This document shows positions 1-64,000 of a stretch of DNA of 64,000 nucleotides, one piece after another. A program made the translations under genes and the position numbers. Source of the DNA: Phialocephala subalpina (Eukaryota > Ascomycota > Leotiomycetes > Helotiales > Mollisiaceae); the NCBI GenBank assembly GCA_900073065.1, contig FJOG01000038.1, forward strand, positions 151,243 to 215,242. The letters run 5' to 3'. The notes below the pieces were generated by a model, which was not told the origin of the DNA, did not search any database, and saw only the letters and a program-made list of their open reading frames with translations. How positions within the stretch are numbered: position 1 is the stretch's first letter; the number at the start of each line of letters is the position of its first letter.

Positions 1-360
1 GCTTGCCCCAAGAAACTCCGTACCCATGTCAGCTGATAATTAATTAATACTTCGCTCTCGTATCCTCGGCCTCACGACGAAGATGCAAGATTCGGTGAGT
101 GCGACTCAATCACAGCAGACATGGCTTTCATGGGGGCTTCCTGCACCTCGACTACCATTGACTGGAACTTCCCGTCTGAGCTTCTTGTACTCCGATCGAA
201 GTGAGGCTCGATTGACAATTACTAATTGAACCTTTCAGCACCTTGATCTTGGTGGGTCAAAAGGTCTCCCATGGCCCGCTTCTTTCTGGTTGCATCGTGA
301 AACATTGTTTTATCTGGCCTATGTCTCATTGCGAAACAATCACAATCATTTCAGAAGGAT
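1..360. other. non-coding left edge
   Basis: No convincing gene is seen here. A 28-codon ORF at about 121-207 on the plus strand has no recognisable motif and may be chance or the tail of a gene outside the window. The stretch just before 361 is taken as the 5' leader of the CorA-like gene. Confidence 0.4.
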
Positions 361-3300
361 ATGGCCACTACCGACTCGGATCAAACTCCTACAGAGATTC
401 TTTGGCGCTTCAAAGAATCTCGTGCCCAATCAGTGTCTTCACAGCGACAAAGCCAGCCGTATTGCGGATTTGGATTAGATGCACCAATCATTGACTTCTA
501 TGAGAATGGATACATTACTGAATTTGCACCCTTGAGCGATGTCCTCCAACAAGGACCCGAGAGAGTGATGTCTGCGGCTTTCGATAGAACGATGAAACAA
601 TTGAAGGAGCAGTTTCCAGACGCATCTCCTTATCTTGGGAACCGAGGTCGTCGAAGGATGAGATGGGTGCACATCCCCGCCAACAATATGGAGTGGGTTG
701 AGGTAGGGCCTCTTATCCAACCGTCAAATGTACGGCATATCTAACATTGCATAAGCGTGTGATCAAGTGTGTGTGGAGGTCAAAAAAGCTGGAGAAGGCC
801 CGCGCCGATACTAGCTCCAAGACCAAAACGCGAAGCGAAGACAAGAAGACCAAGGATGATGCCAGAGATGGCTCAGACGATGCAGTATCAGGAGAAGTCG
901 ATGACATGGCGAATGTTGACAGCGACTATCCTTTGTGTTTGCGACCTGAGTATTGGCGGGATCAGCAACGTGGGTGCATTGAGGTCAGTCGACTTCCCTT
1001 GAGCTACATTTCCCCTTTTGGCACTTTTCAAGAGTTCTACTCGCTGCAATACCAGTAGCAGATATTTGACTCCCGAGTAACTCCCGATATGTCTAAAAGA
1101 AGTATACTGACGCAAGGATGTCGGGTAAACAGCATTGTGCCAGCCACCCCCTCTACGCGAGGCATATGGTCCCATTCTTTACACCGGTACCAAGCAGTAC
1201 GTTCAATGTTTACAGGCTCGCTCCATATTCATCTGTGAGACTACGGAGAGCTGATTGATACAGGTGTCGAGAGTGCTACAACTTCCAAGCTTGAGCCCAA
1301 ACAAGAGATAAAGACGAAGAAGTCAGCGCGGGCTGGTAACAAGTCTCCACAGAACATCCCAACAGAGAAATCCAACATGGTGCTCTTCGTAAGCTTCGTC
1401 GTTACAATGGAACATGTTTTCAATGTTGGCTGATACTCCAATAGATGCCGTACATCCACTGGGCAACTAGCGGTAACCTCATGACCGAAAGGAACACGTT
1501 GATCAGAAGTCTAGCGAAAGCGTTCAAAGCCAAAGATTACCATCGCCCGGATTACGAGGAGGTTGACAAAATGAAAATTCCTCCGAAGCTCAAGATGATG
1601 AAAGCCTTCCTCTTTCCCGAAAACGATCGTTGTTTGCACATCCGAAGGACATTGGACCAATTCTACTACAGCACCCTGCCCCAAGCTTTGGCAGACGAGA
1701 GGACTATTGACCAGGTCGTCTATCGATTTGCGACGAAGCAGCAACAGAAATACCGCGAAGAAAAAGCAAGGGGTGCGAAGAGGAAGACACCGAAGACTAC
1801 AGAAACAGAGAGTGGCAAGACTTCTTTCGACGACAGGAACTCCCTCAAGAGTCGGACAATTCAGGTTGCCACAAAAGAGATCCACGAGCAGCAGGAAGGG
1901 GACGAAGAGCTCGACGAACCCGACTGGGATCCTCCGAAAGTCATGATGGTGAATCAATTATGGATGTGGGTCATCGATGGGGGTAAGTTGAATTGTTGCT
2001 GTCACACAACAGAACTAATTCCAACTATAGACACCGTCGTGACGAGCTTTCCAGCGAAGCTGAAATCAGATCTTGATTACTTCAAGGAGAGAACCGAAGA
2101 GAAGCCTCTGGACGGGAAGGACGCATCTGACTACACTCAAGGTGACAAGATATACGACTCTACAGACATCTGGAGAGCAGTCTTCAGAGAGTTCAGATTG
2201 AACACGGAGTATGGGAAAAGAAGTCAGAAGTCGGCACTTGATCTGGCGTGGACCATCGCCGATCAGGCGGCGGGGGTCTTTCACAAGCGGAACCTCCATC
2301 CTCACCTTCAGTTCATCGAGATGTTTGACATGGAAATTAATGAGATCGTAAGTCACCAGACTCCTGTTCGAAGATATCCTAGTGTCTTCACGAGAACGAC
2401 TGATCTGACTGCTGACCTGTCGATGCATGTAGGCTTTCAAACAAGCAGAAGCATTCAACACTTTTACCACGAACGTTCAATTAGCCCATACTGCCAATGA
2501 GGCAAGCATGTAAGAGTTGATTTACAAGCACCAATGCTGACTTCAAGGTTATAGCTTGGGAAAGTTCTCTCGTCTCTTGACTTTTTCCAGAAAGAGTTGT
2601 TCTCGATTAAGCATGTAAGTTCTGAATCTTCCAGATCTGTACAAGCTATCGACTGAATGACTTTTACAGATCCCGGGCTGGCAAGAAAAATTCAATAAAC
2701 TTGGAGTCTACTTCAGAAGGAAATTGGAGGTATGATTTCCATTGTCCCCGGTGCCCTTGAGGTTTGGATGCAAGGCTGATCAGCGCGAAAGTACATTGCA
2801 AACTGTACTGAGCACAACCTCGACTCAGACGGCTGCAATCGGGCACCAGGGAGGCGTATGTATGTTCCACTGATGCATGAAGACGAAAGCACCAATCAGA
2901 AACAGACATTTGTGAGTTCCCGTCCTCTCCTTCAGTCGTCTTCAATCCAGTGCACTAACATGACCCCAGCCTGAAGAGTTGGGCTACGAGTACCATCAAT
3001 TTGCAGAACTCCTTGAAAATTCTCACTCGGTTTGTTACCAATGATGCCTAGGATCTCAATGAAATGCCTTTCTGACTTCTTGTAGCTCAAGGTCATCATC
3101 GACAATCTCGACGCCGCAAACGCAGACCTCGATACTTCTATGGCAGCCATTGACTCCTCTATACCAGCTTTAGATACGACTGATGACGAGATCGAATCTG
3201 CAAACGCTCATCTCGATCAAGCAAAACAGACACTCGAAGAAGCAGGCGAAAGCTTGAAAATGAGATTAGTCAAGCTGCTCAACGCAAAGGAACATCTCGA

Positions 3301-4426
3301 ACACGCCATTTCGAGCCTCGATACAGCCAAGGACAATTTGTCAGTTGATACAATCAGTGTCATTGGCGATAACCTAGACTTCGCCCAGTCTCATATCGAC
3401 TTTGCGAAGTATGAGCTCAATTACGATATAATGCCTTTTCTGGAGTTGTTGTTCACACGGCTCGAGGCAAGAGTCGAGGAGGCTTCAACAACAGCCTGTC
3501 TCAACACAGACTTCGACGCCTTCATTCAAACTGCCAAGAAGTCACTCGACGCCTATACTGACATGATCATGGACGATCTTTTCGACATCAGAACAGAAGC
3601 AAGTCTAGTCAGAGAAATCAAAGACATTCTCGATGAACTCAACATCATTCAAACAATCAAAAGACAGCAGGAATCTGTCATCGAGCCTTTTAGAGTCCAG
3701 ATGTTCCAAGCTGTCTCGAAGAACAAGCAAAGAGATTTCTATGATTGCACCCGACTCGGCAACCATGTGGGCGAGCTTCGCCGAACAGCTGAGAGTACTT
3801 ACGCTGCTCTTCGGGATCTGCTAGACCTGAAGCAAAAAGAAGCCAGTGCAATTGAAGCTCGATCAGCAAGCAAGGACGCCAAAGCATCCGCAGCGCAAGC
3901 TGAAGCGTCGACATCACTCTCTGCCGAGACAGTGAGGCAAGGATGGAGTATCATGGTCTTCACGATCGTGACAATCGTCTTCGTATGAAATCAGCTCCAC
4001 GTCAACGTAGAGGCAAACACGCTAACAACTCGCAGCTTCCACTTTCGTTCTTCACCAGTCTCTTCGGAATGAATGTGAGCTGACTTCTCACGATGACTCC
4101 TTCCCAGAACACGCTGTGGCTAACACATACAAAAGGCAAAGGAAATCCTAGCCGGCAACTTCACCCTGGGATACTTCTCCGCGATAATGTGGCCCATCTC
4201 CTTCGTCGTGATCTGTTTCTCCCTCGGCCTAGCCCTCAACATCGAGTTCAGACTCCTGACCCATCTAACGATAAGGAACATCTTGTACTACACGGGAATG
4301 ACTAAGCTTTGGACAATGCGATTCTTCATGGGTGGTGCTATTGAGAAGATCATGAAAGCGGTTGAGAGGGAGAAGGCGAGACGAGCGACTAGCTCTGCGC
4401 ATAAGAAGTGGGAGGCTGGGATGTAA
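361..4426 (+). CDS. CorA-like membrane protein, multi-exon, with LD-rich coiled coil
   Basis: This is a fungal relative of the CorA Mg2+ transporter family, in a large cytosolic-domain form. Resolved exons include 361-702, 756-983, 1133-1196, 1264-1388, 1445-1982, 2031-2347, one starting at 2433, about 3087-3982, 4036-4074 and 4136-4426; the phases agree where checked. Several small exons between 2433 and 3087 are less certain. Family signatures in order are RWVHIPANNMEWVE, RPEYWR, MVLFMPYIHW, RRTLDQFYYSTL and VNQLWMWVIDG. The last exons encode the first membrane helix (WSIMVFTIVTIVF), then LPLSFFTSLFGMN, then a second helix. GMN is the selectivity signature of CorA channels, often lost in fungal relatives. 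The 3087-3700 part encodes repeated LD/heptad-like segments (about NLDAANADLD onward), predicted coiled coil. Transport activity is inferred, not shown; many fungal members have unknown roles. Confidence 0.85.
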
Positions 4427-4645
4427 ATGTCTGTCTGCGCTTGCAAGATATGGGTACGTACCGTTGTCTAGGATCTGGAGTTGGTGGATTAGGCGTTGTT
4501 GGATCAAGTTCTCCTGTAACGAAATAATGAAGGAATGATAATGAAATGATTACCCAAGTGTGCAAGTGTGTTCCCAACTCCTTCGCTCACAACCCAAACT
4601 CCAACTCCCCTTGTTGTACACTTCTCAACACCTCCTCATCAACCC

Positions 4646-5122
4646 CTACTGATTCCTATAAAAGTCCGTCCCTCGATGCCCAGCGTCTGTTGGGTGTTCA
4701 TACAACAAATCCTTCTCACCCCCATACCCACTCCCAGCATACATCCCCTCCCCTTGCGGAGGAATATACGCCGCACCCGCTTGCAACATCAGTGGCCTCG
4801 GCATTCCCACCCTCTCTCCTCCACCCATGCCCATACCCTCACCACTCTGAACCATAGGTCTAGCCTCCTCATCCCCATCCACCCCTGTCTCCCTCAACTG
4901 TGTACCCTGTCTCGCCTTCCTCTTCTTCCGTCGATCGTACCAGACAGCGAAGACGATTAGGATGAGGAGGATGGCGCCGCCAACTGCTGCTCCGACTATC
5001 TTGCCGAGCTTGGAGGTGGGGTGTTTTTTCGCGTTGGATTCTGTGACGGCGGTGCCGGCAACGGCGCCGAGAACGCCGGGGTTGACCGCTGCGTAGTGGA
5101 GGGCGCGGAGGGCGAGAGTCAT
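4646..5122 (-). CDS. small single-pass membrane protein
   Basis: About 158 residues if it starts at the ATG at 5122. The frame stays open to 5350, but that extension is low in complexity (a run of His/Arg) and looks like leader. A polar N-terminus is followed by the glycine-rich membrane helix VGAAVGGAILLILIVFAVWY. A basic stop-transfer cluster (DRRKKRKARQ) follows, then an acidic, Gly/Met-rich tail. The topology suggests the basic side lies in the cytosol. It resembles many fungal SKG6-type or sensor-like single-helix proteins in layout, but I recognise no domain. It is read towards the CorA-like gene, so the two are convergent, 220 bp apart. Confidence 0.6.
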   Translation of the reverse strand: MTLALRALHYAAVNPGVLGAVAGTAVTESNAKKHPTSKLGKIVGAAVGGAILLILIVFAVWYDRRKKRKARQGTQLRETGVDGDEEARPMVQSGEGMGMGGGERVGMPRPLMLQAGAAYIPPQGEGMYAGSGYGGEKDLLYEHPTDAGHRGTDFYRNQ

Positions 5123-5997
5123 GATGGCAGGTGAGATATTGTCGGTTTCGAAGTACTTGAATCGGGCCGGGGAGGGACTCGACGACTGTATCTTCGTTGA
5201 TTGATACGCGGCGAAGACTCGATGTCGATGTCGATGTCGTGAGGTCGAGATGCAAGGACCTTTTGTTGAGAACTTGAAGTGTCCACCGACAGTCTTGAAG
5301 TCAAACTTGAGCAGCGAACACAAGCTTTCTAATATTCTCAACCATCTCACTGTACACGGCCGCCAGGATCAATAAATAGATCCCACTTGCGCCGTGCCTT
5401 ACAGTTGATCAGTAAGCTCGGCCATGTCCAGCCATTGACAGTTTTTCCAACATTCCCACTTCGGGTCAACGACTCGAATGAAAAGCATTAGCCAAGGCTA
5501 ATTTTAGATGATTATGTCAGAACCGTAAACTTGGGACTGCTCTGATTGGCTTCGTTGAGAGCTGATTGTGCCTGGGGTAGGAGCGGCCGACGTGAGGCTG
5601 AGGCTTATTTTGCGGATGTCTCTTGGCCGAGTGGAATGCTTAGCGAGCATTGTCCAGAAATGGGAAATGTCATTCCAATCGCTAGCAATCGGTTGTGCTG
5701 AGCAAATGAAATGAAGATAAAGGGACAGGTGCTGGCTGAAACACCAACGGAAAGCTCTCTAGCACGTGCGGGTAGTGGCTAGCCAAGATCCAGTTCGCTA
5801 CCGAAGGAGCAGCTCAACTACTCGCTGTATTCCGGCTCTTCGATATCTCTGCTTTCCGCAGCTAAGAGATTTGAAAATTGATAAACTCATTGCTATCGCC
5901 TCGACCAACAAAGGAAATTCAAGCCAAGCGAGATCACAAAATGAGAAACTAAAAGGTTGGGATCGCGGTACTAATCGACCAGGCTCAAAGCAGAACT
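5123..5997. other. intergenic, no gene seen
   Basis: Contains the likely promoter of the small membrane protein gene on the minus strand. Only short unsupported ORFs are present. Confidence 0.4.
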
Positions 5998-6247
5998 GTT
6001 CCACCGAAACATTCAAGCACAACGACTCGCACTACTCGGAGCTAACATTTCAACTTCATATCCAGCTTCATTAGAACGCCATGCTGACATATATTCCAAT
6101 CATAGCTCCCGATCCCTCCCAATCCACCTCACCGACACAAGCGAAGACGTCGCAAGAGCAGGAAGTGAGCATGCGCGGCGGAGACCGTGGAGGATGTTGC
6201 CCTGGACGGTTATGCTTCATCATCCCGTGCCCTCTCCCTTGTGATTT
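5998..6247. repeat. 250-bp exact tandem duplication, copy 1
   Basis: The sequence from about 5998 recurs exactly 250 bp downstream (for example ccaccgaaacattcaagcac at 6001 and 6251). I saw no difference between the copies. 250 is not a multiple of three, so any reading frame through both copies changes phase. It may be a recent local duplication or an assembly artefact. Confidence 0.9.
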
Positions 6248-6497
6248 GTTCCACCGAAACATTCAAGCACAACGACTCGCACTACTCGGAGCTAACATTT
6301 CAACTTCATATCCAGCTTCATTAGAACGCCATGCTGACATATATTCCAATCATAGCTCCCGATCCCTCCCAATCCACCTCACCGACACAAGCGAAGACGT
6401 CGCAAGAGCAGGAAGTGAGCATGCGCGGCGGAGACCGTGGAGGATGTTGCCCTGGACGGTTATGCTTCATCATCCCGTGCCCTCTCCCTTGTGATTT
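6248..6497. repeat. 250-bp exact tandem duplication, copy 2
   Basis: Second copy of the unit beginning at 5998. Identity ends at 6498, where T replaces the G at the matching point (6248), and the sequence then diverges. One frame reads about 78 codons (IQAQRLALLGANISTSYPAS onward). It recalls faintly the N-terminus of FAD-linked oxidases (TSEDVARA), but too weakly to call a gene. Confidence 0.9.
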
Positions 6498-7947
6498 TTT
6501 CCATGACAAGTAATTGCGAGACTTCCTTCGACCTATAATTGGTGAAACCGTTCCGAAAGACTTGGGTTTGGCTTCTTGCGTGTGTATCTTCTCCTCTGAT
6601 GTGCTCGAGACGGTGCATATGCCAGCTATCTGTCACACAGACTTGACTAGGTTGAGGGGGCCTAAGAGCGAAGCCAGCAAAGCCCAACCTAACAGCTACT
6701 CTCGCATGAACATGGACGACATTTGTCAAGAGCAAAATCCATTTAGCAAGACAGAGCTGCTCCCCAAGCCAATGGCAGATCAGTAGAGATGTAAAGCTAC
6801 GCCAATGCATAGACCGATGAACACGTCGATGTTTGTAGCCTGGATCCGAGCGGACCCGTGAACGAAGGTTAGATATGAGGGGCTATTTTATACGGGCTAC
6901 TCCACACTTCTTCTATTTCTAAGAAATGGGACCAGATTCCAGAATATGTAGGACATGATCTTTGTGTATATCTATTTCCTTTGACATCGATATTAACTCC
7001 CTGTCTTGGAGAGCAGTATCACTTGGATACTCGAATATCAATACCTCCTTCTAACTTATCACAGCCAAGCAGGTAGGTTGTTGCTACAAACGACCCCGAA
7101 GTCTTCAACCAGAGCCACCTTAAACGTGAAGGGGGCGGTATGAAACAAGATTCTAATCGTGATATTTTTGCTGCTCCTTCTTTCTGTTTCGATCTTTGAG
7201 GAAATTCCACAGTTGTCTGTAAAGATGAAAGTCAAAAGACTGACAAGGACAGATTCCCTAAAAGCAGCAACTTCTTGTATTAGCAGAATGATTGTGGTTT
7301 TGAGACTTGATCAAACCTCTTAGGCAATAGGCAGACGAGATCTTTATTCGCACCAGCCGGCACAAATGTGATCCCATACCATCCCCCTACAAAGGTCCTT
7401 CTAGCCACTCTTGAGACCAGATTACCGTCTATCAAGAAAGGAATTATGCTGTGAAGCTGGGCAATGTAAGAGTGAACCGGAGCGGAGTCCGTGGTATATC
7501 GTGAATTATGGCTACCGTTTCCAAGACGGGAGGAAGATGTGGTACCGATGAGGACAGAATTGCACGCCGAGTGGGAGTGCAACCTGGAATTGGTGTTATT
7601 CCGCCGATCTTGTTCGAGATACCCACCCTTCTAACCTATTCCAAAATCCCCTTCTCTTTGATTCCCTTTCAATAAACCACATGAGCGGAAACAGTTTATT
7701 TGCTTTTTTCCCAAATCGTCCAACGATTATTCCTTGAGGTTCTCCTTTGACTAGGTAGATTGCAAGACACTCCGTCCTCTATACATTTCTAACCTATTTA
7801 CCGACCCTACCAAATTCGGTGTGTCTTCTGCTCATTGGGTTTCTTAACCCACTTCCCGCCGTCTCCCAGTCTTCCTTCTGTGGATCGACCTCTAGTTTTG
7901 GCGTAATCATTAAATGTCGCATTTCTCAGTTGAGTTGACGGAAATAG
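6498..7947. other. intergenic, no gene seen
   Basis: About 1.4 kb with only short ORFs on both strands, none with a motif or a plausible splice pattern. Confidence 0.4.
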
Positions 7948-9322
7948 TTATAACTTCGATACTCCAAAGCCTCCCATTGAAGTATCCTTGACCCCAATAT
8001 ACTCCTTGCCTATACCCTCAACCTCTGCAACACCAGTCAATGCCATTGTCTTCGTAAGCTCCCTCTCCAAAATATGAATCACACTCTCCACCCCCTCCTG
8101 CCCCTTATACCCCAAACCCCACAGTACCGGTCTCCCCAACAACACAAAATCCGCCCCCATCGCCAACGCCTCGAGAACATCCGCACCATGTCTAACTCCT
8201 CCATCAAAGATAACCGGGATACTATTCCTCTTCCCTCTTTCAGACACATTGGTAGCGAGCGCTGAATGAATAGCAGGCAAAGCCTCAAGTGTCGAACACA
8301 CCTCATCAAGCTGTCTCCCCCCATGGTTAGAAACGACAATCGCGTCCGCCCCATGCTCCACCGCTAACAGAGCATCTTCGGGTGTCATGATCCCTTTGAG
8401 AATTATTTTCATCTTTGGAGCTGTGAGTCGAAGAAATGGGATGGTGGTGGACCATGTTAGACTATTGCTGTGGGTACTGCCACCCGCCTGCTCGAGGACG
8501 GTGTCAGCTTCTTCCCGGTACGGGCGTCCATGAGAAGTCGGTTTGCTGTTGGTTTGCGCTCAGTTTGAGAGGAGTGGGGTGGTGGGGAGAGGTTAGAGAG
8601 ATGGAGGCCAGGTGGGAGGACGAGGGGGGTCTTGCGTTCGTTGATGCGGTTTCGGAGCACGGGGGTGTCTACTGTTAGGACGAGGGCTTCATAGCCAGCA
8701 GCTAGAGTTACCAATCTTAGGACAAGACTTACAGAACAGAAATATAGATAATTGGTTGGGCATACCTTCCGCCCGTTTGATCAAGGGAACACTTTCTCTG
8801 GGTCTTTCGTGACATAGAGCTGCATCCAGAAATCAGGATCAAACCCACCAATTGAGCTCTGCTTGCAAGACATAACACTTTCCAAGCTCGTAGTTGACTG
8901 CGAGGACAGTGTCAAATTGACGCCGAGTTTCGCCGCTGCTCTCGCAACATCCATTTACCCTTCACCACCTGCAAGTTTCTGCATCGCGCTTGGTGCGAGG
9001 CCGAACGGGACAGGATAATTGCGGCCAAAAAGAGTGGTGCTGGTGTCGATGGAAGACACATCTTGCATTACTCTGGGGAGGATTTTGAGGCTAAGAAAGG
9101 TCAATTAGGTGTGAGGAAGCTTATGGATGGGGACCGCACGCTTTGAAGGCTGCTTCATTCTCGTGCAACACAGTCTGGCTATCCGCTCCGCACTCGTAGT
9201 AATCCCACACCTCCTTTTTTTATGCGAGTCTTAGCGATTGCCGCAACTTCAGCAACTGTGATAGGATCACTTGGTATTGGTGCGTGAGATGCAGGTTTCT
9301 CGGTGTCGTCCTTCCCACTCAT
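7948..9322 (-). pseudogene. decayed FMN-dependent 2-hydroxy-acid oxidase
   Basis: Read from the minus strand, family blocks appear in the right order but in shifting frames. They are DPITVAEVAAIAKTR, EVWDYYECGADSQTVLHENE, VSSIDTSTTLFGRNYPVPFG, KLGVNLTLSSQSTTSLE, FWMQLYVTKDPEKVFP, AAGYEALVLTVDTPVLRNRI, MKIILKGIMTPEDALLAVEH, AIVVSNHGGRQLDE and FDGGVRHGADVLEALAMGAD. The SNHGGRQLD and phosphate-binding GGVR segments are intact. The breaks are a one-base shift in an A-run (T-run on the plus strand, about 9214-9221), an in-frame TAA at 8955-8957, a one-base shift near 8777-8788 and another near 8510-8525. A normal intron sits near 8710-8765. Intact relatives oxidise lactate, glycolate or mandelate. 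The start at 9322 (MSGKDDTEKPAS) fits the family. Four lesions make a sequencing error unlikely. Confidence 0.88.
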
Positions 9323-9660
9323 GCTTACAAAGTTGTACCGAACGAACGTCTTTACTCGAGTCTTGTCCTAAGAGCGTTATCCGCTGACGCAATACCAAGA
9401 TATAAATGCTGTGTCAAGAAACTCTGCAGAGTTGTCTTGATCACAGTCGTATTCTTGAGTCACTTATCGTCATGCCGGGCCGTTGCCGTGAACCTTCGCT
9501 TAATCAAACCTGGACAGGAGATGGTAAGAAGCCACTCTCCTTAGTAGCTTTTCAGTCTTCGAAGTCGACTAACCTGATCGAGACCCTTCCTTCGTGGTAG
9601 CTGATATACAAGGTGGAGAATGCGTCACGATAAGGGTCTGCTAGTCGACTTTCTCACAGA

Positions 9661-9678
9661 ACGGACATACCCCAATGT
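9661..9678 (+). promoter_or_regulatory. putative cluster operator, site 1 (CGG-N3-TACCCCA)
   Basis: Reads ACGGACATACCCCAATGT. It lies about 166 bp before the start of the carboxymuconolactone decarboxylase-like gene and also between that gene and the divergent oxidase pseudogene. It fits the consensus shared with the other four sites. Confidence 0.6.
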
Positions 9679-9843
9679 TGCCGGCTCAGGGCAACTAAGC
9701 GAGATCTGCCCCGCACTTGCAACCCCACTTTCCTCTTTCACTACTAGTATCGAGGATGAGGAGTAGACGCAGAGCCGCCTTTGCCCACTTCCATCCCTTC
9801 TCTCTCGTATGCTTCTATCCTCAATCTCAGACGATAGACGAAA

Positions 9844-10773
9844 ATGAGTGGTTGGGCCAACGACGAGTTCATGAGCAACTGGGACAAGACCTACGTCTCG
9901 ACCAATCTCAAGGATGGAGCTAAAGCCTACGACGCAGCACTCTTCAAAGATCTTCACAGCGAGCTGAGCAGTAACGAGGAATTACAGAAGTTGAGTTCAG
10001 AGATTCTTGTAAGTCTTTCTATATCTAAATAAATGCTGGTTGGGGTTTAGTGACTAAAACACATCTAAGGTCGTAGCAAGCTGTGCACTCGGTCGCGCCG
10101 ACCTAGTAGGGAAGTGGTTCGACGACCAGACTAAAAGCTCCAGCGCAGAGGAATCGCGAAAACTCTTCGTGAGACTGCGAGAGAGTATCATGTGCGTGTA
10201 TCCCTTTCTCGGCGTACCGGCGTGCATGCCAGCCTGCTACGGGATGATCGGGGTTCTCGAGCGGAAAGGACAAGCGTATGGCGACACGACGAGACTACGG
10301 AAACCGTTCATGGATGAGGAGGATGTGGAGAAGGGACGCAAACTCAGAGCTACTATCTACTCATCTGCCGGGAACTCGGGGATATTCGCTCTGATGGATA
10401 AGTACTTTCCAGATCTTTGTAAGTTCCTCTTTACCTTTGGATGAGAAGGGATTCGTAACCGAGAGTGCTGATGATTGTGAAAGATGGCGCATCTACTGCA
10501 ATTACTTGGGGATATCTCATATCAAAGGCTAATGAGGAGATCTTTGAGATGAAGGAATCTCATCTTCTTGTGTTGACGACTATTTGTGGACTCGGGGCTA
10601 CGAGACAGATGGGAAGCCATATAAAGGCCACTATTGGCATCGGAAACACGGTAGCAAATGTCAAGACTTTGATCTCGGTGGTATCCCGGCTTGCAATTTG
10701 GGCCGAGAAGCCTTTCAAGGTACCGGATGTGGATGCGTTGGCTGAACAAGTCAGGCAGGCTGCTAAAGTTTAA
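9844..10773 (+). CDS. carboxymuconolactone decarboxylase / AhpD-like protein
   Basis: Three exons: 9844-10008, 10070-10418 and 10484-10773, giving 267 residues with consistent phases. The protein begins MSGWANDEFMSNWDKTYVST. It contains RLRESIMCVYPFLGVPACMP and YGASTAITWGYLISKANEEI, then ESHLLVLTTICGLGATRQMG and SHIKATIGIGNTVANVKTLI. These are the layout of the fungal carboxymuconolactone decarboxylase-like group with an all-helical AhpD fold. No classic CxxC pair of AhpD is evident, so peroxidase activity is doubtful. In bacteria the family includes decarboxylases of the protocatechuate branch of the beta-ketoadipate pathway; that exact reaction is not established here. The operator-like site upstream and the neighbours point to aromatic or ring-cleavage product metabolism. 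Confidence 0.8.
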
Positions 10774-10865
10774 CCATCAAGCAGAGCTTCAATGTCATCA
10801 CGAATAAAACATGGATTACGGAAACGTGGATTTTGAAGATTGCAGATAATGTGGCAAGTAACAGA

Positions 10866-12362
10866 TCATGACTTTAATGCCATATTGATCATGATTGTTT
10901 TTGGTTCCGTGAATGCTTCAAGTGCAGCCCGCCCATTCTCTCTCCCCACACCACTTTGCTTCGCTCCTCCGACCGGAGTATTGAGCATCTTCAACGTGAT
11001 GCAATTTATCCCCACCAGCCCCGACTCAACATCGCTCGCCATTCTCAGCGCCCTCGTAATGTCGTTCGTGAAGATGCCAGCCATTAGTCCATACTCGAGA
11101 GCGTTCGCCTTTTCTAGGGCTTCCTCTTCCGTCTTGAAAGAATTGAGAATCGATACAGGACCAAAGATCTCATTAGTATAAATCTCCGCACCGGGTTCGA
11201 CGTTGGTGAAAACGGTAGGTGTAACGAAGTAGCCCACGCTTCCCCCTTGTTTGGTGCCTCCGGTCAACAACGTCCCTTGTTTCTCTTGTATGCCGCGTTC
11301 AATAAAGCCAGTAACTCTATCAAACTGGAGTTTATCCACTAATGGTCCCAATAACATACCTTCCTCCTCCGGGTCGCCCATGGTATTCGCTCGTTCCTCT
11401 AGTTTCTCTTTGTACGCCGCTGAAAATTTGTCGAAGATTCCCTCTTGGACGTACAACCTCGTCGTTGCCATGCATATCTGACCACTATTTCCAACAAGGC
11501 CGTTGACACACCACGTAAGAGCATTCTCCAGATCACAATCATCAAATACGATAGCCGGAGACTTGCCCCCAAGTTCCAGATGAACACGCTTCAAATTTGA
11601 CTTCGCCGCCGCTTCCTGGACCTTTTTACCCGTGGGGATGCTTCCCGTAAAACTGATCTTCCGAATCCGCATATGGCTCGACAACAAGGCACCCGTCGAA
11701 CCATCACCAGAAAGGATTTGGAACACGCCTGGTGGAAATCCCGCTTCCTTGATCAGATTCCCAACCGCCAGCGCCGCAAAAGGCGTCTTCTCAGACGGCT
11801 TGAGAATAAAGCAGTTTCCCGTCGCCAAAGCCGGCGCAGCCTTCTCCCCAATCATGATGATGGCCGCATTCCACGGGATGATGGCAGCCGTAACCCCCAA
11901 CGGCTCATTCCTCGTAATCTGCATGATGCCCTCATCCGTCGGCACGGCCTCGCCGTGAAACTTGTCGATCCAGCCAGCATTATACACAAAAGTGTCGGCG
12001 CAGATGTCGATTTCGAACCCGCCGAATCCCGCCCATGGGGCCCCGTGCGTGAGGCGGTTCAGCTGCGTTAACAGCTTTGCGTCCCTCCGGATCAGGGCTG
12101 CGAACTTTAGGAGCATGTCGCGGCGCTGGGAATTGGAGAGTTTCTTCCATGCTGGCAGTGCTTTTTCGGCGGCGAGGACGGCGGCTTCGACGTCTGCTGG
12201 GCCGGCGAGCGGCACTTGGTCGCTGACGAGCGTGGCGTCTTTGGGATTGTGTACGGTTAGAAATTGGCCGGATTGAGAGTCGACGTACTCGTTGTTGATG
12301 AAGAGCTTCAGAGGGAGGTTTGTGACGGAGAAGTCGAATTCGCTTGGCTCCGTGACGGCCAT
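10866..12362 (-). CDS. NAD(P)+-dependent aldehyde dehydrogenase
   Basis: Single-exon, about 498 residues, the usual ALDH length. The ATG at 12362 (MAVTEPSEFDFS) is chosen; the frame is open upstream only from a GTG at 12422. Visible landmarks are the cofactor-side IIPWNAAIIM, KPSEKTP, the FTGSIPTG turn, the general-base Glu in LELGGKSPAIVF, the nucleophile Cys in NSGQICMATTR, and the EIFGPV motif. All key residues are present. It oxidises an aldehyde to the acid in the cytosol; the sequence does not fix the substrate. In this setting an aromatic or ring-cleavage aldehyde is likely. It is convergent with the decarboxylase-like gene, whose stop is only about 90 bp away, and has an operator-like site about 164 bp upstream. 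Confidence 0.93.
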   Translation of the reverse strand: MAVTEPSEFDFSVTNLPLKLFINNEYVDSQSGQFLTVHNPKDATLVSDQVPLAGPADVEAAVLAAEKALPAWKKLSNSQRRDMLLKFAALIRRDAKLLTQLNRLTHGAPWAGFGGFEIDICADTFVYNAGWIDKFHGEAVPTDEGIMQITRNEPLGVTAAIIPWNAAIIMIGEKAAPALATGNCFILKPSEKTPFAALAVGNLIKEAGFPPGVFQILSGDGSTGALLSSHMRIRKISFTGSIPTGKKVQEAAAKSNLKRVHLELGGKSPAIVFDDCDLENALTWCVNGLVGNSGQICMATTRLYVQEGIFDKFSAAYKEKLEERANTMGDPEEEGMLLGPLVDKLQFDRVTGFIERGIQEKQGTLLTGGTKQGGSVGYFVTPTVFTNVEPGAEIYTNEIFGPVSILNSFKTEEEALEKANALEYGLMAGIFTNDITRALRMASDVESGLVGINCITLKMLNTPVGGAKQSGVGRENGRAALEAFTEPKTIMINMALKS

Positions 12363-12525
12363 TTTGAGAGTGTCGGTTGCCTGAGACGTGGACGGAGGAG
12401 TTCCAGTTCGTATTGAGTCCACTGCACTGCAAGCGTTTGTGAATTGAGGGCAGGGCGGCCTGGCGATTGCTTGTTCTACGTGACACTTCCAACTTCCCCA
12501 GTGGAAGCCCCTTCAACCCCACTGT

Positions 12526-12543
12526 TCGGCTGTACCCCAATAT
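12526..12543 (+). promoter_or_regulatory. putative cluster operator, site 2
   Basis: Reads TCGGCTGTACCCCAATAT, about 164 bp upstream of the aldehyde dehydrogenase start, which is on the minus strand. Complement of the right half gives ATTGGGG. Confidence 0.65.
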
Positions 12544-12953
12544 GAGAATAGCAGTGGGGCCGATCCGGGAAACACTCATTCCCCACCACCGCACAGAATC
12601 ACCACTAAACCAGGTCACGCCCATTGAAATGATTAAATAATTGCGTTCAAGCTATCTTAAACTTGGGTTTTGTAGGCTTTTTTGTTTTCAATTTAGAACT
12701 GAAAAGGAGTACAGTGTGCATTGGAAAAGGACCTCCATGGATGAAAATAACCTCTTCGCATCAAACCAGCAAAGGTTCTTATTATTATCAGAGAGAGCAA
12801 GCATTTACATACAAAGAGGGTATCCAGTTTAGCTGCATGCACGAATATGAACCACCCAAAATCTCCAGCCACCATCCTCTGACATCCTACCTACACTCAT
12901 TCACAAGCCTAACTTGAGCTTTGCAGAATTTACAATCCCAGCCGCCTTGCCAC

Positions 12954-14995
12954 CTAGAACTGATGATATTTGCTATTCTTCGTTAATCTCCTCAGGTCCT
13001 TGCCCCAAATCATAAGTCCAATCATGCCAACCAGTGGAAGTGCAATCGCAAGTCCGATCACCAGACCAGTTGCGGGAATGAACCCATCACGCACGATCCA
13101 GTCGTTGATGTAGTAAGTCATTCCAAACTAAATCAGATAATCATCAGCGCAGAGCGAGAAGATAATTGGATCGGGAGTACTTACGCCAAAGGTGTTCTTG
13201 ACAACAGTCGAAGTAACCATGATCTGGCCACTGATCGGCTTGTAGCAATCGATAGCATACTGGAGGCAAATATTAGTTTATTGATGCAGATTGAGGAACA
13301 TGACAGAACTCACCGTGATTGCAACCGTGGGAAGAGATACAGTGAGGAAGCCGAAGAAACCGAAGCCGACGATGATGATGGCTTCCCAAGGCCACTTGTC
13401 TTGACCTCCAATACCAAGAGCCTACAGTACAGTGTCAGCTATCTCATCGAGCAAGGGGGTCAAGTTGGGTTTTCAACTTACAAGCAAGCCAATCAAAGAA
13501 ATAGCCAGGAACGGAATCAGGGCAGGCAACCTCATCTCGGGCTCAAAGACACCGTGATTCTTCTTCGTAGCCCGCAGCGCCACCCAATCGCAGAATGGGC
13601 CGCAAACAAGCAGCGCGATCACACATCCAACCGCGGGCGCAAAGTTCGCGAACCCAATGTTAGCAGAAGAGAAATTGTACGGCGGGTTCGACAGGATGGG
13701 AGACTCGAACAACACAAGCAGGAGAAAGGCATTCGCAGCACCGGCCATGGTCCACGCGGCCCAGCAAACAATTGGGTAGAAGAAGATCTCGACGGGCGTC
13801 CAGAGGTGGATCCAGACTTCGCTCAGGGCTTTACGATCGATGCCTTGGATGATATTGAATTGCTTTCGGCTGGGTTTGCCGTGCTCGAGGGACTCGTCGG
13901 TGACGAATACGTTTTGGTTTTCGACTTCTGCTGTAGCTTGGGGTGACTTTTCATTGTCTGACGCTTCCTGGGAGGCTTCTTGTGCTAGTGTTGGAGGTTG
14001 GTCTCGGTTGAAGCGTGTCTCGGGGAAGGCGACGATTAAGCCGAGTAGGTTGATGGCTTGTGCGATAACGCAGACCCAGAAGAACCATCGCCAGGAAACC
14101 TTTGTGTTGTTAGATTCGGCGTCTGTTGGTAGCGGTTGGGTTGCTAGACTTACTCTGGCAGCGATGTTTCCAGCAATGATTGGGCCGATCATGAGTCCGA
14201 TGAAGAAGGCATAGCTTGGGCTTATGTTAGACTATTCCACGCCTTGCATGTATGGATTTGAAGAGGGATTTACAAATAAATGCCGATGTATTTACCCCTT
14301 TGATGCAAGAAATACATATCAGCGACCACGAGAGGAAGCATGCTCTCGTTTGCTCCAGTACCAAACCCGTTGATAAGCCTGGCCGCCATGAAAGACCAGT
14401 AAGACCCAGCAGCAGCCATCCAGATGTCTGTTGCCAATGTGATGATGCAGCACACGATCATTGTCGGTCGTCTCCCAAAGATGTGCGCACATGGAATAAT
14501 GACAAAGTTGGTATAGCCCAGAGCAATGACCATGACTCCTGTCTAAAGCGCGTTAGACATTTTTTTGTGTTCAAAAAAGGCATCGAGCACATACAAGGAG
14601 TGCGACTTGAGTAGCATTCTTGTTCCACTGCGCCTCGAATATTGGGGACAATGGGGCAATGCACTGAGAAGGCATGATGCTCAACGCTACAAAAACGCAT
14701 TGATTGACCATGATTATGGTCTTCCATTTTGGACTCCAATTCTGCCATTTTCGTCAGTTCTCAAGCACTGTTTGAGGTTTGAGGTTTGTAGTTTTTGGGT
14801 TCCACAAACCAATGGATCGTCCGGCGAGCTTGAGGGCTGAGGCACTAAAACAGTGCTGTTCGCAACGTTGTGGGCATGAATACGGTGAAGGTTGCCGACA
14901 TCCTCTAGCAACTCGGTGCCAGGAAGCATCTCAACATGCAAGTCCCGTTCTGTAGTAAGACGAGCTTGCTGCTCTGCGTTCAGTACCGACGACAT
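12954..14995 (-). CDS. MFS transporter (DHA1-like)
   Basis: A multi-exon gene starting at the ATG at 14995 (MSSVLNAEQQARLTTERDLH). A cytosolic leader runs to the DPLNWSPKWK motif, typical of fungal DHA1-type drug:H+ antiporters. Next come CIAPLSPIFEAQWNKNATQV, the FGRRP loop-2 motif A remnant, RLINGFGTGANES, RWFFWVCVIAQ and the PETRFNRD motif at the central loop. The central loop is long, acidic and Ser/Thr-rich. The last exons encode FGMTYYINDWIVRDGFIPAT and a C-terminus ending SKYHQF. At least five introns are visible. It probably carries an aromatic acid, a related substrate or a toxic intermediate across the plasma membrane. It sits in the cluster with an operator-like site 266 bp upstream. 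Confidence 0.88.
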
Positions 14996-15260
14996 GTTGT
15001 GTACGTCGAGATTTGATCAGGCCAAAGATAGAAAATCAAGTCAACTTTGCATATCGAAATATGGGGAAATCATACGACTGAAGAGCAAGAAAGCTATATA
15101 TGGATGATATTGGTGACTTCAAAAGTTGCTACCATTTCCCAGGAGCGCGGCGTCCAGTCTGAAAACAATACTGTGGCGCGAAATCCGGGGTAGGCCTCTC
15201 GCACGACTCCGCATTCATTGGCCCCTGGGGTGCATCTGCGGGGTACACGACATTCTAGCA

Positions 15261-15278
15261 TCGGATATACCCCATTTT
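15261..15278 (+). promoter_or_regulatory. putative cluster operator, site 3
   Basis: Reads TCGGATATACCCCATTTT, between the MFS gene (start 14995, minus strand) and the 3' end of the regulator gene. It therefore most likely serves the transporter. Confidence 0.55.
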
Positions 15279-15385
15279 GCCCGACAGCTCTCACGTGTCA
15301 TTCATTTTGAGGCCGAAGGAGTTTGGGAGAGTTTCTTTCCATTGTATCTGGTTCCCTGGAAGGGAGGTGGTGGCATACTGCTTGC

Positions 15386-18300
15386 TTAGCTTTCAAGCTG
15401 CTCATGTATACTATCCCACTCCCGATACAAAGCCTCGAGCTTGCATTGGAGGCCCCTCGCCAGTCGCCACAGGCGGGGTCCCCGGCCAAAAGCCTCGATA
15501 CCAGTTTCCAAGACCGCCCGTGGTCTGTCAATCGAAGCCACAGTCCCATCTGCTGCAGTCAATTGCGGATCGCCTACCCTATGCAGCAAATAATGCGATA
15601 AGTTCGGACTGAAAAAAGGGAGTGTGTCTAAGGCTACAGAGGGTCCGGAAGAGCGGTGGTCCTGCCCCTTCTGCTTGAGCAAATATTTTCGAGTGATGCT
15701 GTAAACCCACATGACCAAGGTAGATCGATACACTGCGATGCTCCACCAAGGTGGCCGCAATTTCACATCCGTATCCCGGACGAGCCGTAAAATCTGACCG
15801 CAGTAGACAAGGAGTTCAGGTGCATGCTTTTTTATCTCTTCTTGGATGCTGGAGGCCAATACTCCAATCACCTCCACGTCCGCCTTTCGCGCGAAGTTTT
15901 CGACCGCTTTAAAGGGGCAGAGGAGATTGATGCCGATCAGATGATACTGAATGATCGCCGCACGCGCAGCTGCTAACAGTCGGGCACCTTGTATGTCAAG
16001 AGTCTGAAATTCTGCCAGCCAGCGACGCGTTAGGTTGTGAATTTCTTCAAAGGTTTGAGAAGATGATGATCGAAGCCTGCTGCCAGTATTTCGAGAGCGC
16101 TTCGATTGGGCGTTGAGACTCGCTGTGATTTGGCAGTAGTTTGAGACCATCGAATGAAGCGGGTGGAGAAGCAGACGCAAATCCATCACATTCAGGTCGC
16201 GACCAAATTCTTGGAGCCTGTCTTCGACAAATAGTGAGAACAGTTCGTGCAAAGAGAAGTGAGAGTCGTCGTTTGGGCTACGCTGCGTTTTGTCGAAAGC
16301 TGCTTTCCAAGCTTGGGCATCTGGTGCCATCCAAAGTTTTTCATCTGCCGGCAATTCAACTTCGAGTTCTGATATTAATAGAATTGCGGGAGTGTCGTAG
16401 AAGAGGCTGATTTCTTGATCGGCGATAACCCAGCTGTAGCAGAGCCTGCAATTGTGGGGGTCAGAAATCGTTCACTATCCCAGTTTCTTCGCACAATGAC
16501 CTACCTAGACATTATTTCATGATCCGTCCACGCCTTCCAGTAATCTTCCAATTGGTCGTCGCTCTCAAAATGGTGTCTCCCACCCAAGGGATACAATTTC
16601 TGCGTCCGAGAGTGTCGAAAGTAGCCAGCGTTCCTCATTACCTGTACGAAACGTCAGTCAGTTGTCAAATCAAATCCAAAGAAAGAAAAGTAAAATGACA
16701 AGTATGAGCGAAAATATGTCTTGTTGAAGAAATAATCGGCCCATCCTTGAGCAACAGTGGGATTTGCAAGGTTGCGTCTCTCCGGCATTCAAAGGAACAG
16801 CTAGAATTCGCGGACATCTCCAGACCATGAGGAACAACATAATTCGAGATGGCCACTCACCGCAAGATAAAGATGTCGATGAGTATTGCCAGTATCCATT
16901 TGCGACTTTCGTCCACTGTATGATGTAAGACATGTGAAAATCAAGGCACAGTGTAGTGCCAAGGTGTCCTGTTTGGTGACCCCTCCGCCATCGGTCATCT
17001 TTCTGAGGGAATGTCGGCAGACTTCCGTAAGCTCATAAGAGAATTGGCGAGCCCTTGGAGCAGGATCCAACATTGACCCGAAAGCAATCATGAGAAATAA
17101 CAACAGCGTGGCCTCCCGTTCCCTACTTCGGCTCGCCAACTTGTTAGGATTCAAAGACAAAGCCGGTATCATCGGAGTGAATGGCTCAAAGGTGGTGAGA
17201 AAAATATCCAGGTACTTTTGTAATGACGTCTTCGGTGGTAGGAGGAGAAAGCGATCGGATGAATGTGTGGCAGCTCCTGGCTTTTCCAGGAGTTCGGACA
17301 ATTTCTGTGCTTCTTGTGATTCCATTCCCGTTCGTAGAAACTGTTGGATTGCTATCAGCATCCAATCCCGCGTCTCGTCTGTTAAATCAACGTTCTCGAT
17401 CCGCTCGTGTGGTTCGAAACAGGAATCTCTGTAACGCTCCACAGCATGGCTCCAGGTGGTAAAGTCTTGACATCCCTGACGAGTTTGGTGTTCTACAGGG
17501 CTGGAATAAGCTGTTGTCGTATCAGAAGGGTTTGTGCATTGGCCTAATGCCCACCTGCCCAGCTCTTCATCGTCAAGTGAGAGGTCCGAAGGTATTTGAA
17601 TATCTTGAGGGCTCCAATCCTTTGGCTCTGTGCTGGACCTTCCAGGGACGTCATTTTGAGCTCCGTTCAGATCTGGCAACGAAGCGTTCAACCCGACAGG
17701 GGGCGCGGGTGGAGGCGGTTGGAAACAGTCCCCCATGATAGAATTCAGCGCCGAAAGTCTTGTCTCCCATGTGCTTTCCTCGACATTGAAAGAGAACAGC
17801 CATTCATTATTCAGGCTAGACTCAACCCCAATATACCCATGGAACTCGTCAAACGAACCCAAGTCAGAATTTGGGAATGAATTTGTCTCCGCACTATTTG
17901 AGTTAGGGGCGGCTACAATGTCGGGATACTGCAACGCAGTTGGGTTCGAATTCAGACTTTGCCAATCGAGTTGCGGGAGCCGAGAAACGCCCCAATATCG
18001 TTCGTTAATCTGAACGGAATGAGTCGGCGGCACGGGCTTTGGAGGGACGAAGTTCGGGAAGATTGTTGACGGAAGATTATTGCGATCTGCTGCATGATCC
18101 GCCATTTGTTTACTGGCAGAATTGGCTGTTGGGATTTGAGATGACATCTGCTGAGGTTGAGGAGAAACTCCGATATTAAAAAATCCAGGTTCCTCGTCAG
18201 GCACACAAATGGTAGTTGACTTGTCCTGTGGTGGTATATTCCTGCCAAGATCAAGGGTTTCGACTTCTCCAACCTCCTCATCAGGATCCTGGCCGGGAAC

Positions 18301-18831
18301 CATTTTTAGATCAGGGACGGGGTCATCTGCAAGAGTACTCATCTCCTGGGGTGGCCGTTTCTTGGTGCGAGGAGTGCATGTCAAGCCCTTGGACTGGCAG
18401 CGCCCGCATGGGTTTTGATGATCGCATTTGGTTTTTATCTTCGCGCAAGCAGCGCAAGCCATTGAAGCTCGTTGACCGTCCAACGGCTGTGCATGCAATT
18501 CTTCGCCATTTTGAAGCGATTCGGCAATAGCGTTCTCGTACGCCTCTACCTCGGACTGCGTATGTGTTCTGTAATGCTTCCGGACGAGGTCCCTGCTGAT
18601 GATTAACTACATGCATATACCTACGTCCTGGTCACCTACCGGCGCGTAAATGAAATATGGCAAATCGCACACTTGAACGGGCGAACTTTGGTATCTAGAA
18701 GATGAAGCACGCGTCAGTGGCAAAGAAAATCTCGAGGGCGGGGGGTGGAAGGCCAGCTTACGAGTGAGGACGTGCCGCTGGAGATGCTCATGCCGATTGA
18801 AGAAGCGGCCACAGTAGGCACAAAACACCAT
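15386..18831 (-). CDS. transcription factor with two C2H2 fingers plus Zn2Cys6 domain
   Basis: Exon 1 starts at 18831 (MVF) and encodes finger 1, CAYCGRFFNRHEHLQRH. A spliced His completes it. Exon 2 supplies TKVRPFK and most of finger 2, CAICHISFTRRDLVRKH, whose C-x2-C-x12-H spacing is exact only with the acceptor just before GGACCTC. Exon 3 gives YRTHTQSEVEAYENAIAES, then a Zn2Cys6 cluster with perfect spacing (C-x2-C-x6-C-x5-C-x2-C-x6-C, beginning MACAACAKIKTKC). A Ser/Pro-rich linker follows. The fungal-specific regulatory domain starts about LPPKTSLQKYLDIFLTTFEP and continues over introns near 16.9-16.4 kb to QEISLFYDTPAILL and the end HEQLES. Helix residues RHEHLQRH and TRRDLVRKH resemble the Adr1/Mig1 type that binds G-rich sites. 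It lies amid the cluster it may control. Confidence 0.9.
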
Positions 18832-19076
18832 TCTCCAGGCATCTAACTTGCGTGTATAGTAGCCTTACCGACTTTAGATACGAGGATGATGGAAGGACGG
18901 GTCTTTCATTCAGATCATGAAGGAATGCGCATGAGGTCGAAACTTGAAGGTCTGTCGACTGTCGAATTGACGCGTCCAAGCAAAGATGTCATGGACGTTG
19001 AGGTCGAGTTCGAGTACCCTGTCATGTGCCCCTACCCCGCACTAACCTTAACCAGTGCTTATTACAGCGGTATGCG

Positions 19077-19330
19077 AAACTAATACCAAAACGCGATTTT
19101 GGCCCAATAATATATATCGATATTTAATATACCCTTATATTGTTTAATCTTCATTATTTTAAATTATAAGATATAATTTTTCAATTTCCAAGTTTATTTT
19201 AAAATTTTCTTAATAAATTTTTTTTAATTATTAAATATTTAAAATAATATTTAACGATTTTAAATAATTTATAATTAAAATAATCTTATTTAACTAATAA
19301 AGTACTAAAATCGCGTTTTAGTACTAGTTT
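19077..19330. mobile_element. short AT-rich element with 26-bp terminal inverted repeats
   Basis: The left end AAACTAATACCAAAACGCGA at 19077 onward matches the complement of the right end (19305-19330) at 23 of 26 positions. All three differences are transitions. The 200-bp interior is almost pure A/T with no ORF. This looks like a small non-autonomous DNA transposon (MITE-like) worn by C-to-T changes of the repeat-induced point mutation kind. No clear target-site duplication is seen. Confidence 0.65.
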
Positions 19331-20143
19331 TACATATTATTATAATTATAGCCAATGTGATTAACCCCCTTTCTTTATTTGACCCTCGCCTTTATTCACT
19401 TGAGCAAAGTCAGATCTCTTCCAACTCAACAGGTTCAAATTTCAAGCTTTGCTATTAGAGTAGCACAAGAAGCGAAATCGAGATCATTATTGATTTATTC
19501 GAGAATTTAGCGATGCCAACAATCATTGACATTTTTAGCAATTCCAAACTAATATCCTGCCAGTAGACCTCCGTCTCGAGCGTCGCGCACTTAACTAGTA
19601 TCAACCACCCATCTCAGCATGGCTCGTTGCTAGGTGTGACCTAACGTTCGCATGCTCGAGCCTTTTCAATAAGCCAACATCTCCAGGAGCAGGCGGCCTC
19701 TTTATTATTTGCATTCCAGCTGCTTTCGAAGGTCCGGGGTGGGCGTCTCGTTCCCCACATTAATGGGGTAAAGCCGAAAAGTGGATTTGCAAACCACCTT
19801 CGTGTGGGCGGACGCCGCCATAATGCCTGGAGCACTGGGGTATGCCACCCTAACCGGCAGTATGCAGTGACACAAGCTCTAGATGAGATGACTTCGTGCT
19901 ATGAACGAGGGAAACCAGCGTTTAGAACATTTTTCCCTGTCAATCAAAAGTATCCAGTTGTGAAGCTGATTCTATCCCAGCACCTCGTTTGTTCGAAACC
20001 TAGCAGAGAGACAGCATTCCCTTTCTGTTTGACAAATTCTCTTGCAGATGAATCACATCACCAATATGGTCCAATTTACAGGTCCTAATTCTATCTTCGC
20101 ATATGTTCTGAGACTGTTGCTTGGATTTTTTAAAAATGCAAAG
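19331..20143. other. upstream region of the monooxygenase gene
   Basis: No supported gene; short ORFs at 19641-19835 (minus) and 19804-20088 (plus) have no motif. It contains operator-like site 4 and presumably the promoter and leader of the monooxygenase gene. Confidence 0.45.
19760..19777 (-). promoter_or_regulatory. putative cluster operator, site 4
   Basis: On the minus strand this reads TCGGCTTTACCCCATTAA. It lies about 370 bp before the chosen start of the monooxygenase gene. It is the only one of the five in inverted orientation relative to the window. Confidence 0.6.
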
Positions 20144-22067
20144 ATGGATGGGAAAGAACCAGATCTCACTGTGAGGGACGAAGTAACTGTCCTCATTATA
20201 GGAGGCGGTCCAACAGGGCTCTTGAGTGCTGCGCTTTTAAGTCGGCTCGGGAGTAAGTGAATGGCAGACCGAACATCGAATGCTCCGGGCGAGCATGAAC
20301 TAACAATTCTCAATAGTCAAGTCCCTAATCATTGAGCGACACAAAACTCGGTTGACAGCTCCAAAAGCCCATGCCATCGGTCCACGATCCTTCGACATAC
20401 TCCGCCAATTTGGTTTCGATATTCCCCGAATACGGAGAGAGGGCACGCCAAGAGAATCTGGCAGATGGGTACATTTTGTCACAACACTAGCTGGAGAGAA
20501 GCTGGGAGAGTTGCCGTATGAACGGATGGATGTCGGCGTTCTTAACGATACACCAGAAATGTTCCACAATGTGCCACAGCCTGTCATTGAGGAAATACTT
20601 GCCGAAACCCTCACAGGTTCAGTTGAGATTCGGAAGAACCACGGTTTTGTCTCATGTACGGAAGACAAGGATGGCGTCCGATGCATTGTTGAGGATCGTT
20701 CTACAGGCGAACTGTACCAAATCAAATCGAGATTTGCCATCGCATGTGATGGAGCCAAAAGCAAAGTCCGACAGTGCTTGGGGATCGAAAGCGACGGCGA
20801 AAACGCAGATGTGGCATTGATGACTATCGAAATTGATGCAGATATCCGGCCGATGGTTAAGGACAAGATGGCGATTCTCTACTGGATTATCAATCCCGAA
20901 GCTCACGGAACGATAATCGGATACGATCTTTCCAAGAAGCAGGTCTTGACTTGCAACTTCAACGAAAAAACCCATCCCGTGGAGACCTGGGATGAAGCTC
21001 TCTGCCGCAAGATAGTTGACTCGGCATTTGGAACAGAGGTTCCTTACAGCATCAAAAGCTTTCGTCCTTGGATCATGAGACGTCAAGTTGCTAAGACCTA
21101 TCGAAAGGGAAACATTTTCCTCGCCGGCGACGCGGCACACTCGTTTCCGCCCAGCGCTGGCATTGGTCTCAATTCTGCATTTGGCGATGTCCACAACCTC
21201 TGTTGGAAGATCGCTGCAGTCTCTGACGGATGGGCCAGCGAGGACCTTTTATCGACTTACGACTCGGAACGGCGGCGAATTGCCGAGATCAACTCAATAC
21301 AGAGCGTGAAAAATGGGCAAAAGATCTACGGTCTGATCAAAGACTTATCTTTCTCCGACACAACTCCCGAAAAAGGTTGGGAATCGTTGCGGAAAACTCT
21401 GGAAAATGCCACGGAGAGACAGACGATGCTGAAGAGAATTCAAGAACGCTCGGAAAATTTTGACAATGTGAGTGCCTGACCAGCTACTCCGCTTTTTGAA
21501 AGGTGTTGACAACCGTCCTAGCTTGAACTTCACATTGGCTATGTGTATGGTTCTCAAGAAATCCCTGCAAATCCATCGGCGTATCGTCCCAAATACATAA
21601 AAGGGGCGAGGCTCCCGCATCTTTGGATCCGCCCGATCACACCAGAGATTCGCGAGACAATTCTGCCGGTAGACTTGCAACACATCTATGAATTTTCATC
21701 AACTGAAAAACAGCTGCGGCAGTACTCGACATTAGATCTCTGCCGCCGTGATTCCTTCACACTGGTAGTCAATTCGAGTACGGCTCGATCAGAGAGAGTC
21801 TCCAAGTTGCTTGAGCTTCTTGGAAGTGACAGGCAAGGAAAGACAGCTGTGCCAGTTCGTGTTGCTATATTGGGTGTTGATTTTGATATCGTGTTCAAGG
21901 ATCAAGCTACGGAGTGGATTGAGAGGTTTGGGTTGGGCGAAGGACAGTCAGGCGGCGTTTTGGTGCGTCCTGATCAGCATATAGTGTCGGTGCTAAATGA
22001 CAACGTCTCGGCGCAACAACTGGTCTCGGAAATATATCAAGCTGCAGAGTGGGAAACAAAACAGTAG
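20144..22067 (+). CDS. FAD-dependent aromatic monooxygenase (phenol hydroxylase-like)
   Basis: Three exons: 20144-20252, 20317-21467 and 21522-22067, about 600 residues. The ATG at 20144 (MDGKEPDLTVRDEV) places the FAD-binding LIIGGGPTGLLSAALLSRLG near the N-terminus as usual; an upstream in-frame ATG at 20048 is possible. The class A flavoprotein hallmarks follow: CDGAKSKVR (the DG motif), GNIFLAGDAAHSFPPSAGIG (the second FAD/ribityl motif) and NSAFGDVHNLCWKIA. The third exon is the thioredoxin-like C-terminal domain (VVNSSTARSERVSKL to VLVRPDQHIV) of phenol 2-monooxygenase relatives. It would hydroxylate an aromatic ring using NAD(P)H and O2. It is the likely committing step of the cluster. 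Confidence 0.93.
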
Positions 22068-22390
22068 CAAGTGGTATTTACTGTAAAATGCATGTCGTTC
22101 AATCCATTTCACCCCTTGTCCCGAGCTCGCTTGCTATCTAACTAAATTTCATTCAAAACACTGCAGAAACTAATGAAACCCCCTTTTTAGGTTTTTATAT
22201 TACATGAATCCAATTAAAGCGTGTATTTTGTTGTATTGGGATTGGAAAAAGTGAATTCAAAGCACGCGCAAAAGTAAAAAAAATTGAAGTGTTGCGAATC
22301 GGGCGTTGCAGCGAGAGAGGGAAGCCTATACGGGCAATATGCTAGAGTAACAACATAAACACCAGGATTAGGATTTAAAATATGTATAGT
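22068..22390. other. intergenic between convergent genes
   Basis: AT-rich 3' flanks of the monooxygenase and DUF3500 genes; no gene seen. AATAAA-like signals are not clear. Confidence 0.4.
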
Positions 22391-23671
22391 TTATAGATCT
22401 TTGTGTTTCTCCTGATATTGTCTTAGTAGTTCTTTGCCATAGTCATTTCCATTCGGGGTCCTGATAAGTGTATGAATGTGGAACGGACGAGGTTCCTTGT
22501 TCGTAAGAAACACACCCGAGTGATGGTCAAACTCGAGCATAGTGACAGGAGAGTGTATCTTGTAATAAAAGACATCTTCCACCCCCCACCCCCCAATCCA
22601 ACAGAAGTACGTCTCACTCCAATATTTCTCAATTTCAACAATCTTTTGTCTCAACGAATCTTCCGGCAAAAACTCAAGAGTCAATCGCACAATCTTCCGT
22701 ACAGTTTGTTGAACGTCAGATGGAAATTCGGATACCAGAACCCCTTCATAAGGAATTACTCGATTATCCTGGAATGCACCGCCGAGATGTCTTTGGTCTG
22801 CTCGATGAAATCGCCATTCAGGCATTGCTTCAGCTTTGAGACTGTCGTAAATCTGGACCTTCGCCTGAATAGAAGGCTCTAAAGCTGCCATGACTTCCAT
22901 TCCTGCTGCCTCTTGAGCCTCAAACAAGCACAATCCTTTGTCTGGCCCATCATCCACGACATTGGGTTCAGCGCCCATGAACACGGGGGAAATGACCTGT
23001 TGTGACGCCAGAACAAAACAGTTGAGACATAAGTGGTGCCCAGTCAATTGCCATCCCCAAGGAGCAGCCGTAGATGGTTTCCCAAAAATAGAAATATTGT
23101 AGGATTTCGCGTTCAGCACTCCGGGAGCCTCGACAATGCTGCCGAGGAAATGGTTGACTTTCATACATCCAGCAACTTTTGCATAGCCTGATGGCGATAG
23201 ACTGGCTTTCAAAAGTTCATGTACGGCTTCCACAAACTCGTTCGAGGTTTCTTCCAATCTCAACCCATGTCTAAAGACGTAGAGCTCGGGGTTCGCCCAA
23301 GCTCGCCATTCTTTTGCGTCGATATCATGCTGAATCGCAGCCAGCTGATCTGATGATAACTGGGTAAGCATGTTCTCAGCTGCTGCAACCATTGAGTGTG
23401 TTGTGGCTGAAGGTTTTGTTGAAGGCTCAAATAGCTTGAAGAGGTCCTCGCGTTTTGTCCCATCAGTGGTGATCCCTTTGAACGGCTGGTTCAGTTTCTC
23501 TCGCCATTGAGCTGTCCAGTTGCCTACGAATGGGTCGGCGGCAAGACGATCTTGGAGCCACTCATAGGTATTGGCTCCCGCCAGAAACTTTTTGGAGAAT
23601 CTCGGGTAGGTTTCGTCGGGAATGAACTGTCGATATGGTGAAAGCGCTTCGCTGCTGGCGTCACTCATCAT
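22391..23671 (-). CDS. DUF3500 family protein
   Basis: Single exon of 426 residues, start MMSDASSEALSPYRQ (either of two adjacent ATGs). The family core is clear: PWGWQLTGHHLCLNCFVLAS, VISPVFMGAEPN, FDHHSGVFLTNKEPRPFHIH and RTPNGNDYGKELLRQ. The conserved His residues (HH in the first and third blocks, HIH) could bind a metal, but that is inference. The function of DUF3500 is not known to me. It is divergent from the hydrolase-fold gene at 24309 and shares a promoter region holding operator-like site 5. It is therefore likely co-regulated with the aromatic pathway. Confidence 0.9.
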   Translation of the reverse strand: MMSDASSEALSPYRQFIPDETYPRFSKKFLAGANTYEWLQDRLAADPFVGNWTAQWREKLNQPFKGITTDGTKREDLFKLFEPSTKPSATTHSMVAAAENMLTQLSSDQLAAIQHDIDAKEWRAWANPELYVFRHGLRLEETSNEFVEAVHELLKASLSPSGYAKVAGCMKVNHFLGSIVEAPGVLNAKSYNISIFGKPSTAAPWGWQLTGHHLCLNCFVLASQQVISPVFMGAEPNVVDDGPDKGLCLFEAQEAAGMEVMAALEPSIQAKVQIYDSLKAEAMPEWRFHRADQRHLGGAFQDNRVIPYEGVLVSEFPSDVQQTVRKIVRLTLEFLPEDSLRQKIVEIEKYWSETYFCWIGGWGVEDVFYYKIHSPVTMLEFDHHSGVFLTNKEPRPFHIHTLIRTPNGNDYGKELLRQYQEKHKDL

Positions 23672-23995
23672 GAGATCGGTTGAGAGTTGAAATTCACGAC
23701 AGCCGGGTCGTTGTTGATGATGGTGAATATACAGGTAAGATGTAATTCAACCATGAAGATGGTCTCCCAATATTGTCCTCTTTAGACTATTGACAATGGA
23801 TGTCTTGGAAGCGTTCCGGGGTCACGGGATCCGCCAGAATGTGTCAGTGAGCAACAACCCTTGGTCTCTCCATGGCCGGATCGTGCTCAATCGACGACCC
23901 CCATTCTTCAATGCCAACGGCTTACCCCAAAGGCCCAGTTTTTCATTTGCCGTAACAGACTTTGTCTTGTGGAGTCCTGATCGTCGGGATTTTCG

Positions 23996-24013
23996 TCGGC
24001 TTTACCCCAATAT
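23996..24013 (+). promoter_or_regulatory. putative cluster operator, site 5 (divergent promoter)
   Basis: Reads TCGGCTTTACCCCAATAT. It sits between the divergent DUF3500 and FAH-family genes, about 325 bp from the first and 296 bp from the second. A degenerate copy with one base fewer, ACGGCTTACCCCAAAG, lies about 75 bp upstream near 23917. Confidence 0.65.
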
Positions 24014-24308
24014 CCTGGTCCCTTTAAGCGAATCGGTGGCGGGGGCGACTAGCGAGAAAGGGGGGAGGTGGAGCCGAAGCCGAAGTCTTTCACATTTTGG
24101 ATTCCAACATATTCGTGGCAATCGCGTAATAGTTGAGCAGCAATAGGACTCTTTGATCACGAGGGAAATAGAGCCTTGAAGCACGCTAGGTTCTCCGGAA
24201 ATATCCACGCGGGGTAGCCTCCGGATACACGTTGCCATAATATATCGCATCTTGAGAGAGCAATACCTTGATTTACAGCCCATTTAAAACACCATCGGAT
24301 ACACCAAG

Positions 24309-25375
24309 ATGCATTTTGAACGTCTTATTCGGTTTATTGATGAAAATGGGGATCGCCACTTTGGCGAGCCATTGGTCTCCTCTCCAGAAGAGTTGCAAGA
24401 GCGTTTAAACAAAGGAGTCTTGAAAGCCCGCGCGTTGCAAGGGCTGGAAGGAGGAAGATGGCTGAACTTCGAGGCTGCGCGTCCGAAAGATCCTGAGGAA
24501 CTTCTGTCAGTCAAACAGCTTATTGGTCCTTTGGATCCAGAGTACATCCCGATCATTCGCTGCATCGGTCTGAACTACATAAAGCATAGTAAGGCAATAC
24601 CTTACATCTGTTTCAGTAGTCTTCGACGGCTTCAGACTGACGTAAATTTAAAATAGTTGAGGAAGGTGGACGCAAACCGCCACCATACCCCTCGGTCTTC
24701 ATCAAGCCATCAGCATCAACAGCCGGGTGGAATGACGATATTCCTATTCCTACGCTCGCCCAGAATGCTCAACTTGATTATGAAGGAGAACTGGTATGAT
24801 TGTCTTTTTCAAGATAGGACTTACTAGCTAATAAACATCGAACTTACAGGCAATCGTGATTGGAAAGGATGCAAAAGACATCACTGCTGAGAATGCTTTG
24901 GAATACATCGCGGGTTACACCACGGCGAACGACATCTCAGTGCGCAAATGGCAACGAGACCCAGCGTTTGCCGGAGTAGTTCCGCAGTGGTGTTTCTCCA
25001 AGGGCTTCGATGCGTTCTGCCCCCTAGGACCTATGATCGTCTCTCCCAAGGTCAGAATCAAGATCTAATAGACTGAGAAAGATATCTAATCCTGAACAGC
25101 TGCTTGGTGCCGCCGACAACCTTCCTCTCAAGACGCTTGTAAATGGCGAGGTAAGGCAGGACTCAAATACTTCTGATCTCCTGTTTGGCGTTCGCAAGAT
25201 TGTTAGTTTCTGCAGTCAAGGAACTACTTTGCAAAGAGGTTCTATAATTTTGACCGGCACACCTTCGGGGGTCGCAATGGGTATGGCAATTCCTAAATGG
25301 TTACAACATGGTGATGTGGTTGAGGTGTCGATTGGGGGTATTGGAAGTATTAAGAACAGGATAGTGTTTCAATGA
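24309..25375 (+). CDS. fumarylacetoacetate hydrolase family enzyme
   Basis: Four exons: 24309-24588, 24657-24793, 24850-25050 and 25100-25375, about 297 residues. The N-terminal domain begins MHFERLIRFIDENGDRHFGE. The catalytic fold shows CIGLNYIKH, PSVFIKPSAS, the metal ligand region LDYEGELAIVIGKDAK, GYTTANDISVR, SKGFDAFCPLGP and ILTGTPSGVAMG. Asp/Glu ligands (DYEGEL, NDIS) are kept. Members cleave or isomerise acylpyruvates and ring-cleavage dienes (for example 5-carboxymethyl-2-hydroxymuconate isomerase-type reactions). The size matches those short forms rather than true fumarylacetoacetase of about 420 residues. It probably acts late in the pathway. Confidence 0.92.
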
Positions 25376-25622
25376 GCAATATTGCGGAGAAGCGCTAGAT
25401 TCTAGTAAATAAGAGAAAGGAAATCTATGGCGAGTTTTATCTGAGCTTCAGTGAGTTCTTAGTCCTACACCTGTTCTATAGGTTACTATTGCTACTAGGC
25501 TAGGACTTGAATCCTAGAAGTCTTTTTGTCACTTGGTAGGTATTAAAGAGCTTCCGAAAGACCTTGGAAAGATGGTTTAAAGACTTATAACTTTTTATAG
25601 AAATGCTTCCCTATTCAACCAT

Positions 25623-26594
25623 TCAATAGACATTCTTGTATTGCAGAGCCTCCTCAAGCTTCTCCATCTTCACTTGCAGTACCTTGATCGCGGTCAAAGG
25701 CTGAGCCCTAGGTCGTAAAGAGCCTTGAGGATAGGCCAAGACATCCAGAATCGTCTTCTTCACCTGCTCGGGGAATGATAGCTCAGAAGTTGTTTTATGG
25801 TCATCGCTGCTGCGGTAGTAGACCACGAGAGTTTTGAGGTTGACCAGTTCTCGAACGATCTCTACCAGGCTTACATCCCAAGGCCGTTCACCTACTTGTA
25901 ATGAAGGCGCACCTCGACTTGCCCATGATTTGTTCGCTACAAATGCAATGTTGTGAACCTTGGTGTATTCGTCCGGGGATTGAAAGGTGTGTTTCAAGAT
26001 ACGTACCAATATCATATCTCGCTCCCAATCAATCCAAGCTCTCCTCTGGTTTGCTCCCGATTCCTCGAATGTTTCATCGAATGCCTTGCTGCGGGATCGG
26101 TGCGAGCCAGCAAATCCAAGCTGATATCGACCCAAAGCTATCTGCCTGCTTTCGCTGCAGACGTATAAGGCCGCTGGTCCTCTTGGGGTCTTCATGATGT
26201 ATTTTTCAAGGTTGCCTCTCCGTGATGCGAATGGATCAACGGCGTCCGGGTCATCTTTGACAGAGTCTTCTATCACTCGCCGAAAATAAGGTAAGGCCCA
26301 GAAAGGTGTTGGACTCAAGTCGGGATGCACGCCTTCGATGACGGTGAATGTCACAACGTTGGCACATGTGGGTATTGGACGCTCACCCCAAGCGAAAACC
26401 TTCCACGTTGGGTATGAACGGTTGAAGTGACGTCTGGTGAATGTTCTCTGCTCGTAGGCAGTCAAAATTCGGGGTTCAAGGCTGGCTTCCCATATCTTCC
26501 GTTGCAACTCAAGAGGAAGTCTTGGGAAAAGATGGAATGTTCGTTGTGGTAGCGCGACGGTTTCGTTTGCTGAAGTGTTCGTTGATGAAGACAT
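25623..26594 (-). CDS. 2EXR domain protein
   Basis: About 323 residues from the ATG at 26594 (MSSSTNTSANETVALPQRTF). The frame is open to 26867, but the extension is low in complexity and less likely. The N-terminal 2EXR motif is FHLFPRLPLELQRKIWEASL followed by EPRILTAYEQ. The later ALYVCSESRQIALGRYQLGF is the usual second block. These proteins are very common in Pezizomycotina and have no assigned role. The last 90 residues are rich in charged residues and may be helical. Confidence 0.8.
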   Translation of the reverse strand: MSSSTNTSANETVALPQRTFHLFPRLPLELQRKIWEASLEPRILTAYEQRTFTRRHFNRSYPTWKVFAWGERPIPTCANVVTFTVIEGVHPDLSPTPFWALPYFRRVIEDSVKDDPDAVDPFASRRGNLEKYIMKTPRGPAALYVCSESRQIALGRYQLGFAGSHRSRSKAFDETFEESGANQRRAWIDWERDMILVRILKHTFQSPDEYTKVHNIAFVANKSWASRGAPSLQVGERPWDVSLVEIVRELVNLKTLVVYYRSSDDHKTTSELSFPEQVKKTILDVLAYPQGSLRPRAQPLTAIKVLQVKMEKLEEALQYKNVY

Positions 26595-26867
26595 CGCTGC
26601 CGAATGGAAGATTGTGTCCGAAAGTTCGCGAGCTGTTTGCGTAGTCGAAGCTGAAGGTCGTGCAATTGTTGTCAGAAGGATTGTTTGACGAAGTGGGAGC
26701 ATTTGTTGGTTGTTGGTTGTTGGTTTTGGAGCGGAAGCTGCGGTGTAATTATGATGCATTCGAGGGTTTCGTGAGGTCGAGTTGATGTCGGGGAAAGGAT
26801 GAACCAAGTAACTTGCAGTGCAGCATGTTTGCCCTGTTTGTATCTCTTGTAGCTGGACTTGTATCAC

Positions 26868-27482
26868 CCTTCTCCTTCAATTTCTTTGTGGCCTCGTGGA
26901 TAGCTCGTGACACGATCGTGATGTTGCTGCTGGTCCCCAGCCTTGGCAAAATGCTGGAAGGCTGACGCCGAATGATTTGACAGCTTCAGCGGGCATCAAG
27001 CGGTGAGATCCTTCCATGCATCACCAACCTCTCCAGGACCGGAGGGTTTTCAAGACACCATCACCGTCCACTCTCCACGCATAACTCAAATAAAAGTTGC
27101 AAAACACAATGATCCGATGAACAATTCATGCAAAACAGCCGCAATTCAAAATCATTGCGAAATTCGTTCATCCTGAAGCAAAAATAGGTTATTTTGAAAC
27201 TGTCGAACCACCCTGTTGGAACAGCAGGCTGTCCCACCATTGGTCAAAGCTTGTCTGAGCCACCGACATGGGAGCTCCACGGCGCAGCTGCAGGAGGTAC
27301 ATGAAGGCACCGACCTCCACATTTTGGGCGTGTTGTCAGACTTCTGTTCTTGCTCCTTGAATTGCTGTGTTTGTGTCGTCTGAAAAGTTGGGATAATTGC
27401 GAAGAGAAGAGAAAAGGGGCCAATCCGAGACTACGAGAATAGCGCAAGGCTGGAAAGACGAGGCTGAACGGAAAGGGAAAAC
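26868..27482. other. intergenic, no gene seen
   Basis: Lies between the divergent 2EXR gene and the gene interrupted by the first gap. No motif-bearing ORF. Confidence 0.35.
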
Positions 27483-28756
27483 ATGGCGAGTCACCACCAA
27501 AGAACGAGTTCAGTACCCCACGTACGACNNNNNNNNNNNNNNNNNNNNNNNNNNNNNNNNNNNNNNNNNNNNNNNNNNNNNNNNNNNNNNNNNNNNNNNN
27601 NNNNNNNNNNNNNNNNNNNNNNNNNNNNNNNNNNNNNNNNNNNNNNNNNNNNNNNNNNNNNNNNNNNNNNNNNNNNNNNNNNNNNNNNNNNNNNNNNNNN
27701 NNNNNNNNNNNNNNNNNNNNNNNNNNNNNNNNNNNNNNNNNNNNNNNNNNNNNNNNNNNNNNNNNNNNNNNNNNNNNNNNNNNNNNNNNNNNNNNNNNNN
27801 NNNNNNNNNNNNNNNNNNNNNNNNNNNNNNNNNNNNNNNNNNNNNNNNNNNNNNNNNNNNNNNNNNNNNNNNNNNNNNNNNNNNNNNNNNNNNNNNNNNN
27901 NNNNNNNNNNNNNNNNNNNNNNNNNNNNNNNNNNNNNNNNNNNNNNNNNNNNNNNNNNNNNNNNNNNNNNNNNNNNNNNNNNNNNNNNNNNNNNNNNNNN
28001 NNNNNNNNNNNNNNNNNNNNNNNNNNNNNNNNNNNNNNNNNNNNNNNNNNNNNNNNNNNNNNNNNNNNNNNNNNNNNNNNNNNNNNNNNNNNNNNNNNNN
28101 NNNNNNNNNNNNNNNNNNNNNNNNNNNNNNNNNNNNNNNNNNNNNNNNNNNNNTCACACACCCTCTTCCTCCTCTGCCATTATCCGATATCCATATCCCT
28201 CCTCCACCACGGTTATCGATCACGACGCAAATACCCTATCGCGATGATCCCTCCGAGGAAGATGAAGAGGAGCTTCTATCCGCACGATCGCCTTCCCAAC
28301 CTCCTCGTTATGAACCGATGTACGATTACCTCCGCTCTCGAGCTGCTTCTTTAAATCTGCAAGTTCCGCCAAACACCTCGTTGAGCTTGAATCTGCCGAC
28401 ATCGACAGAAGAGCCATACCGAGACGAACCATTCGTAATCACGATTGTGGATGAAGTGGTGGAGGGAGAATTACCACCGCCGAGTTATAATGAATTGTAT
28501 CGACAGAATGAGATTGAAATGGAGACGTTGATGCGGGAGTTTGAGATTGATGGGACGCCGGCAGAGCAGACGGAGGAGATTTGTAAATGGGTTGTTGCGA
28601 TGCTTTTAGTTGCCTTGACGGTGGCTTGTGTTGGGACGGTATGTGTTCTGTTCTTGGATGAAATACGTGGGTGGATGAGTGCTAATTTGTGTACAGGCGT
28701 TCAATTGGGGAAGACCGAGTTGCCATTGGCCGAATAAAGGGACGTGGAATTGTTGA
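27483..28756 (+). CDS. PPxY-containing tail-anchored membrane protein (gap inside)
   Basis: The 5' end is proposed at MASHHQRTSSVPHVR (27483), just before the 625-base gap; the link over the gap is an inference. After the gap the frame reads PPLPLSDIHIPPPPRLS, an acidic stretch, PPRYEP, then ELPPPSYNELY. Thus there are two PPxY motifs. A C-terminal helix follows (VVAMLLVALTVACVGT). Removing an intron from about 28640 (GTATGTG) to the TACAG at about 28697 gives the tail AFNWGRPSCHWPNKGTWNC. That tail closely matches the tail of the gene at 53036. PPxY motifs bind WW domains, as in Rsp5/Nedd4 ubiquitin ligases, so an adaptor role is possible. Confidence 0.6.
27529..28153. other. assembly gap (625 N)
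   Basis: Unresolved bases. ORFs spanning it are artefacts of reading through N. Confidence 0.99.
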
Positions 28757-29427
28757 TATACCCTGGGCATAGAAATGAAAGGCGTTTGGAATATTGGAGT
28801 TTTGGGATTGGAAGGCAGGGTGGGAGCGATGTGACTTCGAGGTTATTGGATTGGAAACGGATATCAGAAAGAAGACTTGGAAAAGCCATATATGTTGTAC
28901 ATACGAGAATTCCACACATTTGGCTCCAGTTCTTTCCATTCTCCCCTCACGTCCCGAACTTTGGAGGGCAGAGGAAGTGTGGGCTCAAGAGCTGAGTTCG
29001 AGAGAGCGGAGAAGTACGACTTCAAGATACGACTTTGGACAGAAGAAGGCACCACAGCAAAAGAGGGAAAAAAAAATCCGAAGTGGCCAAAGGGAGGGTT
29101 GAAGAAGACGAGGAAGAAGAAAGCAGAAACATTTGAGAGAAGAGAGTACGCGAACAGGAAGTGACATTTGGGAGGAGGCAACGTAGAAGCTGAACCTGAG
29201 TGTGTAGGGGGAAGGAAAGAATCGGGATCGAACTGCCTCCGCTTTCAGATGAGATGAAACCAAAACGACTCTCTAGTACCTTCTGATCATGATAAAGTAC
29301 AATTCCTTTTCCTTTCATCCAACGCCGTCTAACAAACTCCATATAGTACATCCAGCCTAGCCCACCTCTCAATACGCCAATCCTTCAAAATCCTTCCACA
29401 TCAACACCGACCATTCTCGAAATGGAG
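28757..29427. other. intergenic, no gene seen
   Basis: Purine-rich plus strand between convergent small membrane protein genes. The overlapping ORFs here have no motif. Confidence 0.35.
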
Positions 29428-29990
29428 TTACGCAACTTCATCCTGACCCGAGTGGTTGTTCTTTCTCTCAATTCCACCCAAAGTCTGATCCGCCGCTCTG
29501 TGTCGAACTCCAATGTCGCCCAACTGGATATCCACTACCACCACGTCGGCATCATTGGAAGATCCTGTCGACGTTGTGCTTGAAGGGTCGTTCATTGAAG
29601 GTAGCGTACCGTCAACGGCTTCCAAGGTTTCGTCCTCGAGACCGAGGGTTGTTTGAATGATGTCGCTGAAATGCTCCATGAAGAGTTCGCGGCGGCTTGG
29701 GGCGGAGAGGACGTGATCTTGAGTTGTTCTTGGCAGATCGGCAGATTGGGGACGGCGTGTTCGGACATGATGTGTGGGAAGAAGGACGCCGATGAGTTCT
29801 TCTGTGAAAGGGGGTTAGGTCGAGTGAAGGGAGTTGGAGGAGGGGCAGACATACCATCAAATTGTCGTGCAGGGCGACGATACTTCTTCCAGATGAAAGC
29901 GATACTCACGACAATCATGATGACTCGGTAGACGACCGTAGCTATGGCAGCGGGTGTCCAGACAGATTGCAGATCTGCTTGGTCCGACAT
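29428..29990 (-). CDS. small N-terminally anchored membrane protein
   Basis: Two exons give about 170 residues: MSDQADLQSVWTPAAIATVV to RRPARQFD, then after an intron (GTATGTCTGCCCC to TTTCACAG) ELIGVLLPTHHVRTRRPQSA onward. A single helix (AAIATVVYRVIMIVVSIAFI) near the N-terminus is followed by a basic stretch (WKKYRRPAR). The long cytosolic tail ends with a Ser/Thr/Asp-rich segment. No family recognised and no PPxY motif. The splice is supported by phase and by consensus sites. Confidence 0.55.
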
Positions 29991-30606
29991 TGTCAAGGAG
30001 GCTGCTGTGGGGTATATCTAATATTTTCGGTTTGTGAATGCAGTTTTTGGGGAAACGGATGCAAAGAGAAGCTGTATGACGATTTGAGAAAAAAGAGGGA
30101 CACCTGCAATGGAATTCGGGAGCTTCATATACCACAGCGTAGAAAACATGGCGACGTTCTGATAGGGAAAGATCTTTGGCATGGCCTTGAAATCGCCAAC
30201 AGCAGGATTCGAGTGAAGAGCGTCGCCGTGACCCAAGTCAATTTGAGAAAGAGAAGAGACGGGAGCTGAACGTGGGCTATTGCGAGAAGAATCATATGTC
30301 AAGGCGATGCCCTGAGTGCTGGCAATCAACGAGGCTGGACGAAGAAAGAGGATGTGAGTGGCACATTTCGGCTGGAAAAGCATCGACGGGTAGCTAATAC
30401 GAGAGTCCCGTGAAGCCTGATGACGAAAACCCTATTCAGCGAAACAGTGCTTGAAAAACACGGCGACGCTCTCCACGCTCTCTCCTTCGGACGCTGTTCC
30501 ATCGATGGATGATGCACACCCTGAATCTTACGGTGAGAATCCATCGACGGGGTTGGTCAGCAAAATACGGCGAAGTCTCGGGATGAAAGTCTAACCTTCT
30601 CAATGG
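29991..30606. other. intergenic, no gene seen
   Basis: Short ORFs only. Ends at the 17-bp minisatellite. Confidence 0.35.
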
Positions 30607-30674
30607 GTGTCTACCCTTCTCGAGTGTCTACCCTTCTCGAGTGTCTACCCTTCTCGAGTGTCTACCCTTCTCAA
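30607..30674. repeat. 17-bp minisatellite, four units
   Basis: Unit GTGTCTACCCTTCTCGA repeats at 30607, 30624, 30641 and 30658. The last unit ends TCAA instead of TCGA. A degenerate fragment (aaccttctcaatggg) precedes it. Confidence 0.95.
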
Positions 30675-30983
30675 GTGTCATTGACGTGTTTTTTCAACGC
30701 CATCTCTTCAGATAAAACTCGCTGAAATAAACCCCTCTGCGGCAGGCCAGCACGCGTCTGCAACTCTAATTCTTGGCGGCCTCGGCAGACCCTAGAACCA
30801 GGGTAATCATCCCAGTTCAGTGGACTGTTCAGTTCAGCGTGTGTATGCTGAGGGCCCACCCGCTAGACCCCAGGCCAGACACTGCACCAGGGACATTCGG
30901 ATTGGGGCCTCGATGCCGTGCGAGATGTATCCGTCCCCCCCACATTCGTGATTGGAGGAAATGATTGCCTGCCACCAACCACA

Positions 30984-31134
30984 GATGCATCGCCTTGACA
31001 GGTCCGAGGGAACCTGATGCATCGCCTTGACACGTGCGAAGAATCAGATGCATCGCCTTGAGTCGTAGAAGATTACTCTGTGGCTTGCATAACCGAGAGG
31101 TGATGAGCCACCACCTCATTCAAGGCGATGCATC
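30984..31134. repeat. GATGCATCGCCTTGA boxes: three direct, one inverted
   Basis: The 15-mer occurs at 30984, 31016 and 31047 on the plus strand, at 32- and 31-bp steps. It occurs inverted at 31120-31134. Its first eight bases, GATGCATC, are palindromic. The group is 230-380 bp upstream of the C2H2 gene start and may be regulatory. Confidence 0.9.
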
Positions 31135-31365
31135 CCTAGCAAGGCCCTGCCTCGCCATATCATACATAACTCAACGGTCTACCAGTCGCTGCTAGAAACT
31201 CCTCAGAGCAAGAAATTAACTGTACGGACTTGAAAATTGCTATTGGTTGCGAAACAGCTTAAAGTGACTTCAACTTCATCTTGTCTGATCGACTGTACCT
31301 TCATATTAGGCCAGACGTGAGAATCGACAGCGAGTTTCTTGAGGCAGCGGGATATCAATACAACC

Positions 31366-33350
31366 ATGGAAAACAGTTCATCAAGGTAAGATCACACTAG
31401 CAAAGGGAACGTTCATACTGATCCTACGAGCGTAACAAATTGAGAGCTGATTCATGATCCAGTACATCTCAAGGGTCACTGCTACCTTCGGGTTGGCATA
31501 AATTACAGGACCCTTTGAGCAAGAAGGACTATTTCTACCGTGAAGGTACTCAAATCAGCCAATGGACAGATCCCGAGCTAGGCGTTATTCAGCAATACCC
31601 CACCCCTAGAGCAAGCGATCTCATCGGCTCTAAAAGAAAGAGAATTCAAGATGTTCTTGATCGAATGGATCAGCGGTCTTGGGTCGGATCCTCAGGCATG
31701 GAAATACTACGACAAAAACAACAAATAGCCGCCACGTTCTCGCTTTCTGCATTTGGGCCATTTGTGCTTGATGTTCCAGACATCGTAACCCAGTTTGCAG
31801 ATCTGGTTCATATTCTGGAGAGAGACAGAGAAGCAACGATGATCCGCCATATCGCACTAGCCAACTTCATCGAAGACAAGCTCTTATTCATCAGGTCTGC
31901 TGCTCTCGGCCCTTTATTATGGGCCAGGCAAAGAGTTTTCGAGGCTGCCTCAGAAGCCTGGGACGCAGCGCACCATATAGCGAAGAACATGCCACCACCA
32001 CCTATAGATGTGCAATCCCACTTGCAGTCATCACGACTCGCAATTAACGACCCGGACCTAGATCACTCCTCTGATACGCTCACTCGGGTGAACTCAACTC
32101 ATGCCAGCATCTCACCCCCAGCCCACTTAAATGATGAAGGCGGAGATTCTTCTCTGGATCCAGAGGCTTCAGCTTTGGAGACACATTCCAATTGCTCATT
32201 GACAGAACATGCACCAAGGCAAACAAGAAAGAGGAAGCGGTCAACACACAAGGTGCCCAAGCAGAAAGACCCCGCAAAATTCAAACACCAATGCGACTTT
32301 CCCAATTGCGGGGAGCGATTCACAAGATCAACTACTCTCCGCGAACACGAGAGGATCCACAGTGGTGAGCGTCCATTTGCGTGCTCAGTGTGTGGGATGG
32401 AATTCCCGAGATCGAAGGATAGAAACCGACACCAAAAGATCCATACTGGGGGAGAGGAATATCTCTGTGGTATATCTACCGCCACTAGAGAATCTTGGGG
32501 ATGTGGCAAGAACTTTGCGAGGAAAGATCAGCTCGCAGCTCATCTCCGAACTCAAGGCGGTTGGCGATGCATTGCTCCTATGCTGCACGATCAGGACTTG
32601 AGAAAGCATTTGATGGAAAAGGCGGGGAATGGGAGCGGATACTGTTGTCAAGTGAGTAACAATGCCTGTCAAGCTAGATTCGACGAATTCGATGAACTGG
32701 CAACACATCTCAAAGATATCGCAAACAAAAGCTGCATGGCAGATTTTCTGGTGAAACGGGCATTAGTGATGGGCAGAGTGGATCGGGGTATGGAATCAGA
32801 CAAACTTGGAACATTCTATGAAACGAAGGGCCAAGACCAGCACTCTCAGATTCACACTTCGGACTCGGGCCAGCATCAGAGTCTTCTTCGCGAAACGACC
32901 AATCCTGAAAGCCCTTTAAAATCGGTTTGTGTTGCAATTGACAGGATGACATCGCGATGCCCGCTCTTGACATGTGCGTCAGAGAGGGTGGGGTTTGTCG
33001 GGAAGCACGAATTGACATCTCATATGACCGAAGTTCACGATACGGAGCCCTGCCCCTTATCCCATTGTGGTGAGGAGTTGTGGCCGAAAACAGGCAACAC
33101 AGCTGAGCATATCAGATGCCTCCATGGACGTCTCGAATGCCCTCTAGAGTCTTGCAAAGCCACCGTGTCTCATTTCTTTGGGGTTGAGTACCTCCAGCAC
33201 CTCATACTTGAACACAAAATGAAACCTGAGCTTGCCAAAAAGGCATTGGCTGTCGTGTGGAACAGGGTCAAGATTTTAAGACATGAAGATATAATAGGAG
33301 AGCACGAGGTCTCTGATTGCAGTGACTGCTGCTGGAACGGGGCAAAGTAG
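31366..33350 (+). CDS. C2H2 zinc finger protein
   Basis: Two exons: 31366-31385 (MENSSS) and 31463-33350. The join gives SSTSQGSLLPSGWHKLQDPL in frame, so the real start lies upstream of the long open frame. About 636 residues. An N-terminal helical region (FVLDVPDIVTQFADLVHILE) precedes a basic linker (TRKRKRSTHKVPKQK, a likely nuclear signal). Next come finger 1 (CDFPNCGERFTRSTTLREHE), finger 2 (CSVCGMEFPRSKDRNRHQKI) and a degenerate third (GCGKNFARKDQLAAHLRT). The C-terminal third has further Cys/His pairs (ECPLESC and HLILEH), perhaps atypical fingers. Fungal proteins of this build occur in many ascomycetes, with unknown targets. Confidence 0.82.
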
Positions 33351-33849
33351 ATGAGGTGAAGGCAGGACAGATAACGCAGATAGACATGTATAGAAAAGCA
33401 CCACTGGATCCCATGATATACGTTAGAGAAGTGTGAAGTGTTGGTGCCAACAGAAACGATGTCGAGCTCGAGTCTCGCGGTGTAAAAGTCGCCAAGTGGC
33501 TCTTCCAACCTTGCCGGAAATGGAAATGACCACGTGCCTGCTCCTTCTCTGTGCTGCTGTGTTTCAACAAATCGAGACATCATTCTTGCACAGACTCGAG
33601 TGAGTTTTCACCCCAAGAAAGAGGTGAAAACAAATTAGTTCATCTCGACGAAGATGTGTCGATTTGATGGCAAAGAGGCGGAGGCGGGATCGAATCCGAT
33701 GCTCGCTTGTCAAGACGAAGGAAAGACTGCTGAAAGGATGAATTTCTGGTGGTAGGATAAAAGTGATCATATTGTAAGAAAAAGGGTGTAGATGTTCTCT
33801 TCGCAGAATTTCATTCCGAGACCCCTAGTCCCATTTGCCAGCTACTAAA
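33351..33849. other. intergenic between convergent genes
   Basis: No gene seen; 3' flanks of the C2H2 gene and of the secreted protein gene. Confidence 0.4.
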
Positions 33850-35101
33850 CTATAGATAAATGGTCGGAACCAAATAAATCGGGATATGGCTAGTACCCTG
33901 ATTCTCATTCCTATCAAACACCATATAAACAAGCCCATTATCCTGATCCAACACAAACTCCGCAGCCCCTCCCTCAAACCCACAATTCTCCCACATCAAA
34001 GTAGGCGGACTCGTAGGCGCCATCGTGAAACTCCTCGCGACCAGACCGGCCTCAGGTAAATACTCTCCTAAAGCGAAAGCTGTATCCACTGGGTAACTGG
34101 TTGTTGTATACCATCCGTAGATAAATACGGAATCTGCAGCGATGAGGGTGCCGTCGGCGAAAAAGGCGTTGACGGCTCCGTTGACACTGTTTGTAGCTGT
34201 GTAGCTTCCGTCTCGTTTTAGGTATACGTTGCCGCCGTAAGGGGCGAGGGAGCCGGGGCTGGGTGACCAGTAGAGTTGGAGTAGGTAGGTCGTGTTTGCT
34301 GGAATGTTATTGCCCCTGAATAGGTTAGTGGGGATGCTTTTGATCAATTAGAGAGGGTAAACGTACGGAGCATATCCTGTAGTTGAAGGCGGAGAGCAAG
34401 TCGGTGAAGGTGAACTTTCGGCGAGCGTACTGGTCGGTGGAGCTGGACTTGATGTTGCCAAAGTACTAGTTGGAGGGAGAGCGGTGCTGGAAGGAATATC
34501 CGGAAGACTGAATTAATTAACTGTAAGCTCACTTGGAAATTAGAAAGAGGATTGCGTACCTAGGGTCTGATGTTGATAAAGGAACAGATGAAGAAGCGAG
34601 ACTCAAGATCGGAGTTATGCTTGTCGAAACATTTGCCGTGGTTGCGAGAGTGAGACTCGGGACACTCACCCCAGGGCTTGTTGGATTGATTATGAGACTT
34701 GTGGAGTCGGCTTCAGTGGTGGAAGACACCGCATTTGTAAGAGGAGTCTGACTTGACGTTGATTGAGCGGGCCCCGGCAAGGTGAATGTCGTCGAAACTG
34801 TTGCAGTAATCTGTAGAGAAAGGGTGACAATTGTAGTAGAAGTAGAAGTGACACCCAGGATAGTGGTCGAGGTGAGAGTCGTAGTCAAGCTGGTAGGTGC
34901 GTTTGTAACGTTCAAAGCTGTCGAACAAGCATCAACCCAAAGGACCGTATTTGAGGCTACCCATGTTTCAACAGCACACGGATATTGCACGATCGTGTAT
35001 ACTTGACAGACTTCTTGTCGTTTATACCGTTGAAAGATGTCTGGAAAAAAGTTGAAGGCGCTGACAGCAGAGACGCAAAAAAGAATTTGGAAGGATCGCA
35101 T
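33850..35101 (-). CDS. secreted Ser/Thr-rich protein
   Basis: Three exons on the minus strand. The N-terminus MRSFQILFCVSAVSAFNFFP is a signal peptide, and RYKR soon after is a possible Kex2 site. A conserved block (EVCQVYTIVQYPCAVETWVA to VDACSTALNVTNAPTS) is followed by a long Ser/Thr/Val-rich stalk, likely O-glycosylated. The C-terminal exon is a folded domain (NTTYLLQLYWSPSPGSLAPY to ENCGFEGGAAEFVLDQDNGL) rich in beta-strand-type residues. It ends at YLVPTIYL, with no GPI signal. The layout matches fungal extracellular proteins with a DUF7908-like domain (recognised by pattern only). Probably cell wall or extracellular. Confidence 0.72.
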
Positions 35102-36085
35102 AGTGAATGGATACAGGATCTCAGCGGAGATTCTGTGTGTTTTGAGAACTTAATGAATCGCAGTTGGGAGCAATAAATGAGTGGTAGTTGTGAAGAGTTC
35201 TTGCTCCTATCCTCTGGAAGGACATTTTCGCTTCTTATCAAATGTGTAGGAGATAGGTCCGGAGGGACGGCAGGCTCAGGAATGCGGCAAGCCGATCACA
35301 CACGAACTTCTCGTGGCGGGAGAATGCAAATCTGATTGTGAGATAAGGCCTAGACAGACTCTTGTTGAACAAGCACAAGGAAATTACGCAGAAGAGATTT
35401 GAGACTGCCCAGCAATGGATACATTAAAGGTGGTGGTGGTGGTAGAAGTGAGGGTCGAGAAAACCTCTAACATTCAAAGCTCTCTCGTGGGAATGGTACT
35501 ATGAACTCAAAGCAGTATCGCGACGCACAAACGAAATTGATCGAGAGTAATACAAACACGTATTATCTGGCTGTGTGATCACTGGAGAATAGGGGGGATT
35601 TGGTCACCAGAGATTCGAATGAAGTTCTCAAAGTAGGTACGGGTGCTCTGACCTTACTCGAAATGAGAGGGTCTCCTCACATCCTCTTCTCTTCTCTTCA
35701 CCACCTGCTCTGTGTCAAGAAATTGAGATTTCTTTCTCTTGCACAATTATTCTTGCTCGAAGCAAAAGGTAACAACCACAAAAGCCTCGTTTTTCAACGC
35801 GCCCAAGGATGATGGACCACCCCCGGTACGGCCTAGTGGAAAGTCAACGGCCCCTTTCCGCATCTTCGTTATCAAGCACCGCTCTCGCTCACACTTCTCT
35901 TATCAACCCCACCTCTCCTTCCTTCACAAGAGCCCGCATCATTGCCGTATCCCACTCCTGGATGTTCTGGGTATTGTCCTACCAGCTTGTACATAGCAAT
36001 CAATGCATTCTCCCTCTCGATTACCCTCTCTCACCCTCTCTCTTCATCAAACGCGTCTCGCTCTACTGATCTCTAAATACTTACG
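35102..36085. other. divergent promoter region, no gene seen
   Basis: About 1 kb between the secreted protein gene and the amidase gene, which point apart. It has a small (GGT)n run near 35430 and pyrimidine-rich stretches near 35870-36060, common in fungal promoters. Confidence 0.4.
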
Positions 36086-38176
36086 ATGGCAGCAACAGTA
36101 ACAATAGCATCCGGCGCGACCTGGCAAGAAGTCGCAGCAGATCGACAAAAGCACCGCGATGCAAAAATCTCAGTACTCGAGCCTCCGTTGCTAGAAATTA
36201 AGGATGTCCCGCAATACACGATTCCACTGGCGAAGGAGTATTTGACTGCGGAAGAGGTCACTATCACAGAGACACCAGTCGAGAAATTGGTGCCTCAGCT
36301 CGCGAAGGCAGAATTGAGCACGACAGCAGTAACCAAGGCATTCCTCCGACGCGCCGGTCTTGCCCAGAAAGCCGTCTGTCCCCTCTCCTATTCCCTAGTC
36401 TCAAGACTAACATCAGCAGGTCAATTGCATCACCGAACTCCTCCCAACACGAGCCCTCGAACGCGCAGCATACCTCGATACCTACCTCAAAGAAAATGGC
36501 AAGCCAGTGGGACCATTACATGGCATACCGATCAGTGTCAAGGAGCATATTGGGATGAAAGGTCTGGACTTGAATGCTGGGTTCGTTGCTTGGGTTGGCA
36601 GATTGGGAGAGGAGGAGAGTCATATCTTGCAGATTTTGTGGAGGGCTGGAGCGGTATTTTATGCTAGGACGACACAGCCGCAGACCCTGATGCACTTGGA
36701 AACGAGTAGTAATCTTTATGGGTGAGTGAATGTCCGAAAGCTATCCAGAGACTGCTGGTAGCAAAATATCGGAAACTGGACGGACATTAATGAGAAGTAG
36801 CTGATGAGTCTCACCTTACAGCGTTACCACGAATCCCTTCAATACGACATTGACTTCTGGCGGTTCATCAGGAGGAGAAGGAGCTCTCGTTGGATTTCGA
36901 GGAAGCTGTTTGGGAATTGGCACAGACATTGGAGGTTCCATCCGAAGTCCAGCAGCAAACAACGGTTTGTTTCCTTGCGTTCCAAGTCCTTCGCTCCTCA
37001 TCTGATCTCTCACAGGCGTATATGGTATGAAACCTACCACTGGCCGTCTCCCGGTAGCAGGATGGATGGCGACAATGTTGGGCGCAGAGCACATCATCCC
37101 GACAATCGGCCCCCTATCTACATCTCTCGAAGGATGCAGACTCTTCATCAAGACCTTGATCGATGCGAAACCTTGGTACAAGGAGCCTTCCCTCTTGCCA
37201 TTCCCATGGAAGGAAGAAGATGCTTTCAAGGGGAAGAAATTGAAGGTTGCGGTGCTCTGGGATGATGGTGTTGTGAAACCTCATCCTCCTGTTCTGCGAG
37301 CTCTGAACGAGGTGGTTGAGAAGCTTAAGGCGAAGGGGAATGTTGAAGTAGTGGAGTGGAAACCGTATAAACACGATCTTGCGTGGGAAATCATCGTAGG
37401 CTCTTTTTTTCCGTCTGATTCATAATTCCTGCTCACCATGCTTTAGGCAAACCTCTACTTCTGCGACGGCGCTGCCGAAGAGTCTGATGCCATCAACGCT
37501 TCAGGAGAGCCATGGAGGCCGCTTTCACAGTTCATCATTCCCCAGAATCCTCATCTGCAACCACACACCATAACCTCGCTATGGAAAGCAAACCAAGCTC
37601 GAGATGGATATAAAGCGAAATATGCCCAGCTGTGGAATGAGACTGCGACGTCAGAGGGGGTGAACGGTGAGTTGGATGGAATGGTAGACGTTATTCTCTG
37701 TCCTGCTGGTCCTGGAGTTGCGCCGAAAATCGACACCGCCAAATGGGTAAGCTACCTCTTCTTCGATCTTGCGGTGTTGAAGCTCTCGGCACTTGTTCTT
37801 GGGATAACCACCATACTAATACACCTTTTGTTGTAGTGGGGATACACGAGTCAGTGGAACCTCCTCGATTACCCAGCTCTCATCTTCCCCGTCGACAAAG
37901 TCGACACCGCGAAAGATGACGTCAAGGAAGCATACGAACCCAGAAACGAAAAAGATAAATTCAACTGGGATCTCTGGGAGAAGTTCGGTGCGGAAGGATA
38001 CAAGGATGCCCCAATAAGCCTTCAACTCGTTGGTAGAAGGTATGATGACCTTTTCCGTTCTCTCTTTCCTTTTTGAAGCGGTATTAATGCCGAGTAGATA
38101 CGAAGATGAGAAGGTCATTCAAGCGCTGGAAATCATCAAGGAGGAAACAGGCCTACCATTCGTCGAGTACGTCTAA
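36086..38176 (+). CDS. amidase signature family hydrolase
   Basis: Six or more exons. The N-terminus is MAATVTIASGATWQEVAADR. The catalytic Lys is in PLHGIPISVKEHIGMKGLD. The Ser-cisSer-Lys triad continues in TLTSGGSSGGEGALVGFRGS and GIGTDIGGSIRSPAANNG. An intron (GTTTGTTTCC to CTCACAG) splits NNG and VYGMKPTTGRLP in phase. Later exons carry ANLYFCDGAAEESDAINASG, ILCPAGPGVAPKIDTAKW and WGYTSQWNLLDYPALIFPVD. The end is TGLPFVEYV. It hydrolyses an amide bond; relatives include acetamidases and fatty acid amide hydrolases. Length and motifs fit the acetamidase-like fungal group, but the substrate is not fixed by the sequence. Confidence 0.92.
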
Positions 38177-39771
38177 GCTCAAGCTCTGAAAGCCAAACGC
38201 GATATCACGTTATCAGAATCCCATTTAGGCAGGCGGGGTTTGAGTGAGACTTTTGTAGTTGGTGGCGTTGTAGCCGCCGAGTGGCCGAACCTCGAGACAA
38301 TGCACTGTTCATGGGCTTGCAGAATATTGCTTTTGCTGCAAGCTGTCAATCCAGAAGTCTCGTATGTGCTTAACCGCGCCTGTCATTTGGTATTTCTGCA
38401 AGCATGATGCTGCAATTTTTCTTTTGTGGCAGTGATGGAATTCAAGCCTCAAGGTAACATGCAGGCTTGTCTTGAAATGTATCACCAAGCTCCCATCACT
38501 TCTTCACCCTAAAGATTCATTGGATCCCAATTCTCGAATTCAAGGATATCCCACATCCTATCATGACGTCCCTCCCAACCGCTATCAATTTTTTTATTTT
38601 ATTCTTTTCCCGCAACAGCCATTCACACCGTTCCTCACCGGTTCTTTGCTGATCGTCAAAGCTCTGAGTCGTGAAGCGAGTCCATCCAAAGACGTACCCC
38701 GCATTTCTCCCACTGCAGATTGGTACCCCACGCGTGCCACGTTACTCAATCAGAGCGCAGGCGCGATGCAGAGACGTCGCGTTTGTGACCCCGTGCTCAG
38801 ATGAATAGGATAAATCACGAGAATGGGGATAAGCTTCATGTACGAAGGGACTACCCTTGTAGTTGTGACTGCGCATCGAGTCGCCGAGCTCGGACGAAGT
38901 TCCTGTTGCGGATCGTGATGTCGTCTTTGCGTCCCAGATCCAGAGTACAGGTATCTCGATGAGCGACGTGAGAAGGCACAATGTTTGACAGTAAGTGCTA
39001 CAGTAGACATTTTATCACGTTGGGCAAGTTACACATGGTGAAATTGGGGTTTATGCCCAAGATTCATATGTTTGCTTGTTGCGAGGTGGAAAAAATATTT
39101 GTGAATATGTCTCAGTCGACATGCAATGAACGGACGCAGTTCCCGCACGCCACTCGCATGTACGCTACTTCTTTGCATTTTGCCGCAGTATCGAATGTAG
39201 AGATCATTTTGTGGCGTGTTAGTGCGAGTTTACTGGACAATTCCAGTAAGTGTTTTGATGCACGAGACCATTTTCACTTCTTTCGCGATATCAATGCTCA
39301 AAATTGCTCGAATGAGAAGGTCAATTGATGGCGAATTGACCACCGAGAGTGAAGTTTGAAATGCACTACTACCCAATGTGTGAGGGAGGGATGGAAAGAT
39401 AGGTTGGAAGGTATCATGTGTCGGAGTTGTTTCTCCTTGAGTCAAGTGTGATCCAGTGATGGCGAGCGATACGCGGTAGGCAGCCTCATCCCCCACGTAC
39501 CATGTCGAAGGAGGTTGAGGGGCAGGTGCGACATCACACCGCTCTTGTGGTGGATGATGGATCGAGATGGAGGTGTTGGTGTTTATATACTCATGCTCCC
39601 ACTTGATGTTTGTATTTTCTGATCTTCAAGCTTCGTGCTTTTATTTGATATCACGCAATTCTGTTCCCAACTTATCCCACCTCGCCGTCGTCCTACCCAT
39701 TCCTCCACATCAACTTACTTCATCTCACCCAAGTTCACCCTCACAATATCGTTTCATCTTAACTGATCGAA
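38177..39771. other. intergenic, no gene seen
   Basis: About 1.6 kb with unsupported ORFs only. The last 200 bases, with pyrimidine-rich CACC-type runs, are the likely promoter of the acidic repeat protein gene. Confidence 0.4.
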
Positions 39772-42482
39772 ATGGCTGACGTCGCTCCCCTTCCTGTCAC
39801 CCTCGCCCCGGAGGTTCTGGTACGTATTCCCTCGTTTATTCTCTTTTTTCCCCTCGTCTGACTGTTCCCATAGGCTCCTGCTCCAGTCGAGGCTGCTATC
39901 GAGAAACCAGTCGAGACACAGGTCGAGGATGTGAAGAGTGAGGAAACTTCCGCTGCACCCACCGAGGAGGTCAGGAGCGAGGAGGTGAAGTCTGAGGAGG
40001 CTCCAATCGCCCCGGTCGAGGAGGTGAAGAGTGAGGAACCTGTGAGTGAGAGTAAAGTGGAGGAAACTCCTGCGACGACTGAAGTACCTGTAAGTCGGCA
40101 TTTACAGAAAGTGCGAGATAGTCACATTTGCTGATTCGTTCAGGCTGAGGAAGTCAAGTCTGAGGAAGCTAAGGTTGAGGAACCAACCTCTACTCCTGCT
40201 CCTGTCGAGGAGAGTCCAGCCGCTGCTGAGGAGGCACCTGTATGTGATCTTTCATTAACCCAGGATTCGACATACAATGCCATGCCAATTTTGCTTGAAA
40301 ATGATGTGGACAATGTTGCTAATTTTGCAGGCCGCCGAGGAAGTCAAGGCTGAGGAGCAAGCTCCAGCTGTAACTGAAGCACCGGTATGTGCATTCTCTG
40401 TTTTCATTGTCCCAATCTGGACGTAATTCGTTGTCCAGTTGGACAGAAAGCATGAGACGGACATTCATACTGACCTGTTCAGGTTGAGGAAGCTCAGCTT
40501 GAAGAAACCACCGCTGCTATCGCCGAAAAGGCACCAGCCGCTGCTGTAGAAGCTCCTGTAAGTCCGCCGCTCAATGGCCCTGAATTGGCGCTCTTGTCAG
40601 CACGTGAGTGGGCCGATCGCTGACATCTACAGGTCGAGGAAACCAAGGAAGCCACACCCGTAGAGGAGACAAAAAAAGCAGAAGCCGCTCCGGAGCCAAC
40701 CCCAGCGGCAGTCGAGAAGAAATCAGAGGAGATCAGCGCCCCAGCTGAAGAGACCGAGAGCAAGCCAGCTGAGGAGGTGAACGAAAGTAAACCCGTCGAG
40801 GAAGTCAAGAGCGAGGTGCCTGCACCTGCTGCGGCTGTTGAAGAAACCCCTGCAGTAACTCAGGAGGCACCTGTGAGTTGCTGCTCTTAAAAATGTGACA
40901 AAATAGCGAGCTGATAGCGGTTATAGGTCGAGGAGAAGAAGGAAGTCGAGGAATCAAAACCCGAGGAGAGCACCTTAGCTGCCACGGAAGAAAAACCAGT
41001 AGAGACCACTGAAGAATCGAAACCAGAGGAAGCTGCCCCTGCTACTGTCGAGGAAACTCCAGTTGCTAAGGAGGAAACTCCTGTAAGTCACGCCTCAACA
41101 TCACTCCTCACTCAAATTTGCTTTGCTAACAACCGACACAGGCCGCCGAAGAGAAGTCCGCCGCAACCCCGGAAAGCGCACCTGCTGCTGTAGAGGAGGC
41201 ACCTGCTGCCGCGGAAGAGCCTGCTAAGGAGGTGAGTTTTGGTCTGTACTCGTGACTCAGACAAATGGTTGATTTTGTTTATAGGAAGAGAAGGCTGTTG
41301 AGCCAGAAGCTGCACCTGCACCCGTTAAGGAAGCGGAGAAGCCTGTGGAAGAAGCTGCACCTGTACGAATATCTCCTTCTTCGTCTGTTTGTTACATGGG
41401 CGAGATGAATATTGAGATGGATATCGAATATCCTATGTTCTAGATAGAGACTAAGTAGACAGTGCTGACAGTTTGAAGGTTGAGGAGAAGAAGGAAGATA
41501 CCGCTCCCGTAGAAGCTGCTGCTCCTGTAAGATACCACTTTTCCCGCGCGTTGTGTTTCGTACTTTGTCATGACGACACACAGCCATACCGGCTGTGGGC
41601 ATCCAACAACGTGACTAACATCAAACAGGTTGAGGAGAAGGCTACCGAGGAAGTTGCTCCCGTCGAAGAGACGTCTGCTCCTGCTGTTGGAGCAACAGAA
41701 AGCCCTGCCGTCGTTGAAGAAACCAAGGCCAAAGAGTCAGAACCGGAAGAGAGCTCCGCACCCGTGCAAGAGACATCTGCCCCTGTTGAGGCCGAGTCTA
41801 CGCCAGCAGTGGAGGAAGAAGCTACACCTGCGGTACATTTGCCTTTCTCTACTCTTCCCTTCCACCCGATTTCATGAGACCCTGTCTGAACAAGTCATGC
41901 TAACGATACGTCTAGACCGAAGAACCCAAAGCTGAAGAATCTCCCGCAGCAATTGAAAAGCCAGTTGAGGAAGCTCCTGCTGTTGAGGAAACTCCAAAAG
42001 ATGCACCAGTTGAAGAGACCGCCGCTCCAGCAGAGGCCGAGAAGCCTGTTGAGGAGAGCAAGGGAGAGGAGAGCAGTCCCGCAGTTGACGAGACCCCCAA
42101 AGATGCACCTGTTGAGGAAAGCTCTGTTCCCGTAGCAGAAGCTCCCGTTGAGGAGATCAAACCCGAGAGAGAGGCCGCCCCTCTTGTCGAGGAAACAAAA
42201 GCCGAGGAACCAATTCCCGCCGCAGCCGATGAAGTGAAGGCAGAGGAACCAATCTCTGCCCCAGTCGAAGAAACAAAAGTTGAAGAGCCAGCCAGCACAC
42301 CCGCCGTGGAGGAACCGAAGACAGAGACTGCCCCACCAGTCGAAGAGTCCTCCGCCCCAGTTCAAGAAACGACTCCGATTCCAGTCGAGACTTCAGAGCC
42401 AGGCACTGTCACTCCTACTACGAAGAAGGGTGGGTTCTTCTCGGAGTTGAAGTCTAAGGTTGCTGAGGCTATTAAAGCTTGA
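39772..42482 (+). CDS. 12-exon acidic Pro/Val/Glu repeat protein
   Basis: Exons: 39772-39819, 39874-40089, 40144-40239, 40331-40384, 40483-40557, 40633-40872, 40927-41082, 41142-41231, 41285-41362, 41479-41526, 41629-41832 and 41916-42482, about 623 residues. All introns are phase 0 and all exons are multiples of three. Most exons end in AP, VP or TP and begin VEE, AEE or AAEE. The protein is almost wholly E, A, P, V, K, S and T (VEETP, EEVKSEE), so it is intrinsically disordered and strongly acidic. The C-terminus differs: TTKKGGFFSELKSKVAEAIK, a basic amphipathic helix that may bind a membrane or partner. No signal peptide. Function unknown; a filament, organelle-associated or stress protein is possible. 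Confidence 0.88.
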
Positions 42483-43049
42483 AGGTCTCATGTACCCAGA
42501 TTTCGGGACATTGGAGTGGGACGAGATAAATTGTGATGATCAAGATGATTGAACGATGCGGCGAAAAGGTGGAAAGACTGAAATTGTATTCTTGGATGGG
42601 ATGCTGTCTGATTGATATTTGCGTACATATTTCTGTGTCTAGCATAGCGTGCAATATACCTCTCGTTTGAGTTTATTTCTGAAATTTTCTGATTGATGCT
42701 GCATGGTACAATTTGTCTCGTTTTGAGTTTTGTCAAAGTCGTGATTTTCTCCGCAATGGTCGTCGCTGCCGATTGATCTCGCCGCCGAAATCCCAACTCC
42801 GTGGAAAAAAAATATTCCCTTGACGTCTCAACTTTCATCTTGGCATTCATGTCAACTTTCATGAGTGGTTGTGACAAGCTGGGTTATTGTGTATTTTCGG
42901 GGGCAACCGAGTGTTAGCAGCTTTATATTGGGAGATACATTTATGAAAAGTGGTTATTGCAGGTTTTACTCCACTTTGAGATTGTGGTACAGTACATAGC
43001 TGACAGGACTTCGACAGAAAGTCGTCTATGACTATGATAACTTCAAGCA
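42483..43049. other. intergenic, no gene seen
   Basis: 3' flank of the acidic repeat gene; no supported ORF. Confidence 0.4.
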
Positions 43050-43460
43050 TTAATATTGCGCAGGCGGCCAACTGTGGCACGAATATCGTTCCCATCGGCA
43101 GCGGGGTAAATGCAACACCCTCTATTGTTACACTGCTGTCTCGTCTTCAACAGTTGCACCGACGAGCACTCCGTCAAGTAAGATTTCAAGCAGCACATCA
43201 ATCGTAAAACAACTGCGAAAACAACTTCAAGCTCAAGCTCAAAAACAACAGCGTCGACAAGCAACAAGGTCAGCTCGAAATCGTCAACAATGAAGGCCGC
43301 AAGGAGCAGCACCTTGAAAAGGAGCACATAAGTACTGGAAAAGTAATGCCACAAGCTGAAGCTCCAAATCAACGATTACATCGAAAGCAGTTACAGTCAC
43401 GGTGACCATCACAACGAGTGCGACTCATGGAATCTGCACTGCTGTCGGGCAGAAATATTG
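43050..43460 (+). pseudogene. possible remnant of a Ser/Thr-rich extracellular protein
   Basis: Three frames carry pieces that look like one Ser/Thr-rich protein: TAVSSSTVAPTSTPSSKISS, then KTTAKTTSSSSSKTTASTSN in a shifted frame with a stop after about 45 codons, then SKSTITSKAVTVTVTITTSA followed by THGICTAVGQKY and a stop. No start or signal peptide is found. It fits a decayed linker and tail of a secreted protein, but low complexity makes chance or mis-splicing possible. Confidence 0.3.
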
Positions 43461-44236
43461 AGAACTGCCTTTTTTTGCTGTGATTGCAAAGGAATTCATG
43501 CTGATGTGAGGTGGGTGACTGTGACTGGGATTTCTGGGCTGAAGAGACAGGTTCGAGAGAGTTTCATCCAATCAAATAGAGTTCAATCATTTCCACTCCT
43601 GGCATTTCCTGACTCGAAAGACGGGAGGCTCGAGCGCTTGATCAACCTTGACGAGTGAGGTTCTTCAGAAGTTTCAGGCTTCATCGCTGTAACTTCAGCG
43701 TTCTTCAGGGATCGAGTGCCTGTTTTCAAGATTGTTGATCACTAATTTTCCATGGGATGCAGCCCCTCCATCCCGGGCCCCCGCTCGGGTAGACCCAGGA
43801 GTGCGCGTGGCGGTACCGGCACTACTTTTTTCCTCTGAACGCGTACCTTCCAATGGGCCGGACCACTCCTTCCATCCACCACGGATATGATCAATCCATC
43901 CTCACTCCCACGAGGTCCACCAGATTCTCGACTCCCATGGCCTGACACGTCAGAAATTTCTGATGATCTGGTGCCCCAACTTGCGTGCTCGAGCTGGGGA
44001 AATGCTGGGAATCTCCACCACATCGGAGCATGCGGTTTGAAACTTCATCCCTGAAGTTTCCACCAATCCTAGTGGAGCCGTCACAGCTATATTGAGGTTC
44101 TTAGCTCTAGATCCACTGGTGGAAGAACTCTTGATATTATAGGTTCCCCCTGCTCAATTTCGCGTTTTTGAAAGCATGTTTCCTTTTCATTTCATTTTGT
44201 TTCTTGGGAATTGTTTTCGATTTCTGCCAGAATGTG
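43461..44236. other. intergenic with fragments of a degenerate repeat
   Basis: No gene seen. Near 43670-43710 there are TTTCAGGC/TTCATCGCTG segments resembling the repeats at 54208-54340. Confidence 0.35.
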
Positions 44237-45802
44237 ATGATGGTCTTCCCTCGCGACGACGACGTTGTGTACATTTCTCCCGAGAAAGAGGTCAACGCAG
44301 GGTTATGGACTCTTTTCGTCGGCTCGACACTGTTTCTTGGTGCGAGAGTTTGGTGCAAATATATGAGAAGGACTGGGCTGTGGTATGATGACTATACGTT
44401 GATAGCTTCATGGGTGCGTACCTCCAGGGGGTTTGAAACTTTGCATCAGATTGCGGTCTATCGTGTACTGACAGGTTGTCTAGCTCATGCTTTTGTTCAC
44501 CGACATTGTCATCTCTGTCGAATATGCCTTGGGTTATGACACTGGCAATTGGGATGACCGCATGCACATTCTCATCAACATTTCGTCCTGTGGAACTTTG
44601 ATCGGCCAGGCATGGTCCAAAACAGCTCTCGGAATCACCCTGCTACGGATGTCGAACAAAAAACAAGCGGCAATCCTATGGTTCTGCATCATCACCATGA
44701 ATTCCTATATGATTGTCAAGGTCTTTTTCCAATGGGCAAAATACTGCGGCAAGGATGATTACCAGAGTTGGTACAGGTTCCAGGGGCCCTGTATCAATTA
44801 CAATTTTGAACAAAATTTTAAAGTAGGCGGGAACAGTAAGTATTTAAACTCGTTCGGGGATCCTTGGAAGGACTCATAGCTAATTTTCCTCGTAAGCTTA
44901 TAACATTATAATGGATTTTATTTTTGCTTGTTTTCCTTGGTGGATAACTTGGAACCTGGAAATGCGGAGGGTCGAGAAGGTTGCTCTATGCGCTACTATG
45001 AGTCTAGGATTGCTGTAAGATCTCCAAGATTGATGAGCATGAACTCATTCTTCTCAGAACATTCGCTGACTCCTGACAGGGTTGCTATCATTTCGGCTGT
45101 TCGAACGACCTGGAAGGATCGCCCAATCATGCACCAACATGACGAGTACTACATGTGTAAGTTATCGGTTTCGACTCTATTTTCCTGGTCACTGACAGAT
45201 GTGTTTCAATAGGGCGAAACGGCATGTCAAACATCTGGTACTCAGCCGAAGTAGCAGGCACAATCATCGTCCAATGCATCCCCATCCTCCGACCCTTCCT
45301 TCGAGACATGCACACAACCTTAACCTCCAAAAAGCTCGATGATACAGAGAATGGGCAAAGCGCCACTTGGAGAAGCAGACGAAGCACCTTGGATGGGAAA
45401 CAAGCGCCAGTTTTCGTAGGCGGAGATGACAAGAAGCACGCAGAGATCATCGCGATGGATGCCATTCCGGAAGATCCGCACGAGATTGGGAAAGAGACGG
45501 CTTCGACTCGATCGATCGAGATAGATACTGGCTATTCTACACCGACTATTCCTGCTGGACCGCTGTTTGGTGATATGTGGCAGTTTTCGGGGAGTGAGCA
45601 TACGGATATACATCAGAATGCTCGGTCGGCATCGAATACTCCTGCTACACCGATGTTTGGAGATACATGGAGGTTATCAGGAAGTGAGCGTGAGGAGATT
45701 TATAGTCCGGAGTCTGCGACTTGGGTAGATTTGGACCAGCACGGGTTATCGCCTCCACCTCCAAGGACGGTACGGAATGAAGTGGTGGGACAGGCTAGGT
45801 GA
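44237..45802 (+). CDS. fungal rhodopsin-domain (PTH11-like) integral membrane protein
   Basis: Starts at one of two adjacent ATGs (44237, MMVFPRDDDVVYISPEKEVN). Several exons are resolved. One ends at LIASW before an intron to 44483, one ends in GGN at 44835, and the next starts at 44897 (TYNIIMDFIFACFPWWITWN across the join). Landmarks include TLFLGARVWCKYMRRTGLWY with DDYTLIASW, SKTALGITLLRMSNKKQAAI, and DEYYMWRNGMSNIWYSAEVA followed by GTIIVQCIPILRPFL. These match the seven-helix PF20684-type family, related to PTH11-like receptors but without a visible CFEM domain. The long cytosolic C-tail has two copies of PxFGDxWxxSGSE. Possible sensor; ligand unknown. Confidence 0.85.
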
Positions 45803-47048
45803 TGGGGGCGAATCTTTGTACATATGTTGACGAGCTATCTGACACCAAGGGCTGGAGCGGTATCTCAAGGCGTTGTATGATTAGCAGGCACTTACTCGAA
45901 ACAGCATTCATTCACTTTTGCTTTGCGCCAGGGAAAACTCGTTCAAAGGCCGAGCCGATGTGCATCATTGATCTTGTCGTGGATTGTTAACACCAGTCCA
46001 TCATTCATCACCCCATCCCAAAGAATCTCAGACATCAACATCCGCCCGCTTCCCTCCTCGAACACCTTATATATTTAAATAAGCGGAAACTTTCCCACAA
46101 ACCAACAAAGCTCAGCTATCTCGGATCTTTCAACCTCGTTATTCACTTTTCAAGCTTTACTAACAGGATATAGGATCATCACTCAGCTTCGGCCTCTTGT
46201 TTACTGGCACTTTGTGCTTGAGAGCTTGTCGGATAGGGTATTTCAAGTAAGTATTGTACAATTTTCTTTCTTTTCCTTTCCTTTCCTAGATCGATCCGAG
46301 ATGGTTTGAGCTTGGGTGCTTTGATGGTGATGAATGAGGTGGTTGGAAAGTTAGCAAAACCTCCTTTTTCTTTTCTTTTGCTGCGTTCTTGATATCCTCT
46401 TGCTTATCGGCTTTCACATCACAACACACACTCACATTGCATCAGATCTCAGCAGGCTCGCTTTCTGATAATCACCCTTCTTAGCCTGGAGACTTTAAAT
46501 TCCTGTTATCTTACAAGCTGGCAACAGAAATTGAGGCCTACGTGGGATCAGGCAAGTCGTCACGTGCGTCATACAGCAAACACAGCCTCCTCGCTCTCAA
46601 CTCTCTTCCTCCAATCCTACTCAATCAGGAGCGAACACTGCCACGACTATAAGCATGGATCGCACGTGGATCATACTTGCGATGTGCAACAAAGCTTAGA
46701 AGAGGCACTTTAGGAAGAGCACGTGGAAGGGATCATGATCATGAAGCTGAAGTGTCTTAAAAAGTTTGAATTCTAAAGATATCCCAAATGTACATTCTAC
46801 TGGAGAAGTGAAGGTAAGGAAACCCTTGAACCCAAAAGCATCCGGAAGCAGATCCCAAAAGAAATGCAACAATGCCGCTCGTTCAAAGGTTCGCTCAAAA
46901 GCCCCTCCCAGTGATCTAGCCAGATCAAATCCCTATCCTTCTACCCCAAAAAGTTCTATCATAGAAGTGAAGAAGTGGAAAGGGGAAAAGGGAATAAATG
47001 AAGAAACATCCATTCCATCATAATCATCAATCATATCCATCATCCCGT
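45803..47048. other. intergenic, possible non-coding transcript
   Basis: A TATATTTAAATAA box near 46070 and a donor-like CAAGTAAGTA near 46246 followed by a pyrimidine-rich tract suggest a plus-strand promoter. However, no convincing ORF follows (the 60-codon ORF at 46531 has no motif). It may be a non-coding RNA facing the peptide precursor gene, or chance. Confidence 0.3.
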
Positions 47049-47897
47049 TCAAGAGCCACGGGTAAGTTCCAACCCAGGAGTTCCGCTAATCCCAAGGCCA
47101 TTCGAAGCCTCAGCCTCCCTCTTCGAGCCTCTGGTAAGTCCCAAATCTGGAGTTCCACTGATACCAAGATCGTTAGAAGCTTCAGCTTCACGCTTGGAAC
47201 CGCGAGTGAGATCCAAACCAGGCGTGCCATTGATACCAAGATCATTGGATCGCTTCTCCTCAGTGAGGCCGAACTCGAAGCCTGGCTCACCAATAATTCC
47301 GATATCAGAGCGCTTGGAGCCTCGAGTGAGTCCCAAGCTGGGCTCGCCAATGATGCCAACGTTGCCGCGCTTCTCGATGTCGTCGGAATCATCATCGACA
47401 TCTTCGACATCTTCGGTGTCGAGAGTGTCGTCTGCGGCTGGTGTGTTGGAAGCTTCTGCTGAGCGTTTGGAGCCACGGGTGAGTCCTAGGGCGGATTTTC
47501 CGCTGACACCGACGTTGCCAGGTGAAGCCTCGCGCTTGTTGACATAGGCTTCTTCGGCAGCGAGAAGGCCTTCTGGGAGTTCGACGTTATAAGCTTCAGC
47601 TTCGCGCTTATGACCTCTGGTGATACCGCCACCACCATGCACGTTTCCAGGCTCAGGAGATGCTTCACGGGTTTCGACCAGCTCGATAGTTTCGCGTTTA
47701 TGTCCACGAGTAAGTCCGAGACTTGGTTTGCCGACAATACCGACGTTGTTGGGAGATGTTTCACGCTTTGAGCCTCGAGTGAGACCGAGGCTTGGGTTGC
47801 CGATGATACCGACGTTGTTGGGCCCGGGGACGGGAGCGGCGAGGATGGAGGGGAAAAGGAGAGCGAGGAAGAGGACGGTTTGCTTGGAGAAAAACAT
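47049..47897 (-). CDS. secreted Kex2-processed repeat peptide precursor
   Basis: A single exon of 282 residues. The signal peptide is MFFSKQTVLFLALLFPSILA with cleavage near residues 20-21. Then come about nine repeats of N(V/L)GI(I/S)GxPxLxLTRGS, separated by Lys-Arg: NNVGIIGNPSLGLTRGSKR, NNVGIVGKPSLGLTRGHKR, a shortened GNVHGGGGITRGHKR, GNVGVSGKSALGLTRGSKR, GNVGIIGEPSLGLTRGSKR, DIGIIGEPGFEFGLTEEKR, DLGINGTPGLDLTRGSKR, DLGISGTPDLGLTRGSKR and a last GLGISGTPGLELTRGS with no KR. Ten KR sites in all. Spacers EAEASN, SAEASN and EAEAYN follow several of them, like the Ste13 sites of yeast alpha-factor. Acidic spacers (DTEDVEDVDDDSDD) occur midway. Kex2, dipeptidyl aminopeptidase and carboxypeptidase processing would release 15-20-residue peptides. 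Function unknown. Confidence 0.93.
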   Translation of the reverse strand: MFFSKQTVLFLALLFPSILAAPVPGPNNVGIIGNPSLGLTRGSKRETSPNNVGIVGKPSLGLTRGHKRETIELVETREASPEPGNVHGGGGITRGHKREAEAYNVELPEGLLAAEEAYVNKREASPGNVGVSGKSALGLTRGSKRSAEASNTPAADDTLDTEDVEDVDDDSDDIEKRGNVGIIGEPSLGLTRGSKRSDIGIIGEPGFEFGLTEEKRSNDLGINGTPGLDLTRGSKREAEASNDLGISGTPDLGLTRGSKREAEASNGLGISGTPGLELTRGS

Positions 47898-48002
47898 GAC
47901 TGGAGGATGTTAGAGTGAAAAACAGAGAGGATTAGGATCGAGACTTACTGAAAGGCAAGGATGGAAGTTAATGTTATTGGAGTGAAATGCAGTGAAGGTG
48001 CT

Positions 48003-48368
48003 NNNNNNNNNNNNNNNNNNNNNNNNNNNNNNNNNNNNNNNNNNNNNNNNNNNNNNNNNNNNNNNNNNNNNNNNNNNNNNNNNNNNNNNNNNNNNNNNNN
48101 NNNNNNNNNNNNNNNNNNNNNNNNNNNNNNNNNNNNNNNNNNNNNNNNNNNNNNNNNNNNNNNNNNNNNNNNNNNNNNNNNNNNNNNNNNNNNNNNNNNN
48201 NNNNNNNNNNNNNNNNNNNNNNNNNNNNNNNNNNNNNNNNNNNNNNNNNNNNNNNNNNNNNNNNNNNNNNNNNNNNNNNNNNNNNNNNNNNNNNNNNNNN
48301 NNNNNNNNNNNNNNNNNNNNNNNNNNNNNNNNNNNNNNNNNNNNNNNNNNNNNNNNNNNNNNNNNNNN
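48003..48368. other. assembly gap (366 N)
   Basis: Unresolved bases in the upstream region of the peptide precursor gene. Confidence 0.99.
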
Positions 48369-50749
48369 GAGGTGATGAAAGACGCGATGAGATGAGATGC
48401 GAAAGAACCGATAGGAATCTATGTGACGAAAGGAGAAGAACAAGGAGATGCTAAGAAGACTGAGAAAGATGAAGATGCTGATGAGGATGAGGATGAAAAG
48501 AAAAGATGGGATTCCACTGAGATATCTCAACCTTTTGTATCCAGATGTCGTCCAAGAAAAGAAGCAGAGAAATGAAATGTAAACAATGTACAATCCTCCA
48601 AGCTATTTCGGATGGCTGGTTGCTCCGAAAATACTTGAACGGCTTCGAGATATCCTGCCGAGGATTGGAATAGTACGCAGCGATACAAGCTCAGACGGAC
48701 TGACCAAAGAGGTTCGAGAAGGTCGAGAAGATGTGGAACAAACTTCCATTCTAAGCTGACGTCCACACTCTATATCCTAGAACCTAGTGCCGTAGCCTTG
48801 CTTGAAGAGGCTTGATTCATTTGCAAGAGGTCTGTTTTGGTTCACCTCGAGCCTCAATTTGCTCGCTTGAGCAGAAACGTGCTGGAAGAGTGAGGCGTAG
48901 ATCTTCCCAAAATACACACCAAACTGCATCCGGCGAGATGACGTGCCTTAGCGAACCCATGGCAGATCCCATGCTTAATATCAAGGTAATATGGTTATCG
49001 TGTATAAGGTACAAGCTTGTCGGCGGCTATTTAGATGGCGTGTTGAGCCTCCATGGTCGTCCCATGGAGGAGGTTGACGAGTCGCGGTTATTTTGGGAGG
49101 AAGAAGGCGCGGTCAGCTGTGGGGAAGCCACTGCCGAGCTTTGATTGGAGCGTCCCAAAATAGGCGCTTTTTAGCGTGCTGAAACAAGCGAGCACGCTGT
49201 AATCCTTCCCGACGAACCCTTCTCTTCTGCATGCCACATCATCAAATCAATATCGACCTTTGATTGTTTACCAGCCTCAGCCAGCTTGCAAATGCTGTAG
49301 TCAGCTGCGAGACATGTGTTTGCTTGATTGTCATTGCTCAGCACGCGATGTTTCGAAACATCTGATCCATTTAGAGCTCTGACGCGGGTGTTCCTGCTTC
49401 CTTCACTGCCTCCCCCACCAACCTCGTCCCATCAGCCTATCCTGGTGCGCATCTGGCTTCCCGAGACCAGTCCCATCCATCTCAATAGAATCTGCAAGCT
49501 GCAGTGAGTTAATCTACATTTAAGATAGAAAGCAGGGGCAAGGCACAGCGAACTTTGATTGGAATCTTATTTGTCATTTTGGGAAACCTCGTCCACCTGG
49601 GAAGGCACGGCGCCACACGGCTCTCGCTGCTTCCTTCACAGCCCAACTGTTTTCAATGCTTCCGGTGCCGAGCTGATCCTGGACCGGAGCACGAGTTTCC
49701 GTTCGGTATCCAATTGAAAAAATCCCTTCAGCTCGCAAGTGCAAAACACCAACATCTGTGCGTTGTGACATTTCAAGCATGTGCGTTGACGAGCTCCACA
49801 TCCTTCCAGTCTTCCATTATTCTTCTTTGAAAAGGCCCGTTACCGAGCGACGAGGGTCTCAGCAGGGGAACGGCACATTGCAGGTGTATCATGACAAAGG
49901 TCATTTGGAGGTGCTCGATAAGGCGAGAATGTGGCGTCATTATGGAGAGTCGGAGACGATGTCAGCACAATATACTTCCCGGTTGTCTTTCCCAAACTTC
50001 GTCCATGATTGGCATGATTTGAGGCATCTATTCGTCGCGTTCTTTTATGATCGACCAAGATATACGCGCTGTCTTGTTTTCGTGGTTTGGAGTTGGTGGT
50101 GAACACATCTATTCCTAGGACCGCCACTAGAGATATGCGGATTATGAACCTTGACGACGATCATCGCGATGGGGATATCCAGATGAGGAAATGCAGTAAT
50201 CTGGTAGAGTTGAGATGTCATCCCGACATACTCAGTGCTCGTCTTCCCAATGTTGTCACTTAGTGCCAGCTTTGGACTGTTCTGTGGTTAACGTCTCTAT
50301 TTTCTCAATTCCTAGCTCCCGTTTGCAAGAACAAGCGATGTGACATTACCATGGAGTGATCTTCACATGCACTGAATGCGCATATTCCTGGGCTTTCAAT
50401 GAGACTCGCGCACCATGATCGGGGTGGCTGATGTGCGCGAATGTGGCACACTATACCCAATGTTCAATTTTTCCTGAATCGCTCACATCATCATGCTGGT
50501 TGGGGAGAAAAACTCTTGAGGACGTTCCTTGAAATTTCTTGCATTTATTTGCCGTAGTGATTGAGGAGCACGCGTGTGCCTTTTCCATGATTCTGTGCGT
50601 CCCAAACACCCAATCCAGATGCCCAAGTGGGTGCCACCCAACCCTTCCGTTGTCGATCCGGATACCCAAACGCCAGATGCCCACCCACCCATTCCAGCTC
50701 CATGCGACCAAATCTTTCCTCTCAACCAAACGCCATGCAATAATTGATT
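48369..50749. other. long intergenic stretch, no gene seen
   Basis: About 2.4 kb with only short ORFs and no motif. It includes distal upstream sequence of the peptide precursor gene. A gene with many small exons cannot be excluded. Confidence 0.35.
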
Positions 50750-51153
50750 TCAGCAAAATTTCTGTCCGTCCGCCAGCCCACCCGTCATTCCTGGTGTCTT
50801 TTGCACGCAATCGGTATGAGATTGGGCAATTATTCCTCCAAAGACTGCCGCAGGTATCACAACAAACACGACTATCCCGACTCCCATACAAATACATGCG
50901 TTCCGTCTATTTCGTTTGGCCGAGTCTGGAGTATTCAACTCGAGTGGTTTCGATGGTGATTCGGATCTGGAGTAAAAATTCGGGTCTGAAGGTGGGCTGT
51001 ATGCTGGAGGAGCTCCATTTGATGAAGCATCTGAGGAAAGGTTGTGCATCGGCAGCTGGAATGTTTAGTGGTGTTCTTGGTGGTGCTGGGAATATTTGGA
51101 GATTTTTCCAGGAGAGAACTCACCAATGGACCATCATCCGACATGCGTGCCAT
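50750..51153 (-). CDS. small PPxY tail-anchored membrane protein
   Basis: Two exons: MARMSDDGPL, then after an intron (GTGAGTTCTC to AACATTCCAG) LPMHNLSSDASSNG onward, about 110 residues. GAPPAYSPP carries a PPxY motif (PPAY). A Ser/Pro stretch and a basic cluster (AKRNRRNA) lead into the helix CICMGVGIVVFVVIPAAVFG. A short tail follows with Cys (HTDCVQ to GQKFC). The order PPxY, basic patch, helix, short Cys tail is shared with the genes at 27483 and 53036. No known family. Confidence 0.6.
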
Positions 51154-51857
51154 GATCGAAGCAGCTCTGGAGACCAGAAGGTCAGGTTCCGGCACAGGAA
51201 TTCTCTCGAAGTAGCGTCGTTTCGGCAGCCTTTTGACAAGAACGCCTTTCGAGATGCCTTCGGAATCGAGAAGGCTGGCGCGAGGTTGCACAGGCTCGAA
51301 ACTGCGTCTCAAACTTCCATGCCTCTCCTCAATTATGTCTCTCACTTCAGAAATCAAAACTAAAATGAAGTGCGAAATCGCTTGACTTATCCCACGTCTC
51401 AATCCAGCATGAATGAGACAACATCCTTCTCTGTAATTATCTGGTCTCCAGGCATTTTCTGGTTCCTTGGCTTACGCCGCATTTGGTTGGGTGGCTGAGT
51501 TCCTTCCTTCCTTGCCTGCAAGTGTCCTTTTTCCCAAACCCCAGGTTTCGCGAACGGATCGAACGGTATCCTGGAATCAGCCACCCTGGCGGCTCTCTAT
51601 TTAGAGAGCGGTTATTTGTACAAATGAGATGCGTGGGACATGGATGTGGTGCTGGGTTTCATGAGGCTGACGTGCAGGTGCCAACCAGATGTGCAGGCTG
51701 GGAAGGCCCAAATTCGGTACTACTACACGTGACTCCACCTGCGTGCTCTCCAGAACAAGGTTCTTCTTTCAGGGGCTTTCAGCAGCCTTTTCTATTTTTC
51801 ATCATCTATTCTGGAATTTATCAATTGCATACATCCAAACTTCCATATCAGCGTCTC
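51154..51857. other. intergenic, no gene seen
   Basis: Promoter side of one small membrane gene and 3' side of the next; both are on the minus strand. Confidence 0.35.
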
Positions 51858-52256
51858 TTAACCCCTTCCCTTGAACTTCGGTATCGAAATACCTACCACG
51901 ATCCCAATAACAATTATCACGACGACGAAAATAGCACCCCAGATCGCCTTCCTACAGGCTCGTCTATCGCTCTTCTGATCCCGAGGTCCATAATCGCGAA
52001 GTATTCTTTGCTCGGTGCGTTTGGGAGGGTTGTTGATTTGCGAAAGGAGGAATGAGTCGGAACTGTTCGTACTCGTATCTCGGATGAGCCATGGAGAGGC
52101 GTGGTATGAGGGAGGCGGGTCGAGTTGTGAGGTGGAATTGGCAGTCTGAGAGTTTCTGATTATTAGCCTTGGGGTATGAAGCAGAAAGGTAGGCAGATGT
52201 GGAGGTGAGATGTAAGTGGGGTTTTTATTTACCCTCGCGAGTTCGGGGTCGTGCAT
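51858..52256 (-). CDS. small PPxY tail-anchored membrane protein
   Basis: Starts at the ATG at 52256 (MHDPELAR); the open frame above it has no ATG. An intron (GTAAATAAAAACC to AAACTCTCAG) joins R to TANSTSQLDPPPSYHASPW, which contains a PPxY motif (PPSY). Ser-rich sequence and a basic stretch (DQKSDRRACRKA) lead to the helix IWGAIFVVVIIVIGIVVGIS. The tail is short and basic (IPKFKGRG). It has the same build as its neighbours but no Cys/Trp tail motif. Confidence 0.6.
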   Translation of the reverse strand: MHDPELARVNKNPTYISPPHLPTFLLHTPRLIIRNSQTANSTSQLDPPPSYHASPWLIRDTSTNSSDSFLLSQINNPPKRTEQRILRDYGPRDQKSDRRACRKAIWGAIFVVVIIVIGIVVGISIPKFKGRG

Positions 52257-53035
52257 CACGAGTTTTTCGCTTTTTTGCTTCTCTGTCAAGGATCGCAATC
52301 CTCAGCGATCGTTGAATCAATTGATGCGTTGATTTTACGCCTCGAATTTGGCTTTTGAATGTTGGGATTGCATTGGGTGTTGTTGATCGCGAAATTTCGC
52401 AGCCTCCAGCTCCCACAAACAATTCGCAGATTACTTTTAGTCCTGCGGCGGCTTCGCAGTCCTACTTGTATCAGTTTCTAGGCCCACGATCAAACCTCCA
52501 AACCGCTGTGCCGCAAAGTTGGGGTGGCTGAGACAGTTGGGGCCTCCTCGTTTGACCAATGACAAGTCGAGAAATAGTGCTGAAGAATCGAAACGCATTG
52601 CTTTCAGTTGGTAGATGTCAATACTGTTTCAAATGTTCAACGGAACGGCGCGATGATTTTGCGATGGATATGTACAGGAGGGATGGTATTTTGGAGAAAG
52701 TGTTTATCCTCCTCTTTACTTCCCCCCTCCGTTAGTTCCAGTTCTAGCTCATAAATCAATGATTGTGATAACTTTCTTACACTAGAAGATGACAGTGTAT
52801 TTGAAATCGCGCGAGATGATTGCACTTGAAATATTAATATAGTCTTGTACAACTGCGCAAGTGCTACCGAGTTCCTGTCCTTCTCAATCCCAACGTTCCT
52901 TCCTCCCAAACCATACAAACAAAACACCTTCAACACCCAGAATCTATAATGGTATATCCCCACCCCAAACGCCACGCTGAAATGCATTTAAAAAACACAA
53001 ACCCTCCCCCTTCCCTTCTATCCGGCTCCTCTCAA
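52257..53035. other. intergenic, no gene seen
   Basis: Only unsupported ORFs. Confidence 0.35.
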
Positions 53036-53609
53036 TCAGTTATCACAGTTCCCACTACTAGTCTCATCATTCCAGTGCACACAAACATTATTCCTCCCCC
53101 ATTTAAACGCCACTCCAGCAACAATCAACGCAATAACAACCATCACGATAATCGCTACCATGAAACACATGAATCGTCGCCTGTTGTATCGTTGGCGACG
53201 GTAGTAGGCGGCAGAGGGGGATTCGGAACGTTTGAATGGATTCGGGGATGGGTAGGGAGATGGTGAGCGGGAGCGGGATAGAGTGGTGTTAGGTGGGAGG
53301 AAGAGGTTGCGTTCATCGGCGTGGAAGTTGTAGGCTGGTGGTGGGGCGTTTGGGGGCTGGGTGGGGATGTTAGATATGATTTATGGATGGAGCAGATGGT
53401 GAAGCTAGGGAGGTGATGGGAGGAGAACGAGGAGAGACAGGAAGGTACGAGGCGGTGGTGATTGTTCGAGGCAGGAGAGGGGAAATACTCACGTCTAGAA
53501 ACGGATTCGGACTCGGGAGTGGTGATGGATGATGTGAGGCTGCGCTGGCTTCGACATCGTGATCTTGAGAGGAGAGATTTTTGTATGGGTTGTTTGATGT
53601 TTCCGACAT
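53036..53609 (-). CDS. small PPxY tail-anchored membrane protein
   Basis: Two exons. Exon 1 is MSETSNNPYKNLSSQDHDVE to PSPNPFLD. After an intron (GTGAGTATTTCC to CATCCCCACCCAG), PPNAPPPAYNFHADERNLFL contains PPAY. The first exon's PSPLPSPNPF recurs as PSPYPSPNPF in the second, before an Arg-rich stretch (YRRQRYNRRR). The helix MCFMVAIIVMVVIALIVAGV is followed by AFKWGRNNVCVHWNDETSSG and NCDN. That tail matches AFNWGRPSCHW of the gene at 27483-28756 (AF-x-WGR-x1-2-C-x0-1-HW), so the two are likely paralogues. Confidence 0.68.
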
Positions 53610-55058
53610 CTTGACTTGATTTCAAAACTTTGAGAAGCGACGATTCTGGTAGAGCGACGAGAAGAGCAGAACAGAACAAGATAACCACCTCACTCGGGAT
53701 CTGACCGAATACATATACTCATCACGGACTTCCACCGCCCACCTCGTGTTATACCTCATCATCCGCCATTATTTGACAGCGAGGTTGTCAATACTCACTC
53801 CTTCAGCGGGGCGTCGAGCGCAGCTCCGCCACCTAAGCGAGGCGCAGGATGAGCCCGAGTCTTCTCGGACTTGACGAACGAATCACAGCAAGGAACTCGA
53901 AAAGAAAGCCGTGAGGGACCTATAAGAGTGGCCGCTTTTGCGAAAATGCCTCGATGCTCTTGGGGGTGTGTCTGCTGCGAGTTGTTGGTGATGTGAGGGC
54001 GGGATTGAGGGCGGAGGAGGAGGGTGGGATCGCACGTGTGAGGTGGCTTCGGGGGATTTTGGGTGATTATCGTCAATGCGGTTTCTTTGTTGAGTATGCT
54101 GCTCATGTTAGCTGTAAGTTTTCTATTCTCGTTTCTCTAGAATCTCAAGACATCTTTACTCCTCGTCGTCCGTTGAGGATTAGAAGGATGTACACTTCAG
54201 AACTGCTTTTCAGGGGCTTCTTCGCTAAACTTCCGGGCATTCCAGGCTCTAAGTCACTGAAGTTTCAGGGCCTCGTCGCGAAACTGTCAGGTTGCTGAAG
54301 GAAATCAATTTCAGGGGAGGCGTCGCTAAATTTTCAGGCTTTCCATCGCTGGATTTTGAGGCACCTAACGGTGTGATCAACTCTCGTCAACCACGCCTTT
54401 TGGTACAGGAGAGATGGTGTTGAAGTTGCTGTTCTCATTGATTAGCCTGAGATCTCTTCTCCTTTCGGTATCGCAGTCAATCTAAACAAGGTAATTTGTC
54501 CCTCATCTCTAGCATGTGGTGAGATCGTGGAACATGCTGTAGGTTGGATGAATTCTGGCAGTTGCTGAACACTATGATTCCACGAGCATATCGCTTGACT
54601 CGCTTCAGTGTTTCACCAAATAATCGTGCCCGGTTTGAACTGGGACTCTACAAATAAGGCATATAACGTTAGAATCAAAGCATGTTTGGCCAGTCCACAA
54701 CATAAAATGCCCGATGCTGCGTGACTTCTCGATTTATATTGACGTTCCGCATTCATCGTTTAGAAGAATGATCCAGAAAGTGACTGCGAAAACGTGATTC
54801 GCAACCTCACAGCACACCCCTGTTATCAGCTTCCCAAAATATCTACAGCCACCAGCGCCTCGAAAAATGTTCACATTTCAATCCTCACCCCTAATGATGA
54901 GCGAGCAGTCTCGATGGCCTCTACCCCACGCCTAAGACATATCCCACGACATCTGGAGGATAACCTCATGCGAGGTTGGGTTTGGCTGCGAAGTAAGCAC
55001 ACCTCATTCGTAAGGCTGTGGGTAAGCTTTCAACGCTTCTCCTCATCCTAGCTCCAAG
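53610..55058. other. intergenic with a degenerate 46-55-bp repeat
   Basis: No gene seen. TTTCAGGG begins three loosely related units at 54208, 54263 and 54309. Each contains a TCGCTAAA- or TCGCGAAA-type block. The rest holds short ORFs only. Confidence 0.4.
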
Positions 55059-56192
55059 ATGGCCCCTTATCTGAAGCTTCGCCAACGACTCTCGTTTAAT
55101 CGACTCAAGTACTTCGCTGCCGCCTGTATTTTCGCGATCATTACGTATCGTTATGTCTACCGGAATCCAGCTCTCCGACTCTGGTCGAAACCGAGAGACG
55201 CCGCTGGTAACTCCACACTCGGGGTGAGTTTCTCCCGGCTCATCTTATGAGACAGCTAAAGACGATCTCATTTCTCGGTTCTTATGAACTGACTTTCACA
55301 GTTCCAAAAGATTGTCGTCCTCTCGGAAGGTCCTAGCTGGAGAACAAGAGGTCTCAAAGCCGCCGCGAAGTATAGCGGTATCGACCTCGACATCCCCATT
55401 CAGCCCCCGTTGACCGACGAGATGATCCATGCTTTTCAAAAGATGGGACCAGCGAGCGTCCCGCATCCTAGTGGTCGAGGCGAAGCCAAGAACTGGCTTT
55501 CCTTCCTTGACATAATCAAGTACATCGTCATCCAAGACCTCGAATCAGCTCTAATCCTCGAAGACGACGTAGATTGGGATGTCTTCATCAAAAACTCGAT
55601 GAAACTGCTTTCTGATGCGGTAAGGGAGTTCACGTGGACTGGCAAAGAGGATCGTAGCCCGTATGGGCGTTCGTGGGACCTGCTGTGGATTGGCCATTGT
55701 GCAGAGCCAACAAGGAATGATACGAGGAGACTATTGTACGATGATCCTTCGGCGCTGCATCCGGGGAAGTACATTGCCCCCCACTGGTTTCCCTGGTCAA
55801 GGGAGTATATGGATGGGCTTACGCCCGGGAAGCGCTCAGTGCAGAGGGGCCAACATACAGACTGCAGTTTCGCCATTGCTCTCTCACGGCATGGGGCCAT
55901 CAAAGTATTGAAATTCGCCGGAAAGGGCGAAGACACATCATTTGATACTCGGCTGAAGAACGGCTGCAAGAAGAAGGATTTGTCTTGTTTGGTAGTTACT
56001 CCGGAACTGATGCATCATTATGTGCCGCCGGCGGAATTTGGGCATATCAGCACCGTTGCGGCTGCGAATGAGAGGGGGAGCAGGGCGGAGGAGGAGGAGT
56101 TTGAGCATATTATGGGGAACACGCCGAATATTCTGAGAAGCGCAAGGTGTAAGGCTCTTTTTGATAGTACATGCCCTGGCCCGGGGCAATGA
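55059..56192 (+). CDS. glycosyltransferase family 25-like, type II membrane protein
   Basis: Two exons (55059-55223 and about 55302-56192), about 350 residues. A short cytosolic start and a helix (YFAAACIFAIITYRYVYR) form a signal anchor, so a Golgi position is likely. The catalytic part shows IVVLSEGPSWRTRGLKAAAK, SFLDIIKYIVIQDLESALIL and the acidic EDDVDWD motif, which binds the metal and nucleotide sugar in GT25 enzymes. Later blocks are PHWFPWSREYMDG and QHTDCSFAIALSRHG. Fungal members are common; donor and acceptor sugars are unknown. Confidence 0.82.
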
Positions 56193-56261
56193 GGTCGTTT
56201 TGAGAGAAGAGTAGGGTATTGACGGAAGGCGGATTGATCGATTTCATGTAGAAATTTCATC

Positions 56262-56480
56262 GCGTTCTAAATTTAAATTCAAGACCTAGGTTATATAATA
56301 TATTTAACGTATAGCAAGATTATATCAAAACTTGAATTCTAAATTATATTCTTAAATTATTAGAAATCAAATTCTAATTTAATTTAATTTAATAATAATA
56401 AATTACTATTTTAAAATTTTTTATTAAATAATATAATATAATATTTTATTTTATTTTATAAACTGTACTTAGAATTTTAC
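56262..56480. repeat. AT-rich island
   Basis: Nearly pure A/T for about 200 bp, unlike its flanks. It looks like relic DNA worn by repeat-induced point mutation. No clear inverted-repeat ends. Confidence 0.7.
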
Positions 56481-56487
56481 CAGCATC

Positions 56488-56902
56488 ATGAAGCCATCAC
56501 TCATCACACTCGTCCTGTCAGCAGCTGCTACACTTGCGGTACCACTGCTCCCGCCTAGAGATGAGGATGACAACACCGTACACCTCGTTTTCAAATACAG
56601 CCAAGAAAATAACGTTGGGGCCTTGGAAAGAAATTGCTCCTAGACAATCTAGTCGTCACCATGCGTATGTTGCTCTCACAGCCCGCCACCAGCATCTTCT
56701 GTCTTGATACATGCCAAGATAGACGCTAGCATCGGGCACAGTCGCAGCATTCGTAGAAGTTCGCCCATTTGAGAATGCATGGTGTTACTTCAGGCCTCCG
56801 TCTAGCATGGCTAGAGTCAGGATGGAAGATGGTGGGGCTGTTCAGTTTGATCCTCCATTCCTGGTGGGATTCATTCAGTGCTGTAAAGTGACCGGGGAGT
56901 AG
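56488..56902 (+). CDS. small secreted protein, effector-like, maybe broken
   Basis: The signal peptide is MKPSLITLVLSAAATLAVPL, then LPPRDEDDNTVHLVFKYSQE. This frame stops at 56643, but a neighbouring frame (LLLDNLVVTM) leads through an intron (GTATGT at 56665 to GCTAG at 56729) to ASGTVAAFVEVRPFENAWCY. It ends QCCKVTGE at 56902 (Cys present). The frame change before LLLDN is either a missed splice or a one/two-base lesion, so the gene may be a pseudogene. Family not recognised. Confidence 0.4.
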
Positions 56903-58192
56903 AGCAAGGCCTGAACTCTTATGGAAATTGTATAGCAGGATATGCACTGGAAACTAGTACTTGTCACTTGATGAGTCTGTTTCCAAACCTTCAATATCTC
57001 CTTCAAACTACCGATCATCCATACAATCTGATAGGATCATCCGAATACGAGAAATGATTGCAGATTGATATCCCATGTCGACGGTCTGCATGGTGGCATT
57101 GTTACATGGCTCTTTCCACGCCGCTCAAGACTTGGGGTCCCCGTTCAAGGCCACTGAACTCACTTCTGCCTCAAATCTCTTGAACTGAACAGAATAATTC
57201 CATAGATAATACGTATACAAAGACGAATCGTCCCGCGCAAAGTGAAAAGAAACCAGAAGACAACTGTCCTCGTTGGTGTTCCAGGGGTGGTTGGCACTTG
57301 TCTTGACAGGTGGAAACTCATTAAATCCAAAGACGGTGCCTCATGGCCCCAACACACATTGCCTTGATCAAGAGTGCCTTGCACGCCTCAATACCTTTGC
57401 ACATTCTGAGGTTGAATGCAGCGAAGAGGCGAGGAAAACGAGAACGAGGAGGCCTCGGGAGAGTGGCTTGCACGTGACCCGACTCTTCGGCGTTTTCTTG
57501 AGGGCTTTTTATCCGTGCCTCACGACCGCATCACATCAGCAGCATCGCGAAGCACCATCGTGGAGGCTCAGCGAGGCAGTGTCTGCTCACTCCGACGTCT
57601 GCTGATGGCTCATTGCGACCTGACGATGTTTTCGACTTTTCGCGCGATCGATTGAAGACGAAAGAGGGGAGAAGAGAGGAAAGAATGATTCATGCGCCGA
57701 TTCGAGGAATATTTCGAACACGAAAGCCCCTTCCCCGAATACCCGCGAGGCCCAGTATTACCCAAACTGCCGGACAAGACACTGGCAGGAGGACGATCGT
57801 CTGGGGAATACCCCGAGATCTAGCAGATCCAATTGCGAAGCTGGATGCTCATGCGCAGGATCGTCATGCATAACACGAAGAATAAGTGCGGGGTGAAGTA
57901 AGTGCCTTTTGGGGATCTCGTCCTGGATCACGAGTGTGCAGGATATGCAGGAACGGACACATTGGCTAGGAAGGGCAAGGTGATGGAAAAACGTTCTGCC
58001 AGCTTGAAGAGGGAAGGGAGTGGGTGCGGGGTAGTTCATTCCGATGGAAGCTCGGGAGAAGCTGTCTCGAGATGCAGGGCCAGAAAGTTCTGAACCGTGG
58101 TAAATTACATTTGGGATAAAAAGCTACCCTTACCTCATATTTTTGTTTCCCGACCCGTTTTGATCTTTTGTTTTGTCAATTGGAATTCGAGA
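56903..58192. other. intergenic, no gene seen
   Basis: About 1.3 kb of short unsupported ORFs; the last part is the promoter of the GH79 gene. Confidence 0.4.
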
Positions 58193-59828
58193 TGTTGCTC
58201 AATTGCAAACAAGCTGCTTGGATTGTGCTTCCTGCCCTAGTGAGAGCGGCGACGGTGACCTACAGTGTCCCAGCGAGTGTGCCTACATCTGCAGTAGCTC
58301 TCGATGTCGCGCCTGTTGGAATCTCGTAAGCGACCGATTACCTGACAAATATTGGTGACTGACTGGAAACAGCTTCGAGTTCTTCACTTTCCCATCTTAC
58401 TTTCTCAATGTCACTGCAACGAATCAATGTTTAGCCAACTTCGAGGCTCTGACCGGAGTATGGCCTCCGATCAGAATTGGTGGAACAACCCAGTGAGCCT
58501 GCTCTGCGAAAGAAATAGGACTTTCTAATGAAGAATAGGGATCGAGCGGACTATGATCCTGCTACGTCAGCATATGTCGTGTATTCCGTTGCGTCGTCTG
58601 TTGATGCTCCTGCGAGCCTTACCTTTGGCCAATCGTTCATGTCTCTTGCCGCAACATATGCTGGGAATGTTGTCATGGGTGAGTTGTAGTTCTGGTCTGC
58701 GTCCGGACTCGTCGCTGATAGCTTTCCAGGACTCAATCGAGGGCATAACAACATTTCGAATACAATCGCTGCCGCCAAAGTCGCAAAGGCCAAAATGAGC
58801 AATCTGCGAGCAATTGAGCTTGGCAACGAACCCGAATGTACGAATGACGAACTCCCGCTCCAATTCCCCAACTGACAATTGCAGATTACCTCAGCGCTTC
58901 CCAACCCATTGCCGTCGCAGCCGGTACATGGACACCTGCAGTCGACGCCGCATCCCAAGACGATTGGGATATCCGTGTTGGCTCCGCCCTCTCGACCACC
59001 AAGATCATTCAAGCAGGAAACTCCAATACCGCTCCTCCAACCTGGGGAGCCGCAGAGCTCATCGCAACCGAGAACGCTACCGCCCAATCCTACGTCTACG
59101 ATTACGCGCACCACAACTACCCTGGCGGTACCATCTCCTCGCTCATGTCTCATAGCGATATATACAGCAACCTCGCAGTCTTCGACGCTGATATCGCAGC
59201 CGCTGCTACGACAGGGAAAGACTATGTCTTGGGAGAGACAAATTCGGTATCAGGAGGAGGAGCAAGTACCGTGTCCCCGCTGTTCGGTGCCGCGCTGTGG
59301 ACATTGGATTATTCCGTCATGGCGTCTTCGAAGAATATCAAGAGGACGTATTTCCATCACGGTACAATTGGTGCTTGTTACTACTGTTTCTGGGGCCGCT
59401 ATGATATGGGAGCTCCTTATTACGGGGCATACGTTGCAACGGCATTCATGGCTGGAGGAGCTTCCATCTCCGAACTCGATACCGGATCGACGAATTATGC
59501 GGCCTACGTTGTCTATGATTCTGCAGGGAAACCGCTGAGAGTGTTGTTGATCAATAGTGATTATTACTCGAGCGGTACGAGAGGGAGTGAGACGTTTGTT
59601 CTGACGGGCTTGGGATCAGGGGCGAGTGTCAAGAGCAAGAGGTTGACGGCTGCGAGTGCGAATAGTAGAGTTGATCAGGGAGGGAACCCGACATTTGGGG
59701 GACAGACGTTTGCTAATGGGACGTGTGTTGTGGGTGGGACGGAGACTTTTGAGAGTACGGGTCTGAGTGGTGGGGTGGGGAGCTTTGTTGCTAGTGCGAG
59801 TGAGGCATTGCTTGTGTATTTGCAATGA
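58193..59828 (+). CDS. glycoside hydrolase family 79 beta-glucuronidase-like
   Basis: Starts at 58193 (MLLNCKQAAWIVLPALVRAA, a signal peptide). Five or so exons join in phase: GIS to FEFFTFPSYFLN, GGTTQ to DRADYDPAT, VVMG to LNRGHNNIS. The acid/base Glu lies in LRAIELGNEPEY and the nucleophile Glu in DYVLGETNSVSGGG, both as in fungal GH79 enzymes. The C-terminal beta-domain (NYAAYVVYDSAGKPLRVLLI to EALLVYLQ) is complete. It would act outside the cell on glucuronic acid ends of arabinogalactan or related glycans. Confidence 0.92.
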
Positions 59829-60309
59829 GAAGCCAAAGAATCGAAGGCGATTGATCTTATTAGTGCTGGGAACATCTGGTCTAGCACCACTCATTGTTCT
59901 ATTCGCCGGGAGATACGAAGTATCGAGTTTTGGCGGTATTGGCGGTATTGGCGTTGGTCATGAGGACAAGACACCAAAGAGATGGATGCGCGGCATGAGG
60001 GCAGCAAGTAGCTGGCCGTTTCCCCTCTTTACGCCCTACCCGTCATTGATGTGGTAAAATGTTATTCGCTCCACCTTTGAAGGGCCTTCCCGCGTAGCCC
60101 GTGCAAATCCCTTGTCTCATTGGTACGCCTACTCATTGCGACACGGAAGGAGGCAACCACCAGGAGACAATCAGAAAAAGCAATGAAGGACGCAAGAGAT
60201 AAGGGGAATGATTTCCATCCCTGGTTTTCCTTCATCCTCGATTGATTCCACAAGTCAATCAACCATCATCTAGCCAATATCCAAATCTCCCTGTTCCCTA
60301 TCACTCATC
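59829..60309. other. intergenic, no gene seen
   Basis: 3' flank of GH79 and promoter of the next gene. It contains a short GGCGGTATT direct repeat near 59932. Confidence 0.4.
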
Positions 60310-60927
60310 ATGGACTCAATTACAAAGGCTGCCTCCGATGTGGAGCGCAAACTCACCAAAATCAATTCTACAATGTCTAAAGGAGTCTCGAAGATGACCA
60401 TAAATGACATGGTTAAGCAAGCTCGCAAAGGCAACGCAGTCAAACACACCATCAAGAAAGGCATTAGAAGCTGTGACGTGAGTACCCCTTTCCAACGTCC
60501 CTTCATGATCGAGCAGGAGTGAGAACGGTCATTAGTAACTGTACAGAATGTCAATCCCACCGAAGCTGAAGCCAGGGAATTCTTCGTCCAAATGACGCGG
60601 CTCGTCGACCTCGAAGTCCAGCAAATGGATCTAACGATCCAGAGCAAGCCGAAGTTTGACAAGCTCCACTGCTCGGGTACGTATCCTTATAATTATATCT
60701 CGTTTGCTAACGTTGTATCAGGCTTCGTCAGGAGGCACCTGGAGAAATCAGAGGGTAAGGGATCGTGCTTAGACATGGCAAAGGTTATCGTCGACAGAGG
60801 TGCCCCGTACTTGATGCCGGAGCTCGAGGCACTGCAGTGGCGTGAATACAACAAGTTTCATGAAATGTTGGCTGCTTATGATGGGGCTGTGGGTGGAGAG
60901 GAGGCGGTTGACGATAAGATTGAATAA
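60310..60927 (+). CDS. small conserved-looking unknown protein
   Basis: Three exons: MDSITKAASDVERKLTKINS to GIRSCD, then NVNPTEAEAREFFVQMTRLV to KLHCS, then GFVRRHLEKSEGKGSCLDMA to the end, about 160 residues. The splice points have GT..AG ends and keep the phase. Composition is helical and charged with no signal peptide or membrane segment. The C-terminal EEAVDDKIE is acidic. I recognise no family. Confidence 0.6.
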
Positions 60928-61333
60928 TGATTCTAGGGTGTTGGCAAGGGCTTTAGTAATTTCGTCTCTAATTTTAATTCCAATATCGAATTCAAGAACT
61001 GGAGTCTTGATTCGTTGAACTTTCTTCTATTGTGAATGCTATTGTCGCACACCTGGGAGTGAACTGTATCTCCATGCATTCCGTACAAGTTTAATACACA
61101 TCGCGCACTGTGAGACAACTTTTGTCGGATTTAGGAGGGTGAAGAACGTATAACCAGGTCGTACTCAGGTGCCTGGACTAAAGGGGTTGGGCAGATTCCC
61201 TCGACTTTGAATTCTTCAAACACGTTCCAAGAAGAGGCCCTGTCATTGCAGCGAGTGAGATCTGTTTATAGTCCACCAATTAGCATATCGTTCATGAAGT
61301 TGGGGACTATAATACCTCTACGGGGAAGAAAAA
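60928..61333. other. intergenic, no gene seen
   Basis: 3' flank of the small unknown gene. Confidence 0.35.
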
Positions 61334-61550
61334 GGTGGCTGATTTTGGCACGACCGCAAATTTCAGTCTATACCTACAATAATTTAACCCCTTTCTAACC
61401 AAAAGATTTATAGAGACTTCGAATCAATACCTCAAGTATTTATCTATCGATTGAGCCACTCTTTCAATTATTTTAGCCTGCGTAAAGGTCAATTTTCAGT
61501 ATTCGAAAGTTGCGGTTTTAGTATTAGCACACGAGCCAAAATCGGCCACT
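61334..61550. mobile_element. MITE-like element with imperfect terminal inverted repeats
   Basis: GGTGGCTGATTTTGGCACG (61334-61352) matches the complement of 61532-61550 at 16 of 19 positions. Further inside, ACCGCAAATTTCAG also pairs loosely with the right side (complement ACCGCAACTTTCG). The 217-bp unit has no ORF. No clear target-site duplication. Confidence 0.55.
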
Positions 61551-61662
61551 TATTTCTTCGCGGTGGAGGATACTTACAATCTCTGTCACATCCCTTCCAC
61601 AGTCACACCTTTAGTCCAGAATCCAACATTTGTCACTTTAAGCTGGAAAGGCATTGCTAACT

Positions 61663-63456
61663 CTAGAAACTTAGACCATAGAAGTCCATCCAAACCCCAG
61701 CCCAGACATGCCCACCCGAGATCATTATAAAAAAAGTACACAAGATTACAGAACCTGTTTTATTAGACAGAAAACGCCATTCAAGTAGCATAATGAGAAT
61801 GAACAACCATGCTATCCCGATGTCGACTGCCATAATGAACGGAAATATCTTCCAAAGATCACTAACACCAATAGCGTTGGATATACCTGCGGTGAATTGA
61901 TTTACTGGCGACCAGTCGGCCCCGTTACCTTGTGCAACGTTCGTAAGAGCATACGCTCCAACCATGAAAGACATCAAACCCCAGAGAACAAGGAGGCTAC
62001 GATACCATGGTTTGGTTTTGATCTCATGTTGAGATTCGGTTTCATGCGATGACAGCCGGAGAGGGGCAGAAATTTTGGACATGGCATTCGTGGGATCGAC
62101 TCGACCGAGTGATGCAGTCTCTTCCGTAAAATCGAGATAACCTTCTGTGGAACATAGTAAGCGGTCAATTCAGGGCAGAGACAATGGTGCAAGTGCCACA
62201 TGTGGAAGAAGAAAAAGCAGTCTCGACATACCAGCAAAGCTGAGGAAGGGCAAAGCTAACAGAACAAGCACAACGACTTGTCCAAAGCCCCAGATGTCTT
62301 GCTGCGAAAAGACCCCAGAATATGTGTCTCCATCGTAATTCCCATCGTACCACTCGCCGCCCCATATGCGAAGGGTCCCCCAAATTAGAGCTAGTGTTAA
62401 CCATAGAAGCTACTTTCATCAGTCGATGTTTCGAGTATCTGTAGCTGCAGACAAAACTACGTACCTCCCATGTCTTCGACCCGTACACATGCTTACCGGA
62501 TACGACAAGTATATAGATCGAATAGAGAAAGGCATATCCCACTCCTGCAATGCACCTAAAGAAACCCGATGCCCTTGATGATCTCGGGTGGCGAAAGGCT
62601 TGTATTCCTGCTAGCTTTGTCTCAAACCAGATCCATGGTTGACCGGAAGGGATGCGAAGTACGGAACGGGATACAAAACCAGGGAAAAGCAGAGCAACTC
62701 GTGAAGTATAACCATAGAATATGATCCCAATAGTGATGATGATATAACTCAGATTGTATCCGTAAGTTCCCACATGGACCATTGGTTGACCATTCTCATC
62801 TGCCCAAGTTACCGAAGGGTTGTAAAGGCACCATGCTGGGAACTCCATAGGAATAGGACCCTGAACCGGGCTATCTTCTGAAGCTTGGAAGCCGTAGGTA
62901 CCATATGCCGAAGAGAGGTAACCAAGGGGAGCGATGACGCAAGCTAGTAGTACCACAAGGCATCCCATCAGAACAATCCGAATGGTTTTGCTGAGTGCAC
63001 TTGATTTGGTCTGCATCTTCTCCCTCAATATAGTGAGCGTCAGGATATGAGTAATAGTCGAGAACCATGCTAGATTCGCGACTTGCTGGAAGTAATAGAC
63101 TGGCAGTCCCCATTCGAGCTGCTGAAGGCCCCCCACTACAACAGATACTCCAGTAACAAGTTGTTGATCGCTAAAAGCTATAATCGCTTTCTCAAATGCA
63201 AAAGACCATCGTTCTATTCGCAAAGCGCGTTTACCTCTAGCCTTCTTTTGTCGGTGGTCGAGGGTGCATTTCGCGATGCAGCAGAAGAGAGCTAAGTAGG
63301 CGGTTGCGAGAAAGCTAGCCAAGACCTGCCCGTTTCCAAATGTTAGTCAAAGTTCAAACAAACATAGCCTATCTCTGAGATCCAACGTACACCAATGCCA
63401 GAGATATCTGGATTGGCTTGCAGTGGTGGGTAGGCCGTGCAATTTGCTGCACTCAT
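61663..63456 (-). CDS. multi-pass fungal membrane protein of unknown function
   Basis: Starts at 63456 (MSAANCTAYPPLQANPDISG), with an intron before VLASFLATAYLALF. The frame above has a stop, so this is the first ATG unless another upstream exon exists. About eight helices are visible, including VVGGLQQLEWGLPVYYFQQV, GCLVVLLACVIAPLGYLSSA, IIITIGIIFYGYTSRVALLF and AYALTNVAQGNG, ending MDFYGLSF. The luminal or external start has a conserved Cys (CTAYPPLQANPDI), a pattern seen in a large, unnamed ascomycete family. The region between about 62.4 and 62.1 kb includes introns. Transport or receptor role is unknown. Confidence 0.7.
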
Positions 63457-64000
63457 CCCATATGTAGGAGGGGAATTCGCCGAGCTCGACACCGCGAGTT
63501 GATCATTGTCATTCTAGAACACGTTGGATCTCGACAACGGGAAGGCTGGGGGAGCTCCCGTCTTTAGAGTAGAGATTCAGATGCATTTACTCAGCCTCAC
63601 AGCAGCACGTGTGGCAGTGAATAATTTCATCAGGGTCCAGTGATAGGAAAACAACACTAAAGATAACCTTTGCGGAAAGATGATTGGAGCTCCGGTACGA
63701 GGCATGCATTTTGAGAGTCGCAAGATTGGGGTCGAGAGCCCGAATGACTAGATTGGTAGGACCCCAAACGACGAGTGCTGCGGACACGACGAAGGAAAGT
63801 GAAAGATGCGCTGGATCGAACAAAAGGCAATGCGACACAAGAAGGAATGGCTCTTGGCTTCAGGAGCAATGCCAACTACTGCAGCATTCGGAGTCAAATG
63901 TGTCTTGAAGACTATGAAATGATGAGAGAGGAGATGGAGATGAAGATGAAGAGAAGAAGAGAACTGCGACGGTGTCGCGAAATTATTGCGGGCGTTTTAG
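63457..64000. other. right edge, no supported gene
   Basis: The minus-strand ORF at 63587-63838 has some hydrophobic sequence but no motif; it may be upstream exon material. Confidence 0.3.

Follow-up and report, generated by a model that had tools for sequence, protein, structure and literature searches.

A repeated element, CGG-N3-TACCCCA-[AT]T (on the other strand A[AT]TGGGGTA-N3-CCG), is found in the promoter regions of a gene cluster in Phialocephala subalpina, and the sequence supports it as the operator of a cluster-specific regulon. In the window, which is the whole 64-kb stretch of DNA that was analysed, the core CGG-N3-TACCCCA occurs five times, each copy lying in one of the five promoter regions of this one cluster (Table 1), whose gene products probably degrade aromatic compounds. 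The cluster also encodes, between the MFS transporter and the monooxygenase genes, the regulator PAC_16463. As this protein combines a pair of C2H2 fingers with a Zn2Cys6 domain, we lean towards a reading in which it recognizes the element as a composite operator with both domain types, the Zn2Cys6 domain contacting CGG and the fingers contacting [AT]TGGGG. That PAC_16463 is the binder, that its domains share the site in this way, that it activates rather than represses, and what its inducer would be, is what we infer from this arrangement.

Table 1. Copies of the element and genes of the cluster (positions in the window)
Feature	Position	Strand	10-base core	Remarks
Operator 1	9662..9676	+	9662-9674	CGG-N3-TACCCCA-AT; 170 bp upstream of the predicted ATG of the CMD-like gene
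Operator 2	12527..12541	+	12527-12539	165 bp upstream of the predicted aldehyde dehydrogenase ATG (12362); orientation opposite to the gene
Operator 3	15262..15276	+	15262-15274	267 bp upstream of the predicted MFS transporter ATG (14995)
Operator 4	19762..19776	-	19764-19776	272 bp upstream of the FAD monooxygenase ATG; 933 bp upstream of the regulator ATG
Operator 5	23997..24011	+	23997-24009	divergent promoter; 326 bp to the DUF3500 gene, 300 bp to the FAH-family gene
Near-copy, spacing 2	23918..23929	+		CGG-N2-TACCCCA; same DUF3500/FAH-family divergent promoter as operator 5
CMD-like gene	9844..10774	+		AhpD/carboxymuconolactone-decarboxylase-like by reading of the sequence only; no Pfam or NCBIfam match
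Aldehyde dehydrogenase gene	10866..12362	-		PF00171
MFS transporter gene	12954..14995	-		PF07690; 5' exons read in frames only
Regulator gene PAC_16463	15386..18831	-		1017 aa; two C2H2 fingers, Zn2Cys6, PF04082
FAD monooxygenase gene PAC_16464	20048..22067	+		PF01494
DUF3500 gene	22391..23671	-		PF12006
FAH-family hydrolase/isomerase gene	24309..25375	+		PF01557

The element in the cluster promoters

Wherever a transcription unit contains an intact structural gene, one site lies upstream of it, at a distance of 165-340 bp from the predicted ATG (six genes). Operator 3 is placed between the MFS transporter gene and the regulator gene, on the 3' side of the latter. After the core, A or T and then T follow in all five copies, which gives eleven fixed positions and one A/T position. 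The corresponding block on the reverse strand reads TTGGGG in three sites and ATGGGG in two. Duplicated promoter blocks do not explain the sites, since the three spacer bases and the outer flanks vary among the copies. The first-pass annotation had listed the same five sites, and a pattern search of the window recovers all of them, with the correction that its plus-strand starts were one base too low. The A or T that it gave after the core is present throughout, and the T that follows is an addition to its pattern. Its five places with TACCCCA lacking the CGG were likewise found (27514, 31596, 38724, 46942 and 54922), but this list was incomplete, as further TACCCCA copies are located at 5579, 8108, 19842, 30014 and 52176, and one with a gap of two bases at 23923. 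The two-base spacing of this near-copy, which begins at 23918, is in itself a point against a composite model with rigid spacing.

Among the 16 occurrences of TACCCCA in the window, five carry CGG at gap 3, one carries it at gap 2 (23923) and ten show neither; CGG at exactly gap 3 accompanies 5/7 occurrences in the cluster span versus 0/9 elsewhere in the window. In 100 dinucleotide shuffles of the window, CGG-N3-TACCCCA was found with a mean of 0.01 copies and a maximum of one. When about 63,500 gapped patterns were enumerated in the five promoters, CGG-N3-TACCCCA was the only one present in all five, and the same enumeration reached at most three promoters in 300 shuffles and also in 200 sets of real stretches. 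Five copies in 14.35 kb have a Poisson probability of 2.2e-12 at the rate of the 58 copies outside the cluster, or about 1e-8 over all such windows; this figure treats the motif as given, although it was picked after inspection, and the choice of the motif is covered by the pattern enumeration and the real-stretch control. A chance origin, or copied promoter DNA without function, could be argued from the background level of the 10-base core alone in the rest of the genome, but in view of the shuffles, the enumeration, the Poisson estimate, the real-stretch statistics and the differing spacers and outer flanks we consider it highly improbable.

Occurrence in the genome

The core is present in 63 copies in the 68-Mb genome, 58 of them outside the cluster, and the reversed pattern in 37. 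Gap 3 does not stand out from the average of about 57 copies for gaps 0-12 (739 in total; reversed control 769), and thus the 58 outside copies look like background. A genome-wide regulon is not supported by these numbers. The extended form CGG-N3-TACCCCA-[AT]T occurs only eight times, five times in the cluster and three times elsewhere (reversed control 5). Equal abundance throughout the genome, which the first-pass annotation had named as an argument against its cluster-wide operator, was therefore not found; with a site before every unit that contains an intact structural gene and an extended motif nearly confined to the cluster, the proposal of such an operator is supported. One of the three extended outside copies (L039) is located downstream of a frame in which a Zn2Cys6 pattern was seen by eye, another (L018) has no convincing gene around it, and the remaining one is on contig C111.

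Two pairs of core copies outside the cluster, on C43 and C62, lie within 14.4 kb of each other, where about 0.7 would be expected. Stop-to-stop frames of at least 120 codons contain 26/40 of the outside copies (25/40 without frames containing N), 2362/3912 (60%) of random positions from the same loci and 3/5 of the cluster sites. The outside copies are therefore placed like random positions, in a comparison that cannot separate promoter from coding DNA.

The GGGG core on one strand, together with the general observation that catabolic genes often are CreA targets, might suggest sites of a carbon catabolite repressor of the CreA/Mig1 type. We think that this is hardly plausible: none of the five sites matches SYGGGG, the Mig1 consensus in the available text of the source (PMC3897899), the S position being occupied by T in three and by A in two of them; the fixed CGG is foreign to that consensus; and a global repressor predicts many copies, whereas the extended form has eight.

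The regulator PAC_16463

The regulator encoded in the window is identical to the database protein PAC_16463, which has the UniRef name "Transcription factor Pig1p". Its two C2H2 fingers are arranged in tandem at the N-terminus (residues ~4-24 and 30-52). Finger 2 matches PF00096 at 30-52 above the cut-off, and finger 1 is recognised by C4, C7, H20 and H24, with PF13465 below the cut-off. The Zn2Cys6 domain follows C-terminally to the fingers (PF00172 at 87-120, above the cut-off), and the precomputed domains of the identical database protein include the middle homology region PF04082. The finger residues R13, E15, H16, R19, R41 and D43 are invariant across four aligned proteins. The predicted structure of PAC_16463 has a mean pLDDT of 38.1 and is too poor for testing the domain-site model; the matches to solved structures include Adr1 (2ADR, E 1.2e-11), which is not the best match.

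In the model that we favour, the Zn2Cys6 domain would contact the single CGG triplet and the C2H2 pair would read the [AT]TGGGG block, with finger 2 on [AT]TG and finger 1 on GGG. This finger-to-base assignment is a prediction from general recognition rules and from the helix residues of Adr1. The constant spacing would put the two sub-sites about one helical turn apart. A point against the model is that the Zn2Cys6 domain comes after finger 2 in the protein sequence, yet CCG is located beyond the sub-site of finger 1, so that the 35-residue linker would have to reach back over finger 1. Binding of PAC_16463 is predicted to switch on uptake by the MFS transporter and the catabolic enzymes together, and the trigger probably is an aromatic substrate or intermediate.

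It is rather unlikely, but to be weighed, that PAC_16463 binds the operator with one domain type only and that a partner protein occupies the other half. Many C2H2 proteins are highly specific alone and two-protein composite elements are common. The gap between the halves is nevertheless constant in all five sites, a constancy better explained by one rigid reader or a fixed complex, and both domain types are found within a single cluster-encoded protein. As examples of such one-domain binding, the C2H2 pair could read the whole TACCCCAWT block, or the Zn2Cys6 domain could read CGG plus flank.

Binding by a regulator encoded outside the cluster, with PAC_16463 acting elsewhere, we regard as improbable. 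In its favour, the site nearest to the PAC_16463 start codon is 933 bp away from it, and in-cluster regulators do not always bind the promoters of their cluster. But a regulator of this kind more often has a wider regulon, and yet the outside copies are at background level. Moreover, relatives of the regulator, the monooxygenase and the DUF3500 protein are found on equal-sized contigs in several other genomes: at least 6/12 regulator relatives (P0002-P0013) are on contigs of the same size as the contig of a DUF3500 and/or monooxygenase relative among the matches listed, and the other 6/12 have no size-matched partner there.

Relation to known regulators

Regulators that combine C2H2 fingers with a Zn2Cys6 domain, Cmr1 and Pig1, have been known since 2000. 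PAC_16463 shares their order of two N-terminal C2H2 fingers, Zn2Cys6 and PF04082; in the available text on Alternaria Cmr1 the fingers are at 2-24 and 30-52 and the Zn2Cys6 domain is at 73-116 (PMC10789848). Both domains appear to matter in this class, since, according to the part of a review that was available, melanin was abolished when the Zn cluster was deleted and reduced when the C2H2 part was (PMC12426039). Cmr1 and Pig1 are regulators of DHN melanin in Colletotrichum, Magnaporthe and Alternaria, whereas PAC_16463 is found in an aromatic-type catabolic cluster, with catabolic and not melanin genes as neighbours. The scytalone dehydratase contigs C60, C6 and C37, the positions by which a link to melanin was checked, contain zero copies of the 10-base motif. 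PAC_16463 is not mentioned in the searched text of the P. subalpina papers. A protein named BbCmr1 from Beauveria bassiana has the name Cmr1 in common with the class, but its reported site, A4GA3, is unrelated to the cluster operator, and the available text describes only a Zn2Cys6 domain, with "C2H2" occurring 0 times (PMC8826823).

In the literature searched, which included few subscription papers, no operator was found for the Cmr1/Pig1 class. The chances are about even that the present element is the first one identified, and that two unrelated DNA-binding folds of one protein of this class recognize a rigid composite site. If so, a single CGG without a palindrome would give cluster-level specificity in a 68-Mb genome. 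The cluster provides five natural copies of a site whose two halves correspond to the two domains, so that a single 15-mer and a handful of mutants would be enough to probe how the domains share it. The operator could also be used to search for related regulons, and it would help to approach a catabolic cluster that has received little study and includes a DUF3500 protein, for which fold comparison gave ApmL as the one clear match.

For yeast Adr1, the available text gives the consensus TTGGRG (PMC3897899), which three of the five cluster sites match exactly (TTGGGG) and two miss by one base (ATGGGG); this compares the mode of reading, not membership. By likeness to Adr1, one GGG-type and one TG-type triplet are the expected targets of the finger pair of PAC_16463. 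Adr1 has, in addition, an accessory region at its N-terminus for A-T-rich DNA, and two of its monomers bind a palindrome, as stated in the accessible parts of two papers (PMC2527678, PMC6769490), whereas in PAC_16463 the second reader would be the Zn2Cys6 domain. The Zn2Cys6 regulators of the quinate and tannate/gallate (TanR) type are likewise clustered with catabolic genes and share the CGG triplet. Zn2Cys6 regulators usually bind as dimers to paired CGG triplets; in contrast to the sites of quinate/TanR-type regulators, the cluster operator consists of a single CGG and a finger-type block.

Paralogous loci

The same genome contains a paralogous set, with DUF3500, monooxygenase and CMD-like matches together at 1.760-1.767 Mb of contig C43, and on this contig no match to the dual-finger regulator was found. 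CGG-N3-TACCCCA is also absent from a 901-bp piece of C43 that contains the divergent promoter of this set (L057). In this piece every CCCC is more than 12 bases from any CGG, and the only partial matches are an isolated TTGGAG and an isolated CCCCAT. That the set without the dual regulator is also without the element in the piece that was read speaks for PAC_16463 as the reader of the composite operator. A paralogue of the dual-finger regulator is located on contig C63 (L056). Its locus lacks CGG-N3-TACCCCA, and no catabolic neighbour is evident by eye among the listed frames. The locus contains two gapless copies of CGGCCCCA[AT], at 943 and 7331, both on the minus strand.

Probable operator copies in the cluster promoters

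The core motif CGG-N3-TACCCCA has five exact matches in the whole window, all within 9662-24009, which confirms the observation in the first-pass annotation of a fixed-spacing pattern shared by the cluster promoters. In 100 dinucleotide shuffles of the window, the mean was 0.01 matches and the maximum one. All five copies, numbered as operators 1-5 from left to right, carry [AT] and then T directly after the core; in this extended operator 11 positions are fixed and one is A/T. Outside these positions, in the N3 and the outer flanks, the five copies vary, which speaks against copied promoter blocks. TACCCCA alone occurs 16 times in the window, and CGG precedes the seven occurrences in the cluster span at gap 3 (five), gap 2 (one) or gap 11 (one), while none of the nine elsewhere in the window has it at gap 2 or 3. 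Judged by sequence, the five sites very probably represent a shared functional operator. A near-copy with spacing 2 adjoins operator 5; it may be a second, degenerate site or indicate that this spacing is tolerated.

Operators, predicted start codons and further features (window coordinates)
Feature	Position	Strand	Remark
Operator 1	9662	+	CGGACATACCCCAATGTT
Operator 2	12527	+	CGGCTGTACCCCAATATG
Operator 3	15262	+	CGGATATACCCCATTTTG
Operator 4	19776	-	CGGCTTTACCCCATTAAT
Operator 5	23997	+	CGGCTTTACCCCAATATC
CMD-like gene	ATG 9844		gene model
Aldehyde dehydrogenase gene	ATG 12362	-	gene model
MFS gene	ATG 14995	-	gene model
Regulator gene	ATG 18831	-	gene model
FAD monooxygenase gene	ATG 20048		gene model
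DUF3500 gene	ATG 23671	-	gene model
FAH-family gene	ATG 24309		gene model
FMN-dependent dehydrogenase gene	7948-9460		looks broken
A+T-rich stretch	19080-19340		85% A+T
Spacing-2 near-copy	23918-23929		

The gene models are predictions made without transcripts, and families were assigned by Pfam; the CMD-like protein had no match in Pfam or NCBIfam, and its name is our own reading of the protein. The operators lie, in either orientation, 165-340 bp upstream of six of the seven predicted ATGs, so that the promoter position proposed for each intact enzyme and transporter gene is borne out; from the predicted ATG of the regulator gene, the nearest operator is 933 bp away. The A+T-rich stretch, possibly a decayed repeat, lies between the regulator gene and operator 4 and sets this operator apart from the regulator promoter. 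On the far side of operator 1 from the CMD-like gene lies the divergently oriented FMN-dependent dehydrogenase gene, which is open only in its last third, where one piece matches PF01070 positions 219-348; upstream of this piece, stops occur in all three frames.

Because the motif had been chosen after inspection, every pattern of a 3-mer, a gap of 0-12 and a 7-mer was enumerated in five upstream regions (9461-9843, 12360-12740, 15007-15385, 19300-20047 and 23672-24308), both strands included. Exactly one of about 63,500 patterns, CGG-3-TACCCCA, was common to all five, and the one pattern found in four, TCG-4-TACCCCA, is its shifted form. Across 300 dinucleotide shuffles, the best pattern was present in two regions in 273 cases and in three in 27. 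With real DNA, 200 five-stretch sets matched in length and drawn from 40 other genome loci gave a best pattern in two stretches (162 sets) or three (38); for 200 sets drawn from the rest of the window, in which stretches could overlap, the figures were two (141), three (54) and four (5).

Frequency in the genome

The genome (68.1 Mb, 119 contigs) contains 63 copies of the core motif, against 37 of a reversed control. Pooled over gaps 0-12, CGG and TACCCCA gave 739 matches (control 769), or about 57 per gap, so that gap 3 is nothing special outside the cluster. The [AT]T extension was present on two of 40 outside copies fetched with flanks, from 58; genome-wide, the extended motif has eight copies, five of them in the cluster (reversed control, five). 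The first-pass annotation had named equal frequency genome-wide as evidence against a cluster operator, and this was not observed. Given the rate of the copies outside the cluster, finding five core copies within 14.35 kb has a Poisson probability of 2.2e-12, or about 1e-8 over the genome. Long reading frames hold 26 of the 40 outside copies, 60% of random positions and three of the five operators themselves. No outside core copy was found within 183 kb of 15 compared loci (DUF3500, monooxygenase, CMD-like, dual-regulator-like and scytalone dehydratase). The outside copies resemble background, and the regulon appears to be confined to the cluster.

At C43:1760587-1766546 (parts in fetched loci L010, L014 and L057) there is a paralogous set of DUF3500, FAD monooxygenase and CMD-like genes, on a contig where no regulator match was found. 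The promoter piece read from this set, 901 bp with its divergent promoter, contains neither the operator nor any CGG lying 12 bases or less from CCCC. Another regulator built along similar lines, matched with the PAC_16463 query, lies on contig C63 (L056:2172-5035), and the surrounding 8 kb hold two gapless CGGCCCCA[AT].

The regulator and a proposed composite reading of the operator

The regulator protein of the window is identical to PAC_16463 of Phialocephala subalpina and comprises two C2H2 fingers, a Zn2Cys6 domain at 87-120 and PF04082. In this it resembles Alternaria Cmr1, whose described domains are two fingers (2-24 and 30-52), a GAL4-type domain (73-116) and PF04082 (PMC10789848). 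According to a review, melanin was abolished in Cmr1/Pig1 when the Zn cluster was lost and reduced when the C2H2 part was lost (PMC12426039). In the open-access literature searched, which omits most subscription papers, and in passages of PMC10789848, PMC12426039, PMC8826823, PMC8781371, PMC10252820 and PMC3486909, no operator for the Cmr1/Pig1 class was found.

PAC_16463 was aligned with proteins of Xylariales sp. PMI_506, Ilyonectria sp. and Chaetomidium. R13, E15, H16 and R19 of finger 1 and R41 and D43 of finger 2 are invariant across the four; at position 44 the residues are L, L, V and L, at position 47 K, K, R and R. By the usual finger rules, finger 1 should favour GGG and finger 2 a triplet with a final G. 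On the opposite strand, three operators have TTGGGG and two ATGGGG, followed in each by TA, N3 and CCG. The Adr1 finger structure 2ADR is among the solved-structure matches, another scoring best. The consensus sites are TTGGRG for Adr1 and SYGGGG for Mig1 (table in PMC3897899), and none of the five operators fits the latter. On this basis we propose that PAC_16463 could, as a single protein, read a composite operator with both domain types. Binding of the operator by PAC_16463 is likely on these sequence grounds, and we lean, less firmly, towards a division of the site between its two domain types. Cluster-specific operators are already known; the composite reading, if true, would be the new element.

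Relatives in other fungi were compared using the best 120 of 4998 DUF3500 and the best 120 of 946 monooxygenase matches, and co-location was judged from contigs of equal base count, a proxy for one contig and not proof. Among the matches listed, at least six of the 12 database relatives of the regulator (P0002-P0013) have a size-matched partner, and the other six, on contigs of 4.5-23 kb, have none. Common contig sizes of regulator and DUF3500 relatives are 9366 and 887527 bases (the latter Ilyonectria), and those of regulator and monooxygenase relatives 143789 and 13837 bases. Contig sizes of 126455 and 2384592 bases are common to relatives of all three, the second being that of the Xylariales sp. 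PMI_506 contig.
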